A stretch of 44,502 nt of DNA from Chloroflexota bacterium (GTDB lineage: Bacteria; Chloroflexota; Anaerolineae; UBA1429): NCBI GenBank assembly GCA_021372475.1, contig JAJFUJ010000070.1, forward strand, positions 1 to 44,502, in the 5' to 3' direction. This document shows positions 1-44,502 of this stretch, piece after piece. Every line of letters begins with the position of its first letter. Within the stretch, counting starts at the first letter, position 1. Under the pieces are notes generated by a model, which had not been told where the DNA came from, searched no databases, and saw only the letters and a program-made list of their open reading frames with translations. The position numbers and the translations under genes were made by a program.

Positions 1-56
1 GGGTCCATTAGTCATAGATCTCCCTTTCAACTAACAGTTGACTCGTCTAGCAGTAT

Positions 57-1151
57 CTATGCGCCCTGCCGGGCGCGCTGAATGACTCCTCCCCCTATGA
101 CGCGCTCTCTTTGATAGAACACCGCTGATTGCCCGGCCGCAGCCGGCGGCTGTGGCTCTCGAAAGCGCACCAGGGCACCCCCTTCCGGCAGGGCCGTCAC
201 CTCCGCCGGCAGTTCGGGAGAACGGTAGCGCGGCTTGACGCCGCAACCAAGCGTGCCGCTGGGAACCTCCTCCAGCAGCCAGCGCACATCGCGCAGCGTC
301 AGTTCACGGATGAACGCCTCTTCTCTGGGCGCTACCACAAGGGCGTTGCGTGCGGCATCGATTTCCACCACGTACAGAGGCCGCGGCGCAGCAATCCCCA
401 AGCCTTCGCGCTGCCCCAGCGTGTAGCGCCCAATGCCACGATGCTCTCCAAGGGTATGCCCGGCGCGGTCGATAATCGGTCCAGGCTTGAGAGCGCCCGG
501 TCGGCGCGCTTCGAGCAGTGCGGTATAGCCGCCTTTACCCACAAAGCAGATGTCCTGGCTGCCCGGCTTGTGCGCCACCGGCAGTTCCCGCTCCTCGGCT
601 ATCTGACGTACCTGCTGCTTGGTAAAATCTGCCAGGGGGAAGAGCAGCCGCTGCAGGCGCTCAACAGGGATATCATATAGGAAGTAACTCTGGTCGTGAC
701 GCTGGTCTGCCCCCTTGGATAAAACGGGCCAACCTTCCACTGGGCAGGTGATGCGGGCATAATGGCCGCTGGCCAGGTATGGAATGCCCCAGCTCTGAAC
801 GACATCCAGCAAATAGCCGAATTTGAGGTGCCGGTTGCACCCCACACACGGATTCGGCGTCTCGCCGCGAGCGTATGCTTCACACAGCGGCTCGATGACG
901 TAATGGTCAAACGGCGTACGGCAATCCAGCTCAAAGAAAGCGACCCCCAGCTTTTCAGCCACGCTGCGCGCATCGCGGATGCCTGCCTCACCGCAACAAG
1001 TGCCGGGCGAGCACGCCTCCGCAGGTTGCGGCAGACGCATGGTAACGCCAATGACCTCATAACCTTGCTCCAGCAGCAGCGCCGCGCTTACCGCTGAATC
1101 CACCCCGCCTGATAGGGCTACCGCTGCGCATTTTCGTTCCGTTGCACTCAC
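57..1151 (-). CDS. mnmA: tRNA-uridine 2-sulfurtransferase MnmA
   Basis: MnmA installs the 2-thio group on the wobble uridine (U34) of Lys, Glu and Gln tRNAs in the cytoplasm, using ATP and persulfide sulfur. The 364-residue product has the usual family length. Seen: the PP-loop SGGVDS near residues 14-19, the NPCVGCN motif with Cys102, and the GSQDICF motif with Cys202, the two cysteines of the catalytic disulfide/persulfide cycle. The start codon is GTG at 1151, with a GAGG-type ribosome site about eight bases upstream. It stands alone on the minus strand, divergent from the phosphotriesterase-like gene. The sulfur-relay donor is not encoded nearby. Identification is very secure. Confidence 0.97.
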   Translation of the reverse strand: MSATERKCAAVALSGGVDSAVSAALLLEQGYEVIGVTMRLPQPAEACSPGTCCGEAGIRDARSVAEKLGVAFFELDCRTPFDHYVIEPLCEAYARGETPNPCVGCNRHLKFGYLLDVVQSWGIPYLASGHYARITCPVEGWPVLSKGADQRHDQSYFLYDIPVERLQRLLFPLADFTKQQVRQIAEERELPVAHKPGSQDICFVGKGGYTALLEARRPGALKPGPIIDRAGHTLGEHRGIGRYTLGQREGLGIAAPRPLYVVEIDAARNALVVAPREEAFIRELTLRDVRWLLEEVPSGTLGCGVKPRYRSPELPAEVTALPEGGALVRFREPQPPAAAGQSAVFYQRERVIGGGVIQRARQGA

Positions 1152-1353
1152 CTTGCCTACCTCACGAGCCTGATACAGGTCATTTTAGCAATTCGTGCTA
1201 TCCGGGCAACCCTAAGCCTTGTGCGGCTATGTTATAATATCTATCGAATTACTGGGAATAATATAGGTTATGTGAATGCCTGTCAACATGTCGTCCGCGC
1301 TTGTTTTAGCCACCTTTGTGCGGTATAAAGAGGAAAACTGAGGAGCTCGCAGC
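1152..1353. promoter_or_regulatory. Divergent intergenic region with a -10-like TATAAT
   Basis: This 202-base spacer separates mnmA (leftward) from the phosphotriesterase-family gene (rightward). A consensus TATAAT lies at 1233-1238 on the plus strand, but I see no good -35 hexamer 16-18 bases before it. A GAGGAG ribosome site precedes the ATG at 1354. Calling it a promoter is inference from the hexamer and position only. Confidence 0.35.
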
Positions 1354-2397
1354 ATGACGGTCATGACAGTCCTGGGGCCGGTTCCCGCGGAGGAACTCGG
1401 CACTGTGCTTCCTCACGAGCATCTCTTCATCGACCTGCGCAACCAGTACACGGAACCCCTCGATTCCGAACAGCGCGCACTCGGACGATCGGAGCTTACC
1501 TTAGCCAACGCCGGCATCCTGCGACGCAATCCCTACGCGCTGCGCTCCAATCTGCTGCTGGATAACCTCAGCCTGGCGACCGACGAGCTGCAGCCTTTCG
1601 TGAAGCTGGGGGGGCGCACCATCGTGGATTGCACCTCGGTCGGCATCAGCCGTGACGCGCTCGGATTGAAGCTATTGGCGCGCGCCACCGGGCTGAATAT
1701 CATTGCCGGCTGCGGCTACTATACCGCGGATACCCACCCGGCTGAGTTCGGTTCCTGGGGCGTCGACGAGATCGCCAGGCGTATCCTGCTCGATCTCACG
1801 CACGGCATGGATGGCACATCCATCCGCGCCGGTATAATTGGCGAGGTTGGCACCTCCTGGCCTATCCATCCTAATGAGCTTAAAAGCTTGCTGGCGTCGG
1901 CAATCGCGCACAAACAGACCGGCGCAGCGCTGTATATCCACTGCTACCCCTGGGGCAAAGGTGGCCTGCAGGCCGCCCAACTGCTGCTCAAAGAGGGTGT
2001 CCGCGCGGATAAAATCGTCATCTGCCATGTCGATGTCGAGATTGACCTGACGTACATCCGCCAATTGCTCGCCCTGGGGGTGTTCGTCGAGTTCGATGAT
2101 TTCGGCAAAGAGTTCTATATCGACCCGCCCGACCGCGGCTTCGCCGGGGGCATCTTTGCGCGCGATTTGGAACGCGTGCAGGCGCTCAAGCAGCTCATCA
2201 CAGCCGGCTACGCCCGCCAACTGTTGATTACCAACGATATCTGCCTGAAATCGATGCTGCATGCCTACGGCGGTTGGGGTTATGACCACATTGCAGCGCA
2301 TATCGTGCCGATGCTGCGCGAGGCGCATATCTCTGAGGAGAGCATCCGCCTGTTGTGCGCTGGCAATCCGGCGCGTCTGCTGGATACCTCGGCCTGA
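1354..2397 (+). CDS. Phosphotriesterase-family metal-dependent hydrolase
   Basis: A 347-residue amidohydrolase-superfamily TIM-barrel protein of the phosphotriesterase/PHP type. Seen: the N-terminal HEHLF metal motif (His21, His23), the GEVGTS segment with Glu165 where this subgroup carries a bridging carboxylate instead of carbamylated lysine, later histidines in LYIHCYP and VICHVD, and an Asp in LITND where the catalytic aspartate is expected. The family includes lactonases and phosphotriesterases, and the substrate cannot be read from sequence. No signal peptide, so probably cytoplasmic. Start ATG at 1354 follows a GAGGAG site. Monocistronic, with the next gene convergent 11 bases away. 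Confidence 0.88.
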   Translation: MTVMTVLGPVPAEELGTVLPHEHLFIDLRNQYTEPLDSEQRALGRSELTLANAGILRRNPYALRSNLLLDNLSLATDELQPFVKLGGRTIVDCTSVGISRDALGLKLLARATGLNIIAGCGYYTADTHPAEFGSWGVDEIARRILLDLTHGMDGTSIRAGIIGEVGTSWPIHPNELKSLLASAIAHKQTGAALYIHCYPWGKGGLQAAQLLLKEGVRADKIVICHVDVEIDLTYIRQLLALGVFVEFDDFGKEFYIDPPDRGFAGGIFARDLERVQALKQLITAGYARQLLITNDICLKSMLHAYGGWGYDHIAAHIVPMLREAHISEESIRLLCAGNPARLLDTSA

Positions 2398-2408
2398 GGC
2401 AGCAGTTC

Positions 2409-2735
2409 TCAGGACTCGTTGGGAGCAAACTGCATCAGGCTGTCGGGATCATCCACATCTTTATGGATAAACAGCCCGCACCAGCAGCGTTTCATCGCGT
2501 CAAAGTGGGCGCGATGGTAGGGGATGCACGGGCAGACGATGCGCATATCCTCGGCGCGGTTATTGGTACGTCCCTGGCAGGGGCAGTAAGGTGCGCCGAA
2601 TTTCTTTTCGAGCATCACCTCGGCTTCCAACAGGTCGCGCACCAGCTCCTCGTCGGACGTGAACTTGAATCCAAGCAGGTCGACGATGCGCGCATAGTTG
2701 CTGCGCAGAAACGCTAACCGTTCCTCATCGCTCAT
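2409..2735 (-). CDS. Ferredoxin-thioredoxin reductase catalytic-subunit-like protein
   Basis: A 108-residue protein of the FTR catalytic beta-chain family, which passes electrons from a [4Fe-4S] cluster to a redox disulfide. Seen: three Cys-x-Cys pairs, CPC at 51-53, CPC at 68-70 and CWC at 84-86. Plant/cyanobacterial enzymes have CPC-x16-CPC-x8-CHC; here the spacing is x14 and x13, and the last pair carries Trp instead of His. The start at 2735 (MSDEER) overlaps the upstream glutaredoxin gene by 11 bases; a longer frame exists but runs through the glutaredoxin coding sequence. It is last in a Rieske-glutaredoxin-FTR operon, so the glutaredoxin is its likely partner (inference). No variable subunit is nearby. 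Confidence 0.85.
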   Translation of the reverse strand: MSDEERLAFLRSNYARIVDLLGFKFTSDEELVRDLLEAEVMLEKKFGAPYCPCQGRTNNRAEDMRIVCPCIPYHRAHFDAMKRCWCGLFIHKDVDDPDSLMQFAPNES

Positions 2736-3000
2736 CCGGCTGCGCCTCCAATCCGAGCAGCTCGCGGTAACGGTCCGGTCGATACCCAACCACGAAGATA
2801 TCACCGAAAATGGCGAACGGGAAGCTCAAGTTCCCATTGCCGGTCAGCGCCTTGATTTCCCTCTGGATAGCCGCCTGGTCCTGCTCATCGCTCAGGTCAT
2901 AATCCACCGCGTTGACCACAATGTGGTTATCGGCAAAGAATCGCTTGGCCTTTTTGCACCACGGGCATGTGCTCAGGGTGTACAGCTTAATATTGACCAT
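2725..3000 (-). CDS. Glutaredoxin-like protein
   Basis: A 91-residue thioredoxin-fold protein with the glutaredoxin active site TCPWCKKA (Cys12, Cys15) and an SFP segment supplying the cis-proline. It is a small cytosolic thiol-disulfide carrier. It overlaps the Rieske gene by 14 bases upstream and the FTR-like gene by 11 bases downstream, so the three are almost certainly co-translated. The pairing suggests reduction by the FTR-like protein from ferredoxin rather than by glutathione; that is inference from gene order. Length and motif make the family call secure. Confidence 0.9.
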   Translation of the reverse strand: MVNIKLYTLSTCPWCKKAKRFFADNHIVVNAVDYDLSDEQDQAAIQREIKALTGNGNLSFPFAIFGDIFVVGYRPDRYRELLGLEAQPDER

Positions 3001-3331
3001 TTTGTTCTCCCGAGTGTTCGATTTCGATATAGATATGGTCGTTCTGAACCCGCGTCGGAAATGTTTTTATCTTTATCTCCGGTGCAGCAGTAAATTCGCC
3101 GCTGCGGATGTCAAATGTCCAGTCGTGGCAGGGGCAGGTGATGACAAATCCTTCGATTTTCCCGCGCGCCATTTTGCAGCCCAGATGCGCGCAACTGTTT
3201 CCGAGCGCAAAAATGCGCCCGGCGCGCCGCAAGAGCAGCACTGCGTATTCACCGGCGGGGACAACCAGGCGCGAGTTCTCCTGCAGGTCAGCTTCTTTGC
3301 AGACTACTATCCATTCTTTGTATCCGCTCAT
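2987..3331 (-). CDS. Rieske [2Fe-2S] ferredoxin-type protein
   Basis: A 114-residue soluble Rieske protein of the dioxygenase-ferredoxin/NirD type. Seen: cluster box 1 CAHLGC (Cys47, His49) and box 2 CPCHDW (Cys66, His69). There is no signal or membrane segment, so it is cytosolic rather than part of a bc complex. It is first in the overlapping Rieske-glutaredoxin-FTR operon. An AGGTG site five bases upstream supports the ATG at 3331. No oxygenase or nitrite reductase lies nearby, so its redox partner is unknown. It could be an electron shuttle for the downstream disulfide reductase system, but this is only suggested by context. Confidence 0.9.
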   Translation of the reverse strand: MSGYKEWIVVCKEADLQENSRLVVPAGEYAVLLLRRAGRIFALGNSCAHLGCKMARGKIEGFVITCPCHDWTFDIRSGEFTAAPEIKIKTFPTRVQNDHIYIEIEHSGEQNGQY

Positions 3332-3398
3332 GCAGCACCTGCCTTACCTCGATGTCCTTATCATACTCGAAATGCCCCACTCAGTCATTTCGCGATGC

Positions 3399-4823
3399 TC
3401 AACTGCGATACCAGTTTTGGTTATCCAACAAAGTGCCTGCTTCAGCCGGGCCCCAGGAACCGGGTTCATACGGCAAGAGCGGCGGCGCATGCGGCCCCTG
3501 CCAAAGTTCGACCAGTGGGTCGATGATGCCCCAGCTCAGCTCGATCTCATCCGCGCGGGTGAATAGCGTAGCGTCCCCCTGCAGCGCATCCAGCAGCAGG
3601 CGTTCGTAGGCATCCGGCAGACCTGCCTCGGCGTTAAAATTGTAATTGAGCTCCACCGTATGCGCGCGCATGCCCCATCCGGCAGCCTTGGCCTGCACGT
3701 TCAGGCTGATGCCTTCCTCTGGCTGCAGCCGAAAGACCAGCACATTGGGCTCAAGCTCTTCGCCGATGGGCAGCGTAAAGAGCTGATGTGGGACACGCTG
3801 AAAGCGCACGCTGATTTCGGTGAACTTGCGCGCCAGCCGCTTGCCGGTGCGGATATAAAAGGGCACCCCCTGCCAACGCCAATTGTCGAGATACAGGCGC
3901 AGCGCGCCAAAGGTCGCAGTCTGCGAATCGGGCGCTACTTCAGGCTCGGCGCGGTAGCCGATATATTGCCCGCGCACGCTCCGGATATCTGCGCGCACAG
4001 CCTGCAGCACCTTCACCTTTTCATCGCGCAGCGCCTTGGCGTTCAAGGCAGCGGGAGGCTCCAGCGCCGTCAGGGTCAAAAGCTGCATCAGGTGGTTCTG
4101 GAACATATCCCGCAGCACGCCGGCATGTTCGTAATAACCGGCGCGGTGTCCGACCCCGATATCCTCCGCCACGCTTATCTGTACATTATCCACATAGTTA
4201 CGGTTCCACAGCGGTTCAAAGATGGCATTCCCAAAGCGGAAGCTGAGCAAGTTCTGCACGGTCTCTTTGCCCAGGTAATGGTCGATGCGGTACACTTGCT
4301 GTTCTGCGAATACCTGGTGAATCTGCTCGTTCAGTTCGCGCGCGCTGGCCAGGTCATGCCCAAACGGCTTCTCGATGACGATGCGTACCCAGCCGGCCGA
4401 TTGGTTCAGCCCAGCCTCGCCTAGGTGATTTACAATCGTCAGATACAGGCTGGGAGGCACCGCAAGGTAATAAAGCACATTACCTTGCGTCTCCGGCGCC
4501 AGCGCAGCCAGGCGGCTGCCGAGCGCAAGGTAGGTTTGCGGGTCTTCGTAATTGCCCGCCATATAGGTATAGTGAATCGATTGGCTTTCCCACAGCCCGC
4601 ATATGCGCTGGTCCACCCGCGAATAGTTCACCACGCCTTCGAACATACGATTATGGAACTCTTCGTCGCTGAGCGATGTGCGGGCGACTCCCAGCACCTG
4701 AATCGCCCGGTTCAGCAGCCCCAAGCAGGCCAGGCTGTGCAGAGCCGGCACGAGCTTACGCTGGGTCAGGTCGCCAGAAGCGCCGAAAATCACAATGGTT
4801 GCGGGGTCTGCGGCATTATTCAT
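3399..4823 (-). CDS. zwf: Glucose-6-phosphate 1-dehydrogenase
   Basis: Oxidises glucose 6-phosphate to 6-phosphogluconolactone, the entry to the oxidative pentose phosphate pathway, supplying NADPH in the cytoplasm. The 474-residue product matches family length. Seen: the Rossmann motif GASGDL (14-19) followed by TQRK, EKPFG (151-155), and the substrate/catalytic signature RIDHYLGKE (179-187). The start ATG at 4823 overlaps the stop of the upstream CBM48-like gene by four bases, indicating translational coupling. Neither 6-phosphogluconate dehydrogenase nor a lactonase is nearby. Very secure. Confidence 0.97.
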   Translation of the reverse strand: MNNAADPATIVIFGASGDLTQRKLVPALHSLACLGLLNRAIQVLGVARTSLSDEEFHNRMFEGVVNYSRVDQRICGLWESQSIHYTYMAGNYEDPQTYLALGSRLAALAPETQGNVLYYLAVPPSLYLTIVNHLGEAGLNQSAGWVRIVIEKPFGHDLASARELNEQIHQVFAEQQVYRIDHYLGKETVQNLLSFRFGNAIFEPLWNRNYVDNVQISVAEDIGVGHRAGYYEHAGVLRDMFQNHLMQLLTLTALEPPAALNAKALRDEKVKVLQAVRADIRSVRGQYIGYRAEPEVAPDSQTATFGALRLYLDNWRWQGVPFYIRTGKRLARKFTEISVRFQRVPHQLFTLPIGEELEPNVLVFRLQPEEGISLNVQAKAAGWGMRAHTVELNYNFNAEAGLPDAYERLLLDALQGDATLFTRADEIELSWGIIDPLVELWQGPHAPPLLPYEPGSWGPAEAGTLLDNQNWYRS

Positions 4824-5122
4824 GTCATTATCACCGAATTGGTATTGCCTTCAGCGTCAACAACATAGTCGTCCGCCTTGGTATCATTGACCCAGATATG
4901 CCCGTTAACCAGGTAGCGATATTGGTAACGCCCTCCCGCCGGCAGCTCCAGGGCAAGCTCCCAATAATGCTCATTGCTTCGGCAGCAGTCAAACGGCAGG
5001 CTGGTTTGGCTCCAGGCATTAAAGTCGCCCACCAGATGCACCATCTCTGCATAAGTATCGCTCGGGTAACGAAAAATGACAAGCGTATAATGATCGTGCC
5101 GTCCGGGCATCTTGACTATCAT
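4820..5122 (-). CDS. Small CBM48/AMPK-beta-like glycogen-binding domain protein
   Basis: A 100-residue protein that is essentially one carbohydrate-binding module of the isoamylase-N/AMPK-beta (CBM48) type. Seen: the VHLVGDFNAW strand-turn, the WELALELPAGGRYQYRYLVNG segment with conserved aromatics, and a terminal NSV. No catalytic domain is attached. I chose the ATG at 5122 because a GAGGGG site lies five bases upstream; an in-frame ATG at 5185 lies inside the adenosine deaminase gene and has no site. It overlaps zwf by four bases. Such solo modules may tether or sense alpha-glucans; linkage to zwf suggests a sugar-metabolism role, but the function is unknown. Confidence 0.82.
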   Translation of the reverse strand: MIVKMPGRHDHYTLVIFRYPSDTYAEMVHLVGDFNAWSQTSLPFDCCRSNEHYWELALELPAGGRYQYRYLVNGHIWVNDTKADDYVVDAEGNTNSVIMT

Positions 5123-5160
5123 GGGCACCCCTCGAATCTCTTCCTCATTGCGATATAGTT

Positions 5161-6195
5161 TTAGTCTGCCCCAACCGGGCGCCATGCCGCAGCGCGCTGC
5201 AACCTTTCCGCCAGCGCGCGTTTACGCTTCGCCTGCAGCCAACTGGCCTGCACCGCGCGCAGGATGCACCCGCGAAGCTGTTCGCGGCTTAGTCCGCAAT
5301 CCTCCACTGCCCGGCGGTACTCGATAGTTATCGAGGTGCCAAACATCGCCGGGTCGTCGCTGTTAACCGTGATTGCCAAACCCCGTTCAATATAGCGCCG
5401 CAGCGGATGCTGCGCCAAGCGCGGCACCACATTCGTGCAGATATTCGAGGTTGGGCACATCTCGAGCGGCAACTGCGTCTCCGCCAGGTAATCCAGCAGG
5501 TGCTCGTCCTCCGCGGCACGCGTGCCATGCCCTATCCGCTCTACTTGTAATTCGATCGCTCCCCAGATGCTCTGCGCACCCGCCGCTTCACCCGCATGCG
5601 CCGTAGTATGCAGCCCCAGCTTGTGCGCTTGCGCATACACCTCATTGAACAACTCCGGCGGATAGTCTGCCTCCGAACCTCCCAAGCCAATCCCAATCAC
5701 ACCATAGTCGGATAGCTCAGCCACCTGCGCAAGCGTGCGCTGGGCGCACTGCGCACCATCGTCACGCACTAAATCCGCCACCAAAGCCACCTCCACCTGC
5801 GGCACACGATCCAGCCCGCGCCGGACCGCGGCAGTCAATTCCTGGGTATGCAGGCCGGCCGCGGCGAAATCGGAGGGCGAGTAAAACGCCTCGGCATACA
5901 GGACGTTCTGGCCGGCTAATTCCCGAGCGACCGCCTCGGCGCAGAGCGTAAAATCGTCATACTCGCGCAGAAAACGATTTTTCCAGCTCCAGGTGCTGAT
6001 GAACTGCTTGAAATCGCGGTATACGAAGCGCTGTTCCAGCGCGGTCAGGTTGGGCGCCTCCCCATCCCCGCCGTATTTGTTCACCAATTCCCACAAGGTC
6101 GGCAAGGGGATCGCGCCCTCCAGGTGCAAGTGGAGTTCCACCTTGGGCACATTGGCATACCAATTACACTCTGCATCACTTGTGATTGTACTCAC
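5161..6195 (-). CDS. add: Adenosine deaminase
   Basis: Deaminates adenosine/deoxyadenosine to inosine in purine salvage. The 344-residue TIM-barrel protein has all the family zinc and catalytic motifs: HLHLEG (His22, His24), a GLGGSE substrate loop, HAGE (zinc His and catalytic Glu), GHGT, and NSDDP carrying the zinc-binding Asp. No signal peptide, so cytoplasmic. It precedes the CBM48-like gene by 38 bases on the same strand and follows the GH2 gene by 99 bases of AT-rich DNA that may hold its promoter. Adenine-specific paralogues share the fold, so exact substrate preference is less certain than the family. Confidence 0.92.
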   Translation of the reverse strand: MSTITSDAECNWYANVPKVELHLHLEGAIPLPTLWELVNKYGGDGEAPNLTALEQRFVYRDFKQFISTWSWKNRFLREYDDFTLCAEAVARELAGQNVLYAEAFYSPSDFAAAGLHTQELTAAVRRGLDRVPQVEVALVADLVRDDGAQCAQRTLAQVAELSDYGVIGIGLGGSEADYPPELFNEVYAQAHKLGLHTTAHAGEAAGAQSIWGAIELQVERIGHGTRAAEDEHLLDYLAETQLPLEMCPTSNICTNVVPRLAQHPLRRYIERGLAITVNSDDPAMFGTSITIEYRRAVEDCGLSREQLRGCILRAVQASWLQAKRKRALAERLQRAAAWRPVGAD

Positions 6196-6294
6196 CGCAT
6201 CACCACATATTATCGATATTCTTGAGTTATATTATATATTATCTATCAAACCGATTCACTTTGTCAAACCTCTCTCAAGCGCACACATGCAAAC

Positions 6295-8556
6295 TTAGCC
6301 AGCCTGGCCTGCTAGCGCCAGCGTCAGCCCATACAGCGCCGGCAGGTAGGCGCCATTCAACAGCTCAAATTTGAGCTTGACCAACGCACTGTCGGCACTG
6401 GCCGGTATGACCATATAGTTCACCTGATAGGCCTCCTTCCAATCCGCATCCATCTGCATGAACAGCGCCCGCGCTGCGCCGCTGACCAGCGGATTGATGC
6501 GCGAATGCAGGTAAACTGTGCCGCAGGAAGCCAGCTCGCGTCCATTGCGCAGCAACACCTGCTGCTCGCTGCCATCCGCATAACAGAGCACATAGCGCGC
6601 GGCGGGCTCATCCATTTTACCTCCCAGCGGCCAGCCACCAGCGAGCGCTACTTCGCCCAAGAGCACCAACGCAGCCGTCTTCCTGCCAATAGCAATCTCC
6701 AGCACCGGCGCGGATTCGCCCAGCAGCAGCGGGGCGCCGGCGGGTATGGCCGCGGGCAGCCCGCCCACCGTGTCGAACGCCCGCGGCAGTGCCGGGCCGA
6801 CGATTTTGCTTACCAACGGACGGCGCTGCTCCAGCATACGTTCTTTGGCCAGCGTCCACAGCGCGGCTTGCTCAGGCCGGGCGTGCAGCGCCGATAAATC
6901 CACCGGCGCATAGCGCAGCGTAGGTTCACACGCGATAGGAGACTCCGTTACGATAGCGGCAGATGGCGTCTCCTGTCCCTGCTCCAGCGCCTTAAAGATG
7001 TCTGCCAACGCAGGATACATAGGTCTCAGTTCCCGGTTGATATCGACTAATCCCTCGTTGAGGACGCCGTTATGGCAGGCGGGTGGCTCGCGCACCGGCT
7101 CGGGCATATCCGCCCATTCCCAGAAGCTAAAGCCGGCCAGGTTGGGCTGCGGCGCATGCTGCCGGGCGTAACGAATAAACGTGCGTCCGAACTCGGCCAT
7201 GGTCGTATAGTTATTTTGCACCGGCCAGCCGCCCCATTCGGTGAATATCACCGGCTTGCCGGCAAGCAGCGTCAGCGCCTGCTCGATGCTGATGCCGGTA
7301 TGCACGCGCTCAGGGCTCATGCCGTAAGGGTGGAAGGTGTAGAAATCCATCCCAACGCGGTCGAACTCGGCCTTGGTCTCCGCCGGCGCCACGTGGCTGG
7401 CCGCCGATACCGGCCTGGCCGGGTCAAGCTCGCGGCAGAGCATCCGGGCGCGCTCCAGATAGGTGCCCCGGAACTGGCACTCGTTCCAGCACAACCAGAA
7501 GATCACCGAGGGGTGGCTGCGGTCGCGCAGAATCAGACGCCTCAGGCATTCCAGCGCACCAGCAGCGAAGCGCTCATCGCTGAAATCGCTCTGCCATGAC
7601 AATGGTTCACCGCTCACCATCAATCCCAGGCGGTCGGCAACCTCGACCACGTAGGCATCGTGCGGATAGTGCACCAGCCGGACAAAATTGGCGCCCAGCT
7701 CCTTAATCAAGCCTAGATCCTGTTCGATTTGCGCTCGGCTGAGCGTGTGCCCCTGCTCCTCGCCCCACATATCGTGGCGGCAGACCCCATGCAGCACGAT
7801 TTCGCTGCCGTTCAGCACAAAGCGCGTGCCCTCGGCGCGGAACTCGCGGACACCCACCCGGCGCACGACCCGATCAACCATCTCGCCATCGCGCAGCAGG
7901 CTGACCGTGAGGGTATACAGGTTGGGCGCGTCCGGGCTCCACAGCCGGGGATGCTCCAGCTCAAACGCAAGCTGCGCCTGGCTCTCGCCTGCGGCCGGTG
8001 GCAGCTCAACGGCAGCCTGCGTGGTAAGCTCGGCCCCGTCGCATAACTCGACCCGCAGCTCCAGCGGCGCGCGCCGACCACCAGAAACCGCCAGCATCAC
8101 CTCAGCCCGCGCATGGGAGCAGCCGCTGCTCAGCGTGCACTGCCAAAAGCAGTCGCTGATGTAATTCGCCGGGCGCAGTTCAATATGCACCCCGCGGATA
8201 ATGCCAGCATACGCTTCCCAGCCGATGACCGGCCCGTACGGCGCGGGGATGTCGGTCAGCTCCACTTCGAGGGTATTGCCGCCCTCTCGCGCTGCTCCGC
8301 CAATCTCGAACTCGTATGGTGTAAATGGGCCGAGCTCACCCAACGCGATGCCGTTCAGGCGTGCCTGGGCGGCAAAAGTAATCCCCTCGAAACACAGGAA
8401 CGCGCGCTGTTTCTGCTGCAGCATCGGCAGCTCAAACGAACGCCGATAAATGGCGGCACCCACGCAGCGATACGAGCCGGGCACCTCGCGCGGCTGCCAG
8501 GCTCCGCCGGGTATCTGCCATTCCCAGGTGCCGTTCAGGTCGATTTGTTGGCGCAT
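6295..8556 (-). CDS. Glycoside hydrolase family 2 protein (beta-glucuronidase/galactosidase type)
   Basis: A 753-residue GH2 retaining glycosidase. Domain order: N-terminal jelly-roll sugar-binding domain (about 1-130), Ig-like domain (about 130-240), TIM barrel (about 240-550), and a C-terminal extension. Seen: the acid/base Glu359 in WNEC and the nucleophile Glu440 in FTEWGG. There is no signal peptide, so it acts inside the cell on imported oligosaccharides or glucuronides. The ATG at 8556 is preferred: AAGGAG sits six bases before it but abuts the alternative ATG at 8562 with no spacing. The exact substrate is not readable; GH2 also includes beta-mannosidases. Confidence 0.88.
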   Translation of the reverse strand: MRQQIDLNGTWEWQIPGGAWQPREVPGSYRCVGAAIYRRSFELPMLQQKQRAFLCFEGITFAAQARLNGIALGELGPFTPYEFEIGGAAREGGNTLEVELTDIPAPYGPVIGWEAYAGIIRGVHIELRPANYISDCFWQCTLSSGCSHARAEVMLAVSGGRRAPLELRVELCDGAELTTQAAVELPPAAGESQAQLAFELEHPRLWSPDAPNLYTLTVSLLRDGEMVDRVVRRVGVREFRAEGTRFVLNGSEIVLHGVCRHDMWGEEQGHTLSRAQIEQDLGLIKELGANFVRLVHYPHDAYVVEVADRLGLMVSGEPLSWQSDFSDERFAAGALECLRRLILRDRSHPSVIFWLCWNECQFRGTYLERARMLCRELDPARPVSAASHVAPAETKAEFDRVGMDFYTFHPYGMSPERVHTGISIEQALTLLAGKPVIFTEWGGWPVQNNYTTMAEFGRTFIRYARQHAPQPNLAGFSFWEWADMPEPVREPPACHNGVLNEGLVDINRELRPMYPALADIFKALEQGQETPSAAIVTESPIACEPTLRYAPVDLSALHARPEQAALWTLAKERMLEQRRPLVSKIVGPALPRAFDTVGGLPAAIPAGAPLLLGESAPVLEIAIGRKTAALVLLGEVALAGGWPLGGKMDEPAARYVLCYADGSEQQVLLRNGRELASCGTVYLHSRINPLVSGAARALFMQMDADWKEAYQVNYMVIPASADSALVKLKFELLNGAYLPALYGLTLALAGQAG

Positions 8557-8693
8557 CAGCATCTCCTTATCTGGTGATTTCGGGCTGTTATCATATTCTC
8601 ACCGCAGATTGTAGCCTGCCGTGTAGCCGCTGCAACCCTCGCAGACAGCTCGCCGGTCGTCTGTGCGTTCCAGGCAGGCAGGCTGGAATATGC

Positions 8694-8725
8694 AAAAGAC
8701 AGGCAACGCATCCAAGCTGCCTGTC
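8694..8725 (-). terminator. Rho-independent terminator after the DUF2807 gene
   Basis: Read on the minus strand, an 8-bp perfect stem GACAGGCA/TGCCTGTC with a 12-nt loop is followed by TTTT. It lies about 50 bases beyond the stop of the DUF2807 lipoprotein gene and before the GH2 promoter region. Confidence 0.72.
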
Positions 8726-8778
8726 CTTAAGTGTCTATACTGCTACAAAGCGTATGCCAATATACGTTCGTTTCTCGG

Positions 8779-9468
8779 CTATTTGCTGCCTTTGCTCTCT
8801 ATAGAGCCAACCCCGCTGATATGCCTGGTAACCTGCGGATTGCCGTAATAGCTGACGCTGCCCATCCCGTTGATGCCCACATCAAGCGTTTCGGACGCCC
8901 AGACCGTCGCGCTGCCCGCACCGTTGATATCCACCGTGGCGCGCTGGCTTTCGAGGTTCTCGGCGTCATAGCGTCCCGCACCCGTCAGCGTGACCTCCTG
9001 TGAGGCAATCTTGCCCGCCACCACGATATTGCCGGCACCAGCCACCTTGACCCGCAGCGATTCACCGTTCAGACTGCCCACATCTGCATCGCCTGCGCCG
9101 TTGATTTCCAGCGATTCCAGGTTGCGTACGGTGATCTGATACTCGAGCTGCTTGACCGAGTTAAACGTGACTGCTGGGCGCTCGAACTCGATGACCAGTA
9201 CACCGTTGCGTACCGTCGTTTTGATAAGCGGCAGAAGATTGTCATCCGCTGTGACGGTGAGTGAGTCCTGGTCGCCCTGGATGATTTTAACCTGACCGAC
9301 AGCGTTGAGCTCAACCCCGCTAAAGGATCCCACATCACGCACCTCGCTGATGACATTACCTGAGCCATTGACGACCACCGGCGAGGTAACCATCTTGCCG
9401 AAATAGCAGCCGCCCAGCGCCATGGCAAGCGCGAGAATGACCGCCAAAACTGCCAAATGCCTAGTCAT
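8779..9468 (-). CDS. DUF2807 (head GIN domain) lipoprotein
   Basis: A 229-residue exported lipoprotein. Seen: a hydrophobic leader ending in the lipobox ALGGC (Cys21), then a repetitive beta-rich body with recurrent short motifs such as NGSGN, NGAGD, AGAGN, NGAGS and NGMGS, typical of the DUF2807 beta-solenoid found in surface-exposed auto-transporter-adhesin-like proteins. I start at 9468 because AGGAGG precedes that ATG; the longer frame upstream lacks a site and would bury the signal peptide. It has its own terminator at 8694-8725. Function is unknown; envelope-associated and possibly structural or adhesive. Confidence 0.85.
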   Translation of the reverse strand: MTRHLAVLAVILALAMALGGCYFGKMVTSPVVVNGSGNVISEVRDVGSFSGVELNAVGQVKIIQGDQDSLTVTADDNLLPLIKTTVRNGVLVIEFERPAVTFNSVKQLEYQITVRNLESLEINGAGDADVGSLNGESLRVKVAGAGNIVVAGKIASQEVTLTGAGRYDAENLESQRATVDINGAGSATVWASETLDVGINGMGSVSYYGNPQVTRHISGVGSIESKGSK

Positions 9469-9704
9469 CTTTGTTCCTCCTGTGTGTATCCAACTAGCCG
9501 ATACCACTCTGACTATCCGAGGTTGAATTGACCCATATAGGGCCAAAAACCCGCTGCAGCTAACCCACTTGCGCCATCATCGCGCAAACGCCGAGTGCGG
9601 TATCGTGCTGCAGTAAAGCTAATAATATTGCTTTCTTTTGGATACAATACGCAGCGGGAAACAGACGGTTGCGGGGCAAGAGGCAGCGGTTTCAGTTGGG
9701 GGCT

Positions 9705-10304
9705 TCAGGAGGGCTTGAAAAGCTGTATATAGCTGATAGCTCCCGCGAACGCGCTCCAGCCCAGCCGATATGGGATGCCCAACTTGCGCAACTGCGTCTC
9801 GGGGATGGGACGCATCCCGGCCGCGCATTCCGACATCCGCCAGGCGAGCGGCCGGCGCAAGCCGACGTCAAGCGGCTCCAACAGGCGCACGCCACGCAAA
9901 CTCACGCGCAGCAACTCTATCAATGCTGGCGCCTGAAGGTGTTGGGGCAGTGTGCACAGCACACCAGCGGCCAACGCATAGGCAAACGCGCCATCCGCAT
10001 ACGGCAGGTGCACGATATCGGCCTGCACCAAGTGTGCGGGATCGTGCCCAAAGGCAGCCAGCTTACGGCGGCCGGCCTTTAGCATCGCCGGTGAAAGGTC
10101 GCACCCATAAGCGTCCAGGCCGCGTTCCAACAGGCTCAGGCACAACTGGGCCGTGCCGCAGCCCGCATCGAGCACACACCCACTGATCCCCTCGGCGCTG
10201 GCAAGCTGAACCTCTTGCCAATGCAGGGGCCTGAGCAAATGGTCATAACGCGAAGCTAAGCGTTCCCACAAAGCGTTCAAGCGGCTAGACGCAACATTGC
10301 GCAC
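9705..10304 (-). CDS. Class I SAM-dependent methyltransferase
   Basis: A 199-residue Rossmann-fold methyltransferase. Seen: motif I LDAGCGTAQL, the acidic motif II YGCDLS, and LVQADIVHLPYADGAFAY matching the post-II/III region of UbiE/BioC-type small-molecule methyltransferases. The frame opens with GTG at 10304, with no convincing ribosome site, 22 bases after the DUF2892 gene. Substrate unknown. Probably co-transcribed with the upstream DUF2892 gene. Confidence 0.8.
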   Translation of the reverse strand: MRNVASSRLNALWERLASRYDHLLRPLHWQEVQLASAEGISGCVLDAGCGTAQLCLSLLERGLDAYGCDLSPAMLKAGRRKLAAFGHDPAHLVQADIVHLPYADGAFAYALAAGVLCTLPQHLQAPALIELLRVSLRGVRLLEPLDVGLRRPLAWRMSECAAGMRPIPETQLRKLGIPYRLGWSAFAGAISYIQLFKPS

Positions 10305-10326
10305 TGCATGTGCATAATCGACAGCG

Positions 10327-10527
10327 CTAGTCCTTCTTGGTGGAAAATTTGAACAGGAGATACAGCGGGCAGAAGCCCAATAGCGCGGTTACCAGCAATA
10401 TCAGGGCCAGGATTCCCAGGATAATTGCTGCGGCCCCCTGGAGTACGCCCAGCAGCAGCAAAATGCCGATAACTACTGCGACAACAAGGCGAATCAGGCG
10501 ATCGGTCTTTCCTACATTTTTAACCAT
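10327..10527 (-). CDS. DUF2892 small inner-membrane protein
   Basis: A 66-residue protein with the DUF2892 signature: an N-terminal VGKTDRLIR segment, two hydrophobic helices (about 11-29 and 33-52), and a GFCPLY motif entering a short basic tail. Related domains form the membrane part of some rhodanese proteins and also occur as solo proteins, usually without a known function. A GGAGG site lies five bases before the ATG at 10527. Confidence 0.85.
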   Translation of the reverse strand: MVKNVGKTDRLIRLVVAVVIGILLLLGVLQGAAAIILGILALILLVTALLGFCPLYLLFKFSTKKD

Positions 10528-10597
10528 GGCTCCCTCCCGTTATGATGAATACCCGCTGTCTGCCCTCACATTATCGTGCGGCCGGAACATACCGACC

Positions 10598-11296
10598 TTA
10601 GCTCAAGAGTACCTTGCCTGGTACGACTGTATCCTGTCCCTTGATATAAGTATCCACCATTCCGCCGAAAACTTCAAGTCGGCCGTCGGGGTGCTGCGCC
10701 AGCCCGGCGCCCGAGCGTATCCCGTAGCCAAGCGTGCCCTCCGCGCTGAGCATCACCGCCGCCTGCAATTCCTCCCAGCCATCGCCTTCGCCGTGGGTAT
10801 CGCACAGCAGCCTGGCGATATCCAGACAGGGAAACAGTTCCGCGCTGTCATCCGCATTTGGGTCTTCCCAGCGCACCCACTCGCGCGCCAGCATGATGCT
10901 GCCGGCCGAAGCGCCGCAGAACACCTTGCCTGCCTGGTACAACTCGTGCAAGGCACCGATCAAACCGCGCTCCTGTAGCACGCGCATGCCCTCCTCGACA
11001 TCCCCGCCTGAGACGAAAATCAAATCCGCTTCGCTCAGGACGGCGCGCGCTTTCTCCAGGTTGGCGCGTTTACCGACGGTGGGCGCCAACGTAACGGGGC
11101 CGCAGCCTGAGGCGCGCAGCATCGTCGCCATCATCAGGTAAAACGGCTGATTATCGCCGCTGGCCGAACCGAGGTAGGCTGCCCGCGGCTGGTGCACGCC
11201 GGTCTCCGCCAGGATGCGCGCGAGCATCGGGTCGCTGCCGGAACGTCTGATGCCGTGCCCGGCGAGCAAAAACACGGGTTTGGCGCTAATAGACAT
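10598..11296 (-). CDS. Type 1 glutamine amidotransferase-like / S51-type peptidase
   Basis: A 232-residue protein of the peptidase S51 (dipeptidase E/cyanophycinase) superfamily. Seen: the nucleophile elbow FCGASAG with the predicted catalytic Ser, an upstream FVSGGD strand typical of the fold, and a C-terminal GYGIRSGAGL segment. The family cleaves alpha-aspartyl dipeptides or cyanophycin, but many members are uncharacterised. No signal peptide. It begins three bases after the stop of the PaaK-like ligase gene, and its GGAGGAG ribosome site lies in the end of that gene, so the two are translationally linked. Whether they share a pathway is unknown. Confidence 0.78.
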   Translation of the reverse strand: MSISAKPVFLLAGHGIRRSGSDPMLARILAETGVHQPRAAYLGSASGDNQPFYLMMATMLRASGCGPVTLAPTVGKRANLEKARAVLSEADLIFVSGGDVEEGMRVLQERGLIGALHELYQAGKVFCGASAGSIMLAREWVRWEDPNADDSAELFPCLDIARLLCDTHGEGDGWEELQAAVMLSAEGTLGYGIRSGAGLAQHPDGRLEVFGGMVDTYIKGQDTVVPGKVLLS

Positions 11297-11299
11297 CTG

Positions 11300-12664
11300 T
11301 TACTCCTCCAACACAGGCGGTGCATAACGTGGTTCCAGCAGCGCGGATGTATCCCGCGCCAGGACGGATTTGACCAGCCGGTATTTGCCGGGCGGGTCGG
11401 GCGCAATGGCCTGGACGACTTCTGCGCTTACCTTTGCCTGGGCGCCGTAGAGCGTCTGCAGCCGGCCGCGCGCTTCATCCGCGGTTGCGGCTGGCGCAGC
11501 GCCTTCCACTACCAGGGAAAGGCCATATTCTTCCGGCGCGCTCTGCAGCAACTGGTATTCGACAAGGCCGGCCACCTGCGCCAGAGCGCGGTCTATCTCG
11601 CCCTGGGTGACCGCCCGTCCGTTCGGGGCATACGTCAGGTTGATGGTACGGCCTTCGATGCCGGCCAGCGTCAAGCCCTCATCTATCCCACATGAGCAGG
11701 GCTCCTCTGCCAGCCGCGCCAGGTCGCCAATATCAAAGCGCAGCAACGCGCGCCATGGGTTGGTGAGGGTGGTCACCAGGAGCTGCCCAACCAGCGGGCC
11801 GCCATGCTCAGCGCGGAACGGCAGGAAATCTACATGCACATTGCGGCACACCTGGTGCAGCCGGCCGTATTCGCATTCCATGAACACATACCCGGCCTCG
11901 GTCGCGCCGTATGAGCTGGCTAGGGGTGCGCCGAACGCTCGGCCGATGAGCCGGTAATGGATGAGCGACGGATTCTCGTAGGTGAAGGTAATCAGGTGCG
12001 GCCGATAAACAGCGGCGCCGGAGCGCAGGATATAGCGCGCCAGGATTGCCAGAAAGGAAGGATTGGCCTCCAGCAGCACCGGCTGGTAGGCATTTATCTC
12101 CGATACCATGCGCGCCATCAACGCATCATCCCAGGTACGCGGGTCAACACGCTCGCTGAGGAATAAAAAGCGCCCGATGTGTCGTTCGGCTGGCGGCAGC
12201 AGCGCCTCTTCACAGGGCACACCGCTGCACAGCGGGCTGGTGAGGATCGCTTCGCGATGGCTGCCGGTAGCAGCTTCGCGCGCGTAGCGGTTGAGCTGCC
12301 ACGAGTTGGCCTCGCATTCGTTCCACCAGCGCTGGTACCACACATTGGTAACCTGGTCGCTGGTGGTGCCGCTGGTTTGCACCAGCTCCACCTCCCCGCT
12401 GGCCAACGCCTGCCCCAGGTTGCGTCCAGCCGGCACAAAACCGGCCGGGCCGTAATCGCGCAGCTCGCGCTTGGTGAGGGCCGGCAGTGCTGCCAAGTGC
12501 AAGAACACATTCGCAGGCACAGCGCTGCGCTCAAAACGCCGCCATGAGGCATACGCCGGCGTTGCTGTCAAAGCTGTTTGCAGCGCCCGCTCCACCAGCT
12601 CCACATAGTCCGGGGCATAATGGAGGTTGCGGTTCACCATACTGCTTTCAACAAGAGATTCCAT
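11300..12664 (-). CDS. PaaK-like AMP-forming acyl-CoA ligase
   Basis: A 454-residue adenylate-forming enzyme resembling phenylacetate-CoA ligase. Seen: a Thr/Ser/Gly-rich loop QTSGTTSD (phosphate loop), SSYGATEAGY (the A5 motif), RFDIGDL (A7), and a C-terminal GKYRLV segment near where the catalytic lysine of this family is expected. The family activates aromatic or other carboxylates as acyl-AMP, then usually thioesters; some act in capsule or siderophore-like pathways. The start is uncertain: neither ATG 12664 nor ATG 12640 has a clear ribosome site. It leads a two-gene operon with the S51-like gene. No other aromatic catabolism genes are close. Confidence 0.8.
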   Translation of the reverse strand: MESLVESSMVNRNLHYAPDYVELVERALQTALTATPAYASWRRFERSAVPANVFLHLAALPALTKRELRDYGPAGFVPAGRNLGQALASGEVELVQTSGTTSDQVTNVWYQRWWNECEANSWQLNRYAREAATGSHREAILTSPLCSGVPCEEALLPPAERHIGRFLFLSERVDPRTWDDALMARMVSEINAYQPVLLEANPSFLAILARYILRSGAAVYRPHLITFTYENPSLIHYRLIGRAFGAPLASSYGATEAGYVFMECEYGRLHQVCRNVHVDFLPFRAEHGGPLVGQLLVTTLTNPWRALLRFDIGDLARLAEEPCSCGIDEGLTLAGIEGRTINLTYAPNGRAVTQGEIDRALAQVAGLVEYQLLQSAPEEYGLSLVVEGAAPAATADEARGRLQTLYGAQAKVSAEVVQAIAPDPPGKYRLVKSVLARDTSALLEPRYAPPVLEE

Positions 12665-13091
12665 TTTTTAGCTATCTGGTTTTGAAAATATATCCTAGTC
12701 GGGTCTAGCAGCTCGTCTACTGTTGCGCCTATCAACAATTTAAGTGAATCAATGATATATACGCTATCGCCTTGGTTGGCAAAACGCATAGAAGGTATTA
12801 TATGCAACGGCATAAAGGTTTTCTGGCAGCCTGGCCTGCGCTGACGGTAGCTCAAGGCGCCACTCCTGTTGCAGATACGGGTGTTACCGGTAAACTCGGC
12901 GCCATCACACGGGCGATGGCACAGTTCAGGCAACGATTAACGATTTGCCATTATCCTATATCCAGGACTCGCTGGCGGAGATGCTACCCGCCAAGGCATC
13001 AGCCCAGTCGGCCAGCCAGCGCCCCTATAGGAAGCAACTAGAGCCCTGGAGCCGAGATAACCGGCTGACCAAGGCTCATCCTCCCTCCTGT
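12665..13091. other. 427-base gap without a supported gene
   Basis: Between the histidine kinase stop and the ligase start, both minus-strand. The 160 bases nearest the ligase are AT-rich and probably hold its promoter, though I see no clean -35/-10 pair. Short open frames exist on both strands, but none has a ribosome site, family motif or consistent coding character. A weak AGCCG/CGGCT hairpin near 13050-13070 lacks a T-tract. I see no riboswitch I can name. Confidence 0.5.
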
Positions 13092-14570
13092 TCATCCTTC
13101 GTCCGGTTCGCCGGTTGCTGCGCTCTTACGTTCAGCAGCCTCAAAACGCAGTTCAAAGATGCTGCCTTTGCCGACCTCACTCATCAGCCGAATGCTGCCT
13201 CCTTGCCGTTCGGTAAGGGTTTTGGCGATGGCCAATCCCAGACCGAAGCCTGTCCGGTCGTTGCTGCCCTCTCCCCGGCTAAAACGGTCAAAGATATGCT
13301 CCAACTGCTCGGGCGGGATCCCCATCCCTTGGTCACGCACTTGCAGCACCACCGAATCGTTATCCCTTCCGGCATATACTGTGATTTCCCCTGCGGTATG
13401 CTTGAGCGCGTTATCCAGGGCAATCAAGAGCACCTGCCGAAAGGCATCACCGTCCCCCATGATAACCAGGTTATCCTCTGCCTGCAACGTTATATTCCGT
13501 TGCGGATAGAGCTGACGCTGCTGGCGGCAAAGGTATTCCAACACAGGCGTGACCTCCAGCACATCGAGGTTATAGTTGGGCTTTGCCTCCGCCCGCGCAA
13601 GTTCCAGCAGCTCATTCACCAGGCGAATCATCCGGTCTGACTCGCTCTCCATATCGCTCAGGATTTCCCGCTGTTCTCCTGCCGGGATAGCGGGTACGCG
13701 CTGCAGCAGCCCCAGGTTGCCGCGCAGGGTCGTCAGCGGCGTGCGCAGCTCGTGCGAAACATCGGCCACAAAGCTGCGCTGCAGATCGAGGGCTCGGGCC
13801 ATCCGTTCATAGGCATCCTGGAGCCGTCCCAGCATGGTGTTAAAGGTGGCCGCCAACTGGCCGAGCTCGTCATTAGGCCCATGATGTTCGACCCGCCTGG
13901 AGAAATCACGCTCGTTGCCGATATCGCGTGCCGTTTGGGTGATGCGCTGGATCGGGCTCAACGTGATGCCGCCCAGCAGCCAGCCGATGCCGAAAGCAAT
14001 CATCAGGGTCACGATGCTGGCAAAAATCAGGGTAGTGCGCAGATTCAACAATGTCCACTCGCGCTCTGCCAGCGAACGAGCCACTTGCAGGATATAGTAT
14101 TCGCCGGCGTCCGTTGTCACTGGCCGGCTCAGAATCAGCATCCGCTGGCCCTGATAAGCAGCTATCTCCCAGAATTCTTGTCCGCTTTGCAGCATGGACA
14201 ATCCCTCGGCACTTAGCGGCAGAGCATCTTCAGAACGCCCCAATGGGCTGGCCACCAGGTTGCCCGAATTATCCAGCACACGCACTATCTCACGCTCAGG
14301 CAAGTTCTGAAAGGTCTGGTCGCTGCTAAAATCGGTAAAGGGCATCGGGTTCACCGGCTTAGTTGGCGGAGATTTGCCCGACGGCTGAGTGGTTGAATCC
14401 ACTCGCTTTACTAACAGCATTCCAACATTGTCGCTCGAACGCCGCACATCCTCCTTGAGCGCCGTCAGCGTATTCTGAGCTTGCAGCGAATAGAGCGCTG
14501 AACCAAATGCCAATAAGGTCAGCGCCAGGATGGCGCTATAAACCAGGGTAAAGCGCAGCCGAATCGACAT
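13092..14570 (-). CDS. Sensor histidine kinase (two-TM, HAMP)
   Basis: A 492-residue membrane sensor kinase. Order: TM1 (about 8-30), extracytoplasmic sensor domain (about 31-175), TM2 (about 177-202), HAMP (about 203-255), HisKA with the phosphorylated His273 in VSHELRTP, and HATPase_c with the N box (LDNALKHT), G1 (RDQGMGIP), F box and G2 (GFGLGLA). ATG directly follows the response regulator TAA, with GAGGAG inside the regulator end, so the two form an operon. The upstream region carries phased TCACAGG repeats shared with the VTC promoter; by analogy to PhoR it may sense envelope or phosphate status, but the stimulus is not shown by the sequence. Confidence 0.93.
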   Translation of the reverse strand: MSIRLRFTLVYSAILALTLLAFGSALYSLQAQNTLTALKEDVRRSSDNVGMLLVKRVDSTTQPSGKSPPTKPVNPMPFTDFSSDQTFQNLPEREIVRVLDNSGNLVASPLGRSEDALPLSAEGLSMLQSGQEFWEIAAYQGQRMLILSRPVTTDAGEYYILQVARSLAEREWTLLNLRTTLIFASIVTLMIAFGIGWLLGGITLSPIQRITQTARDIGNERDFSRRVEHHGPNDELGQLAATFNTMLGRLQDAYERMARALDLQRSFVADVSHELRTPLTTLRGNLGLLQRVPAIPAGEQREILSDMESESDRMIRLVNELLELARAEAKPNYNLDVLEVTPVLEYLCRQQRQLYPQRNITLQAEDNLVIMGDGDAFRQVLLIALDNALKHTAGEITVYAGRDNDSVVLQVRDQGMGIPPEQLEHIFDRFSRGEGSNDRTGFGLGLAIAKTLTERQGGSIRLMSEVGKGSIFELRFEAAERKSAATGEPDEG

Positions 14571-15248
14571 TTACTCCTCACGCAGCACATAACCCACGCC
14601 GCGCACCGTCTGGATCAAGCGAGGTCTGCCGTCTGCTTCCAGCTTGCGGCGCAGGTAACCGATGTATATCTCCAGCACATTATCGTTGCCGCCGAAATCA
14701 TAGCCCCACACTTCCTGCATAATCTGCCCGCGTTCGAGCACCTGGCGCGGATTACGCAGCAACATATACAGCAGGTTAAACTCGGTTAAGGTGAGCGCCA
14801 AGGACGTACCGCCGCGGGTGGCCTCATGGGTGGTGGGGTCGAGCGTCACATCGGCGTAGCTCAACGCCTTGTTCTCCGATGTTTCAGCCTTGCGCCGCAG
14901 CAGCGCATGCACCCGCGCCACCAGCTCCTCCGGAGCAAAGGGTTTGACCAGGTAGTCGTCTGCGCCAGCTTCCAGGCCGAACACGCGATTCTCGACAGTA
15001 TCGCGCGCGGTCAACATCAGTACCAGCGTCTGGTTGTCCTCAGCGCGCAGCCGGCGGATTAGCTCCAGCCCATCCATTGCTGGCATCATCCAGTCGACAA
15101 CCAGCAGGTCGGGTTTATTGTTGGCGATGATCGGCAGCGCATCCAGGCCGTTGCCGGCCGTCAGCACCGTCATACTCTCATATGCCAGGGTGCGCTGCAG
15201 CATACGCAGCAGCTTGGGATCGTCATCGACTATAAGGATAGTGGCCAT
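14571..15248 (-). CDS. OmpR/PhoB-family response regulator
   Basis: A 225-residue DNA-binding response regulator. Receiver domain (1-120): acidic pocket Asp8/Asp9, phospho-acceptor Asp52 in VVDWMMP, and conserved Lys in VKPF. Winged-helix output domain (about 130-225): TLTEFNLLYMLL, RGQIMQEVWG, and a C-terminal GVGYVL typical of OmpR/PhoB members. It is first in the operon with the kinase. Its own promoter carries two TCACAGG-like repeats 11 bp apart, suggesting autoregulation (inference). The same repeats precede the divergent VTC gene. Confidence 0.94.
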   Translation of the reverse strand: MATILIVDDDPKLLRMLQRTLAYESMTVLTAGNGLDALPIIANNKPDLLVVDWMMPAMDGLELIRRLRAEDNQTLVLMLTARDTVENRVFGLEAGADDYLVKPFAPEELVARVHALLRRKAETSENKALSYADVTLDPTTHEATRGGTSLALTLTEFNLLYMLLRNPRQVLERGQIMQEVWGYDFGGNDNVLEIYIGYLRRKLEADGRPRLIQTVRGVGYVLREE

Positions 15249-15284
15249 TAAACTTCCTCTGTATCTTGCTACAAATTCAGTGTA

Positions 15285-15310
15285 AGTATAGCCCTCGATC
15301 CTGTGAAATT
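15285..15310 (-). promoter_or_regulatory. Response-regulator promoter with two phased CACAGG repeats
   Basis: Read on the minus strand: a TATACAGG-type repeat at about 15318-15311, then TTCACAGG 11 bases later ending at 15300. A nine-base spacer follows, then a -10-like TATACT at 15290-15285. No -35 hexamer is needed if a PhoB-type activator occupies the repeats. The repeat-to--10 distance equals that on the opposite, VTC-facing promoter. Binding by the adjacent regulator is inference. Confidence 0.65.
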
Positions 15311-15339
15311 CCTGTATAACGCTCTTGGTAATGGCCTTT

Positions 15340-15393
15340 CACAGGCAATTCACAGGCCGTTCTTGCCGTCCTCACAGGCTTACTCTTTATAGT
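15340..15393 (+). promoter_or_regulatory. VTC-gene promoter with three phased CACAGGC repeats
   Basis: CACAGGC occurs at 15340-15346, 15351-15357 and 15373-15379, that is at spacings of 11 and 22 bases, all on one helical face. The last copy is followed by a nine-base spacer and a -10-like TATAGT at 15388-15393, with the VTC GTG start 38 bases further. This is the architecture of Pho-box-type OmpR-family sites that replace the -35 element. The sequence shows the repeats directly; regulator identity is inferred from adjacency. Confidence 0.72.
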
Positions 15394-15430
15394 ATGGCAT
15401 CAGGTTTGATAAATTACCAGCAAGGAAACA

Positions 15431-16168
15431 GTGAGCAACTCCTTGAGCCATGAGATTCGCAGTTTCAACCGTTTTGAACTCAAGTATATCCTGACGTTGA
15501 GCCAGGCTGAAGTCTTGCGCACGGCATTGAGCGCTTATCTCCGGCCCGATGAGCATGGCAGCGCCGCCGGCAGCTACCAGCTCGCCAGCCTATACTTCGA
15601 TTCGCCCGACCACCGCTGCTACTGGGAGAAGGTGGACGGGCTGAAATACCGCCGCAAGCTGCGTATCCGCCTGTATGGAAGCGCGACTGTGCTGGATGAT
15701 GATGCGCCGGTAATGGTTGAGATTAAGCAACGCCTCGACCACGTTACCCAGAAGCGGCGCGCGGCGCTGCCATACCGCGAGGCGCTGCGCCTGTGTCTCG
15801 AGCGCCAACTGCCAGATCATGCGCCTGCTGATACTGCTTTGGTGGAAGAAGCGCTGGTGTTCATCGCGTTATATGACCTAGTGCCAGCCAGCATCGTGCG
15901 CTACCAGCGCCTGGCGCTCATCGGCACCGATTATGATATCGGGCTGCGCATTACCTTTGATACCAACCTCACTTACCAGCTCGCGCCGCTCGATCTGCAC
16001 GATGACCCCTCGGGGGCCAGCTTATTACCTGCCAACCTGGCGGTGATGGAAATCAAGGTGAACGAACGCATCCCCTACTGGCTCACAGAGCTGGTCGCGC
16101 AACACAACCTGCGCCTTGAACGGCTGAGCAAATACTGCTGCAGCATCGAGGCAGGCGGCCAGCCATAA
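15431..16168 (+). CDS. VTC-domain protein, predicted polyphosphate polymerase
   Basis: A 245-residue solo VTC domain, the triphosphate-tunnel fold that in yeast Vtc4 polymerises polyphosphate from ATP. Seen in order: FNRFELKY, LYFDSP, YRRKLRIRLYG, VMVEIKQR, and near the C-terminus MEIKVNERIP; these supply the tunnel basic residues and metal-binding glutamates. The start is GTG at 15431, with AAGGA nine bases upstream. DUF4956 follows 56 bases later, a common bacterial pairing thought to couple the enzyme to a membrane. Its promoter carries phased repeats next to an OmpR-type regulator. Polyphosphate synthesis is predicted from family knowledge, not shown. Confidence 0.87.
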   Translation: MSNSLSHEIRSFNRFELKYILTLSQAEVLRTALSAYLRPDEHGSAAGSYQLASLYFDSPDHRCYWEKVDGLKYRRKLRIRLYGSATVLDDDAPVMVEIKQRLDHVTQKRRAALPYREALRLCLERQLPDHAPADTALVEEALVFIALYDLVPASIVRYQRLALIGTDYDIGLRITFDTNLTYQLAPLDLHDDPSGASLLPANLAVMEIKVNERIPYWLTELVAQHNLRLERLSKYCCSIEAGGQP

Positions 16169-16224
16169 AATAACCGAACTGTGCCAGACTCAATGTAACG
16201 CAATCCAACCCAAAGGAGTTATCT

Positions 16225-16896
16225 ATGACTTGGCAAGATCTAACCGGGGGAGTTACCGCACTCGACATCGCATTAGTGATGTCACTCAGCTTTGTGCTCT
16301 CTGCTTTTATCGGCTGGATTTATAAAATCACCCATCGCGGCAGCTCATACACCCAGAGCTTTGTATTTACCCTGGTCATCAACGGCATGGTAGTAGCCCT
16401 GTTGATGTTGATTATCGGTTCCAGTATTGCCCGCGCCTTTTCGCTGGTCGGTGCTCTCTCAATCATTCGCTTTCGTAATGCTGTAAAGGAATCCCGTGAT
16501 GTCGGCTTTATCTTCTTTACGATGGCGATTGGCATGGCGATTGGCACTAAATCCTACCTACTGGCGATTACGGCGGCAATTATCATCAGCCTGGTTATTG
16601 TGTTGATGACGCGCTTGAATTGGTTCGCGCGTGAGGTGTCTACCCAGATCTTGCGCGTAGAGGTACCCCCCGAGATGCCATATGATTCGCTCTTTGACAC
16701 ACTGCTCCTAAAATATACCAGCTCCTCCGAGTTGATTAGTGTAGATTCGGTGCACAACGGCATGCTGACCGAGCTGACCTATTCGATTGGGTTGAAAAAA
16801 CCGAGCCAGATTCAAGAGTTCCTGAGCGAGATCAAGCGCCTGAACGGCAACAACAAAGTAACCCTGATCACCGGCTACAACACCACGGATCTTTAA
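16225..16896 (+). CDS. DUF4956 membrane protein
   Basis: A 223-residue integral membrane protein with about four hydrophobic helices in residues 12-130 and a soluble C-terminal domain (about 140-223). Seen: the family hallmark SLVGALSIIRFRNAVKESRD between helices 2 and 3. DUF4956 genes are typically neighbours of VTC-domain genes, as here, and the pair may form a membrane polyphosphate synthesis/translocation unit by analogy with eukaryotic VTC (inference). An AAAGGAG site precedes the ATG at 16225. Confidence 0.88.
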   Translation: MTWQDLTGGVTALDIALVMSLSFVLSAFIGWIYKITHRGSSYTQSFVFTLVINGMVVALLMLIIGSSIARAFSLVGALSIIRFRNAVKESRDVGFIFFTMAIGMAIGTKSYLLAITAAIIISLVIVLMTRLNWFAREVSTQILRVEVPPEMPYDSLFDTLLLKYTSSSELISVDSVHNGMLTELTYSIGLKKPSQIQEFLSEIKRLNGNNKVTLITGYNTTDL

Positions 16897-17035
16897 TCCA
16901 TGGCAAGCTGGCTAACCCACAGCACGTTTCCAACCGACCGGCGCAAAATGCTATACTGGGCGGCATCGTCTTTTTTTGACGCCGTACCGCAAATCAGCCA
17001 ATATAGCCTTAAGCTGATACGTTGGGAGGTGCTTC

Positions 17036-17842
17036 ATGCAGGCGAGCTCCTCTTCTTGGGCGCCAACAACCTTGCGCCAACCTGTGCTTTTTATAGGCCA
17101 CGGCAGCCCGATGAACGCTATCGAGGATAATGTCTATTCACGCGCCTGGATCGAACTCGGTCGGAGCCTATCAAGGCCACAGGCTGTGTTGTGCATCTCG
17201 GCACATTGGGAGACCGATGGTTCGCGGGTTACAGCGATGTCGCAGCCAAGGACAATTCATGATTTCTATGGCTTTCCGCGTGAGCTAAACGAAAAGCGCT
17301 ACCCCGCGCCCGGCTCGCCCGAGCTAGCCCGGCTCGTATGTGAGCTTGCAGGCACCCTATCTCAAGTCGTGCGCGAGGACACGAGCTGGGGATTGGACCA
17401 CGGCACATGGTCGGTACTGGCGCGCCTCTTTCCCGAGGCAGACATCCCCGTGGTGCAGCTCAGCCTGGATACATCCAAAACACCAGCCGAGCATTATGCT
17501 CTGGCGAAAACACTCGCTCCCCTGCGCCGGCGCGGGGTGCTCATCATCGGCAGCGGTAACGTGGTGCACAACCTGGGAATGGCATGTTTTGAGGAGCGCG
17601 CTTACCCCTGGGCGAAAGATTTCGACGCTGCGGTGCGGGACGCAGTAAATGCCCGCGAGTACACGCCCTTGCTTAACTACCGTACGCTTGGGGGAAATGC
17701 ACGCCTTGCGGTTCCCAGCAACGAGCATTACCTGCCTCTGCTCTATATCCTGGCGCTGCAAGAGCCGGACGAAGTGCCTAGCTGGTTCTGTGAGCAAGTG
17801 ACTATGTGCTCAATATCGATGCGCGGTTTGCGCCTGGGATAA
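17036..17842 (+). CDS. DODA/LigB-type extradiol ring-cleavage dioxygenase family protein
   Basis: A 268-residue protein of the class III extradiol dioxygenase (YgiD/4,5-DOPA dioxygenase) family. Seen: GHGSPMNA near the N-terminus (His22), ISAHWE, the GLDHGTWSVL segment carrying a catalytic/metal His, and GSGNVVHNLG. Members cleave catechol-type rings using Zn or Fe. E. coli YgiD is the closest named relative by motif. Start ATG at 17036 has GGGAGG seven bases upstream. It appears monocistronic. The physiological catechol is unknown. Confidence 0.9.
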   Translation: MQASSSSWAPTTLRQPVLFIGHGSPMNAIEDNVYSRAWIELGRSLSRPQAVLCISAHWETDGSRVTAMSQPRTIHDFYGFPRELNEKRYPAPGSPELARLVCELAGTLSQVVREDTSWGLDHGTWSVLARLFPEADIPVVQLSLDTSKTPAEHYALAKTLAPLRRRGVLIIGSGNVVHNLGMACFEERAYPWAKDFDAAVRDAVNAREYTPLLNYRTLGGNARLAVPSNEHYLPLLYILALQEPDEVPSWFCEQVTMCSISMRGLRLG

Positions 17843-17889
17843 AGCACTAAAGTAAACCTTATTGTAAGTTTTCTTATGGGAGGTTGTTT

Positions 17890-18735
17890 ATGGCATCGCG
17901 CCACAGGCGAGTCGACAAGCTCTGGATTATCCGCTTGGTCGTGCAGGCCGTGTTTGCCGCCTATGTGCTATATACAGCGGTTGTGCACGCATTAGGCATA
18001 CCGAAAACAGCCTCACTACATGCGCTCTGCCCCTTTGGCGCCGTCGAGTCGCTCTGGTCGCTGGCTGTCGGCGGTGCATATCTGCCTAAAATACACCCCT
18101 CGAGCGTAGTGCTCAGCGTGGGGGTATTGGCCGGTGCGCTGATAGTAGGCGGCGCCTTCTGCGGCTGGATTTGCCCGCTCGGCTCACTTGGGGATGCTCT
18201 GGCCTGGCTACGACACAAGCTACACATCCAAGAAGTGCAGGTACCCCCGAGGCTGGATATCTGGCTACGCTATGGCCGTTATCTGGTGCTGATCGGTATC
18301 CTGGTTGCCACAGTCACCACTGCCAGCCTCTGGTATGAAGCTTTTGATCCATATTATGTGCTGTTCCGATTGGGCTGGCTGTTTGATTTTAACCTGGCCG
18401 CCAACTGGCCCGGATACTTGGTCACGCTCGGGGTGTTGGCCGGCAGCTTGTTTATTCCCCGCTTGTGGTGCCGTTACCTCTGCCCGTTGGGAGGTTTACT
18501 CAGCCTGGTTCAGCGCATCAGTCCTTTCAAAGTGCGCCGTAATGCGCAGGCGTGTATTGACTGCAAACGCTGCGACAAGGTCTGCCCGGTCAAACTGCCG
18601 ATCTCCACTCGCCGCGCCGTGACGCACAACTGCACGATGTGCCTGCGTTGTGTAACCGTTTGCCCGGCCAAAGGCGCTCTGGAGGCAGCCCTGCCAGGCT
18701 ATGAGGATAAATCCGCCGAGGAGGTGGCGCGATGA
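17890..18735 (+). CDS. NapH/PceC-like membrane polyferredoxin
   Basis: A 281-residue membrane iron-sulfur protein of the NapH/NosR-C family that moves electrons between the quinone pool and outer acceptors. Seen: about five membrane helices, two Cys-x3-Cys-Pro signatures CGWICPLG (91-98) and CRYLCPLG (194-201), and an earlier CPFG at 47. Two [4Fe-4S] motifs CxxCxxCxxxC start at Cys222 and Cys248. The ATG at 17890 is chosen because GGGAGG lies seven bases upstream; a TTG six bases earlier is less likely. It overlaps the next gene by four bases. No periplasmic reductase is adjacent, so the acceptor is unknown. Confidence 0.9.
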   Translation: MASRHRRVDKLWIIRLVVQAVFAAYVLYTAVVHALGIPKTASLHALCPFGAVESLWSLAVGGAYLPKIHPSSVVLSVGVLAGALIVGGAFCGWICPLGSLGDALAWLRHKLHIQEVQVPPRLDIWLRYGRYLVLIGILVATVTTASLWYEAFDPYYVLFRLGWLFDFNLAANWPGYLVTLGVLAGSLFIPRLWCRYLCPLGGLLSLVQRISPFKVRRNAQACIDCKRCDKVCPVKLPISTRRAVTHNCTMCLRCVTVCPAKGALEAALPGYEDKSAEEVAR

Positions 18736-19391
18736 AACTCAAGCGCCTGCTGATTCCGTTGATTGCGATCGTCTGCCTGTTGGGCAGCGTGGGCGTGGGT
18801 GTGGCTACTGGCTGGTGGCAGGTAACGGCTCAACCACTGCTTACCTCCCCCAGCCTCAATGTCGAGGACATTAAAGGTTCCAGCACCCTGCAGGAGATTT
18901 CCAACGCCTTTAATATACCGTTGGTTGAGCTCTTCACACTGCTTGGGCTGCCAGAGGACACCTCGCCAACTACCCAACTCAAGGAACTCGAGGCTGTGAT
19001 AGAGGTATCCGAGGTACGCACGCGCATAGGTGCGTATATTAGCAGAGGTGAATCCACCATCGTACCGGGATCTGGTTTAGCTACAGCCGCGCCAGAAGGC
19101 ACACTAGCACCTGAAGATACACTGACGCCTACTGCATCTGCAGACACTACTAGCACGCCTGCCCTGCAAGCCACAGCAGAACTCGCGGAACCTGCCTGCG
19201 ATATCCGCGGGTCGATGACCCTCCAGCAGGTGAGCGACGGCTGCGGTGTGCCCCTGGATGTGCTCTACAAGGAGCTCAACCTGCCGGCTGACCTCAGCGC
19301 CTCTACGCCGCTCAAAGATATCTCCAGCACGGTCAGTGGTTTTGAAATCAGCGCCCTCAAGACCGCGGTGGCAGCTTACCAGGCTCAATAA
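18732..19391 (+). CDS. Membrane-anchored protein with a duplicated helical domain
   Basis: A 219-residue protein with an N-terminal uncleaved-signal-like helix (about 5-27) and then two copies of one domain, residues about 46-104 and 157-216, joined by a Thr/Pro/Ala-rich linker (about 108-150). Each copy reads S-x-TLQ-x-[IV]S, then [IV]PL-x-x-L, then LPxD and an L-K-[ED] segment. I recall this small domain beside NapH-type ferredoxins, but I cannot name it firmly. It starts within the polyferredoxin stop (four-base overlap), so the two products probably work together at the outer face of the membrane. Two tandem stops and a strong terminator follow. Confidence 0.8.
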   Translation: MKLKRLLIPLIAIVCLLGSVGVGVATGWWQVTAQPLLTSPSLNVEDIKGSSTLQEISNAFNIPLVELFTLLGLPEDTSPTTQLKELEAVIEVSEVRTRIGAYISRGESTIVPGSGLATAAPEGTLAPEDTLTPTASADTTSTPALQATAELAEPACDIRGSMTLQQVSDGCGVPLDVLYKELNLPADLSASTPLKDISSTVSGFEISALKTAVAAYQAQ

Positions 19392-19392
19392 T

Positions 19393-19427
19393 AAACAGCG
19401 GTTGGCGCGAGGCCAACCGCTGTTTTT
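19393..19427 (+). terminator. Strong rho-independent terminator
   Basis: A perfect 14-bp stem, AAACAGCGGTTGGC against GCCAACCGCTGTTT, with a five-base loop and a T-tract, directly after the polyferredoxin operon. The A-rich left arm means it may also serve the convergent gene on the minus strand. Confidence 0.95.
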
Positions 19428-19479
19428 CAAACAGAACGCTATTCAATTGTTAAGACACACTGAGCGCTATTTGCTCAGA

Positions 19480-19905
19480 CTATCGGGCGCCGCGCCGACC
19501 ACTGCCCAAACGCTGCTGCTGCAGCAGTTGTTCAGTGCCGTCGCATTCACCGTCGCATGCCTGAAGCTGGCTGCGGTTCTGCGCACCAACACTCTGGCCG
19601 TAGCCACCGCCAGCGCGCATACCGATACCGACGCCAACACAAGCGCCATCCGTGCAGTTGTCGTTGATGCCGTCGCCATCCTCGTCCACCCATCCGGTGC
19701 CGTCGCATATGCCACTTGAGCGGTCGTTAATGCCATCGCCGTTCGCATCTACCCAACCATAAGCATTGCCATAGGCGCCGCCTGTCGGGTTGCGTACACC
19801 ATTCTCATCACCAGCCTGAGGCCCCTGCGCAAGCGCCGTGCCTGCCAGCACCAACCCCAACACCAGCACAACTGCTGCCACTGCGAAAATACTCTTACCC
19901 TTCAT
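19480..19905 (-). CDS. Secreted protein with EF-hand-like calcium repeats
   Basis: A 141-residue exported protein. Seen: a signal peptide (about 1-26) with likely signal-peptidase-I cleavage after TALA, then two repeats GWVDANGDGIND and GWVDEDGDGIND carrying D-x-[DN]-x-DG-x-x-D calcium loops, as in dockerin or thrombospondin type-3 repeats, followed by a Gly- and Gln-rich tail. The start is ATG 19905 with AAGGAG close upstream; the frame opens 15 bases earlier with TTG. Convergent with the polyferredoxin operon. The role is unknown; calcium-dependent envelope or surface binding is plausible. Confidence 0.75.
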   Translation of the reverse strand: MKGKSIFAVAAVVLVLGLVLAGTALAQGPQAGDENGVRNPTGGAYGNAYGWVDANGDGINDRSSGICDGTGWVDEDGDGINDNCTDGACVGVGIGMRAGGGYGQSVGAQNRSQLQACDGECDGTEQLLQQQRLGSGRRGAR

Positions 19906-19997
19906 GTTGCTCCTTTTCAATCACTTAGACTCTAGATAATCAAGTACACTATTCATTCATCACAGCCAACCAATTTATGATATCCTGTCCTCCTAGC

Positions 19998-20858
19998 TTA
20001 GTTATTTGGGCCGCCGCTTTTCGGGCCATTTATCTGCCCTTTGCGCGGATTCCCTGATCCGGATTGCTCGCCGGAAGGTGAAGATGTGCTTTCGGCCTCG
20101 TTAGCTTCCGGCGTCCCCCCAGCCTGCGCCGTTGCAGCGGCTGGCGTCTGGCCATAGCGGTGAGTATCCCCTTGCGGGGTAACAACCGCGTTTGGATCCC
20201 CGTTCGGCTGCACTTCACGCACCCGAATGCGGTTGCCTTCCACTGCACCGTGCAACTGCACGTGCATTCCGGGCGCCCAATCCGCGCCGGCATCCAATGT
20301 AACGGGCACGCCAGACACACTCCATTGCCCACTGGCATCCTGCTCAAGGACACCTTCGAGTTCCACTTGAACGCCTTGCCGCCCAAGCTGCAGTACCCGC
20401 TGCGCCTCGGCCTGGCGCGTCAGCCAAAGGCTTTGCTGATACGCCGCTTTTTGCTCCTGGTTGAACGTCAGGCCCAGGCGCACTTGTTCATAGCCACGCT
20501 TAACCGCATAGAGCGTATCTCCCGGCAAACTCTGCGCTGCAGCGTAACCGGTGCTGCTCAACATGATGACGAGTGCCAGCCCGATCGCCAGAGCGCTCCA
20601 ACCCAAGCGACGCCTGCTGAAGCGAGGTTGCTTATGCGCCGGTGCCTGGGTGGTTGCGCTCAAGATACGCCCGATCGTGTCCGCCGATACACGCGGCTGC
20701 GGCAAAGCAGCCAAGAGCTCATCCTGCGCCTCGTAGCGCGACAACCGCTCACGCAAAGCAGGTTCTGCCTCGGCCAGAGCGCGTTCAGCCTGTGTCAGTT
20801 CGCGCGGGGCTGCCAGCTTACTGGTCAATTCCCCAGTATTTAACTTATGCTTCATCAT
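19998..20858 (-). CDS. DUF5667-type membrane protein, putative anti-sigma factor
   Basis: A 286-residue single-pass membrane protein: cytoplasmic N-terminal region (1-80), one helix (about 85-107), then an outer part beginning with SLPGDTLYAVKRGYEQVRLGLTF, the DUF5667 hallmark. This leads into an OB-like segment (about 165-215; LEGVLEQDASGQWSV) and a Gly/Ser/Pro-rich disordered tail. It overlaps the ECF sigma gene by 14 bases, the usual arrangement of a sigma/anti-sigma pair. No zinc-binding ZAS motif is visible, so the anti-sigma role is inference from position and topology. Confidence 0.78.
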   Translation of the reverse strand: MMKHKLNTGELTSKLAAPRELTQAERALAEAEPALRERLSRYEAQDELLAALPQPRVSADTIGRILSATTQAPAHKQPRFSRRRLGWSALAIGLALVIMLSSTGYAAAQSLPGDTLYAVKRGYEQVRLGLTFNQEQKAAYQQSLWLTRQAEAQRVLQLGRQGVQVELEGVLEQDASGQWSVSGVPVTLDAGADWAPGMHVQLHGAVEGNRIRVREVQPNGDPNAVVTPQGDTHRYGQTPAAATAQAGGTPEANEAESTSSPSGEQSGSGNPRKGQINGPKSGGPNN

Positions 20859-21369
20859 ACACCTGCCTAAACAGCTCTCTCGCCCGCAGTAACCGCATCT
20901 TGACGGCGCTCTGTCCGATACCCAGCACGCCGGCGATCTCGGCTGTCGTCATCTCCTGCACGCTATAAAGCAGCAACGTCTCCCGATAGTGAAGCGGCAG
21001 CTTTTCAAGGGCGTGCTGCACATCAAGGCTCAGTTCTAAAGAAGGGCCTGCACTCTCACCAGCATAACCCTCATCGGCCATCTTCTCGTGCGCACCGTCC
21101 TCTTCGTCGCGCAATGGCAGCCACTGACGCAGCTTTTGCCTGCGGAAGTGATCGCGCGCGGCATTGGTAGCGATACGGTAGAGCCACGCCCGATGGTTCG
21201 CATCGGGCGCTAACCCAGGCAGCGCCCGATATGCCCTCACAAACACGTCCTGCAGTATATCTTCCGCTGCCTCGAACGAACCGAGCAGCCGATAGAGGTA
21301 ATGATAGATCGGCTGGCGATAGCTACTGAACAATTCCGCAAAGAGTGCATCCTGCCCCTCTTTGTTCAT
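20845..21369 (-). CDS. ECF-type RNA polymerase sigma factor
   Basis: A 174-residue sigma-70 family ECF factor. Region 2 is seen at about 14-80 (YRQPIYHYLYRLLG, AEDILQDVFVRAY), including the DAED-like acidic core. Region 4 is at about 120-170 (LPLHYRETLLLY, TTAEIAGVLGI, AVKMRLLRAR). I start at ATG 21369 (MNKEGQD). The same frame is open 327 bases further upstream, but that part looks non-coding and runs through the adjacent DUF4405 gene. The ribosome site is weak. It overlaps the anti-sigma-like gene. The target promoters are not evident. Confidence 0.92.
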   Translation of the reverse strand: MNKEGQDALFAELFSSYRQPIYHYLYRLLGSFEAAEDILQDVFVRAYRALPGLAPDANHRAWLYRIATNAARDHFRRQKLRQWLPLRDEEDGAHEKMADEGYAGESAGPSLELSLDVQHALEKLPLHYRETLLLYSVQEMTTAEIAGVLGIGQSAVKMRLLRARELFRQVYDEA

Positions 21370-21515
21370 ACCAGCTCGGCCTTCATGTTCGTTTCCTCTC
21401 TCTACTAGGTGTGACGCATAAGGAAGATAATTGGTCACAAGTATTTTAGGGAGAAAATACAAAGTGGGAAAGCGCAGAAGCACTCTCCCACTCGAGCATA
21501 CCGAGCCCGGAGTGC

Positions 21516-21863
21516 TCAGTTCGGGCAATCTTGTGCCGCAACCTGAGCGTTTGCCGTCCGGCGCGTACGCGCAGCGTCCTTGGCGTTCCGCCAAAGGTTG
21601 CCAAACATACAGGCAATCCATTTGCGGTGCAGGAAGATGTGCAGCAGGATCCCCGCCGTTAACACAACAGCACCCCAATCGTGCAGTGTCAGCCACACGG
21701 AGCGCTCAAAAATAAACTGCTTGGCAACTTCCAGGCCGCGCCCTCCGCGGTACCCCCCGGCATGCGGCAGCACCAGCCAAAGCACAAACCCAGAGACGAC
21801 CTCCGCCAGCATCGCCAGCGCCAATATTCCATCCAACAACAGATTCCATCGTGCTTTGTTCAT
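21516..21863 (-). CDS. DUF4405 membrane protein
   Basis: A 115-residue membrane protein with two or three helices. The LHDWGAVVLTAGILLHIFLHRKW segment carries several histidines, as in the DUF4405 family, whose histidine pattern resembles small b-type cytochromes. The N-terminal helix contains SGFVLWLVLP. AAGGA lies seven bases before the ATG at 21863. It lies upstream of the sigma gene on the same strand, with a 146-base gap. Haem binding is a family-level suggestion only. Confidence 0.82.
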   Translation of the reverse strand: MNKARWNLLLDGILALAMLAEVVSGFVLWLVLPHAGGYRGGRGLEVAKQFIFERSVWLTLHDWGAVVLTAGILLHIFLHRKWIACMFGNLWRNAKDAARTRRTANAQVAAQDCPN

Positions 21864-22008
21864 TTGCTTATCCTTTATTGCAATAAAAGCTATTTGCGCA
21901 AGGCGCCACGAGGCAAGTTAGTTGGTACCTGCTGCAAGATGTAACGCATCCAGGCGCCGCACGGTCACAATGTTTGAACAGGGAATACTGGGGAACAAGA
22001 GGTTGCGT

Positions 22009-22668
22009 TTATGCCATCAGCCTGCTCAGCGCATACTCAAGCAGCGCCTGATTGACGGCGCAGGCATGCTCAAAAGCCTGTCGGGTGATGGTGTAAGGTT
22101 CACTCGGATCGTGCACCTCGAGCGCCAGCCGGCCTTCTGGGGAATGATAGCTGCCCCACACGTTTACGCCGGCGATGAGCACATTGAAAGCCTGTGCGGG
22201 GTTCGCTGGCAATGCGCCGGCTCCCAGCCGGCTTAAAATACAGAGCGCCTGCTCGGGATTCGCCGCGGGCAGTTCGGCGCGGAAATATTCGGCTGGCACG
22301 TCAAAGGGCTGACCGCTCCCCTGGCAGCGCGCCAACAAGCCGGCCATCAGCTCGGATTCGCGCCCCGGCATAAAGCGGCGCAGCAGGTCTGTCAGGTCGC
22401 TCGACTTGTGGGCAGCCAGAGCCAAGGGCGCCAGGTCATACCGCCACAGCGTCCCCATTGATTCGCAAGCAAATGATGGCAGTTCCATCAGGATTGGCTG
22501 CAGCACCTCGCTGAGGCGGACAATATCCGTGTCGCTGCGCAACAGGTGCGCTGTCAGGCGCGTGATTGCCGGGAGCAGTTCGAGCGCGCCTTCAGCCGCT
22601 TCGCGCGTGCTGAAACTAGCGCGCACTCGCTCTTCCAGGCGCTCGAATTGTGCTGCTGATAGATTCAC
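22009..22668 (-). CDS. Uncharacterised 219-residue protein
   Basis: I do not recognise this protein. It is predicted soluble and mostly helical up to about residue 160, then mixed (FNVLIAGVNVWGSYHSPEGRLALEVHD). No signal peptide, membrane segment or catalytic motif stands out. The amino-acid composition and unbroken frame match neighbouring real genes, and no better frame exists on the other strand, so it is probably genuine. It stands alone on the minus strand, with a 340-base separation from the sigma/DUF4405 cluster side and 279 bases from the CBS gene. Confidence 0.65.
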   Translation of the reverse strand: MNLSAAQFERLEERVRASFSTREAAEGALELLPAITRLTAHLLRSDTDIVRLSEVLQPILMELPSFACESMGTLWRYDLAPLALAAHKSSDLTDLLRRFMPGRESELMAGLLARCQGSGQPFDVPAEYFRAELPAANPEQALCILSRLGAGALPANPAQAFNVLIAGVNVWGSYHSPEGRLALEVHDPSEPYTITRQAFEHACAVNQALLEYALSRLMA

Positions 22669-22947
22669 AATGTCCTGCCCACTTTTTCATCTCAGCGCAT
22701 CATATTATTAGTTAGTCTATCTTATCAATAGTTCTTGCAGTAGGTCGGAGGATCCGGCTCAAACCGGCAGGCTCGGCCACCTGCGAACCCAGCATGTTCT
22801 GCTGGCCGACCTCTCGCCGCAGCGCCCAGTTTCCACAGGCGCGTACGGAATGCGCGCAAGCGTTTGCGCGCGCGCATCTTGATCGAATTGGCGCTTAGCT
22901 CAAGCGAACGCAGGATGCTAACTTGCCATTCCATCAGCGAATTGCCC
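22669..22947. other. Gap between minus-strand genes
   Basis: A 279-base stretch with a GC-rich stem (GCGCGCAA/TTGCGCGC, 22852-22871) but no T-tract. A 69-codon minus-strand frame (22725-22934) begins near the CBS gene stop, but it has no family match I recognise and is rich in Arg. The AT-rich end at 22690-22735 may hold the promoter of the 219-residue gene. No tRNA cloverleaf could be built. Confidence 0.45.
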
Positions 22948-23721
22948 TCAGCGTTCCCGATTCGGCTCCATCAGCCGCGCCAGCAGCGCGGCCACATCGA
23001 AGCGCGTCACAATCTGCTGCAGGGCGCCGCCCTGCGCTCCATTGGCCGTGACCAGCAAACATACCAGCGTAGTATCCTCGGCAAAGCGTTCGACCACATC
23101 CTCTACCGTTTGTTCGCCGCCGATGAAAGCTATTTCAACGGGTTCCTCGCGCTCCAGCACTTGGGCCACCGTGCAATCAACGACACAGCTCAACGTCTCA
23201 TCTGGCTTAAAATTATCCGAGAGCCAGCGCGCGATGCCGTTGGTCGTCAGGATGCCGCAATAGGCAGCGCCTTCATACACCGGGAACTGGGAATAATCAT
23301 ATTGCGCGATGAGCTTGAGCGCCTGGATGATGGAATCGGCAGGTGTAACGGTTGTGACGGTGCGTTGCGGCATCCCCGCCAGGATACGCAGTGGCCGCTC
23401 CAGACGTTCCAAGATCCGCTCGATGCGTTCCAACGCCAGTTGGGTGGGCGCCACCAGGTACTCGTACGGTTCGTTGCGTTCGTGCACCAGCAGGTTGCGC
23501 ATCTCGCTCAGTTCCAGCAGCTCTGTGCCGTCATGGATGCGCCAGCGCCGGTGCTCACGCCCGAAAGTGGTGATCAGCTCGTTCAGGCTGGCCTTCTCGG
23601 GCTTATCGGTCAGGCGCGCCAACCGCTCCTTGATGGCGTTATAAGCCGTTACAAAGCGCTCGATACGGTCGCGCTCGGTGTCGGTCAAGTCGGAATACTG
23701 GCTGCGCTCGGACATCTGCAT
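22948..23721 (-). CDS. HEPN-like domain fused to a CBS pair
   Basis: A 257-residue cytosolic protein. The helical N-terminal region (about 1-110) carries an R-x4-H motif, RNLLVH (Arg75-Asn76 to His80), preceded by LLELSEM. This is the HEPN-type active-site pattern. Residues about 120-250 form two CBS motifs (TVTPADSIIQAL..., FPVYEGAAYCGILTTNGIARWL, then CTVAQVLE...), the adenosine-nucleotide sensor fold. I start at 23721 (or 23715) after GGGAG; a longer frame continues upstream but overlaps a better membrane-protein gene. RNase activity and ligand control are inferred from the motifs; no antitoxin partner is adjacent. Confidence 0.75.
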   Translation of the reverse strand: MQMSERSQYSDLTDTERDRIERFVTAYNAIKERLARLTDKPEKASLNELITTFGREHRRWRIHDGTELLELSEMRNLLVHERNEPYEYLVAPTQLALERIERILERLERPLRILAGMPQRTVTTVTPADSIIQALKLIAQYDYSQFPVYEGAAYCGILTTNGIARWLSDNFKPDETLSCVVDCTVAQVLEREEPVEIAFIGGEQTVEDVVERFAEDTTLVCLLVTANGAQGGALQQIVTRFDVAALLARLMEPNRER

Positions 23722-23850
23722 CGGCTCCCGCGTGATGATTGCAATTGCACGCCCCATAAGGTACCCGAGGGCGGCGGATTTGTCCAACCCGCGGCGCTTG
23801 ACAGCCGTGCCAACGGCGCATAGCATAGGAGCAGCTTTACGGAGGTGACC

Positions 23851-24213
23851 ATGCGGGCTCGCGGTATAGCGGTGCTGCTCTGGCTGGCAGCCCTGTTCCT
23901 GTGGTTGAGTATGGTGCTCTTGATGAACCGCCGCCCGCCCGATGCCGGCGGTCAGGCGCTCTTCCTGCTGCTCCTGATCGCCGCGGTGACCTGCACCCTG
24001 GCGCCCATGTTCCTGCTTATCCGTCCCCCACGCTCGGCCAAGCTGGCTGCGCGTCTGCGCAGCGCTCTCGGCCATGCCGCTCTTTTAGGGGTGCTGGCAG
24101 CCTCTTTGCTGGCGCTGCAATTCCTGCACCTGCTCAACATGACCACTGCCGTCCTGCTGACGGTCTTTGTGGTGATGCTCGAGATCCTGCTCAGCCTGCG
24201 CCGCCGCTCCTGA
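23851..24213 (+). CDS. Small membrane protein, four helices
   Basis: A 120-residue hydrophobic protein with about four membrane helices (near 5-25, 38-58, 70-90, 95-113) and no family motif I recognise. A GGAGG site five bases before the ATG at 23851 fixes the start; a GTG six bases earlier overlaps the site. Divergent from the HEPN-CBS gene; its 3' end overlaps the convergent metallo-beta-lactamase-fold gene by 23 bases. Function unknown. Confidence 0.72.
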   Translation: MRARGIAVLLWLAALFLWLSMVLLMNRRPPDAGGQALFLLLLIAAVTCTLAPMFLLIRPPRSAKLAARLRSALGHAALLGVLAASLLALQFLHLLNMTTAVLLTVFVVMLEILLSLRRRS

Positions 24214-25048
24214 TGCAATCCTTCGGCGCCCAGCGGAAGCCTTCCCCGCTGCGCACAATCTGCCCGATGCCGGGCAGCAGCGCGTGCGCCGGCAGCACCC
24301 AGAAGCCCTCTTCCGCTGCCCAATGGTATATGCGCTCGCGCGAGGTGGCTGCCTGCGCCGGGTGCAAGTCGTACTGCGAGTTCCAGTCGGGGTGCTCTAC
24401 CTGCAGCGCGTGGTAGAACAGGTCCCCGGTAAAGAGCAGACGCTCACCTCTGGAACGCAGCATTACTGCGGTATGTCCGGCCGTATGCCCAGGCGTGGCC
24501 ATGATGCGCACGCCGGGCAATATCTCTGCGCCGTCGGGCTGATAGTTGATGCGGTCAGCCAGCTTGGGCAGGTAATCCTGTGCAGCCTCATACAGCACCT
24601 GCGGCACCGGCGCCTTGAGCGCAAGCTGCCCGCGCTCGCCTTCATACAGCACGATGCGCGCGTTCGGGAATACCGGCAGCCCATGTGCCGTAAGTGTACC
24701 GCCGATATGATCGTAATGCGTGTGCGAAATAGCTACCACATCGATATCCGCCGCACCCACTCCCAGCCCTGCTAGATGCTCGATAAGATGGCTGGTATTG
24801 GCATCCCCCTTGGGTCCCGAGCCGGAATCAACCAGCAGCCACTTATCTCCGACGCGCGCCAGCAGGCACAGCCAATCGAGCGGGAACGCATCTGCATATA
24901 AACCGTTGGCGCTCAGCCAGCTTGCCAGCGCCGCGGGTTCGGCGGCCAATTTCCACTCATCCATCATGTTGATGTTGCCCGGCTGCGCGGCGTCGCTCAC
25001 CGCCCAGCAGTCGAGGGCACCGATGCTAAAATGTGCGCTGCGTGCCAT
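24191..25048 (-). CDS. MBL-fold metallo-hydrolase
   Basis: A 285-residue metallo-beta-lactamase-superfamily hydrolase. Seen: the dinuclear metal motif SHTHYDHIGG, a downstream GHTAGHTAVML histidine, FTGDLFYH with the bridging Asp, and a C-terminal His in LPAHALLPG. No signal peptide. It resembles the lactonase/AHL-hydrolase-like subgroup, but the substrate is not readable. AAGGAG lies seven bases before the ATG. The 3' end overlaps the convergent membrane-protein gene by 23 bases. Confidence 0.88.
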   Translation of the reverse strand: MARSAHFSIGALDCWAVSDAAQPGNINMMDEWKLAAEPAALASWLSANGLYADAFPLDWLCLLARVGDKWLLVDSGSGPKGDANTSHLIEHLAGLGVGAADIDVVAISHTHYDHIGGTLTAHGLPVFPNARIVLYEGERGQLALKAPVPQVLYEAAQDYLPKLADRINYQPDGAEILPGVRIMATPGHTAGHTAVMLRSRGERLLFTGDLFYHALQVEHPDWNSQYDLHPAQAATSRERIYHWAAEEGFWVLPAHALLPGIGQIVRSGEGFRWAPKDCIRSGGAG

Positions 25049-25240
25049 TTGCCCGCTCCTTGTTTTTCCGCTTCACGCGGGATAAACCAGCCGGTCGGTC
25101 ATATGCATTTGCACCTTACCATACGCGGCGCCGTACCACGTCAGTTTGGACTCTTCGCGGCGTGGCTGTGCAGGGCCTGATATGTGCCGCGCTAGAAGGT
25201 GACCTCGACCATGCAGCCTCTTTCGCCGTGTAAAGGTATC

Positions 25241-26347
25241 TCAGCCCAGCGTGCCCCTTTCCTGGTACTCGGCAAACAGACGGCCCCAGGGCTCCTCGCG
25301 CTTCCAGCGCTTGTACACGCGGCTTTCGATGAACGGCCAGCGGTAATAGTCGTGGTAGAACTCGGAGACAAAGCTGGTGACGTGCACCAGCGGGGTATGA
25401 AAGAGCAGCTTTTGCAGGAACTTGGTCGGGCCGTACCATGATAACCAACCCAACGCGCGGTGCAGGTTGACCCCGATGTGAAAGTTCCAGTTGACGCCGG
25501 CGATGTCGTCGCCCACGATCTCGATTTCACGCGGGTCGCCCACCCCTAATCCCTGCTCGTGGGCAATGCGAATATAACCGATCGAGAGCGGGTCAAAGCC
25601 CATTAGCTGCGCCGCGATGGCATCGATGGCCACCTGATCGCCCGAGGCCAGGATGATGTTCTTGGTCCGCGGCTTCATCACCCGCGGACCGGTGCCTTCG
25701 CCGGCCGTTGTGCCATCCATCACCGCAAAGATGCCTGGGTGTATCTGCTGCTGCACCTTGAGCAGGTCCACCAGCGTCTCGTGAATCCACGAATGGGTAT
25801 AGTGACGGTTGGTCGTCAGCAAACCGCCGAAGGCGTTCTTCATCGCGCCGGTGGTAGTGGTATAGATATGGCATTTGACCGTCGGCAGATGCACGATGCT
25901 CTTGCCGATAAAGTAATCGGGCACACGCAGCCCTTTGGGATAGACGCGCGGCAGCACATCCAGCGGCACCTTGGATTCGAAAGGCACCCAGCTCATATCC
26001 TGCGGCCGAAAGTTATAGAGCACCGGCACATCGTAATGCTGGAGCACCGGCAGATAGCGATTCAGGTCCTCGCCTTTGAAGGCGTTGGTCACGACCGTCT
26101 TGTTTTGCACGCAGGCGAGTTCCTGATAGCCGCGCGCGCGCAGCGCCATAATGGTACCCTCGAGTTGCCAGGGTGTGGTATTGGCGCTCGGGAAGGGGTA
26201 ATGCCAGGAGATGTTGTCCTTGAGGATGACCGGCACCCCGGCGGGCAGGACTTGATCCACTTTTGCCAGCTCAAGCAGGCGATCGTAATCCGCCAGCACT
26301 GACTCGGGGTGGGTATATAACACAGCAACTTGCGCGCGGGTTGTCAT
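25241..26347 (-). CDS. DUF362 domain-containing protein
   Basis: A 368-residue protein of the DUF362 family, whose members often accompany [4Fe-4S] domains; none is fused here. Seen: VILKDNISWHYPFPSANTTP near residues 41-60, VHLPTVKCHIYTTTTGAMKNAFGG in the core, and the later ILASGDQVAIDAIAAQLMGFDP block typical of the family. No signal peptide. Reaction unknown. It lies 192 bases upstream of the MBL gene on the same strand, so they may or may not share a transcript. Confidence 0.85.
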   Translation of the reverse strand: MTTRAQVAVLYTHPESVLADYDRLLELAKVDQVLPAGVPVILKDNISWHYPFPSANTTPWQLEGTIMALRARGYQELACVQNKTVVTNAFKGEDLNRYLPVLQHYDVPVLYNFRPQDMSWVPFESKVPLDVLPRVYPKGLRVPDYFIGKSIVHLPTVKCHIYTTTTGAMKNAFGGLLTTNRHYTHSWIHETLVDLLKVQQQIHPGIFAVMDGTTAGEGTGPRVMKPRTKNIILASGDQVAIDAIAAQLMGFDPLSIGYIRIAHEQGLGVGDPREIEIVGDDIAGVNWNFHIGVNLHRALGWLSWYGPTKFLQKLLFHTPLVHVTSFVSEFYHDYYRWPFIESRVYKRWKREEPWGRLFAEYQERGTLG

Positions 26348-26465
26348 AGCTCATATCCTCTCAGAATCGTGGACTTATTGTAGCTGCACACAAGCACGAG
26401 GTCAATAACCGCTGCGCTTTACAGCGGCTGCCCGGCTCATATAATGCGTCCGGGAGACCCACACA

Positions 26466-28580
26466 GTGTTTAGCAGCGCCCGCACCTCCAGAACCGTTCA
26501 CTGGCTCAGCCTGGCTGCGCTCCTGGCAGCGCTGGCAGCCTTTTTTGCCATTGGCGCGCGCAACCTGATGCTGCCTGGGCTCTACGCCGACGAAGCGCTG
26601 GACGCGCTGCCGGCGATGGATATGGTCCTCGGTATACCCTCCAGCGCGCTGTACCGGCTGCGCATCGGCTCCTTCGAGATACCCCTGATGCAGATGCCGT
26701 ATGTGGGCGCCCAGCACGCTTGGTATCTGCTGCCCTGGTTCGCCCTGTTTGGCCCCAGCGTTGCCGTGTTGCGCCTGGCCAACCTCTGCCTGGGCGCGCT
26801 GACGCTGGTGCTCGTCTGGTTCTTTATCCGCAGTTACCTGGATGAGCGTATCGCCGGGTTGACGGTGCTGCTGCTGGCGCTCGACCCTGGATATGTGTTC
26901 GGTGCACGCCTCGCAAATGTCAATGCTTTCCTCGTGATACCCCTAGCCGTCAGCATGGTGTGGGGATTATTCCGCTGGTACAAGAGCGGGAGTACCCTGG
27001 CTCTGCTGGCTGCCGCCTTTTGCCTGGGCATCGGCGTCGTCTACAAGATTGTCTTTCTGTGGTACTGGCTGGCACTGGGCGCCGCGTGGCTGGTGCTCAG
27101 CCCGCACATATCCTCCGAACGCGGGTTGAAGGCCTGGTTGTGGCCCTGGCGGCGTTTCCCCCTGTGGTGGAAGTGGCTCCTGGCAGCCGGTGCGGCTATT
27201 CTTGGAGCATCCCCCTTGCTGGCCTACAACCTGCACAGCGGCGGCGCTACGTTCAACCTGATGCGTTCGAGCGCCTCGAGCGCCACCTTTTACGGCGTCA
27301 ACAACCGCGCTTACCTGGTCAACCTGGGCACGGTGCTGGGCGCCGACCTGCCGCAGTTCCTGAGCGGCGCCTGGGTAGGCTACCCCCTCGGCGCGCACAA
27401 CGCCAATCCGCTGGTATTGCCCGCCCTGTTGCTCAGCCTGGTGCTGCTCGGGTATCTGGCTGCTCGCGGTAAACTGATTTACCCATGGCAGCGTCTGGCG
27501 CTGCCTGGCATCATCATCATTGCGGTAGTGCTGCTTGCGCCGATTACCGTCTCCAGCCTGGGAGCGTTTCACCTGGCCGTGCTCTGGCCCTGGCCGCAGG
27601 TCTGCATCTCCGCCGCGCTTTGGGCGCTCTGGGACACAGCTTCTCGGCGCAAAGCGCCACTCAAACTTGCCGGCAGGTTGATGGCCGGCGTATTGGCATG
27701 CGCGCTGGCGGGCTGGTCTCTCGCGGGTGGCATCGATTGCCAGGCCTCGCTTGCAAGGACACACGGCCAGGCGCTCTATTCGGATGCTATCTATGCCCTG
27801 GCGGACGATCTCACAGCAGCGCCCGCGGTGGTGCTGCTGGATTGGGGATTGGATTACAACCTGAACTATCTCTCGCAGCGCCAACTGCCCATCGAGGAAC
27901 GCTACGACTATTCCGATACCCCTGGCCCCGAGCTGCACGCTTATCTGGAGCAGCGCGTCACCGCCGGCGAGGCATGGTATGTGCTGCATGCGCCCGAGTT
28001 CACCGTCTTTGGCGGCCACTCCGAGGCCCTGGAGGACGCCGCTGCGCGCGCCGGCCTGCAGCCTGTCATCCAGAAGACCTATACTGATTCCAGCGGACGC
28101 CCGCTGATTCTTGTCTATCGGCTCGAACCTGTGGTGCGCCTGTTCAGCCCGCCGCAGGTGGCGCAATCGCTCGAAGCGGCTTTTGGTCCGCAGATTGAAC
28201 TGCTTGGGTATGACTTAACTCCCACGGCTGATAACTGGGCCCCCGGCCAAACCGCCGCGTTGACCCTCTACTGGCGTTGCTTGGAACCTATAACCACAGA
28301 CTACAAGGTGTTTGTGCACCTTGTCGGCCCGCAGGGCGAGCTTGTCGCACAGGCGGACGGCCAGCCGCAGAACTGGGGACATCCAACCAGCAGTTGGCAG
28401 GCCGGCGAGTATGTGCCCGACAAGCTGCGTCTGACGCTGCCAGCCGGCAGCGCCGCCGGCATCTATCGGCTCTATGTAGGGATGTACGCTGAAGCCAGCG
28501 GCGAACGCCTGCCTATCACGCAGGGTGGTCAGAGCATGCCGGATGGGCGCCTCCTCCTTACAGAGATTACCATACGCTGA
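26466..28580 (+). CDS. GT39/ArnT-like membrane glycosyltransferase
   Basis: A 704-residue membrane protein. The first about 450 residues contain a dozen or so hydrophobic helices in the GT-C fold, with LYADEALDALPAM in the first outer loop supplying the catalytic-type acidic residue. Residues about 470-570 form an outer domain, and about 575-704 a beta-sandwich (FGPQIELLGYDL, FVHLVGPQGELVAQAD) common in Chloroflexota membrane sugar transferases. The start is GTG at 26466, with GGGAG upstream. It would use a polyprenyl-phosphate sugar donor on the outer face; acceptor unknown. Monocistronic. Confidence 0.85.
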   Translation: MFSSARTSRTVHWLSLAALLAALAAFFAIGARNLMLPGLYADEALDALPAMDMVLGIPSSALYRLRIGSFEIPLMQMPYVGAQHAWYLLPWFALFGPSVAVLRLANLCLGALTLVLVWFFIRSYLDERIAGLTVLLLALDPGYVFGARLANVNAFLVIPLAVSMVWGLFRWYKSGSTLALLAAAFCLGIGVVYKIVFLWYWLALGAAWLVLSPHISSERGLKAWLWPWRRFPLWWKWLLAAGAAILGASPLLAYNLHSGGATFNLMRSSASSATFYGVNNRAYLVNLGTVLGADLPQFLSGAWVGYPLGAHNANPLVLPALLLSLVLLGYLAARGKLIYPWQRLALPGIIIIAVVLLAPITVSSLGAFHLAVLWPWPQVCISAALWALWDTASRRKAPLKLAGRLMAGVLACALAGWSLAGGIDCQASLARTHGQALYSDAIYALADDLTAAPAVVLLDWGLDYNLNYLSQRQLPIEERYDYSDTPGPELHAYLEQRVTAGEAWYVLHAPEFTVFGGHSEALEDAAARAGLQPVIQKTYTDSSGRPLILVYRLEPVVRLFSPPQVAQSLEAAFGPQIELLGYDLTPTADNWAPGQTAALTLYWRCLEPITTDYKVFVHLVGPQGELVAQADGQPQNWGHPTSSWQAGEYVPDKLRLTLPAGSAAGIYRLYVGMYAEASGERLPITQGGQSMPDGRLLLTEITIR

Positions 28581-28670
28581 GCACAGGCGGTTCGACACGC
28601 GAGGAAAAGCGGAACATAATGGGCGCATTCCGGCAGCGGAATTACCTGCAAGCTGGCTAGGAGGCTGGTG

Positions 28671-29387
28671 ATGGGCGATTTACACAACAAGACGATTCTG
28701 ATTACCGGCGCAACAGGGGCGCTCGGCTCCGAGACGGTGCGCCAGTGCGCAGCCGCCGGCGCCAGGCTGGCGCTCACCGCGCGCTCCGCCGATGCGCTGG
28801 CAGCCCTGGCAAAATCGTTGGCCACACCTGCTGAACAGGTGTGGCTGCACCCCGCCGACCTCACCAGCTCCGCAAGCGTTTCCGAGTTGATGAGTGCGCT
28901 TGTTGCGCGCTGGGGCGGCACCGATATCCTGCTGCATACCGCCGGCGGTTGGGCTGGCGGTGCGCGCCTGGCCGAGGTGAGTGACGCGGAATGGCAGGCG
29001 CAGCTTGAGCTCAACCTGCTGGCAGCCTTTCACATCAACCGCGCGGTGCTGCCCTGGATGTTGGAGCATAAATGGGGACGCATCGTCAACATCGCCGCGC
29101 GCGCAGCGGCGCTGCCCGGCGCCAAACAGTCCCCTTACAACGTGGCCAAGGCCGGCCTGGTAGCGCTCACCGCGTCGATTGCCCAGGATTACCGCCGTTC
29201 TGGTGTGACGGCCAACTGCCTGCTGCCCGGCACGATCGATACGGCCGAAAACCGCCGCAATATGCCGGATGGCGATTTTACGCGCTGGGTCAAACCCACC
29301 GAGATTGTCTCGGCGATGCTGTATCTTGCCAGCGACGCTGCCGCCGCTGTGAACGGCGCAGCGCTACCAGTTTACGGTCAGTCATAA
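28671..29387 (+). CDS. SDR-family oxidoreductase
   Basis: A 238-residue classical short-chain dehydrogenase. Seen: the cofactor motif TGATGALG near residues 10-17, and PYNVAKAG with catalytic Tyr/Lys. The Ser expected 13 residues before the Tyr is Ala in NIAARAAALPGAKQSPY, although a Ser lies two residues before the Tyr. Such Ala variants occur in a subset of the family. The C-terminal half has GTIDTAENR and SAMLYLASDAAAAVNGAALP. ATG at 28671 has GGAGG seven bases upstream. RidA follows closely, so the two may be co-transcribed. Substrate unknown. Confidence 0.86.
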   Translation: MGDLHNKTILITGATGALGSETVRQCAAAGARLALTARSADALAALAKSLATPAEQVWLHPADLTSSASVSELMSALVARWGGTDILLHTAGGWAGGARLAEVSDAEWQAQLELNLLAAFHINRAVLPWMLEHKWGRIVNIAARAAALPGAKQSPYNVAKAGLVALTASIAQDYRRSGVTANCLLPGTIDTAENRRNMPDGDFTRWVKPTEIVSAMLYLASDAAAAVNGAALPVYGQS

Positions 29388-29442
29388 ACGCGCAGGCGGA
29401 ATGCATCGCCTGCAGCCTATTCATTTTCTCTCAGGAGGCAAC

Positions 29443-29817
29443 ATGCGTACCCAGATTACCGCCGCCAAAGGCGCCAAACCCGTCGGACCTTATTCCCATG
29501 CCATCAAATGCGCGGGCACCTTCCTGTATGTCTCGGGGCAGGGGCCAGCGAACCCGGCCACCGGCACTGTCCCGGCGACCTTCCGCGAGGCAGCCATGCA
29601 GTGCCTGGCCAACGTTCGTACCATCGTCGAGGCGGCCGGCGCCACCATGGCCGACGTCGTCAAGGTCAACGCTTACCTGCGCGATATGGCCGATTTCGCC
29701 GTCTTTAACGAGGTGTACAAGACCGTCTTCAGCGAACCGTTCCCGGCGCGCACCACGGTACAGTCGAACATCAATATCCCAATCGAGGTCGATGTGGTAG
29801 TGGTACTGCCCGAATAG
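29443..29817 (+). CDS. ridA: RidA-family enamine/imine deaminase
   Basis: A 124-residue Rid/YjgF family protein, normally a trimer that hydrolyses reactive enamine and imine intermediates such as those from amino-acid dehydratases. Seen: GPYSHAIKCAGTFLYVSGQGP, TFREAAMQCLANVRTIVEAAGA, VVKVNAYLRDM and the catalytic-pocket Arg in FPARTTVQ. The C-terminus IEVDVVVVLPE deviates from the usual VEIE-A end. I start at ATG 29443, where AGGAGG sits five bases upstream; the frame opens 42 bases earlier without a site. It follows the SDR gene by 55 bases. Confidence 0.92.
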   Translation: MRTQITAAKGAKPVGPYSHAIKCAGTFLYVSGQGPANPATGTVPATFREAAMQCLANVRTIVEAAGATMADVVKVNAYLRDMADFAVFNEVYKTVFSEPFPARTTVQSNINIPIEVDVVVVLPE

Positions 29818-29852
29818 GCGCGGGTACCGCAGCTCTGGCTATACCAGATGGA

Positions 29853-29871
29853 TTTCCGCTTTCGCGGGAAA
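29853..29871. repeat. Dispersed-type intergenic hairpin
   Basis: TTTCCGCTTTCGCGGGAAA forms a short near-perfect hairpin. On the minus strand it reads as the widespread intergenic motif TTTCCCGCGAAAGCGGAAAT, resembling the bacterial repeat often mistranslated as SFPRKR. I see only one copy here, so calling it a repeat relies on recall of that motif. Confidence 0.45.
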
Positions 29872-29905
29872 GACGTTCTTGTTGTGTCTATCATACTATT
29901 TTTCA

Positions 29906-29935
29906 GGGACAACACGTATGTTGTCCCCTTTTTTA
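29906..29935 (+). terminator. Rho-independent terminator of the SDR-ridA unit
   Basis: Nine-base perfect stem GGGACAACA/TGTTGTCCC with loop CGTA, followed by C and six T. It lies 90 bases after ridA, beyond a small hairpin. Confidence 0.9.
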
Positions 29936-30180
29936 TTTGTCACTCCGAAGGCCGGCGCCCAGCCGGATTCCACCCAGGGAGAACGTCCCCACCGCATGCC
30001 GCGGCTTAAGTCGAACTCGTGAGAGATGGGGCGCGCCGATGACGGCGCACGCCCATCCATCGTCATTTCGTGTGGTTCGCGGTAAATAGGTAGATTTTAC
30101 ACTCAGGAGCATGGCTGCAGCGGGTGAACGCCACGGCGCGGGCATCGCGGCTTCAGGGGAGGCGAAGGCAACAGGATACG
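29936..30180. repeat. Repeat-like intergenic stretch without a gene
   Basis: A 245-base stretch between the terminator and the methyltransferase stop. It opens TTTGTCACTCCGAAGG and contains several short palindromic pieces (for example CCGGCGCCCAGCCGG near 29953-29967). This texture resembles dispersed intergenic repeats starting with TGTCATTCCGAG. A 70-codon minus-strand frame through it has no ribosome site or known family. Single-copy in this window, so unproven. Confidence 0.35.
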
Positions 30181-30990
30181 CTAGTCCAGCGGAATGTTCA
30201 GGTCTGACTCGGTAAAGGGTGATTCCATCGCCACCGAAAGATCGCCCGGCTTGACAGCCTGCAGCACAAAGCGCTCCGGCGCGCGCTGCTCGCCTTGCAT
30301 ATACGCCTGCGCCAGGCGCTCAATGTCCTCGTTGAGAATCAACCGACGCAGGTTGGCGTCCACCACGCGCCCGGCCATCCCATGGATGGCTTCGGCCGTC
30401 TCTTGCAGCCAGGCGTCGGTCAGGATATAGCCGGGCAGCAACGTCGCGCGCATCTCTTCAAAACCAGTGCCGCGCAGCAGGCGCACGGCAGCCCTGAGGT
30501 CAACCGACACGGCTACCGGGCGCCGGAGCGCCAGACCCAGGCGCCGCACGATGCGGTTGCGCTCAGCCCAGGCGTGGTGCGCCGGGTCCTCACTCGCATC
30601 GAGGATATCGGCGATACGTAGCTGCCCGCCGGGCACCAGCGTGCGCCATAACTCCTCGAAAAGCAGGCCAAAACGTTCGGTAGGCAGCTCGCGCAGCAGA
30701 CCGTTCAGGAGCAGCAGATCAACCGATTCGTGCAGCAGCGGGATGCTGCGCGCACGCGCCTGCACCCAGGCGATATCCGGGGCAACTAGCTGTTCGCGCA
30801 ACGCATCCAGGTGCGCCGTGGCAACATCCGCCACCACCAGCAGCCCCTCGGCCTGGCGGATTTTCTCTGCTAGCAACGGCACCTGGCGGCCGGTGCCCGT
30901 TCCAAGCACCAGCGTCACGCCGGAAAACGACACCCCGCGCCAGGGATCCAGCTCTTCAGCTAGGCGCTCTTGGTTCACTGCGTTGGTCAT
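30181..30990 (-). CDS. Class I SAM-dependent methyltransferase-like protein
   Basis: A 269-residue protein with a degenerate but recognisable Rossmann methyltransferase core: LGTGTGRQVPLL (motif I), LVVADVATAHLDAL (motif II), SVDLLLLNGLL, then ELWRTLVPGGQLRIADI (the strand-5 loop of arsenite/UbiE-like methyltransferases). Residues about 180-269 are a helical extension with no family I can name. GAGGAG lies four bases before the ATG. It has its own well-formed promoter at 31010-31038. Substrate unknown. Confidence 0.75.
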   Translation of the reverse strand: MTNAVNQERLAEELDPWRGVSFSGVTLVLGTGTGRQVPLLAEKIRQAEGLLVVADVATAHLDALREQLVAPDIAWVQARARSIPLLHESVDLLLLNGLLRELPTERFGLLFEELWRTLVPGGQLRIADILDASEDPAHHAWAERNRIVRRLGLALRRPVAVSVDLRAAVRLLRGTGFEEMRATLLPGYILTDAWLQETAEAIHGMAGRVVDANLRRLILNEDIERLAQAYMQGEQRAPERFVLQAVKPGDLSVAMESPFTESDLNIPLD

Positions 30991-31009
30991 TGCACTCCTC
31001 TAGGGTTAC

Positions 31010-31038
31010 AGTGTAAAAGAGCGCCGCATACTTGTCAA
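31010..31038 (-). promoter_or_regulatory. Sigma-70-type promoter of the methyltransferase
   Basis: On the minus strand, TTGACA (31038-31033) and TACACT (31015-31010) are separated by 17 bases, 20 bases before the start codon. Confidence 0.7.
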
Positions 31039-31144
31039 AGTAAGGCGCCCGCTGCGTATCCGAGCGCTATGTTAGAGGTCCGGAAGCAAAGCTGCTACGC
31101 CAGGCTGAGAAGGCTGTGCCTGCGTTCAGCAACCTGTCTCGCGC

Positions 31145-31173
31145 TTGACACTCGCGCTCGGCTGCGCTATCCT
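31145..31173 (+). promoter_or_regulatory. Sigma-70-type promoter of the sugar-binding/ADP-ribosylglycohydrolase operon
   Basis: Consensus TTGACA at 31145-31150 and TATCCT at 31168-31173, 17 bases apart, 34 bases before the ATG at 31208. Confidence 0.7.
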
Positions 31174-31207
31174 CGCAAACGTTGAGAGTCGTCACAGGAG
31201 CCTATGT

Positions 31208-32476
31208 ATGAAAACGAATCTGCCTGTACGCGTATTGCTCATTTTGCTTTGTCTGGTGTTAGGTGCCTCGGGCTGCAGTATCATCGCTCCCGAACGTGAA
31301 ACCATCACGCTGCGCATCGCTTACCGCGAGCAGGATGTGAACCTGCAGCCGCTGCTGGACGCCTACATGCGCGACAACTCCTTTATCAAGATCGAGGTCA
31401 TCGAAGGCAACGCCGGCTCGGGCTCCGTCGAAGGCGCCCTGGCCGAAAAGAAGCTGGATATCATCCGCGACGACCGCGATGCCCTGGAGTATGCCGCTTC
31501 CGGCCAGCTATTGCCTCTCGAGGATATGCTTCTAAGCGATGACTGGAAGGGCATTCGCAGCGACTTTGTGCCCGGCACTTGGGAGGGGTTGCAGATAGAG
31601 GGGCGCCAGTGGGGCGTGCCCGCCAGCGCCGATGTCTTTGTGGTGTACATCAATATGGATACCGCCGCCGCTCTCGGCGTCGAGACGCCTTCGCTCACCT
31701 GGACTGTGGATGATTTCCTGACGTTGGCTAATGCACTCAACGCGCCTGAAGGCACTGAGGCTAATCCCGGCCAGCACACCTGGGGTTTTTGTACCGACAG
31801 CCAGGATTACGACCCGGTGCTCTTTGTCTACCTGCTAGGCGGTACGCTCGTTGACGATGTCAACAAGCCTACCCAGCCCACTCTCGATGCCCCCGCTACC
31901 GTCGAGGCCGTCAAGTGGTATGCCGACTTGATCAACCTCTACAAAATCGCCCCCTCTAACGCTGTGATGAGCGCGCTGTTTTCACGCGGTGCATCGGAGG
32001 CGGCTGTGCGCGGCTTCTGCGGCATGTGGCTGGATATGTATTCCGACCGCGGCGGACCCGCCAATAACCAGTGGACTTTTAACTGGCGCATGCAGCCGCT
32101 GCCGGCTGGCAAAGCGCAACTGCGTTTCGGCGACGAGCAAGGCTATTATATTACTGCAGGTTCCGAACACCCTGAGGAAGCGCTCAAGCTCATCCGCTAC
32201 CTGACGGACCACTGGGAAGCTGCGGGACGCGGCCTGCCGCCGCGCCAATCGATAGCCTCCAGCGCTGAATATGCCCGCGAAGTCGGCGAGGACGTGGTGG
32301 CGGCCGGCATCAGCAATATCGATTCGCTTATCATCCTGCCCGCCCAGGCCGGGCCCATCTTTATGCGCCTGGGTGAGCTGTTTCTGAACGCAGTAGCGCA
32401 GGTGCTGGCCGGCGCAGACCCGGAGGATGCCCTTTACCAGGCTCAGCAGGAACTACTGCCCATTTTTGCTGAATAA
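31208..32476 (+). CDS. ABC-type extracellular solute-binding lipoprotein
   Basis: A 422-residue substrate-binding protein of the family-1 (sugar) type. Seen: a lipoprotein leader ending LGASGC (Cys23), then TLRIAYREQDVNLQPLLDAY, a GLQIEGRQWGVPASADVFVVYINMD hinge/ligand strand, and a C-terminal half with EEALKLIRYLTD. It would be membrane-tethered outside the cell. Start ATG 31208 follows AGGAG by seven bases. No permease or ATPase gene is adjacent; it is first in an operon with a beta-helix protein and an ADP-ribosylglycohydrolase-like protein. It may use permeases encoded elsewhere or act as a sensor. Confidence 0.88.
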   Translation: MKTNLPVRVLLILLCLVLGASGCSIIAPERETITLRIAYREQDVNLQPLLDAYMRDNSFIKIEVIEGNAGSGSVEGALAEKKLDIIRDDRDALEYAASGQLLPLEDMLLSDDWKGIRSDFVPGTWEGLQIEGRQWGVPASADVFVVYINMDTAAALGVETPSLTWTVDDFLTLANALNAPEGTEANPGQHTWGFCTDSQDYDPVLFVYLLGGTLVDDVNKPTQPTLDAPATVEAVKWYADLINLYKIAPSNAVMSALFSRGASEAAVRGFCGMWLDMYSDRGGPANNQWTFNWRMQPLPAGKAQLRFGDEQGYYITAGSEHPEEALKLIRYLTDHWEAAGRGLPPRQSIASSAEYAREVGEDVVAAGISNIDSLIILPAQAGPIFMRLGELFLNAVAQVLAGADPEDALYQAQQELLPIFAE

Positions 32477-32497
32477 ACTGCCGCCAGGAGGATGCGG

Positions 32498-33793
32498 ATG
32501 CTAGGAATCATCGATGCCAGCTTGTACGGCGTAAAGCCGTCCGCGCAGATGGACCAGACTGCCGCGCTGCAAAGGGCTCTGGATGCCGCCGGCGCGGAAG
32601 GCGGTGTGGTGGAGCTGGGGGCAGGGCAGTATCTGCTGGCGGGGAGCTTGCGCATCCCGCCCGGGGTATGCCTGCGCGGCATAAACCAGGCACCTCAGTA
32701 CGCGAAAAGCCTGCACGGCACGGTGTTACTGGCAACCGGCGGGCGCGGCTCCGAGAACAGCTCCGCGTTTATCGACATGGGCGAATCGAGCGCCGCCAAA
32801 GGCTTCACCATCTATTACCCCGAGCAGTCGATCGACGATGTCCATCCTTACCCATGGACCTTTCACCTGTTCAGCTTTGACCAGACCATCGAGAATGTCA
32901 CACTCGTCAACAGCTACAACGCTATTCGCTGCGGCCCCGAGAACAACGGCCGCCACATCCTGCGTAATATCTACGGCACGGCGCTGCGGCGCGGCCTGCT
33001 GGTGGATGGCTGCACCGATATCGGCCGCGTGGAAAACGTGCATTGGCACTCGCACTGGTGGTCGAGCTTGCTCAGACGCGGCGGGCAGACCGACCCGGTC
33101 TCTACCTATATGGGCAAGCACTGCGAGGCGTTTATCTTTGCCCGCGCCGACTGGGAGTATGTGCTCAACACCTTTGTCTTCCCCTGCAAGATTGGCTACC
33201 GCTTTATCAAGTCGCTGGCACCTGGGCTGACAGGGCAGGATTCCGCCAACGGCTCGTTTCTCGGCATCGGCGCCGATTTGGCGCAGGTGGCTGTGCAGGT
33301 TGACCGCATCCAGTTCAACGGCATTGCCATCACCAACGGCGAGTTCGCGGCTTTTCTCGGCGAACATCCCACCGGCGTGCTGATCGGCCCCGAATGCATC
33401 GGCACCGTGCGTCTCGAGAACTGCTCCTTCTGGGGTGATTTTGCCCAGGTGATCGTCTCGCACAACCAGCATGTCACTTCGGTGCATAACTGCACCTTGC
33501 AGACCTGGGGCGAACGCTACCTGCAGTTCCCGCAAATCGAGTCGGATGCCGGTAAGCTGCAGGTGACGGGCAACACCTTCACCCTCGCGGGCGTTCCCCA
33601 AGGCGAAACGCAGATTCGAGAGATGCATGAGAAGCAGGCCGGCATCGATGTGCGCATCCAGGCGGGCACACGGTTTGCGCTTATCAGCGAAAATACAGGC
33701 ACCCACGGGGTGCGCGTGGTGAATGAAATAGGCAACCGAGCCATTATCATCAATAATGAGCCGCCGGAAGCCGAACAATATCCGCATGCATAG
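32498..33793 (+). CDS. Right-handed beta-helix protein (pectate-lyase-like)
   Basis: A 431-residue protein whose N-terminal region has the pectate_lyase_3/GH55-type opening: DASLYGVKPSAQMDQTAALQRALDAA, then GGVVELGAGQYLLAGSLRIPPGV and CLRGI. The rest is a beta-helix-like run of short strands. No signal peptide is visible, unusual for a polysaccharide-degrading protein of this type. ATG 32498 is preferred over 32492 because AGGAGG lies six bases before it. It is second in the three-gene operon, 21 bases after the binding protein. Catalytic residues cannot be assigned; it may bind or cleave a glycan. Confidence 0.75.
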   Translation: MLGIIDASLYGVKPSAQMDQTAALQRALDAAGAEGGVVELGAGQYLLAGSLRIPPGVCLRGINQAPQYAKSLHGTVLLATGGRGSENSSAFIDMGESSAAKGFTIYYPEQSIDDVHPYPWTFHLFSFDQTIENVTLVNSYNAIRCGPENNGRHILRNIYGTALRRGLLVDGCTDIGRVENVHWHSHWWSSLLRRGGQTDPVSTYMGKHCEAFIFARADWEYVLNTFVFPCKIGYRFIKSLAPGLTGQDSANGSFLGIGADLAQVAVQVDRIQFNGIAITNGEFAAFLGEHPTGVLIGPECIGTVRLENCSFWGDFAQVIVSHNQHVTSVHNCTLQTWGERYLQFPQIESDAGKLQVTGNTFTLAGVPQGETQIREMHEKQAGIDVRIQAGTRFALISENTGTHGVRVVNEIGNRAIIINNEPPEAEQYPHA

Positions 33794-33806
33794 AAAGGAC
33801 GGCAAG

Positions 33807-35339
33807 ATGAAACTCTCATTGGAACGCTACCGCAGCAAGCTGCTCGGCTGCTGGCTGGGCAAAAATATCGGCGGCACGCTGGGCGCGCCGTTCGAATGCA
33901 AGCGCGGCACATATGACGTCACGTTCTACACCCAGGAATTGGGCGGGCAGCCGCTGCCCAACGACGACCTCGATCTGCAGTTGGTATGGCTTCTCGCCGC
34001 TGAAAAATACGGCCGCGCCCTTAACGCCCGCCTGCTGGGCGAGTATTGGCTGACGCACGTCACCCCGCACTGGGCAGAGTACGGCGCCGGCAAGAACAAC
34101 CTGCGCATGGGGCTCGAACCGCCCCTCTCGGGCTATGTGCACAACCTTAACCGCGATTCGTGCGGCGCGTTCATCCGCTCCGAGCTGTGGGCCTGCCTGG
34201 CGCCCGGACGCCCCGACCTGGCCGTGCGTTATGCCTACGAGGACGCCATCGTTGACCACGCCAATGAGGGCGTGTACGGCGAGGTTTTCTGCGCCGCCGT
34301 GGAGAGCGCCGCTTTTTGCGAGAGCGATCCCGAGCTGCTGCGCAACATCGGCCTCTCGTATATCCCCGCCGATTGCGGCATCGCGCGCGGCATCGCCTCG
34401 GTGCTCGATTCCTACCGCGCCGGCGTGGATTGGCGCGAGGCGCGCAAGCGCCTGCTCACTGCTGTGCCGGATAGCTTCGGCTTCCTGGGCACGCCCATCG
34501 AGTCGGTGCATGAGGATATCCCCGTCGGCCCCGCCGGCTATGATGCGCCGGCCAACGTGGGTCTGATGGTGCTGGGCTGGGTTTACGGGCAGGGCGATTT
34601 TGGCGCCAGCCTGTGCACGGCCGTAAATTGCGGCGAGGACACCGATTGCACTGCCGGCACGCTGGGCTCGATCCTGGGCATCATCGGCGGCATCGAGTCG
34701 ATCCCCGCGCGTTGGGCGGAACCGCTCGGCCGCAGTATCCAGACCCTCTGCATCGACCTGGCCGACTATAGCTTCTCTATCCCGAAAACGGTTGACCAGC
34801 TTACCGAACGCGTGATGCGCCTGGCGCCGAGTTGGCTTGGTCCGCAAGTATGCGACGTGCTCGCTCCTGGCGGCTACACCATCGAGATGCTGGAGGGTGA
34901 GGCACTCATGGCTCATCCGCAGCGCATGGGCGTTTTCGTCAAGCGCGGTTTTGATGAGGTGCTGGCACACCAGCCGTTCGGCGTAGCGCGCGACTTTCAT
35001 CTCTTCCATGCGCTGCTCGATTACGGCAGCGAACCGTATATCCAGGAAGGTGTGCCTTATACGCTCAAGCTGACCCTGGATAACCACTTGTCGCGCCAGC
35101 AGTGGCTGAGCCTGGCCTGGCATCTGCCCGAAGGTTGGGAGATTAGCCCGGCGCCGACGCTGGCTCTGCCGCTCGAGCAGTATGGCGCGACCACCGGACG
35201 CAGCGCAATCGAGTTCACGCTCATCCCCCACGCGCTCCGGCAGGAACGCTATAACCTGGTGCTCGAGATCGGCTCACAAGGGCACATCGATCTGGCGCTG
35301 GTGCCGGTGGCTCTGCTGGTCGGTTCGCCCCTGGTCTAG
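33807..35339 (+). CDS. ADP-ribosylglycohydrolase-family protein
   Basis: A 510-residue protein. Residues about 1-350 match the ADP-ribosylglycohydrolase (ARH/DraG) fold: GCWLGKNIGGTLGAPFE, the first metal motif NDDLDLQ (Asp53, Asp54, Asp56), and the second metal motif CGEDTDCTAGTLGSILG (about 275-291). The usual TDDT is NDDL here. Residues about 351-510 form an added beta-rich domain (GVPYTLKLTLDN, EFTLIPHAL). The ATG at 33807 is fixed by AAGGA and lies 13 bases after the beta-helix gene. In sugar loci such proteins may act on glycosidic or ADP-ribose-like bonds; the substrate here is unknown. A terminator follows. Confidence 0.85.
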   Translation: MKLSLERYRSKLLGCWLGKNIGGTLGAPFECKRGTYDVTFYTQELGGQPLPNDDLDLQLVWLLAAEKYGRALNARLLGEYWLTHVTPHWAEYGAGKNNLRMGLEPPLSGYVHNLNRDSCGAFIRSELWACLAPGRPDLAVRYAYEDAIVDHANEGVYGEVFCAAVESAAFCESDPELLRNIGLSYIPADCGIARGIASVLDSYRAGVDWREARKRLLTAVPDSFGFLGTPIESVHEDIPVGPAGYDAPANVGLMVLGWVYGQGDFGASLCTAVNCGEDTDCTAGTLGSILGIIGGIESIPARWAEPLGRSIQTLCIDLADYSFSIPKTVDQLTERVMRLAPSWLGPQVCDVLAPGGYTIEMLEGEALMAHPQRMGVFVKRGFDEVLAHQPFGVARDFHLFHALLDYGSEPYIQEGVPYTLKLTLDNHLSRQQWLSLAWHLPEGWEISPAPTLALPLEQYGATTGRSAIEFTLIPHALRQERYNLVLEIGSQGHIDLALVPVALLVGSPLV

Positions 35340-35351
35340 ACTTTTTGTACA

Positions 35352-35387
35352 GCCGGGTAATGGCGTATGGTCGTTACCCGGCCTTCT
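35352..35387 (+). terminator. Rho-independent terminator of the three-gene operon
   Basis: Stem GCCGGGTAA/TTACCCGGC with a 13-base loop and CTTCTTT, 12 bases after the glycohydrolase stop. Confidence 0.85.
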
Positions 35388-35660
35388 TTGGATATGTAGT
35401 TTGTTAGACTAACTATTTATTTTCATGCCTACTTCCACCACAGAATAGCGCTCTTCAGCGCAACCGAAAACTGCCTATTGACAAAAAACACGTTTTATGC
35501 AATATATGATAATAATCAAGAAGGTTAGTTTTATTTACAAACTTATTTTGACTGAGGCTTAATCACCTGAACGGCTCCTCAAGGCTGGGGCACCCAAAGG
35601 CTTTACGTTCATTTGTTTGCGTTTATAATGCGCAGCATCTAAACAACCCAGGAGGGTTAC
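35388..35660 (+). promoter_or_regulatory. Intergenic region with promoter of the sugar isomerase
   Basis: The stretch is AT-rich. The best promoter is TTTACG at 35602-35607 with TATAAT at 35624-35629, 16 bases apart, 31 bases before the ATG. A TTGACA at 35478-35483 is followed by several AT-rich -10-like hexamers at less ideal spacing. No gene is seen. Confidence 0.6.
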
Positions 35661-36416
35661 ATGGCTCGCATTCCGATCGCATTACAGCTCTACTCTGTTC
35701 GTCAGGACTGTGCCAAAGATTTGCCGGGCACGCTTGCTGCCGTCGCCAAGATGGGTTACGATGGCGTCGAGTTTGCCGGCTACTACAACCGTAGTGCCCA
35801 GGAACTGCGCAAGATGTGCGACGACCTCGGCCTCAAGATAGCAGGCACGCATATCGGCCTCGATACATTGCTGGGCGACCAAATCGCGGCCACTATCGAG
35901 TTTAATCAGATTCTCGGCAACAAGTTCCTGATCGTCCCCGGGCTAAAGCCCGAGCGCACCTCCAGCAAGCACGCCTGGCTCGAGACCGCTATGATTTTTG
36001 ATGGCATCGCCAGCCGTCTCAAGCCGCTGGGGTTATTTACCGGCTATCACAACCATTTTACCGAGTTCGCGCCGGTGGATGGTGAGCTGCCCTGGCACAC
36101 CTTCTTTGGCAACACCCTTCCCGATGTGGTCATGCAGATGGATACAGGCAACTGCGCCCATGGTAAGGGCGATGTCATCGCTATGATCCAGCCTTATTTT
36201 GGGCGGGCGCGCACCGTGCATCTCAAGGAATACTCCGAGAGCTACAACACCGCGCTTATTGGCGAAGGGGTTATGCCCTGGAAGCAGATTTTCGACTATT
36301 GTGAAAAACCCGGTTCAAACACCGAGTGGTATATCGTCGAACAGGAATCTTATGCGTTCGGCCCGCTCGAGTGTGTGGATAAGTGCCTGCAAAATCTGAA
36401 AAAGATGGGAAAGTAG
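35661..36416 (+). CDS. Sugar phosphate isomerase/epimerase (AP endonuclease-2 fold)
   Basis: A 251-residue TIM-barrel protein of the xylose-isomerase-like/IolE family. Seen: the opening IALQLYSVRQDC, a metal-type Glu in YDGVEFAGYY, GYHNHFTEF (His), MQMDTGNCAHGKGD (Asp) and a C-terminal YIVEQES carrying the last metal Glu. No signal peptide. AGGAGG lies six bases before the ATG, which follows its own promoter. Its placement just downstream of the ADP-ribosylglycohydrolase operon, separated by a terminator, suggests a shared sugar pathway but not one transcript. Substrate unknown. Confidence 0.9.
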   Translation: MARIPIALQLYSVRQDCAKDLPGTLAAVAKMGYDGVEFAGYYNRSAQELRKMCDDLGLKIAGTHIGLDTLLGDQIAATIEFNQILGNKFLIVPGLKPERTSSKHAWLETAMIFDGIASRLKPLGLFTGYHNHFTEFAPVDGELPWHTFFGNTLPDVVMQMDTGNCAHGKGDVIAMIQPYFGRARTVHLKEYSESYNTALIGEGVMPWKQIFDYCEKPGSNTEWYIVEQESYAFGPLECVDKCLQNLKKMGK

Positions 36417-36511
36417 CAGGAGCTGTACATCTTCCGCTGTTTCAGCGTGACACTCTAGTAGTCTGCGGATAGATGAATGTACGCCGGTCAACGGGCTCAC
36501 ACCCCGTCCGG

Positions 36512-36544
36512 ATGTGGTTGATCGCTGGGGGGGATCAACCGCAT
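36512..36544. other. Twelve-bp hairpin in the convergent spacer
   Basis: ATGTGGTTGATC and GATCAACCGCAT pair over 12 positions (one G-T) around a nine-base G-rich loop. It lies just before the next terminator. On the plus strand only CCTTTT follows, so it is not a clean terminator itself; it may be a structured 3' end or a small RNA. Confidence 0.5.
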
Positions 36545-36553
36545 GGTCCTTTT

Positions 36554-36587
36554 GGGGACAGCGCCTGGTAAGCGCTGTCCCCTTTTT
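36554..36587 (+). terminator. Rho-independent terminator after the sugar isomerase
   Basis: Perfect 11-bp stem GGGGACAGCGC/GCGCTGTCCCC, seven-base loop, five T. It stands between the isomerase and the convergent rhodanese gene, which ends at 36593; no T-tract follows on the minus strand. Confidence 0.88.
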
Positions 36588-36592
36588 GCGGA

Positions 36593-37579
36593 TTATTCGG
36601 GAATCTCTACGGGGTACCCGGCATCAATCCAGGCCGCGAAACCGCCCAGGAGCACCACGGTCGTATCAGCCGAAAAACCTTTTTGGATGAGTTCAAGCGC
36701 CACACGGGCGCTTGTCGCTTCATCCTGTCAAGTGCAGTATAAAATGAGTGTCTTGTCCTTTGGCAGCGTGTCCATCAGGTCGAGTGCCTGAGCCTCTGGC
36801 AAGGAGATGGCGCCTTGCGCATGCTGACGCTCGTAGGCATCCGCAGTGCGCGTATCGACCAGCACTGCCTGCCCTTCATCAATCATCTTTTTGGCATCCC
36901 CCACAGAAATCCGTGTGATTGCGCTGGTTTCAGAGACCGCCGTCGCTGTGGGTGTGGTTTGACCGCCGGAACCGCGAGCTGCCAGCACGACCGCATAAAT
37001 AATGACCATCGCCAGGATACCCAAGATAATCAAAAACATAACTCTGTCGCTGTTGTGCGCCTTACGTTTTGAAGGGCCTTTCTTGTTAGCACCGCTTGTT
37101 TTACTAGCGGACTGGCTCTTCCCTGTCTGTGCTTTGGCGCGCATAGATGCTTTACCGGCAGCGTTCTTACGCGCCGGTTCCGGAGCTGCCGCAGCTTGCG
37201 CCGCGCCCCTGGCAGATTCCGTTTTCTCCTGAACGCGTCCCTCTGTGGCTTGGGTAGCCACAGGCCGCACGGCCGGTTTGACTGCCGGTACAATTTCCTG
37301 CGCCGCCGGCGGCAGTTCAGCCGGTACTTGCTCAGACGGAGAGAGTTCGCTGAGCTCTTCCTCGGGCTGCGCCGCTTCGCCCTCCTCGCCCTCTGGCCCG
37401 GGAGCGCTTTGCTCCTGTACGGTGCGTTTGCCGAATATCGCCTTCAGTGGGATTTTGGGCGTACCTTCGTCTTGAATGTTCGGACGAACAACATTTTTTG
37501 TTGGAGGATTGGCTTTAGGTTCATTCTCTTGTGACAGGTTATCCAAGCTCGGTTTATAAATCGTAACCTTTCCCGGCAT
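36593..37579 (-). CDS. Membrane-anchored rhodanese with in-frame UGA (predicted selenoprotein)
   Basis: A 328-residue product if TGA at 36730-36728 is read as selenocysteine (position 284); otherwise it stops after 283. Seen: an acidic and proline-rich N-terminal region (1-135), a Lys-rich stretch (138-173), one membrane helix (180-201), then a rhodanese domain (about 221-328). The active loop reads YCT-U-QDEATSAR, with Cys282; homologues of this type usually carry Cys at the U position. After the TGA the frame runs 44 codons through LLGGFAAWIDAGYPVEIPE to TAA, the normal rhodanese end. The positive-inside rule puts rhodanese outside. AGGAGG precedes the ATG at 37579. A nonsense mutation or sequencing error is the alternative. 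Confidence 0.8.
36685..36730 (-). promoter_or_regulatory. Bacterial SECIS-like stem-loop following the UGA
   Basis: Starting two bases after the TGA (36730-36728): lower stem GGATGA/TCATCC (36725-36720 with 36690-36685), internal loop AGCGA/AAC, and upper stem CAAGCGCC/GGCGCTTG (36714-36707 with 36701-36694). The five-base loop CGTGT occupies 36706-36702. All pairs are Watson-Crick. The apical loop begins 21 bases after TGA and has G at position 2, within the published bacterial SECIS pattern as I recall it (about 16-37 bases, G in the first two loop bases). It also codes protein, so chance pairing is not excluded. Confidence 0.75.
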
Positions 37580-37670
37580 ACCCGCCTCCTGTGCGTTTGT
37601 TGTTTCTAGTCTAGCGCGTCCTTTTGTCGTAGGCAAATCAGCCGGCAGCGTCGTGGCCATCGCGCTTTTT

Positions 37671-37716
37671 TTGACACCGTGTCGTACATAACTATACTGC
37701 TAACGAATCGGTTAGC
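37671..37716 (+). promoter_or_regulatory. Ferredoxin promoter with operator-like inverted repeat
   Basis: Consensus TTGACA (37671-37676), 16-base spacer, TATACT (37693-37698). The inverted repeat GCTAAC-N6-GTTAGC (37699-37716) directly follows the -10, where it would cover the start site. Operator function is inferred; it could also be a 5' mRNA hairpin. Confidence 0.7.
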
Positions 37717-37767
37717 ATGATAGGTTCCCTGAACACAGGGTAATGGCTATACTTCCAGGAGGATAAA

Positions 37768-38031
37768 GTGGCGTTTAAAATAACGGATGAATGCATCGCC
37801 TGCGGCTCGTGTGAGAGCGAATGCCCGAATGGGGCTATCTCAGAAGGCGAAGAAATCTATGTGATCGACGCAGACAAGTGCACCGAGTGCGTGGGCTTTT
37901 TCAGCACTCAACAGTGCTTCGATGTTTGCCCGGTCGAGGCTCCAGTTCGCGATGACGATAATGCTGAAACCCAGGATGATCTCCTAGCGAAATTCCGCAA
38001 ATTGCATCCGGGCAAGCAGCCCAAGCTGTAA
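37768..38031 (+). CDS. 2[4Fe-4S] ferredoxin (Allochromatium type)
   Basis: An 87-residue soluble ferredoxin. Seen: cluster motif 1 [11 protein letters not shown] (Cys9, 12, 15, 19) and motif 2 CTEC-x8-C-x3-C (Cys38, 41, 50, 54). The longer gap between the second and third cysteines of motif 2 and the C-terminal extension mark the Allochromatium/YfhL type, usually low-potential. The start is GTG at 37768, with AGGAGG five bases upstream. It is transcribed alone from a good promoter and ends in a terminator. Divergent to the rhodanese gene; it could feed the FTR-like protein at 2409, but that is speculation. Confidence 0.93.
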
Positions 38032-38051
38032 CTCCATTCAATCAAAGCCCG

Positions 38052-38087
38052 GCCCCTCTGGCGTATTGCGTCAGAGGGGCTTCGTTT
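38052..38087 (+). terminator. Rho-independent terminator after the ferredoxin
   Basis: Nine-bp stem GCCCCTCTG/CAGAGGGGC with an 11-base loop, then TTCGTTT. Confidence 0.85.
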
Positions 38088-38132
38088 ATCAGTGCCGGCC
38101 CGTTTACGGTACAATGGCTTTAAGGAGCATAC

Positions 38133-38660
38133 ATGACAATACGAAATCGGTGGCGCAAAATTGCCGTCTATGTCATTGCGCTGGTAATGATTGCTTTGGA
38201 CCAATGGACCAAGCATCTGGTGCGCCTCAATCTGCCGCTCAACCGCGACGTGGCGCTCATCCCCTGGCTCGATAGACTGTTCACTTTTACTTATGTGCAA
38301 AACACCGGCGGTTCATTCGGCCTTTTGCCTGGTATTGGGCTGCCGTTCATCATCGTGGCCGTTGTCGTCGTCGTCCTCATCGTCATCTACAGCCGGCGCC
38401 TCGCTAACAACCACTGGCTGTTGCGCCTGGCCTTGGGGCTGCAACTCGGCGGCGCCATTGGCAACCTGATTGACCGTATCGTCTACGGCTATGTTACCGA
38501 TTTCATCAACTTCCGCTGGTGGCCCGTCTGGAACGTGGCCGATGCTTGTCTCGTCGTCGGCACTATCCTGTTCCTGATTTATATGCTTTTCCTCGATAAG
38601 CCTGCCGCTGAACCCGCCGGCGCTGAGCCGCCGGCTGAGCAGCCTGGAGCGCAGGGATGA
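38133..38660 (+). CDS. lspA: Lipoprotein signal peptidase (signal peptidase II)
   Basis: Removes signal peptides from diacylglyceryl-modified prolipoproteins in the cytoplasmic membrane. 175 residues, four membrane helices. Seen: DQWTKHLVR (Asp23), FTYVQNTGGSFGLL, GNLIDR, and the catalytic aspartates in VTDFINF (Asp123) and NVADA (Asp137). The C-terminus has a Pro/Ala/Glu tail. AAGGAG lies six bases before the ATG. It overlaps the pseudouridine synthase by four bases, a very common pairing. The window itself encodes at least three likely substrates (lipoproteins at 8779, 31208, 42007). Confidence 0.96.
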   Translation: MTIRNRWRKIAVYVIALVMIALDQWTKHLVRLNLPLNRDVALIPWLDRLFTFTYVQNTGGSFGLLPGIGLPFIIVAVVVVVLIVIYSRRLANNHWLLRLALGLQLGGAIGNLIDRIVYGYVTDFINFRWWPVWNVADACLVVGTILFLIYMLFLDKPAAEPAGAEPPAEQPGAQG

Positions 38661-39601
38661 GCTCAGGGGCAGGGCTACGTACCTGGCTGGTCGAGGCCGC
38701 TGAAAATGAGCGTCTCGACCGCTTCCTGTCTGGGCGTTGCCCAGACCTTTCGCGTTCGCGCATCCAGGCGCTGATTGCCGCCGGGCTGGTCAGCGTAAAT
38801 GGCCAGCCGGCCAGAGCCAGCTACCGCCCCGCCCATGGCGACCACATTCTACTGATGCTGCCATCACAACCGCTCCCCCCTGAGAGCGCGCCTGTCGCCG
38901 CGCTGCCGCCTCTCAATATCCTCTATGAGGACGAGTCCATACTCGTGTTGAACAAGCCCGCTGGCCTGGTGGTGCATCCCGGCGCCGGTACGGCTGAAGC
39001 CACACTGGTGCAAGCCCTTATCACCCATCGCCCGGAGATGCTGGCCGAAGACTGGCCAGCGCCGGAGCGCCCGGGCGTCGTCCACCGCCTTGATAAGGAT
39101 ACCTCAGGCATCCTGCTGGCCGCCGTCACCCGCGCCGCTCAGGAAGCGCTGCAGGCACAATTCAAGGCGCACAGCATCGAAAAAACTTATCTGGCCGTCC
39201 TACACGGCCGTTTGCTTCCGCCCGAAGGGATAATCGACGCGCCTCTGGGGCGGCACCCTACCCAGCGCCTCAAACGCGCCATCCTTGAGGCTGGCGGGCG
39301 TCCTGCGCGTACGCGCTACCGCATGATGGAGCAGTTCCGCACCGCCTGCCTGGTGCAGGCGCAGCCCCTCAGCGGGCGCACCCACCAGATTCGCGTGCAT
39401 TTTGCGGCCGTCGGTCACGCGGTGGTCGGCGATAAGCTTTACGGTCCGCGGCATGCTGGGCTTCAAGCTCCGCGGCAGATGCTGCACGCCTGGCGCATCA
39501 GCTTTGATCATCCGCTAACCGGCGCGCGCCTGAGCTACGAAGCATCGCCCCCTGACGATTTTGCCAGCCTACTGGAGATGCTCAGGCTTCAGGAAGCCTG
39601 A
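38657..39601 (+). CDS. rluD: RluA/RluD-family ribosomal large-subunit pseudouridine synthase
   Basis: A 314-residue RNA pseudouridine synthase. An S4 RNA-binding domain spans about 17-65 (ERLDRFLSGRCPDLSRSRIQALI), then the RluA catalytic domain with LNKPAGLVVHPG and the catalytic motif HRLDKDTSG (Asp146), and later SGRTHQIRVHF. This layout fits RluD, which modifies helix 69 of 23S rRNA, but RluC-like specificity cannot be excluded. It starts within the lspA stop (ATGA overlap), so the two are translationally coupled. Confidence 0.92.
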   Translation: MSSGAGLRTWLVEAAENERLDRFLSGRCPDLSRSRIQALIAAGLVSVNGQPARASYRPAHGDHILLMLPSQPLPPESAPVAALPPLNILYEDESILVLNKPAGLVVHPGAGTAEATLVQALITHRPEMLAEDWPAPERPGVVHRLDKDTSGILLAAVTRAAQEALQAQFKAHSIEKTYLAVLHGRLLPPEGIIDAPLGRHPTQRLKRAILEAGGRPARTRYRMMEQFRTACLVQAQPLSGRTHQIRVHFAAVGHAVVGDKLYGPRHAGLQAPRQMLHAWRISFDHPLTGARLSYEASPPDDFASLLEMLRLQEA

Positions 39602-39623
39602 CATGCTGACCAGCATTATTCAC

Positions 39624-39652
39624 TTTACAACCTTCCGACGCTGTGATATGAT
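39624..39652 (+). promoter_or_regulatory. Sigma-70-type promoter of pgk
   Basis: TTTACA (39624-39629), 17-base spacer, TATGAT (39647-39652), about 60 bases before the pgk ATG. An AT-rich leader with AGGAGG near the start follows. Confidence 0.65.
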
Positions 39653-39712
39653 TCAAATACTTGTGGATTACCGCACAACGCTGCGATATACTCAAAAATC
39701 AGGAGGTTTATA

Positions 39713-40888
39713 ATGCAAAAAAGAACTATTCGTGACGTTGCCTGGGCTGGAAAACACGCGCTGGTACGCTGCGATTTTAACGTACCCTTGGACGATAAAG
39801 GCGCCATCACCGATGATACGCGTATCCGCGCCTCCCTGCCCACCATTCAATACTTGTTGGACCATGGTGCCGCGGTCATCCTATGCTCGCACCTTGGCCG
39901 TCCCAAGGGTAAAGTGGTCGAGAGCATGCGCCTGACGCCCGTGGCAGCTCGCCTCAGCGAGCTGCTGAACCGTCCGGTGCTCAAGCTCAACGATTGCATC
40001 GGCCCCGAAGTGCAGGCCAGTTGCCATGCTGCCCAGCCGGGCGATATCATCCTGCTTGAAAACCTGCGCTTTTACAACCAGGAAGAGGCCAATGACCCCG
40101 ACTTTTCGCAAAAGCTGGCGGATCTGGCCGATATTTATGTCAATGACGCCTTCGGCACCGCCCACCGCGCGCATGCCTCTACCGCAGGAGTAGCTTCTTA
40201 CCTGCCCGCAGTGGCGGGCTTCCTGCTTGAGAAGGAGATCGAGTTCCTGGGCAATGCCGTGAATAATCCCAAGCGCCCGTTCGTGGCTATCCTGGGCGGC
40301 GCCAAGATCTCGGATAAAATCGGCGTCATCCAAAACCTGCTCACCAAAGCGGATTTCCTGCTCATCGGCGGCGGCATGGCTAATACCTTCCTGAAGGCCA
40401 AAGGCTATGAGATGGGCGATTCGCTTGTGGAGGAGAGCTCGGTGGAGCTCGCCCAAGACCTGCTGGCGCAGGGCAATGGCAAGCTGGTGATTCCGGTGGA
40501 TGTCGTCGTGGCCAACGCATTTTCGGCGGATGCCACTCACCAGGTGGTCGCCGTGGATGCCATCGACCCCGGCTGGCGCGTGCTGGATATCGGTCCAGCC
40601 ACTATCAAGCTCTTTGACGCCAAGATTGCTGCGGCTGCCACCATCGTCTGGAATGGCCCGATGGGCGTATTCGAGATGGCGCCCTTTGCAACAGGCACCT
40701 TTGCCGTAGCGAAAGCGCTGGCCGCCAGCGGCGCGCTTACGATTATCGGCGGCGGCGATTCGGTGGCCGCAGTGGAGCAGGCCGGCCTTGCCGACAAGAT
40801 GACCCATATCTCGACCGGCGGCGGTGCCTCGCTCGAATTTCTCGAGGGACTGGAGCTGCCCGGCGTGGCCGCTCTGAACGACAAGTAG
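39713..40888 (+). CDS. pgk: Phosphoglycerate kinase
   Basis: Transfers phosphate between 1,3-bisphosphoglycerate and ADP in glycolysis. 391 residues, normal bacterial length. Seen: [12 protein letters not shown] near residues 19-30, [50 protein letters not shown] and the C-terminal nucleotide loop GGGDSVAA plus [19 protein letters not shown] lies upstream of the ATG. It is followed by pfkA after a 60-base spacer with a hairpin, so the two glycolytic genes likely share a transcript. Confidence 0.98.
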
Positions 40889-40896
40889 CATACATC

Positions 40897-40924
40897 GAGG
40901 AGCAGTGCTCGTACGCTGCTCCTC
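40897..40924 (+). other. Intercistronic hairpin between pgk and pfkA
   Basis: Perfect nine-bp stem GAGGAGCAG/CTGCTCCTC with a ten-base loop, not followed by T. It may act as an mRNA processing or stability element, or a weak attenuator. Confidence 0.5.
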
Positions 40925-40948
40925 ACACCCCAAAGGTTCACCCACAAT

Positions 40949-41941
40949 ATGGATTCCAGTCCGAAGATTATCCGTAACGTAGCAGTAATCACTTCCGGGG
41001 GCGATAGCCCGGGTTTTAACCCATGTATTCGCGCCGTCGTGCGTATGGCGCTCCACGAGGGATGGTCGGTTTACGGCGTGCAGCGGGGCTTTGAAGGGCT
41101 GACCAATGGCGAACTGATTGCGCTCAACTCGCGCTCCGTGAGCGGCATCATCAGCCAGGGCGGCACAATACTCGGCTCGGGGCGCTGGGAATCGTTCAAA
41201 GAAGCGCAAAATCAGCGCCGGGCGTTGCGCACCTTGAACGAACGCGGAATCGACGCCCTGGTAGTCATCGGAGGCGACGGCTCGATGTGTGGCGCGCTGG
41301 CACTGCATCAGGGGGGTATGTGCGTCATCGGAGTGCCAGGCACCATCGAAAACGATGTTTTCGGCACTGACCTCGCGCTCGGCGTAGATACAGCCCTCAA
41401 TACCGCGCTCGAAGCGATGGACCGTATCAAGGATACCGCATCGGCTCAGCAGCAGGTTTTTCTGGTGGAACTGATGGGCGAAAGAAGCGGTTACCTGACG
41501 TTGATGGCCGGCATTGCCGGCGGCGCCGAGATGGTCTGCATCCCAGAAGTGCCCTGCAGCCCGGAGGACGTGGTGCGCGAGACGGCCGACGCCTATATCC
41601 GTGGCAAAAAGCACTGCATCATCACCGTGGCTGAAGGCGCCAGGCCGCACGCCGCGGAGATAGCGCACTACCTGCAAGAGAACCAGGAACGCACCGGTTT
41701 TGGGGTGCGCCTGAGTATCCTCGGGCATATTATGCGCGGCGGCAGCCCCTCTGCTTACGACCGTTATCTGGGCACGCTCTACGGCGCCGAGGCCATCCGC
41801 CTGCTGTCAGAGGGCAGCTCCGGCGTGATGATCGGGCTGCAGGATAACCAGCTCATCGCAACACCATTAACTGAAGTGACCAGCCGTCAGGCGCAGATTG
41901 AGGAACAGTATTTGAGTTTAGCCCGTATCCTAGCAAAATAA
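40949..41941 (+). CDS. pfkA: 6-phosphofructokinase, ATP-type
   Basis: Phosphorylates fructose 6-phosphate to fructose 1,6-bisphosphate. 330 residues. Seen: [10 protein letters not shown] (residues 16-25), GGDGS (108-112) with Gly at the position that distinguishes ATP from pyrophosphate enzymes, [12 protein letters not shown] (130-141), [13 protein letters not shown] and [14 protein letters not shown]. The canonical PGTIDND catalytic Asp is replaced by Glu (Glu134). Everything else looks intact, so it is probably active or a lineage variant. It starts 60 bases after pgk. Confidence 0.94.
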
Positions 41942-41947
41942 CGTCGG

Positions 41948-41976
41948 TTGACCTTTTCCCCGATATGCGTTATTAT
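41948..41976 (+). promoter_or_regulatory. Sigma-70-type promoter of the small lipoprotein
   Basis: TTGACC (41948-41953), 17-base spacer, TATTAT (41971-41976), 30 bases before the GTG start. Confidence 0.65.
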
Positions 41977-42006
41977 TTGGGGGCAACATTCAGCCAGGAG
42001 GCAAAC

Positions 42007-42447
42007 GTGAAGTCAGTCAAAACTATTGGTATCCTTGTTATGCTGGTGCTGGCCGTCGCAGTAGCAGGCTGCGCCTTAGCTGCACCCACGGCAGCCCCCC
42101 CGACGCTTTATGAGGTTGGGCAAACAGCCGAGAGTGCCGGTGTTCAGATCGTGCTGCAGGATTATGCACAAGTGGACAAACAAGTCCATATGAACTTCAC
42201 TATAACAAACAATACCGGCAAAGAGTATACGGTCAGCACACGTTATACGATGGAAGGCCAGAACCAGGAAGGCAATAAACTGGTCTTTGTGATGTGTCCC
42301 GAGAATGAGTTGGGCGGCCGCCTGGCCGAAGGCGAGTCGATGACCGGCACCGTCTGCATGACCGGCTTTGACACGCTTGCGGGACTAAAGATTATGTATG
42401 ACCCAACTGCGCAGATGCATTATACGATCGCCTGGGAATTGAAATAG
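42007..42447 (+). CDS. Small lipoprotein with DUF4352-like fold
   Basis: A 146-residue lipoprotein: signal helix ending AVAGC (Cys22), Ala/Pro/Thr linker, then a beta-rich domain with YEVGQTAESAGVQIVLQDY and MNFTITNNTGKEY. This resembles the DUF4352/Telokin-like immunoprotective fold of extracellular lipoproteins. The start is GTG at 42007, with AGGAGG six bases upstream; the frame opens earlier without a site. It has its own promoter and terminator. Function unknown. Confidence 0.8.
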   Translation: MKSVKTIGILVMLVLAVAVAGCALAAPTAAPPTLYEVGQTAESAGVQIVLQDYAQVDKQVHMNFTITNNTGKEYTVSTRYTMEGQNQEGNKLVFVMCPENELGGRLAEGESMTGTVCMTGFDTLAGLKIMYDPTAQMHYTIAWELK

Positions 42448-42483
42448 ATTGTAATCGTGCGTAAACGTGGATCTCATACTTTG

Positions 42484-42508
42484 GGGGGCGCTGCATGCGC
42501 CCCCATTT
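42484..42508 (+). terminator. Probable terminator after the small lipoprotein
   Basis: Eight-bp perfect stem GGGGGCGC/GCGCCCCC with loop TGCAT, but only a short ATTT follows, so termination may be partial. Confidence 0.65.
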
Positions 42509-42648
42509 GTATAAGCGTGGGAAGCTGAAATGCCTGCTAACAGCCACAAGCAGGCTGACGCTCAGGCTCTTGAGCTGCTGCACCGCTCAACGCAGTGCTA
42601 GCTGTCGTGCGTTCAGCGTGTAGCACAGGCTCGTGCTGCGGAGGGTAC

Positions 42649-44013
42649 ATGGCGCATCTGGACGCTTCGCTTTATGACCAACCCGGGCTGCGTGGGGAAC
42701 GCCGGCGCCAGGTCGCTCGGATATTGGAGGCTGCCTTAGCGGCGGTGGATCCCGCACAAGCTGTGCGCCGTGCGCTGACGCGCGAAGGCAGCATACTCAC
42801 CCTCGCCGGCCAACAGTATAACCTCGATGAGTTCGAGCATATCTATGTGGTTGGCGCCGGTAAAGCCGGCGCACCGATGGCTATGGCGCTCGAAGAGCTG
42901 CTCGGTGAACGCATCACCGCCGGCAGCGTGACGGTCAAATACGGCCACACTGCACCCACCAGGCGCATCAAGCTGATGGAGGCCGGCCATCCTATGCCCG
43001 ATGCAGCCGGCGTGCGCGGCGCCGCCGCAATCGAAGAGCTGCTCAGCCGCGCCACAGCACGCGACCTCGTGCTGGTGCTCATCTCCGGCGGCGGCTCGGC
43101 CTTGCTGCCCGCGCCTCTGCCTGGCATTACGCTTGCCGACCTGCAGGCGCTCACCAGCCAGTTGCTGAGCGTCGGCGCGACCATCACCGAGGTCAACAGC
43201 ATCCGCAAGCACCTCGATACCCTCAAGGGCGGCCGGCTGGCGGCGCGCGCCAACGGCGCCCGGGTTGCGGCGCTCATCCTTTCCGATATCGTGGGCAATC
43301 CGCTGGAGATGATTGCTTCTGGCCCCACTGCAGCCGACGCCACCACCTATGCCGATGCGCTGACGCTGCTGGAGCGCTACCAGTTGCGCCATTTAGCGCC
43401 CCATGCCATACGAGGCGCCCTCGAACGCGGCGCGCGCGGTGAGCTGGCCGAGACGCTCAAGCCGGGCGCGCACGAGCTGGCGCGGGTGCAGAACGTCATC
43501 ATCGCCTCCAATGCGATTGCCGCCTCCGCCGCGGAGGACGCCGCTCGGCTCATGGGGTTCAACACCCTGCTGCTGACGACCTATCTCGAGGGGGAAGCGC
43601 GCGAGGCCGCCCGCGTGTTGGTAGGCTTGGCCAAGGAGGTGCTCGCCAGCGGCCGCCCGGTCGCGCGGCCGGCTTGTATCCTGTGCGGCGGCGAGACCAC
43701 GGTCACCCTGCGCGGCAACGGCCGGGGCGGGCGCAACCAGGAGCTAGCGTTGGCCGCAGCCATCGCCCTGCGCGGAATAGACAACGTTATGCTGGCTGCG
43801 CTGGCCACCGATGGCAGCGACGGCCCCACCGACGCCGCGGGAGCGCTGGCGGAAGGCGATACTCTCGAACGGGCGCAGGCCCTCGGCCAAGACGCGCATG
43901 CCAGCCTGCTGCATAACGACAGCTACACCTTTTTCAGCGCGCTGGGCGACCTGCTGCTGACGGGGCCAACCAACACCAACGTCAATGACCTGATTGGCAT
44001 CTGGATCTGGTAG
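42649..44013 (+). CDS. Glycerate 2-kinase (MOFRL family)
   Basis: Phosphorylates D-glycerate, usually to 2-phosphoglycerate, linking glyoxylate, serine or sugar-acid breakdown to glycolysis. 454 residues: N-terminal DUF4147 domain with VVGAGKAGAPMA, LISGGGSALLPAP and SIRKHLDTLKGG, then LSDIVGNPLEMIASGPT. The C-terminal MOFRL domain has CILCGGETTVTL, GRGGRNQELALA and ATDGSDGPTDAAGA. ATG 42649 follows a GGAGGG site; the frame extends 54 bases upstream without one. It sits downstream of pgk/pfkA but is separated by the lipoprotein and its terminator. Confidence 0.93.
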   Translation: MAHLDASLYDQPGLRGERRRQVARILEAALAAVDPAQAVRRALTREGSILTLAGQQYNLDEFEHIYVVGAGKAGAPMAMALEELLGERITAGSVTVKYGHTAPTRRIKLMEAGHPMPDAAGVRGAAAIEELLSRATARDLVLVLISGGGSALLPAPLPGITLADLQALTSQLLSVGATITEVNSIRKHLDTLKGGRLAARANGARVAALILSDIVGNPLEMIASGPTAADATTYADALTLLERYQLRHLAPHAIRGALERGARGELAETLKPGAHELARVQNVIIASNAIAASAAEDAARLMGFNTLLLTTYLEGEAREAARVLVGLAKEVLASGRPVARPACILCGGETTVTLRGNGRGGRNQELALAAAIALRGIDNVMLAALATDGSDGPTDAAGALAEGDTLERAQALGQDAHASLLHNDSYTFFSALGDLLLTGPTNTNVNDLIGIWIW

Positions 44014-44158
44014 TTAGCCACCGATAACCAGCACGATGCTCGCCGCCGATACGAGCGCCAGCAGCGCCGTTGCGATGACATTGGTATAGCGTTATGATGG
44101 TAAACAAGGGCATGCCCGGTATCAACACGCTGATGCCCGAGATGGCATAGGTAAATGA
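44014..44158 (-). pseudogene. Decayed or frameshifted 3' end of a membrane protein
   Basis: Read on the minus strand, bases after the TAG at 44161-44159 continue in the same frame as a hydrophobic stretch YAISGISVLIPGMPLF. A second frame, offset by one base, then gives a membrane-helix-like VIATALLALVSAASIVLVIGG ending at TAA (44016-44014). Two breaks (TAG and a frameshift) would join them to the upstream frame. This could be gene decay, sequence errors near a contig end, or chance hydrophobic codons. Confidence 0.4.
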
Positions 44159-44502
44159 CTACTGATCGAAATGGTACGCCAAGTGGGATATGGTTATAGA
44201 AGCCGGCGCGCTTCCAGGGGCTGCTGCCAAAGATAACTTATTTGCTCCCTGCTGAAGCGCAAAAGGCGCCACTACACAGGTAGCACTCATATTAGCCGCC
44301 AAAGAACAACTGCCGATTGCTTGGTCGGCGTGGGTCAGAATCAGTGTAGTATCCTTATCGGCCGTGGCATCGAATGCGAGGGCGCCATTACCAGGGAGCA
44401 GTGGTTCGATATATATCTCACCGATACCAACCAGCTTGCGCGTAGGAACACCGCCTATCCGCGAAACCCACCCCCAGCCGCTTCCCAGGTATAGCCAAGC
44501 AC
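44159..44502 (-). CDS. C-terminal part of an unidentified protein, truncated by the window edge
   Basis: A 113-residue carboxy end enters from the right edge on the minus strand and stops at TAG 44161-44159. It is beta-rich (KLVGIGEIYIEPLLPG, TADKDTTLILTHAD, NKLSLAAAPG, ASITISHLAYHF), with two cysteines about ten residues apart. It resembles the outer domain of a membrane or surface protein, but I do not recognise the family. The in-frame hydrophobic continuation beyond the stop suggests the original protein may have ended in a membrane helix. Confidence 0.6.
   Translation of the reverse strand, partial: AWLYLGSGWGWVSRIGGVPTRKLVGIGEIYIEPLLPGNGALAFDATADKDTTLILTHADQAIGSCSLAANMSATCVVAPFALQQGANKLSLAAAPGSAPASITISHLAYHFDQ

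Follow-up and report, generated by a model that had tools for sequence, protein, structure and literature searches.

Rhodanese selenoproteins in which cysteine and selenocysteine (Sec, U) form a CxU motif are already known. A 2026 review (PMC13188914) catalogues them, with one Sec, under the name 'rhodanese-like domain-containing protein form 3', and PMC9312934 lists them as 'COG0607 form 2, CxU'. TsoB (NF045694, rhodanese/DsbD fusion-like) is a further selenoprotein with a rhodanese domain, and it carries two Sec in a UxxxxU motif. The single-domain rhodaneses GlpE, PspE and YgaP hold their Cys in a canonical cradle loop. Prx-like and FmdB-like selenoproteins are examples with two closely spaced Sec, there in a UxxU motif (PMC9312934, PMC13188914).

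Here, we analyse a rhodanese gene with an in-frame TGA from a Chloroflexota bacterium (contig JAJFUJ010000070.1 of assembly GCA_021372475.1). The whole stretch of 44,502 nucleotides that was analysed is referred to as the window. The gene adds a further CxU selenoprotein gene to this known kind and belongs to a subfamily that scores below the curated cut-off; CxU rhodanese selenoproteins as such had been catalogued before (PMC13188914; NF041203). Its best NCBIfam match is NF041203 (rhodanese_LYCAU, 'rhodanese-related (seleno)protein') with 85.3 bits and E 2.6e-24, below the cut-off of 115 bits; eight relatives also stay under this cut-off with 60-103 bits. The protein shares with NF041203 the rhodanese domain, the CxU motif and Sec at the same place, but has CTU instead of CAU, a long low-complexity N-terminus, a membrane anchor, and close relatives with a UxU motif. 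TsoB agrees with it in the rhodanese domain and the presence of Sec, and differs in motif and architecture (18.1 bits against the NF045694 cut-off of 805). With GlpE, PspE and YgaP it has the fold and the VD(V/T)R motif in common, whereas CxU, a spacing two residues longer and the lack of a Gly/Arg cradle set it apart. The UxU relatives resemble the Prx-like and FmdB-like selenoproteins in their two close Sec, but these have unrelated folds and UxxU spacing. The main text of PMC13188914 makes no mention of UxU, and a word search of open-licence papers for UxU selenoproteins had a single match, on mammalian SELENOP. Within the reach of these searches, the UxU relatives represent a variant not described before.

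Organisation of the gene

The gene is located at 36593-37579, as the initial annotation had it, and is encoded on the minus strand; a plus-strand reading of the same positions yields a nonsense translation. The following features were assigned, with their basis in brackets.

36593..37579, minus strand: complete gene for a protein of 328 residues, Sec being residue 284; ATG at 37579, TAA at 36593-36595
37585..37590, minus strand: ribosome-binding site AGGAGG, 5 nt upstream of the ATG (direct reading)
37043..37579, minus strand: N-terminal region, low-complexity and A/P/E/K-rich (translation)
36977..37042, minus strand: hydrophobic segment VMFLIILGILAMVIIYAVVLAA, probable membrane anchor (direct reading)
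36596..36934, minus strand: rhodanese domain with the TGA inside (Pfam match and fold)
36734..36736, minus strand: Cys282 codon TGC, first CxU residue, TGA in the UxU relatives
36728..36730, minus strand: in-frame TGA, codon 284, very probably read as selenocysteine (motif LYCTU)
36685..36725, minus strand: SECIS hairpin (covariation and published bacterial model)
36694-36714, minus strand: SECIS upper stem, inner 5 bp formed by 36707-36711 with 36697-36701
36702-36706, minus strand: SECIS loop CGUGU, 21 nt after the TGA

The low-complexity N-terminal stretch of about 180 residues has no family match and is followed by the single hydrophobic segment, which carries basic residues on its N side. 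Judging from this charge pattern, the rhodanese domain would face the outside of the membrane. With the TGA taken as U, the frame that opens at ATG 37579 closes with ...KTLILYCTUQDEATSARVALELIQKGFSADTTVVLLGGFAAWIDAGYPVEIPE, directly before the TAA. The Pfam family Rhodanese (PF00581) aligns over the TGA from profile position 2 to 101 of 102, with E 1.2e-14 and 55 bits against a curated cut-off of 22.2. The original observation of a rhodanese that reads on through the TGA is confirmed.

Relatives in the order, class and phylum

A close homologue with an in-frame TGA was found in 5 of the 15 genomes searched in the order, the source genome included. The source genome has one TGA and the other four have two, located at the two motif positions (e.g., LUTUPDEASSAR, FYUTUPQEASS and FYUAUPAEATS). 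For the class, a profile search of 396 genomes was performed and the best loci were extracted. This survey yielded about 70 CxU and 10 UxU loci with the TGA always at the motif, which suggests a widespread selenoprotein family in the lineage of the window gene. Comparison of homologues at codon 284, proposed in the initial annotation as a check, thus gave TGA in about 70 homologues of the class. The annotation's premise that many such rhodaneses have Cys here was not borne out in the class survey: almost no Cys occurs there, and CxC was found only in one distant group of three loci. The simple replacement of Cys by Sec that had been derived from it does not fit either, as Sec is the norm of the lineage and the nearest relatives carry it at the first position too. 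Across 42 aligned members, no residue other than C or U occurs at either motif position. One further locus (L120) matched the motif by accident, sits on a long branch in the tree, and was left out of the members. The three distant rhodaneses (L100, L108 and L116) have CAC or CGC followed by HEED and no TGA at the motif; they are a possible Cys counterpart.

A pattern combining UxU with the start of the SECIS was scanned over 400 genomes of the phylum. It gave seven further matches, each in a gene for this type of rhodanese; the reversed pattern, used as a control, had no match. Altogether, 17 UxU genes (L038, L039, L040, L041, L043, L044, L064, L068, L078, L086 and L127-L133) were collected in ten families of the phylum (f1, f8, f14, f16, f23, f42, f78, f96, f103 and f125), and these include the four nearest relatives of the window gene. 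On the tree, UxU corresponds to four to five changes, a rough figure given the few columns and many unresolved forks. The same pattern had no match in viral contigs, blastn against phage records gave no match, and a plasmid search returned ordinary rhodaneses only, with less than 60% identity.

The membrane-anchored form had been regarded as unusual, but in many relatives, too, an N-terminal segment and then a hydrophobic one precede the rhodanese domain. The N-terminal segment often has zinc-ribbon-like CxxC pairs: L047, L048, L050, L052, L055, L059 and L063 carry CxxC...CxxC before the hydrophobic segment, whereas this part of the window protein is of low complexity.

The SECIS hairpin

Since an Rfam search of the hairpin returned no match, its assignment as SECIS relies on covariation and on the published bacterial model (PMC13188914), which describes a G within the first two nucleotides of the loop and a spacing of 16-37 nt. 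The window hairpin agrees with this model, with 21 nt from UGA to loop and the loop CGUGU. In the UxU genes, the first UGA is 27 nt and the second 21 nt from the loop, both within 16-37 nt. The hairpin occurs at a fixed distance from the (second) UGA in 67 distinct homologues, and its inner 5-bp stem is complete in 65 of them; 500 sets of synonymous-codon shuffles left the inner stem intact in 7.6% on average and 17.9% at most. Paired changes of the stem among homologues include GCGCC/GGCGC, GUGCC/GGCAC and CAGCC/GGCUG. The loop Arg is encoded by CGT in 70 of 74 cases, and the six of the 67 surveyed homologues with Gly in its place all use GGT. The VDxR motif of these genes contains an Arg that is just as conserved, and for it CGC prevails (50 of 78). 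The window hairpin folds with -21.3 kcal/mol (z -3.7). For most homologues the folding energy of the individual sequence is unremarkable, with a mean z of about -1, and the synonymous shuffle is decisive.

Decoding of the in-frame TGA

The source genome (3.26 Mb, 98% complete) was searched for selA, selB, selC and selD, as the initial annotation had recommended, and all four are present: selA with E 9e-132, selB with E 5e-104 and above the cut-off, selC as a tRNA-Sec with anticodon TCA, and selD with E 9e-103. As selA is found in 317 of the 396 genomes of the class, its co-occurrence with the TGA rhodanese is weakly informative. By hand tally, 65 of the 72 genomes with a TGA rhodanese contain selA, and several of the seven without it are incomplete.

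The selD gene (L019, G000:C35:1537-2469) is itself a selenoprotein gene, with an in-frame TGA within AAGUGSKK.

Several other meanings of the TGA have to be weighed. A chance in-frame TGA is excluded, since TGA is retained at this codon by the homologues in the class. Ordinary gene calling terminates the gene here, which would suit a true stop, a sequencing error or a broken gene; yet about 80 loci in many families keep the TGA at the position of codon 284, which refutes this reading for the family, and the protein beyond the TGA is conserved while the hairpin is under synonymous-site constraint. For the window gene itself we hold it to be very improbable. Genome-wide reassignment of TGA to another amino acid would likewise keep the frame open. 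This is contradicted by the neighbouring lspA-like ORF at 38133-38660, which stops at a TGA overlapping the ATG at 38657 (ORF table), as well as by the complete Sec machinery and by the location of the TGA at a redox motif with a SECIS after it, and leaves reassignment with hardly any probability. Sec machinery, TGAs of the homologues and the covarying SECIS all agree with Sec at codon 284, the central claim of the initial annotation. As judged from these sequence data, the UGA is almost certainly decoded as Sec via SelA, SelB, SelC and SelD together with a SECIS inside the coding sequence.

Domain model and putative function

The region 36596-36949 was modelled with AlphaFold2, with Cys substituted for Sec and with the 42 aligned members as input. 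The domain model has a pLDDT of 95 and a pTM of 0.89, and its best fold matches in the PDB are rhodaneses (probability 1.00), among them GlpE, YgaP and NADH-dependent persulfide reductases. Past the TGA lie about 45 of the 118 residues in the model, namely two helices and one strand. The predicted fold depends on this part, and a product terminated at the TGA would therefore lack more than one third of the domain.

In the model, a strand stops just before Cys282, the loop consists of C-T-U, and a helix begins directly after Sec. The canonical paralogue of the class that we modelled (L117) has the six-residue loop C-R-S-G-H-R before its helix, so that the helix starts six residues after Cys there and three residues after Cys here. 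The CxxGxR persulfide-cradle loop is absent: Gly and Arg are missing and the loop is three residues long. By the strand register, Cys282 falls on the canonical catalytic position, whereas by the helix register, which HMMER alignments to 6mxv and 3tp9 follow, this position is taken by Sec. In a gap-free alignment, Sec lies 17 residues before the conserved Gly, the same distance as the catalytic Cys in 6mxv and 3tp9, and the family of the window gene has two extra residues in this active-site region. As the two registers disagree, either Cys282 or Sec284 may be the attacking residue. In the UxU members, Sec occupies the catalytic place under either register.

Because the canonical persulfide-cradle loop is missing, a thiol/selenol redox dyad formed by the C/U pair appears likelier than plain sulfurtransfer, and in absolute terms we give such a dyad roughly an even chance. 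The early start of the helix and the invariable C or U at both motif positions speak for it as well; the reading draws on a model made with Cys in the place of Sec. Cys282, as first residue after the strand, would take the position of the canonical catalytic Cys, and Sec284 would adjoin it at the start of the next helix. One member of the dyad may attack a sulfane sulfur, a disulfide or a similar substrate outside the membrane, the other would resolve the intermediate as a selenenyl sulfide, and a reductant would then reopen it. In the UxU relatives, a diselenide would stand in place of the selenenyl sulfide. That all parts hold jointly, namely a membrane-anchored extracytoplasmic rhodanese-fold domain, the Cys282-Thr283-Sec284 loop, Sec decoding and the redox-dyad mechanism, is in our judgement about evenly balanced.

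Two other functions compete with the redox dyad. The protein could be a classical sulfurtransferase equipped with Sec, in which Sec284 (or Cys282) passes on sulfur as a persulfide or selenosulfide in the manner of GlpE and PspE. The PDB fold matches and the distance of 17 residues from Sec to Gly speak for this, while the missing cradle, the three-residue loop with its early helix, and a second redox residue that is invariant beside Sec speak against it; we consider it possible, if rather unlikely. Still less probable is the handling of selenium or of a metal or metalloid at the cell surface, e.g., binding of Cu, As or Hg by the C/U pair. It would be in line with the heavy-metal P-type ATPase with HMA domains that adjoins the gene in 3 of 17 inspected loci (L141:1726-3831, L143:4808-6928 and L147:4540-6957), a further one nearby in L139, FTR1 in L135 and an arsenite-methyltransferase-like methyltransferase gene in L139. 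These counts are small, however, and most loci, the window included, have no such neighbour.

The UxU variant

Taken over the phylum, the UxU relatives probably represent a multi-family variant of the rhodanese fold with a UxU active site, in which one SECIS serves two UGAs 6 nt apart, which was gained or lost several times relative to CxU, and which would form a diselenide redox centre outside the cell. Ordinary gene calling ends genes of this family, CxU or UxU, at the TGA, so that the rhodanese domain is truncated and overlooked. The UxU variant offers a test of how a single SECIS can direct Sec at two UGAs so close together, and of what the cell gains when Sec replaces both residues of a redox pair; CxU and UxU within one family provide a ready comparison.

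Genomic neighbourhood

No conserved neighbour that points to a substrate was found in the inspected loci. In the window, the neighbours comprise a xylose-isomerase-like TIM-barrel gene, housekeeping genes and a small ferredoxin gene (Fer4 domains) at 37768-38031, which is divergent from the rhodanese gene, with the two starts about 190 bases apart.
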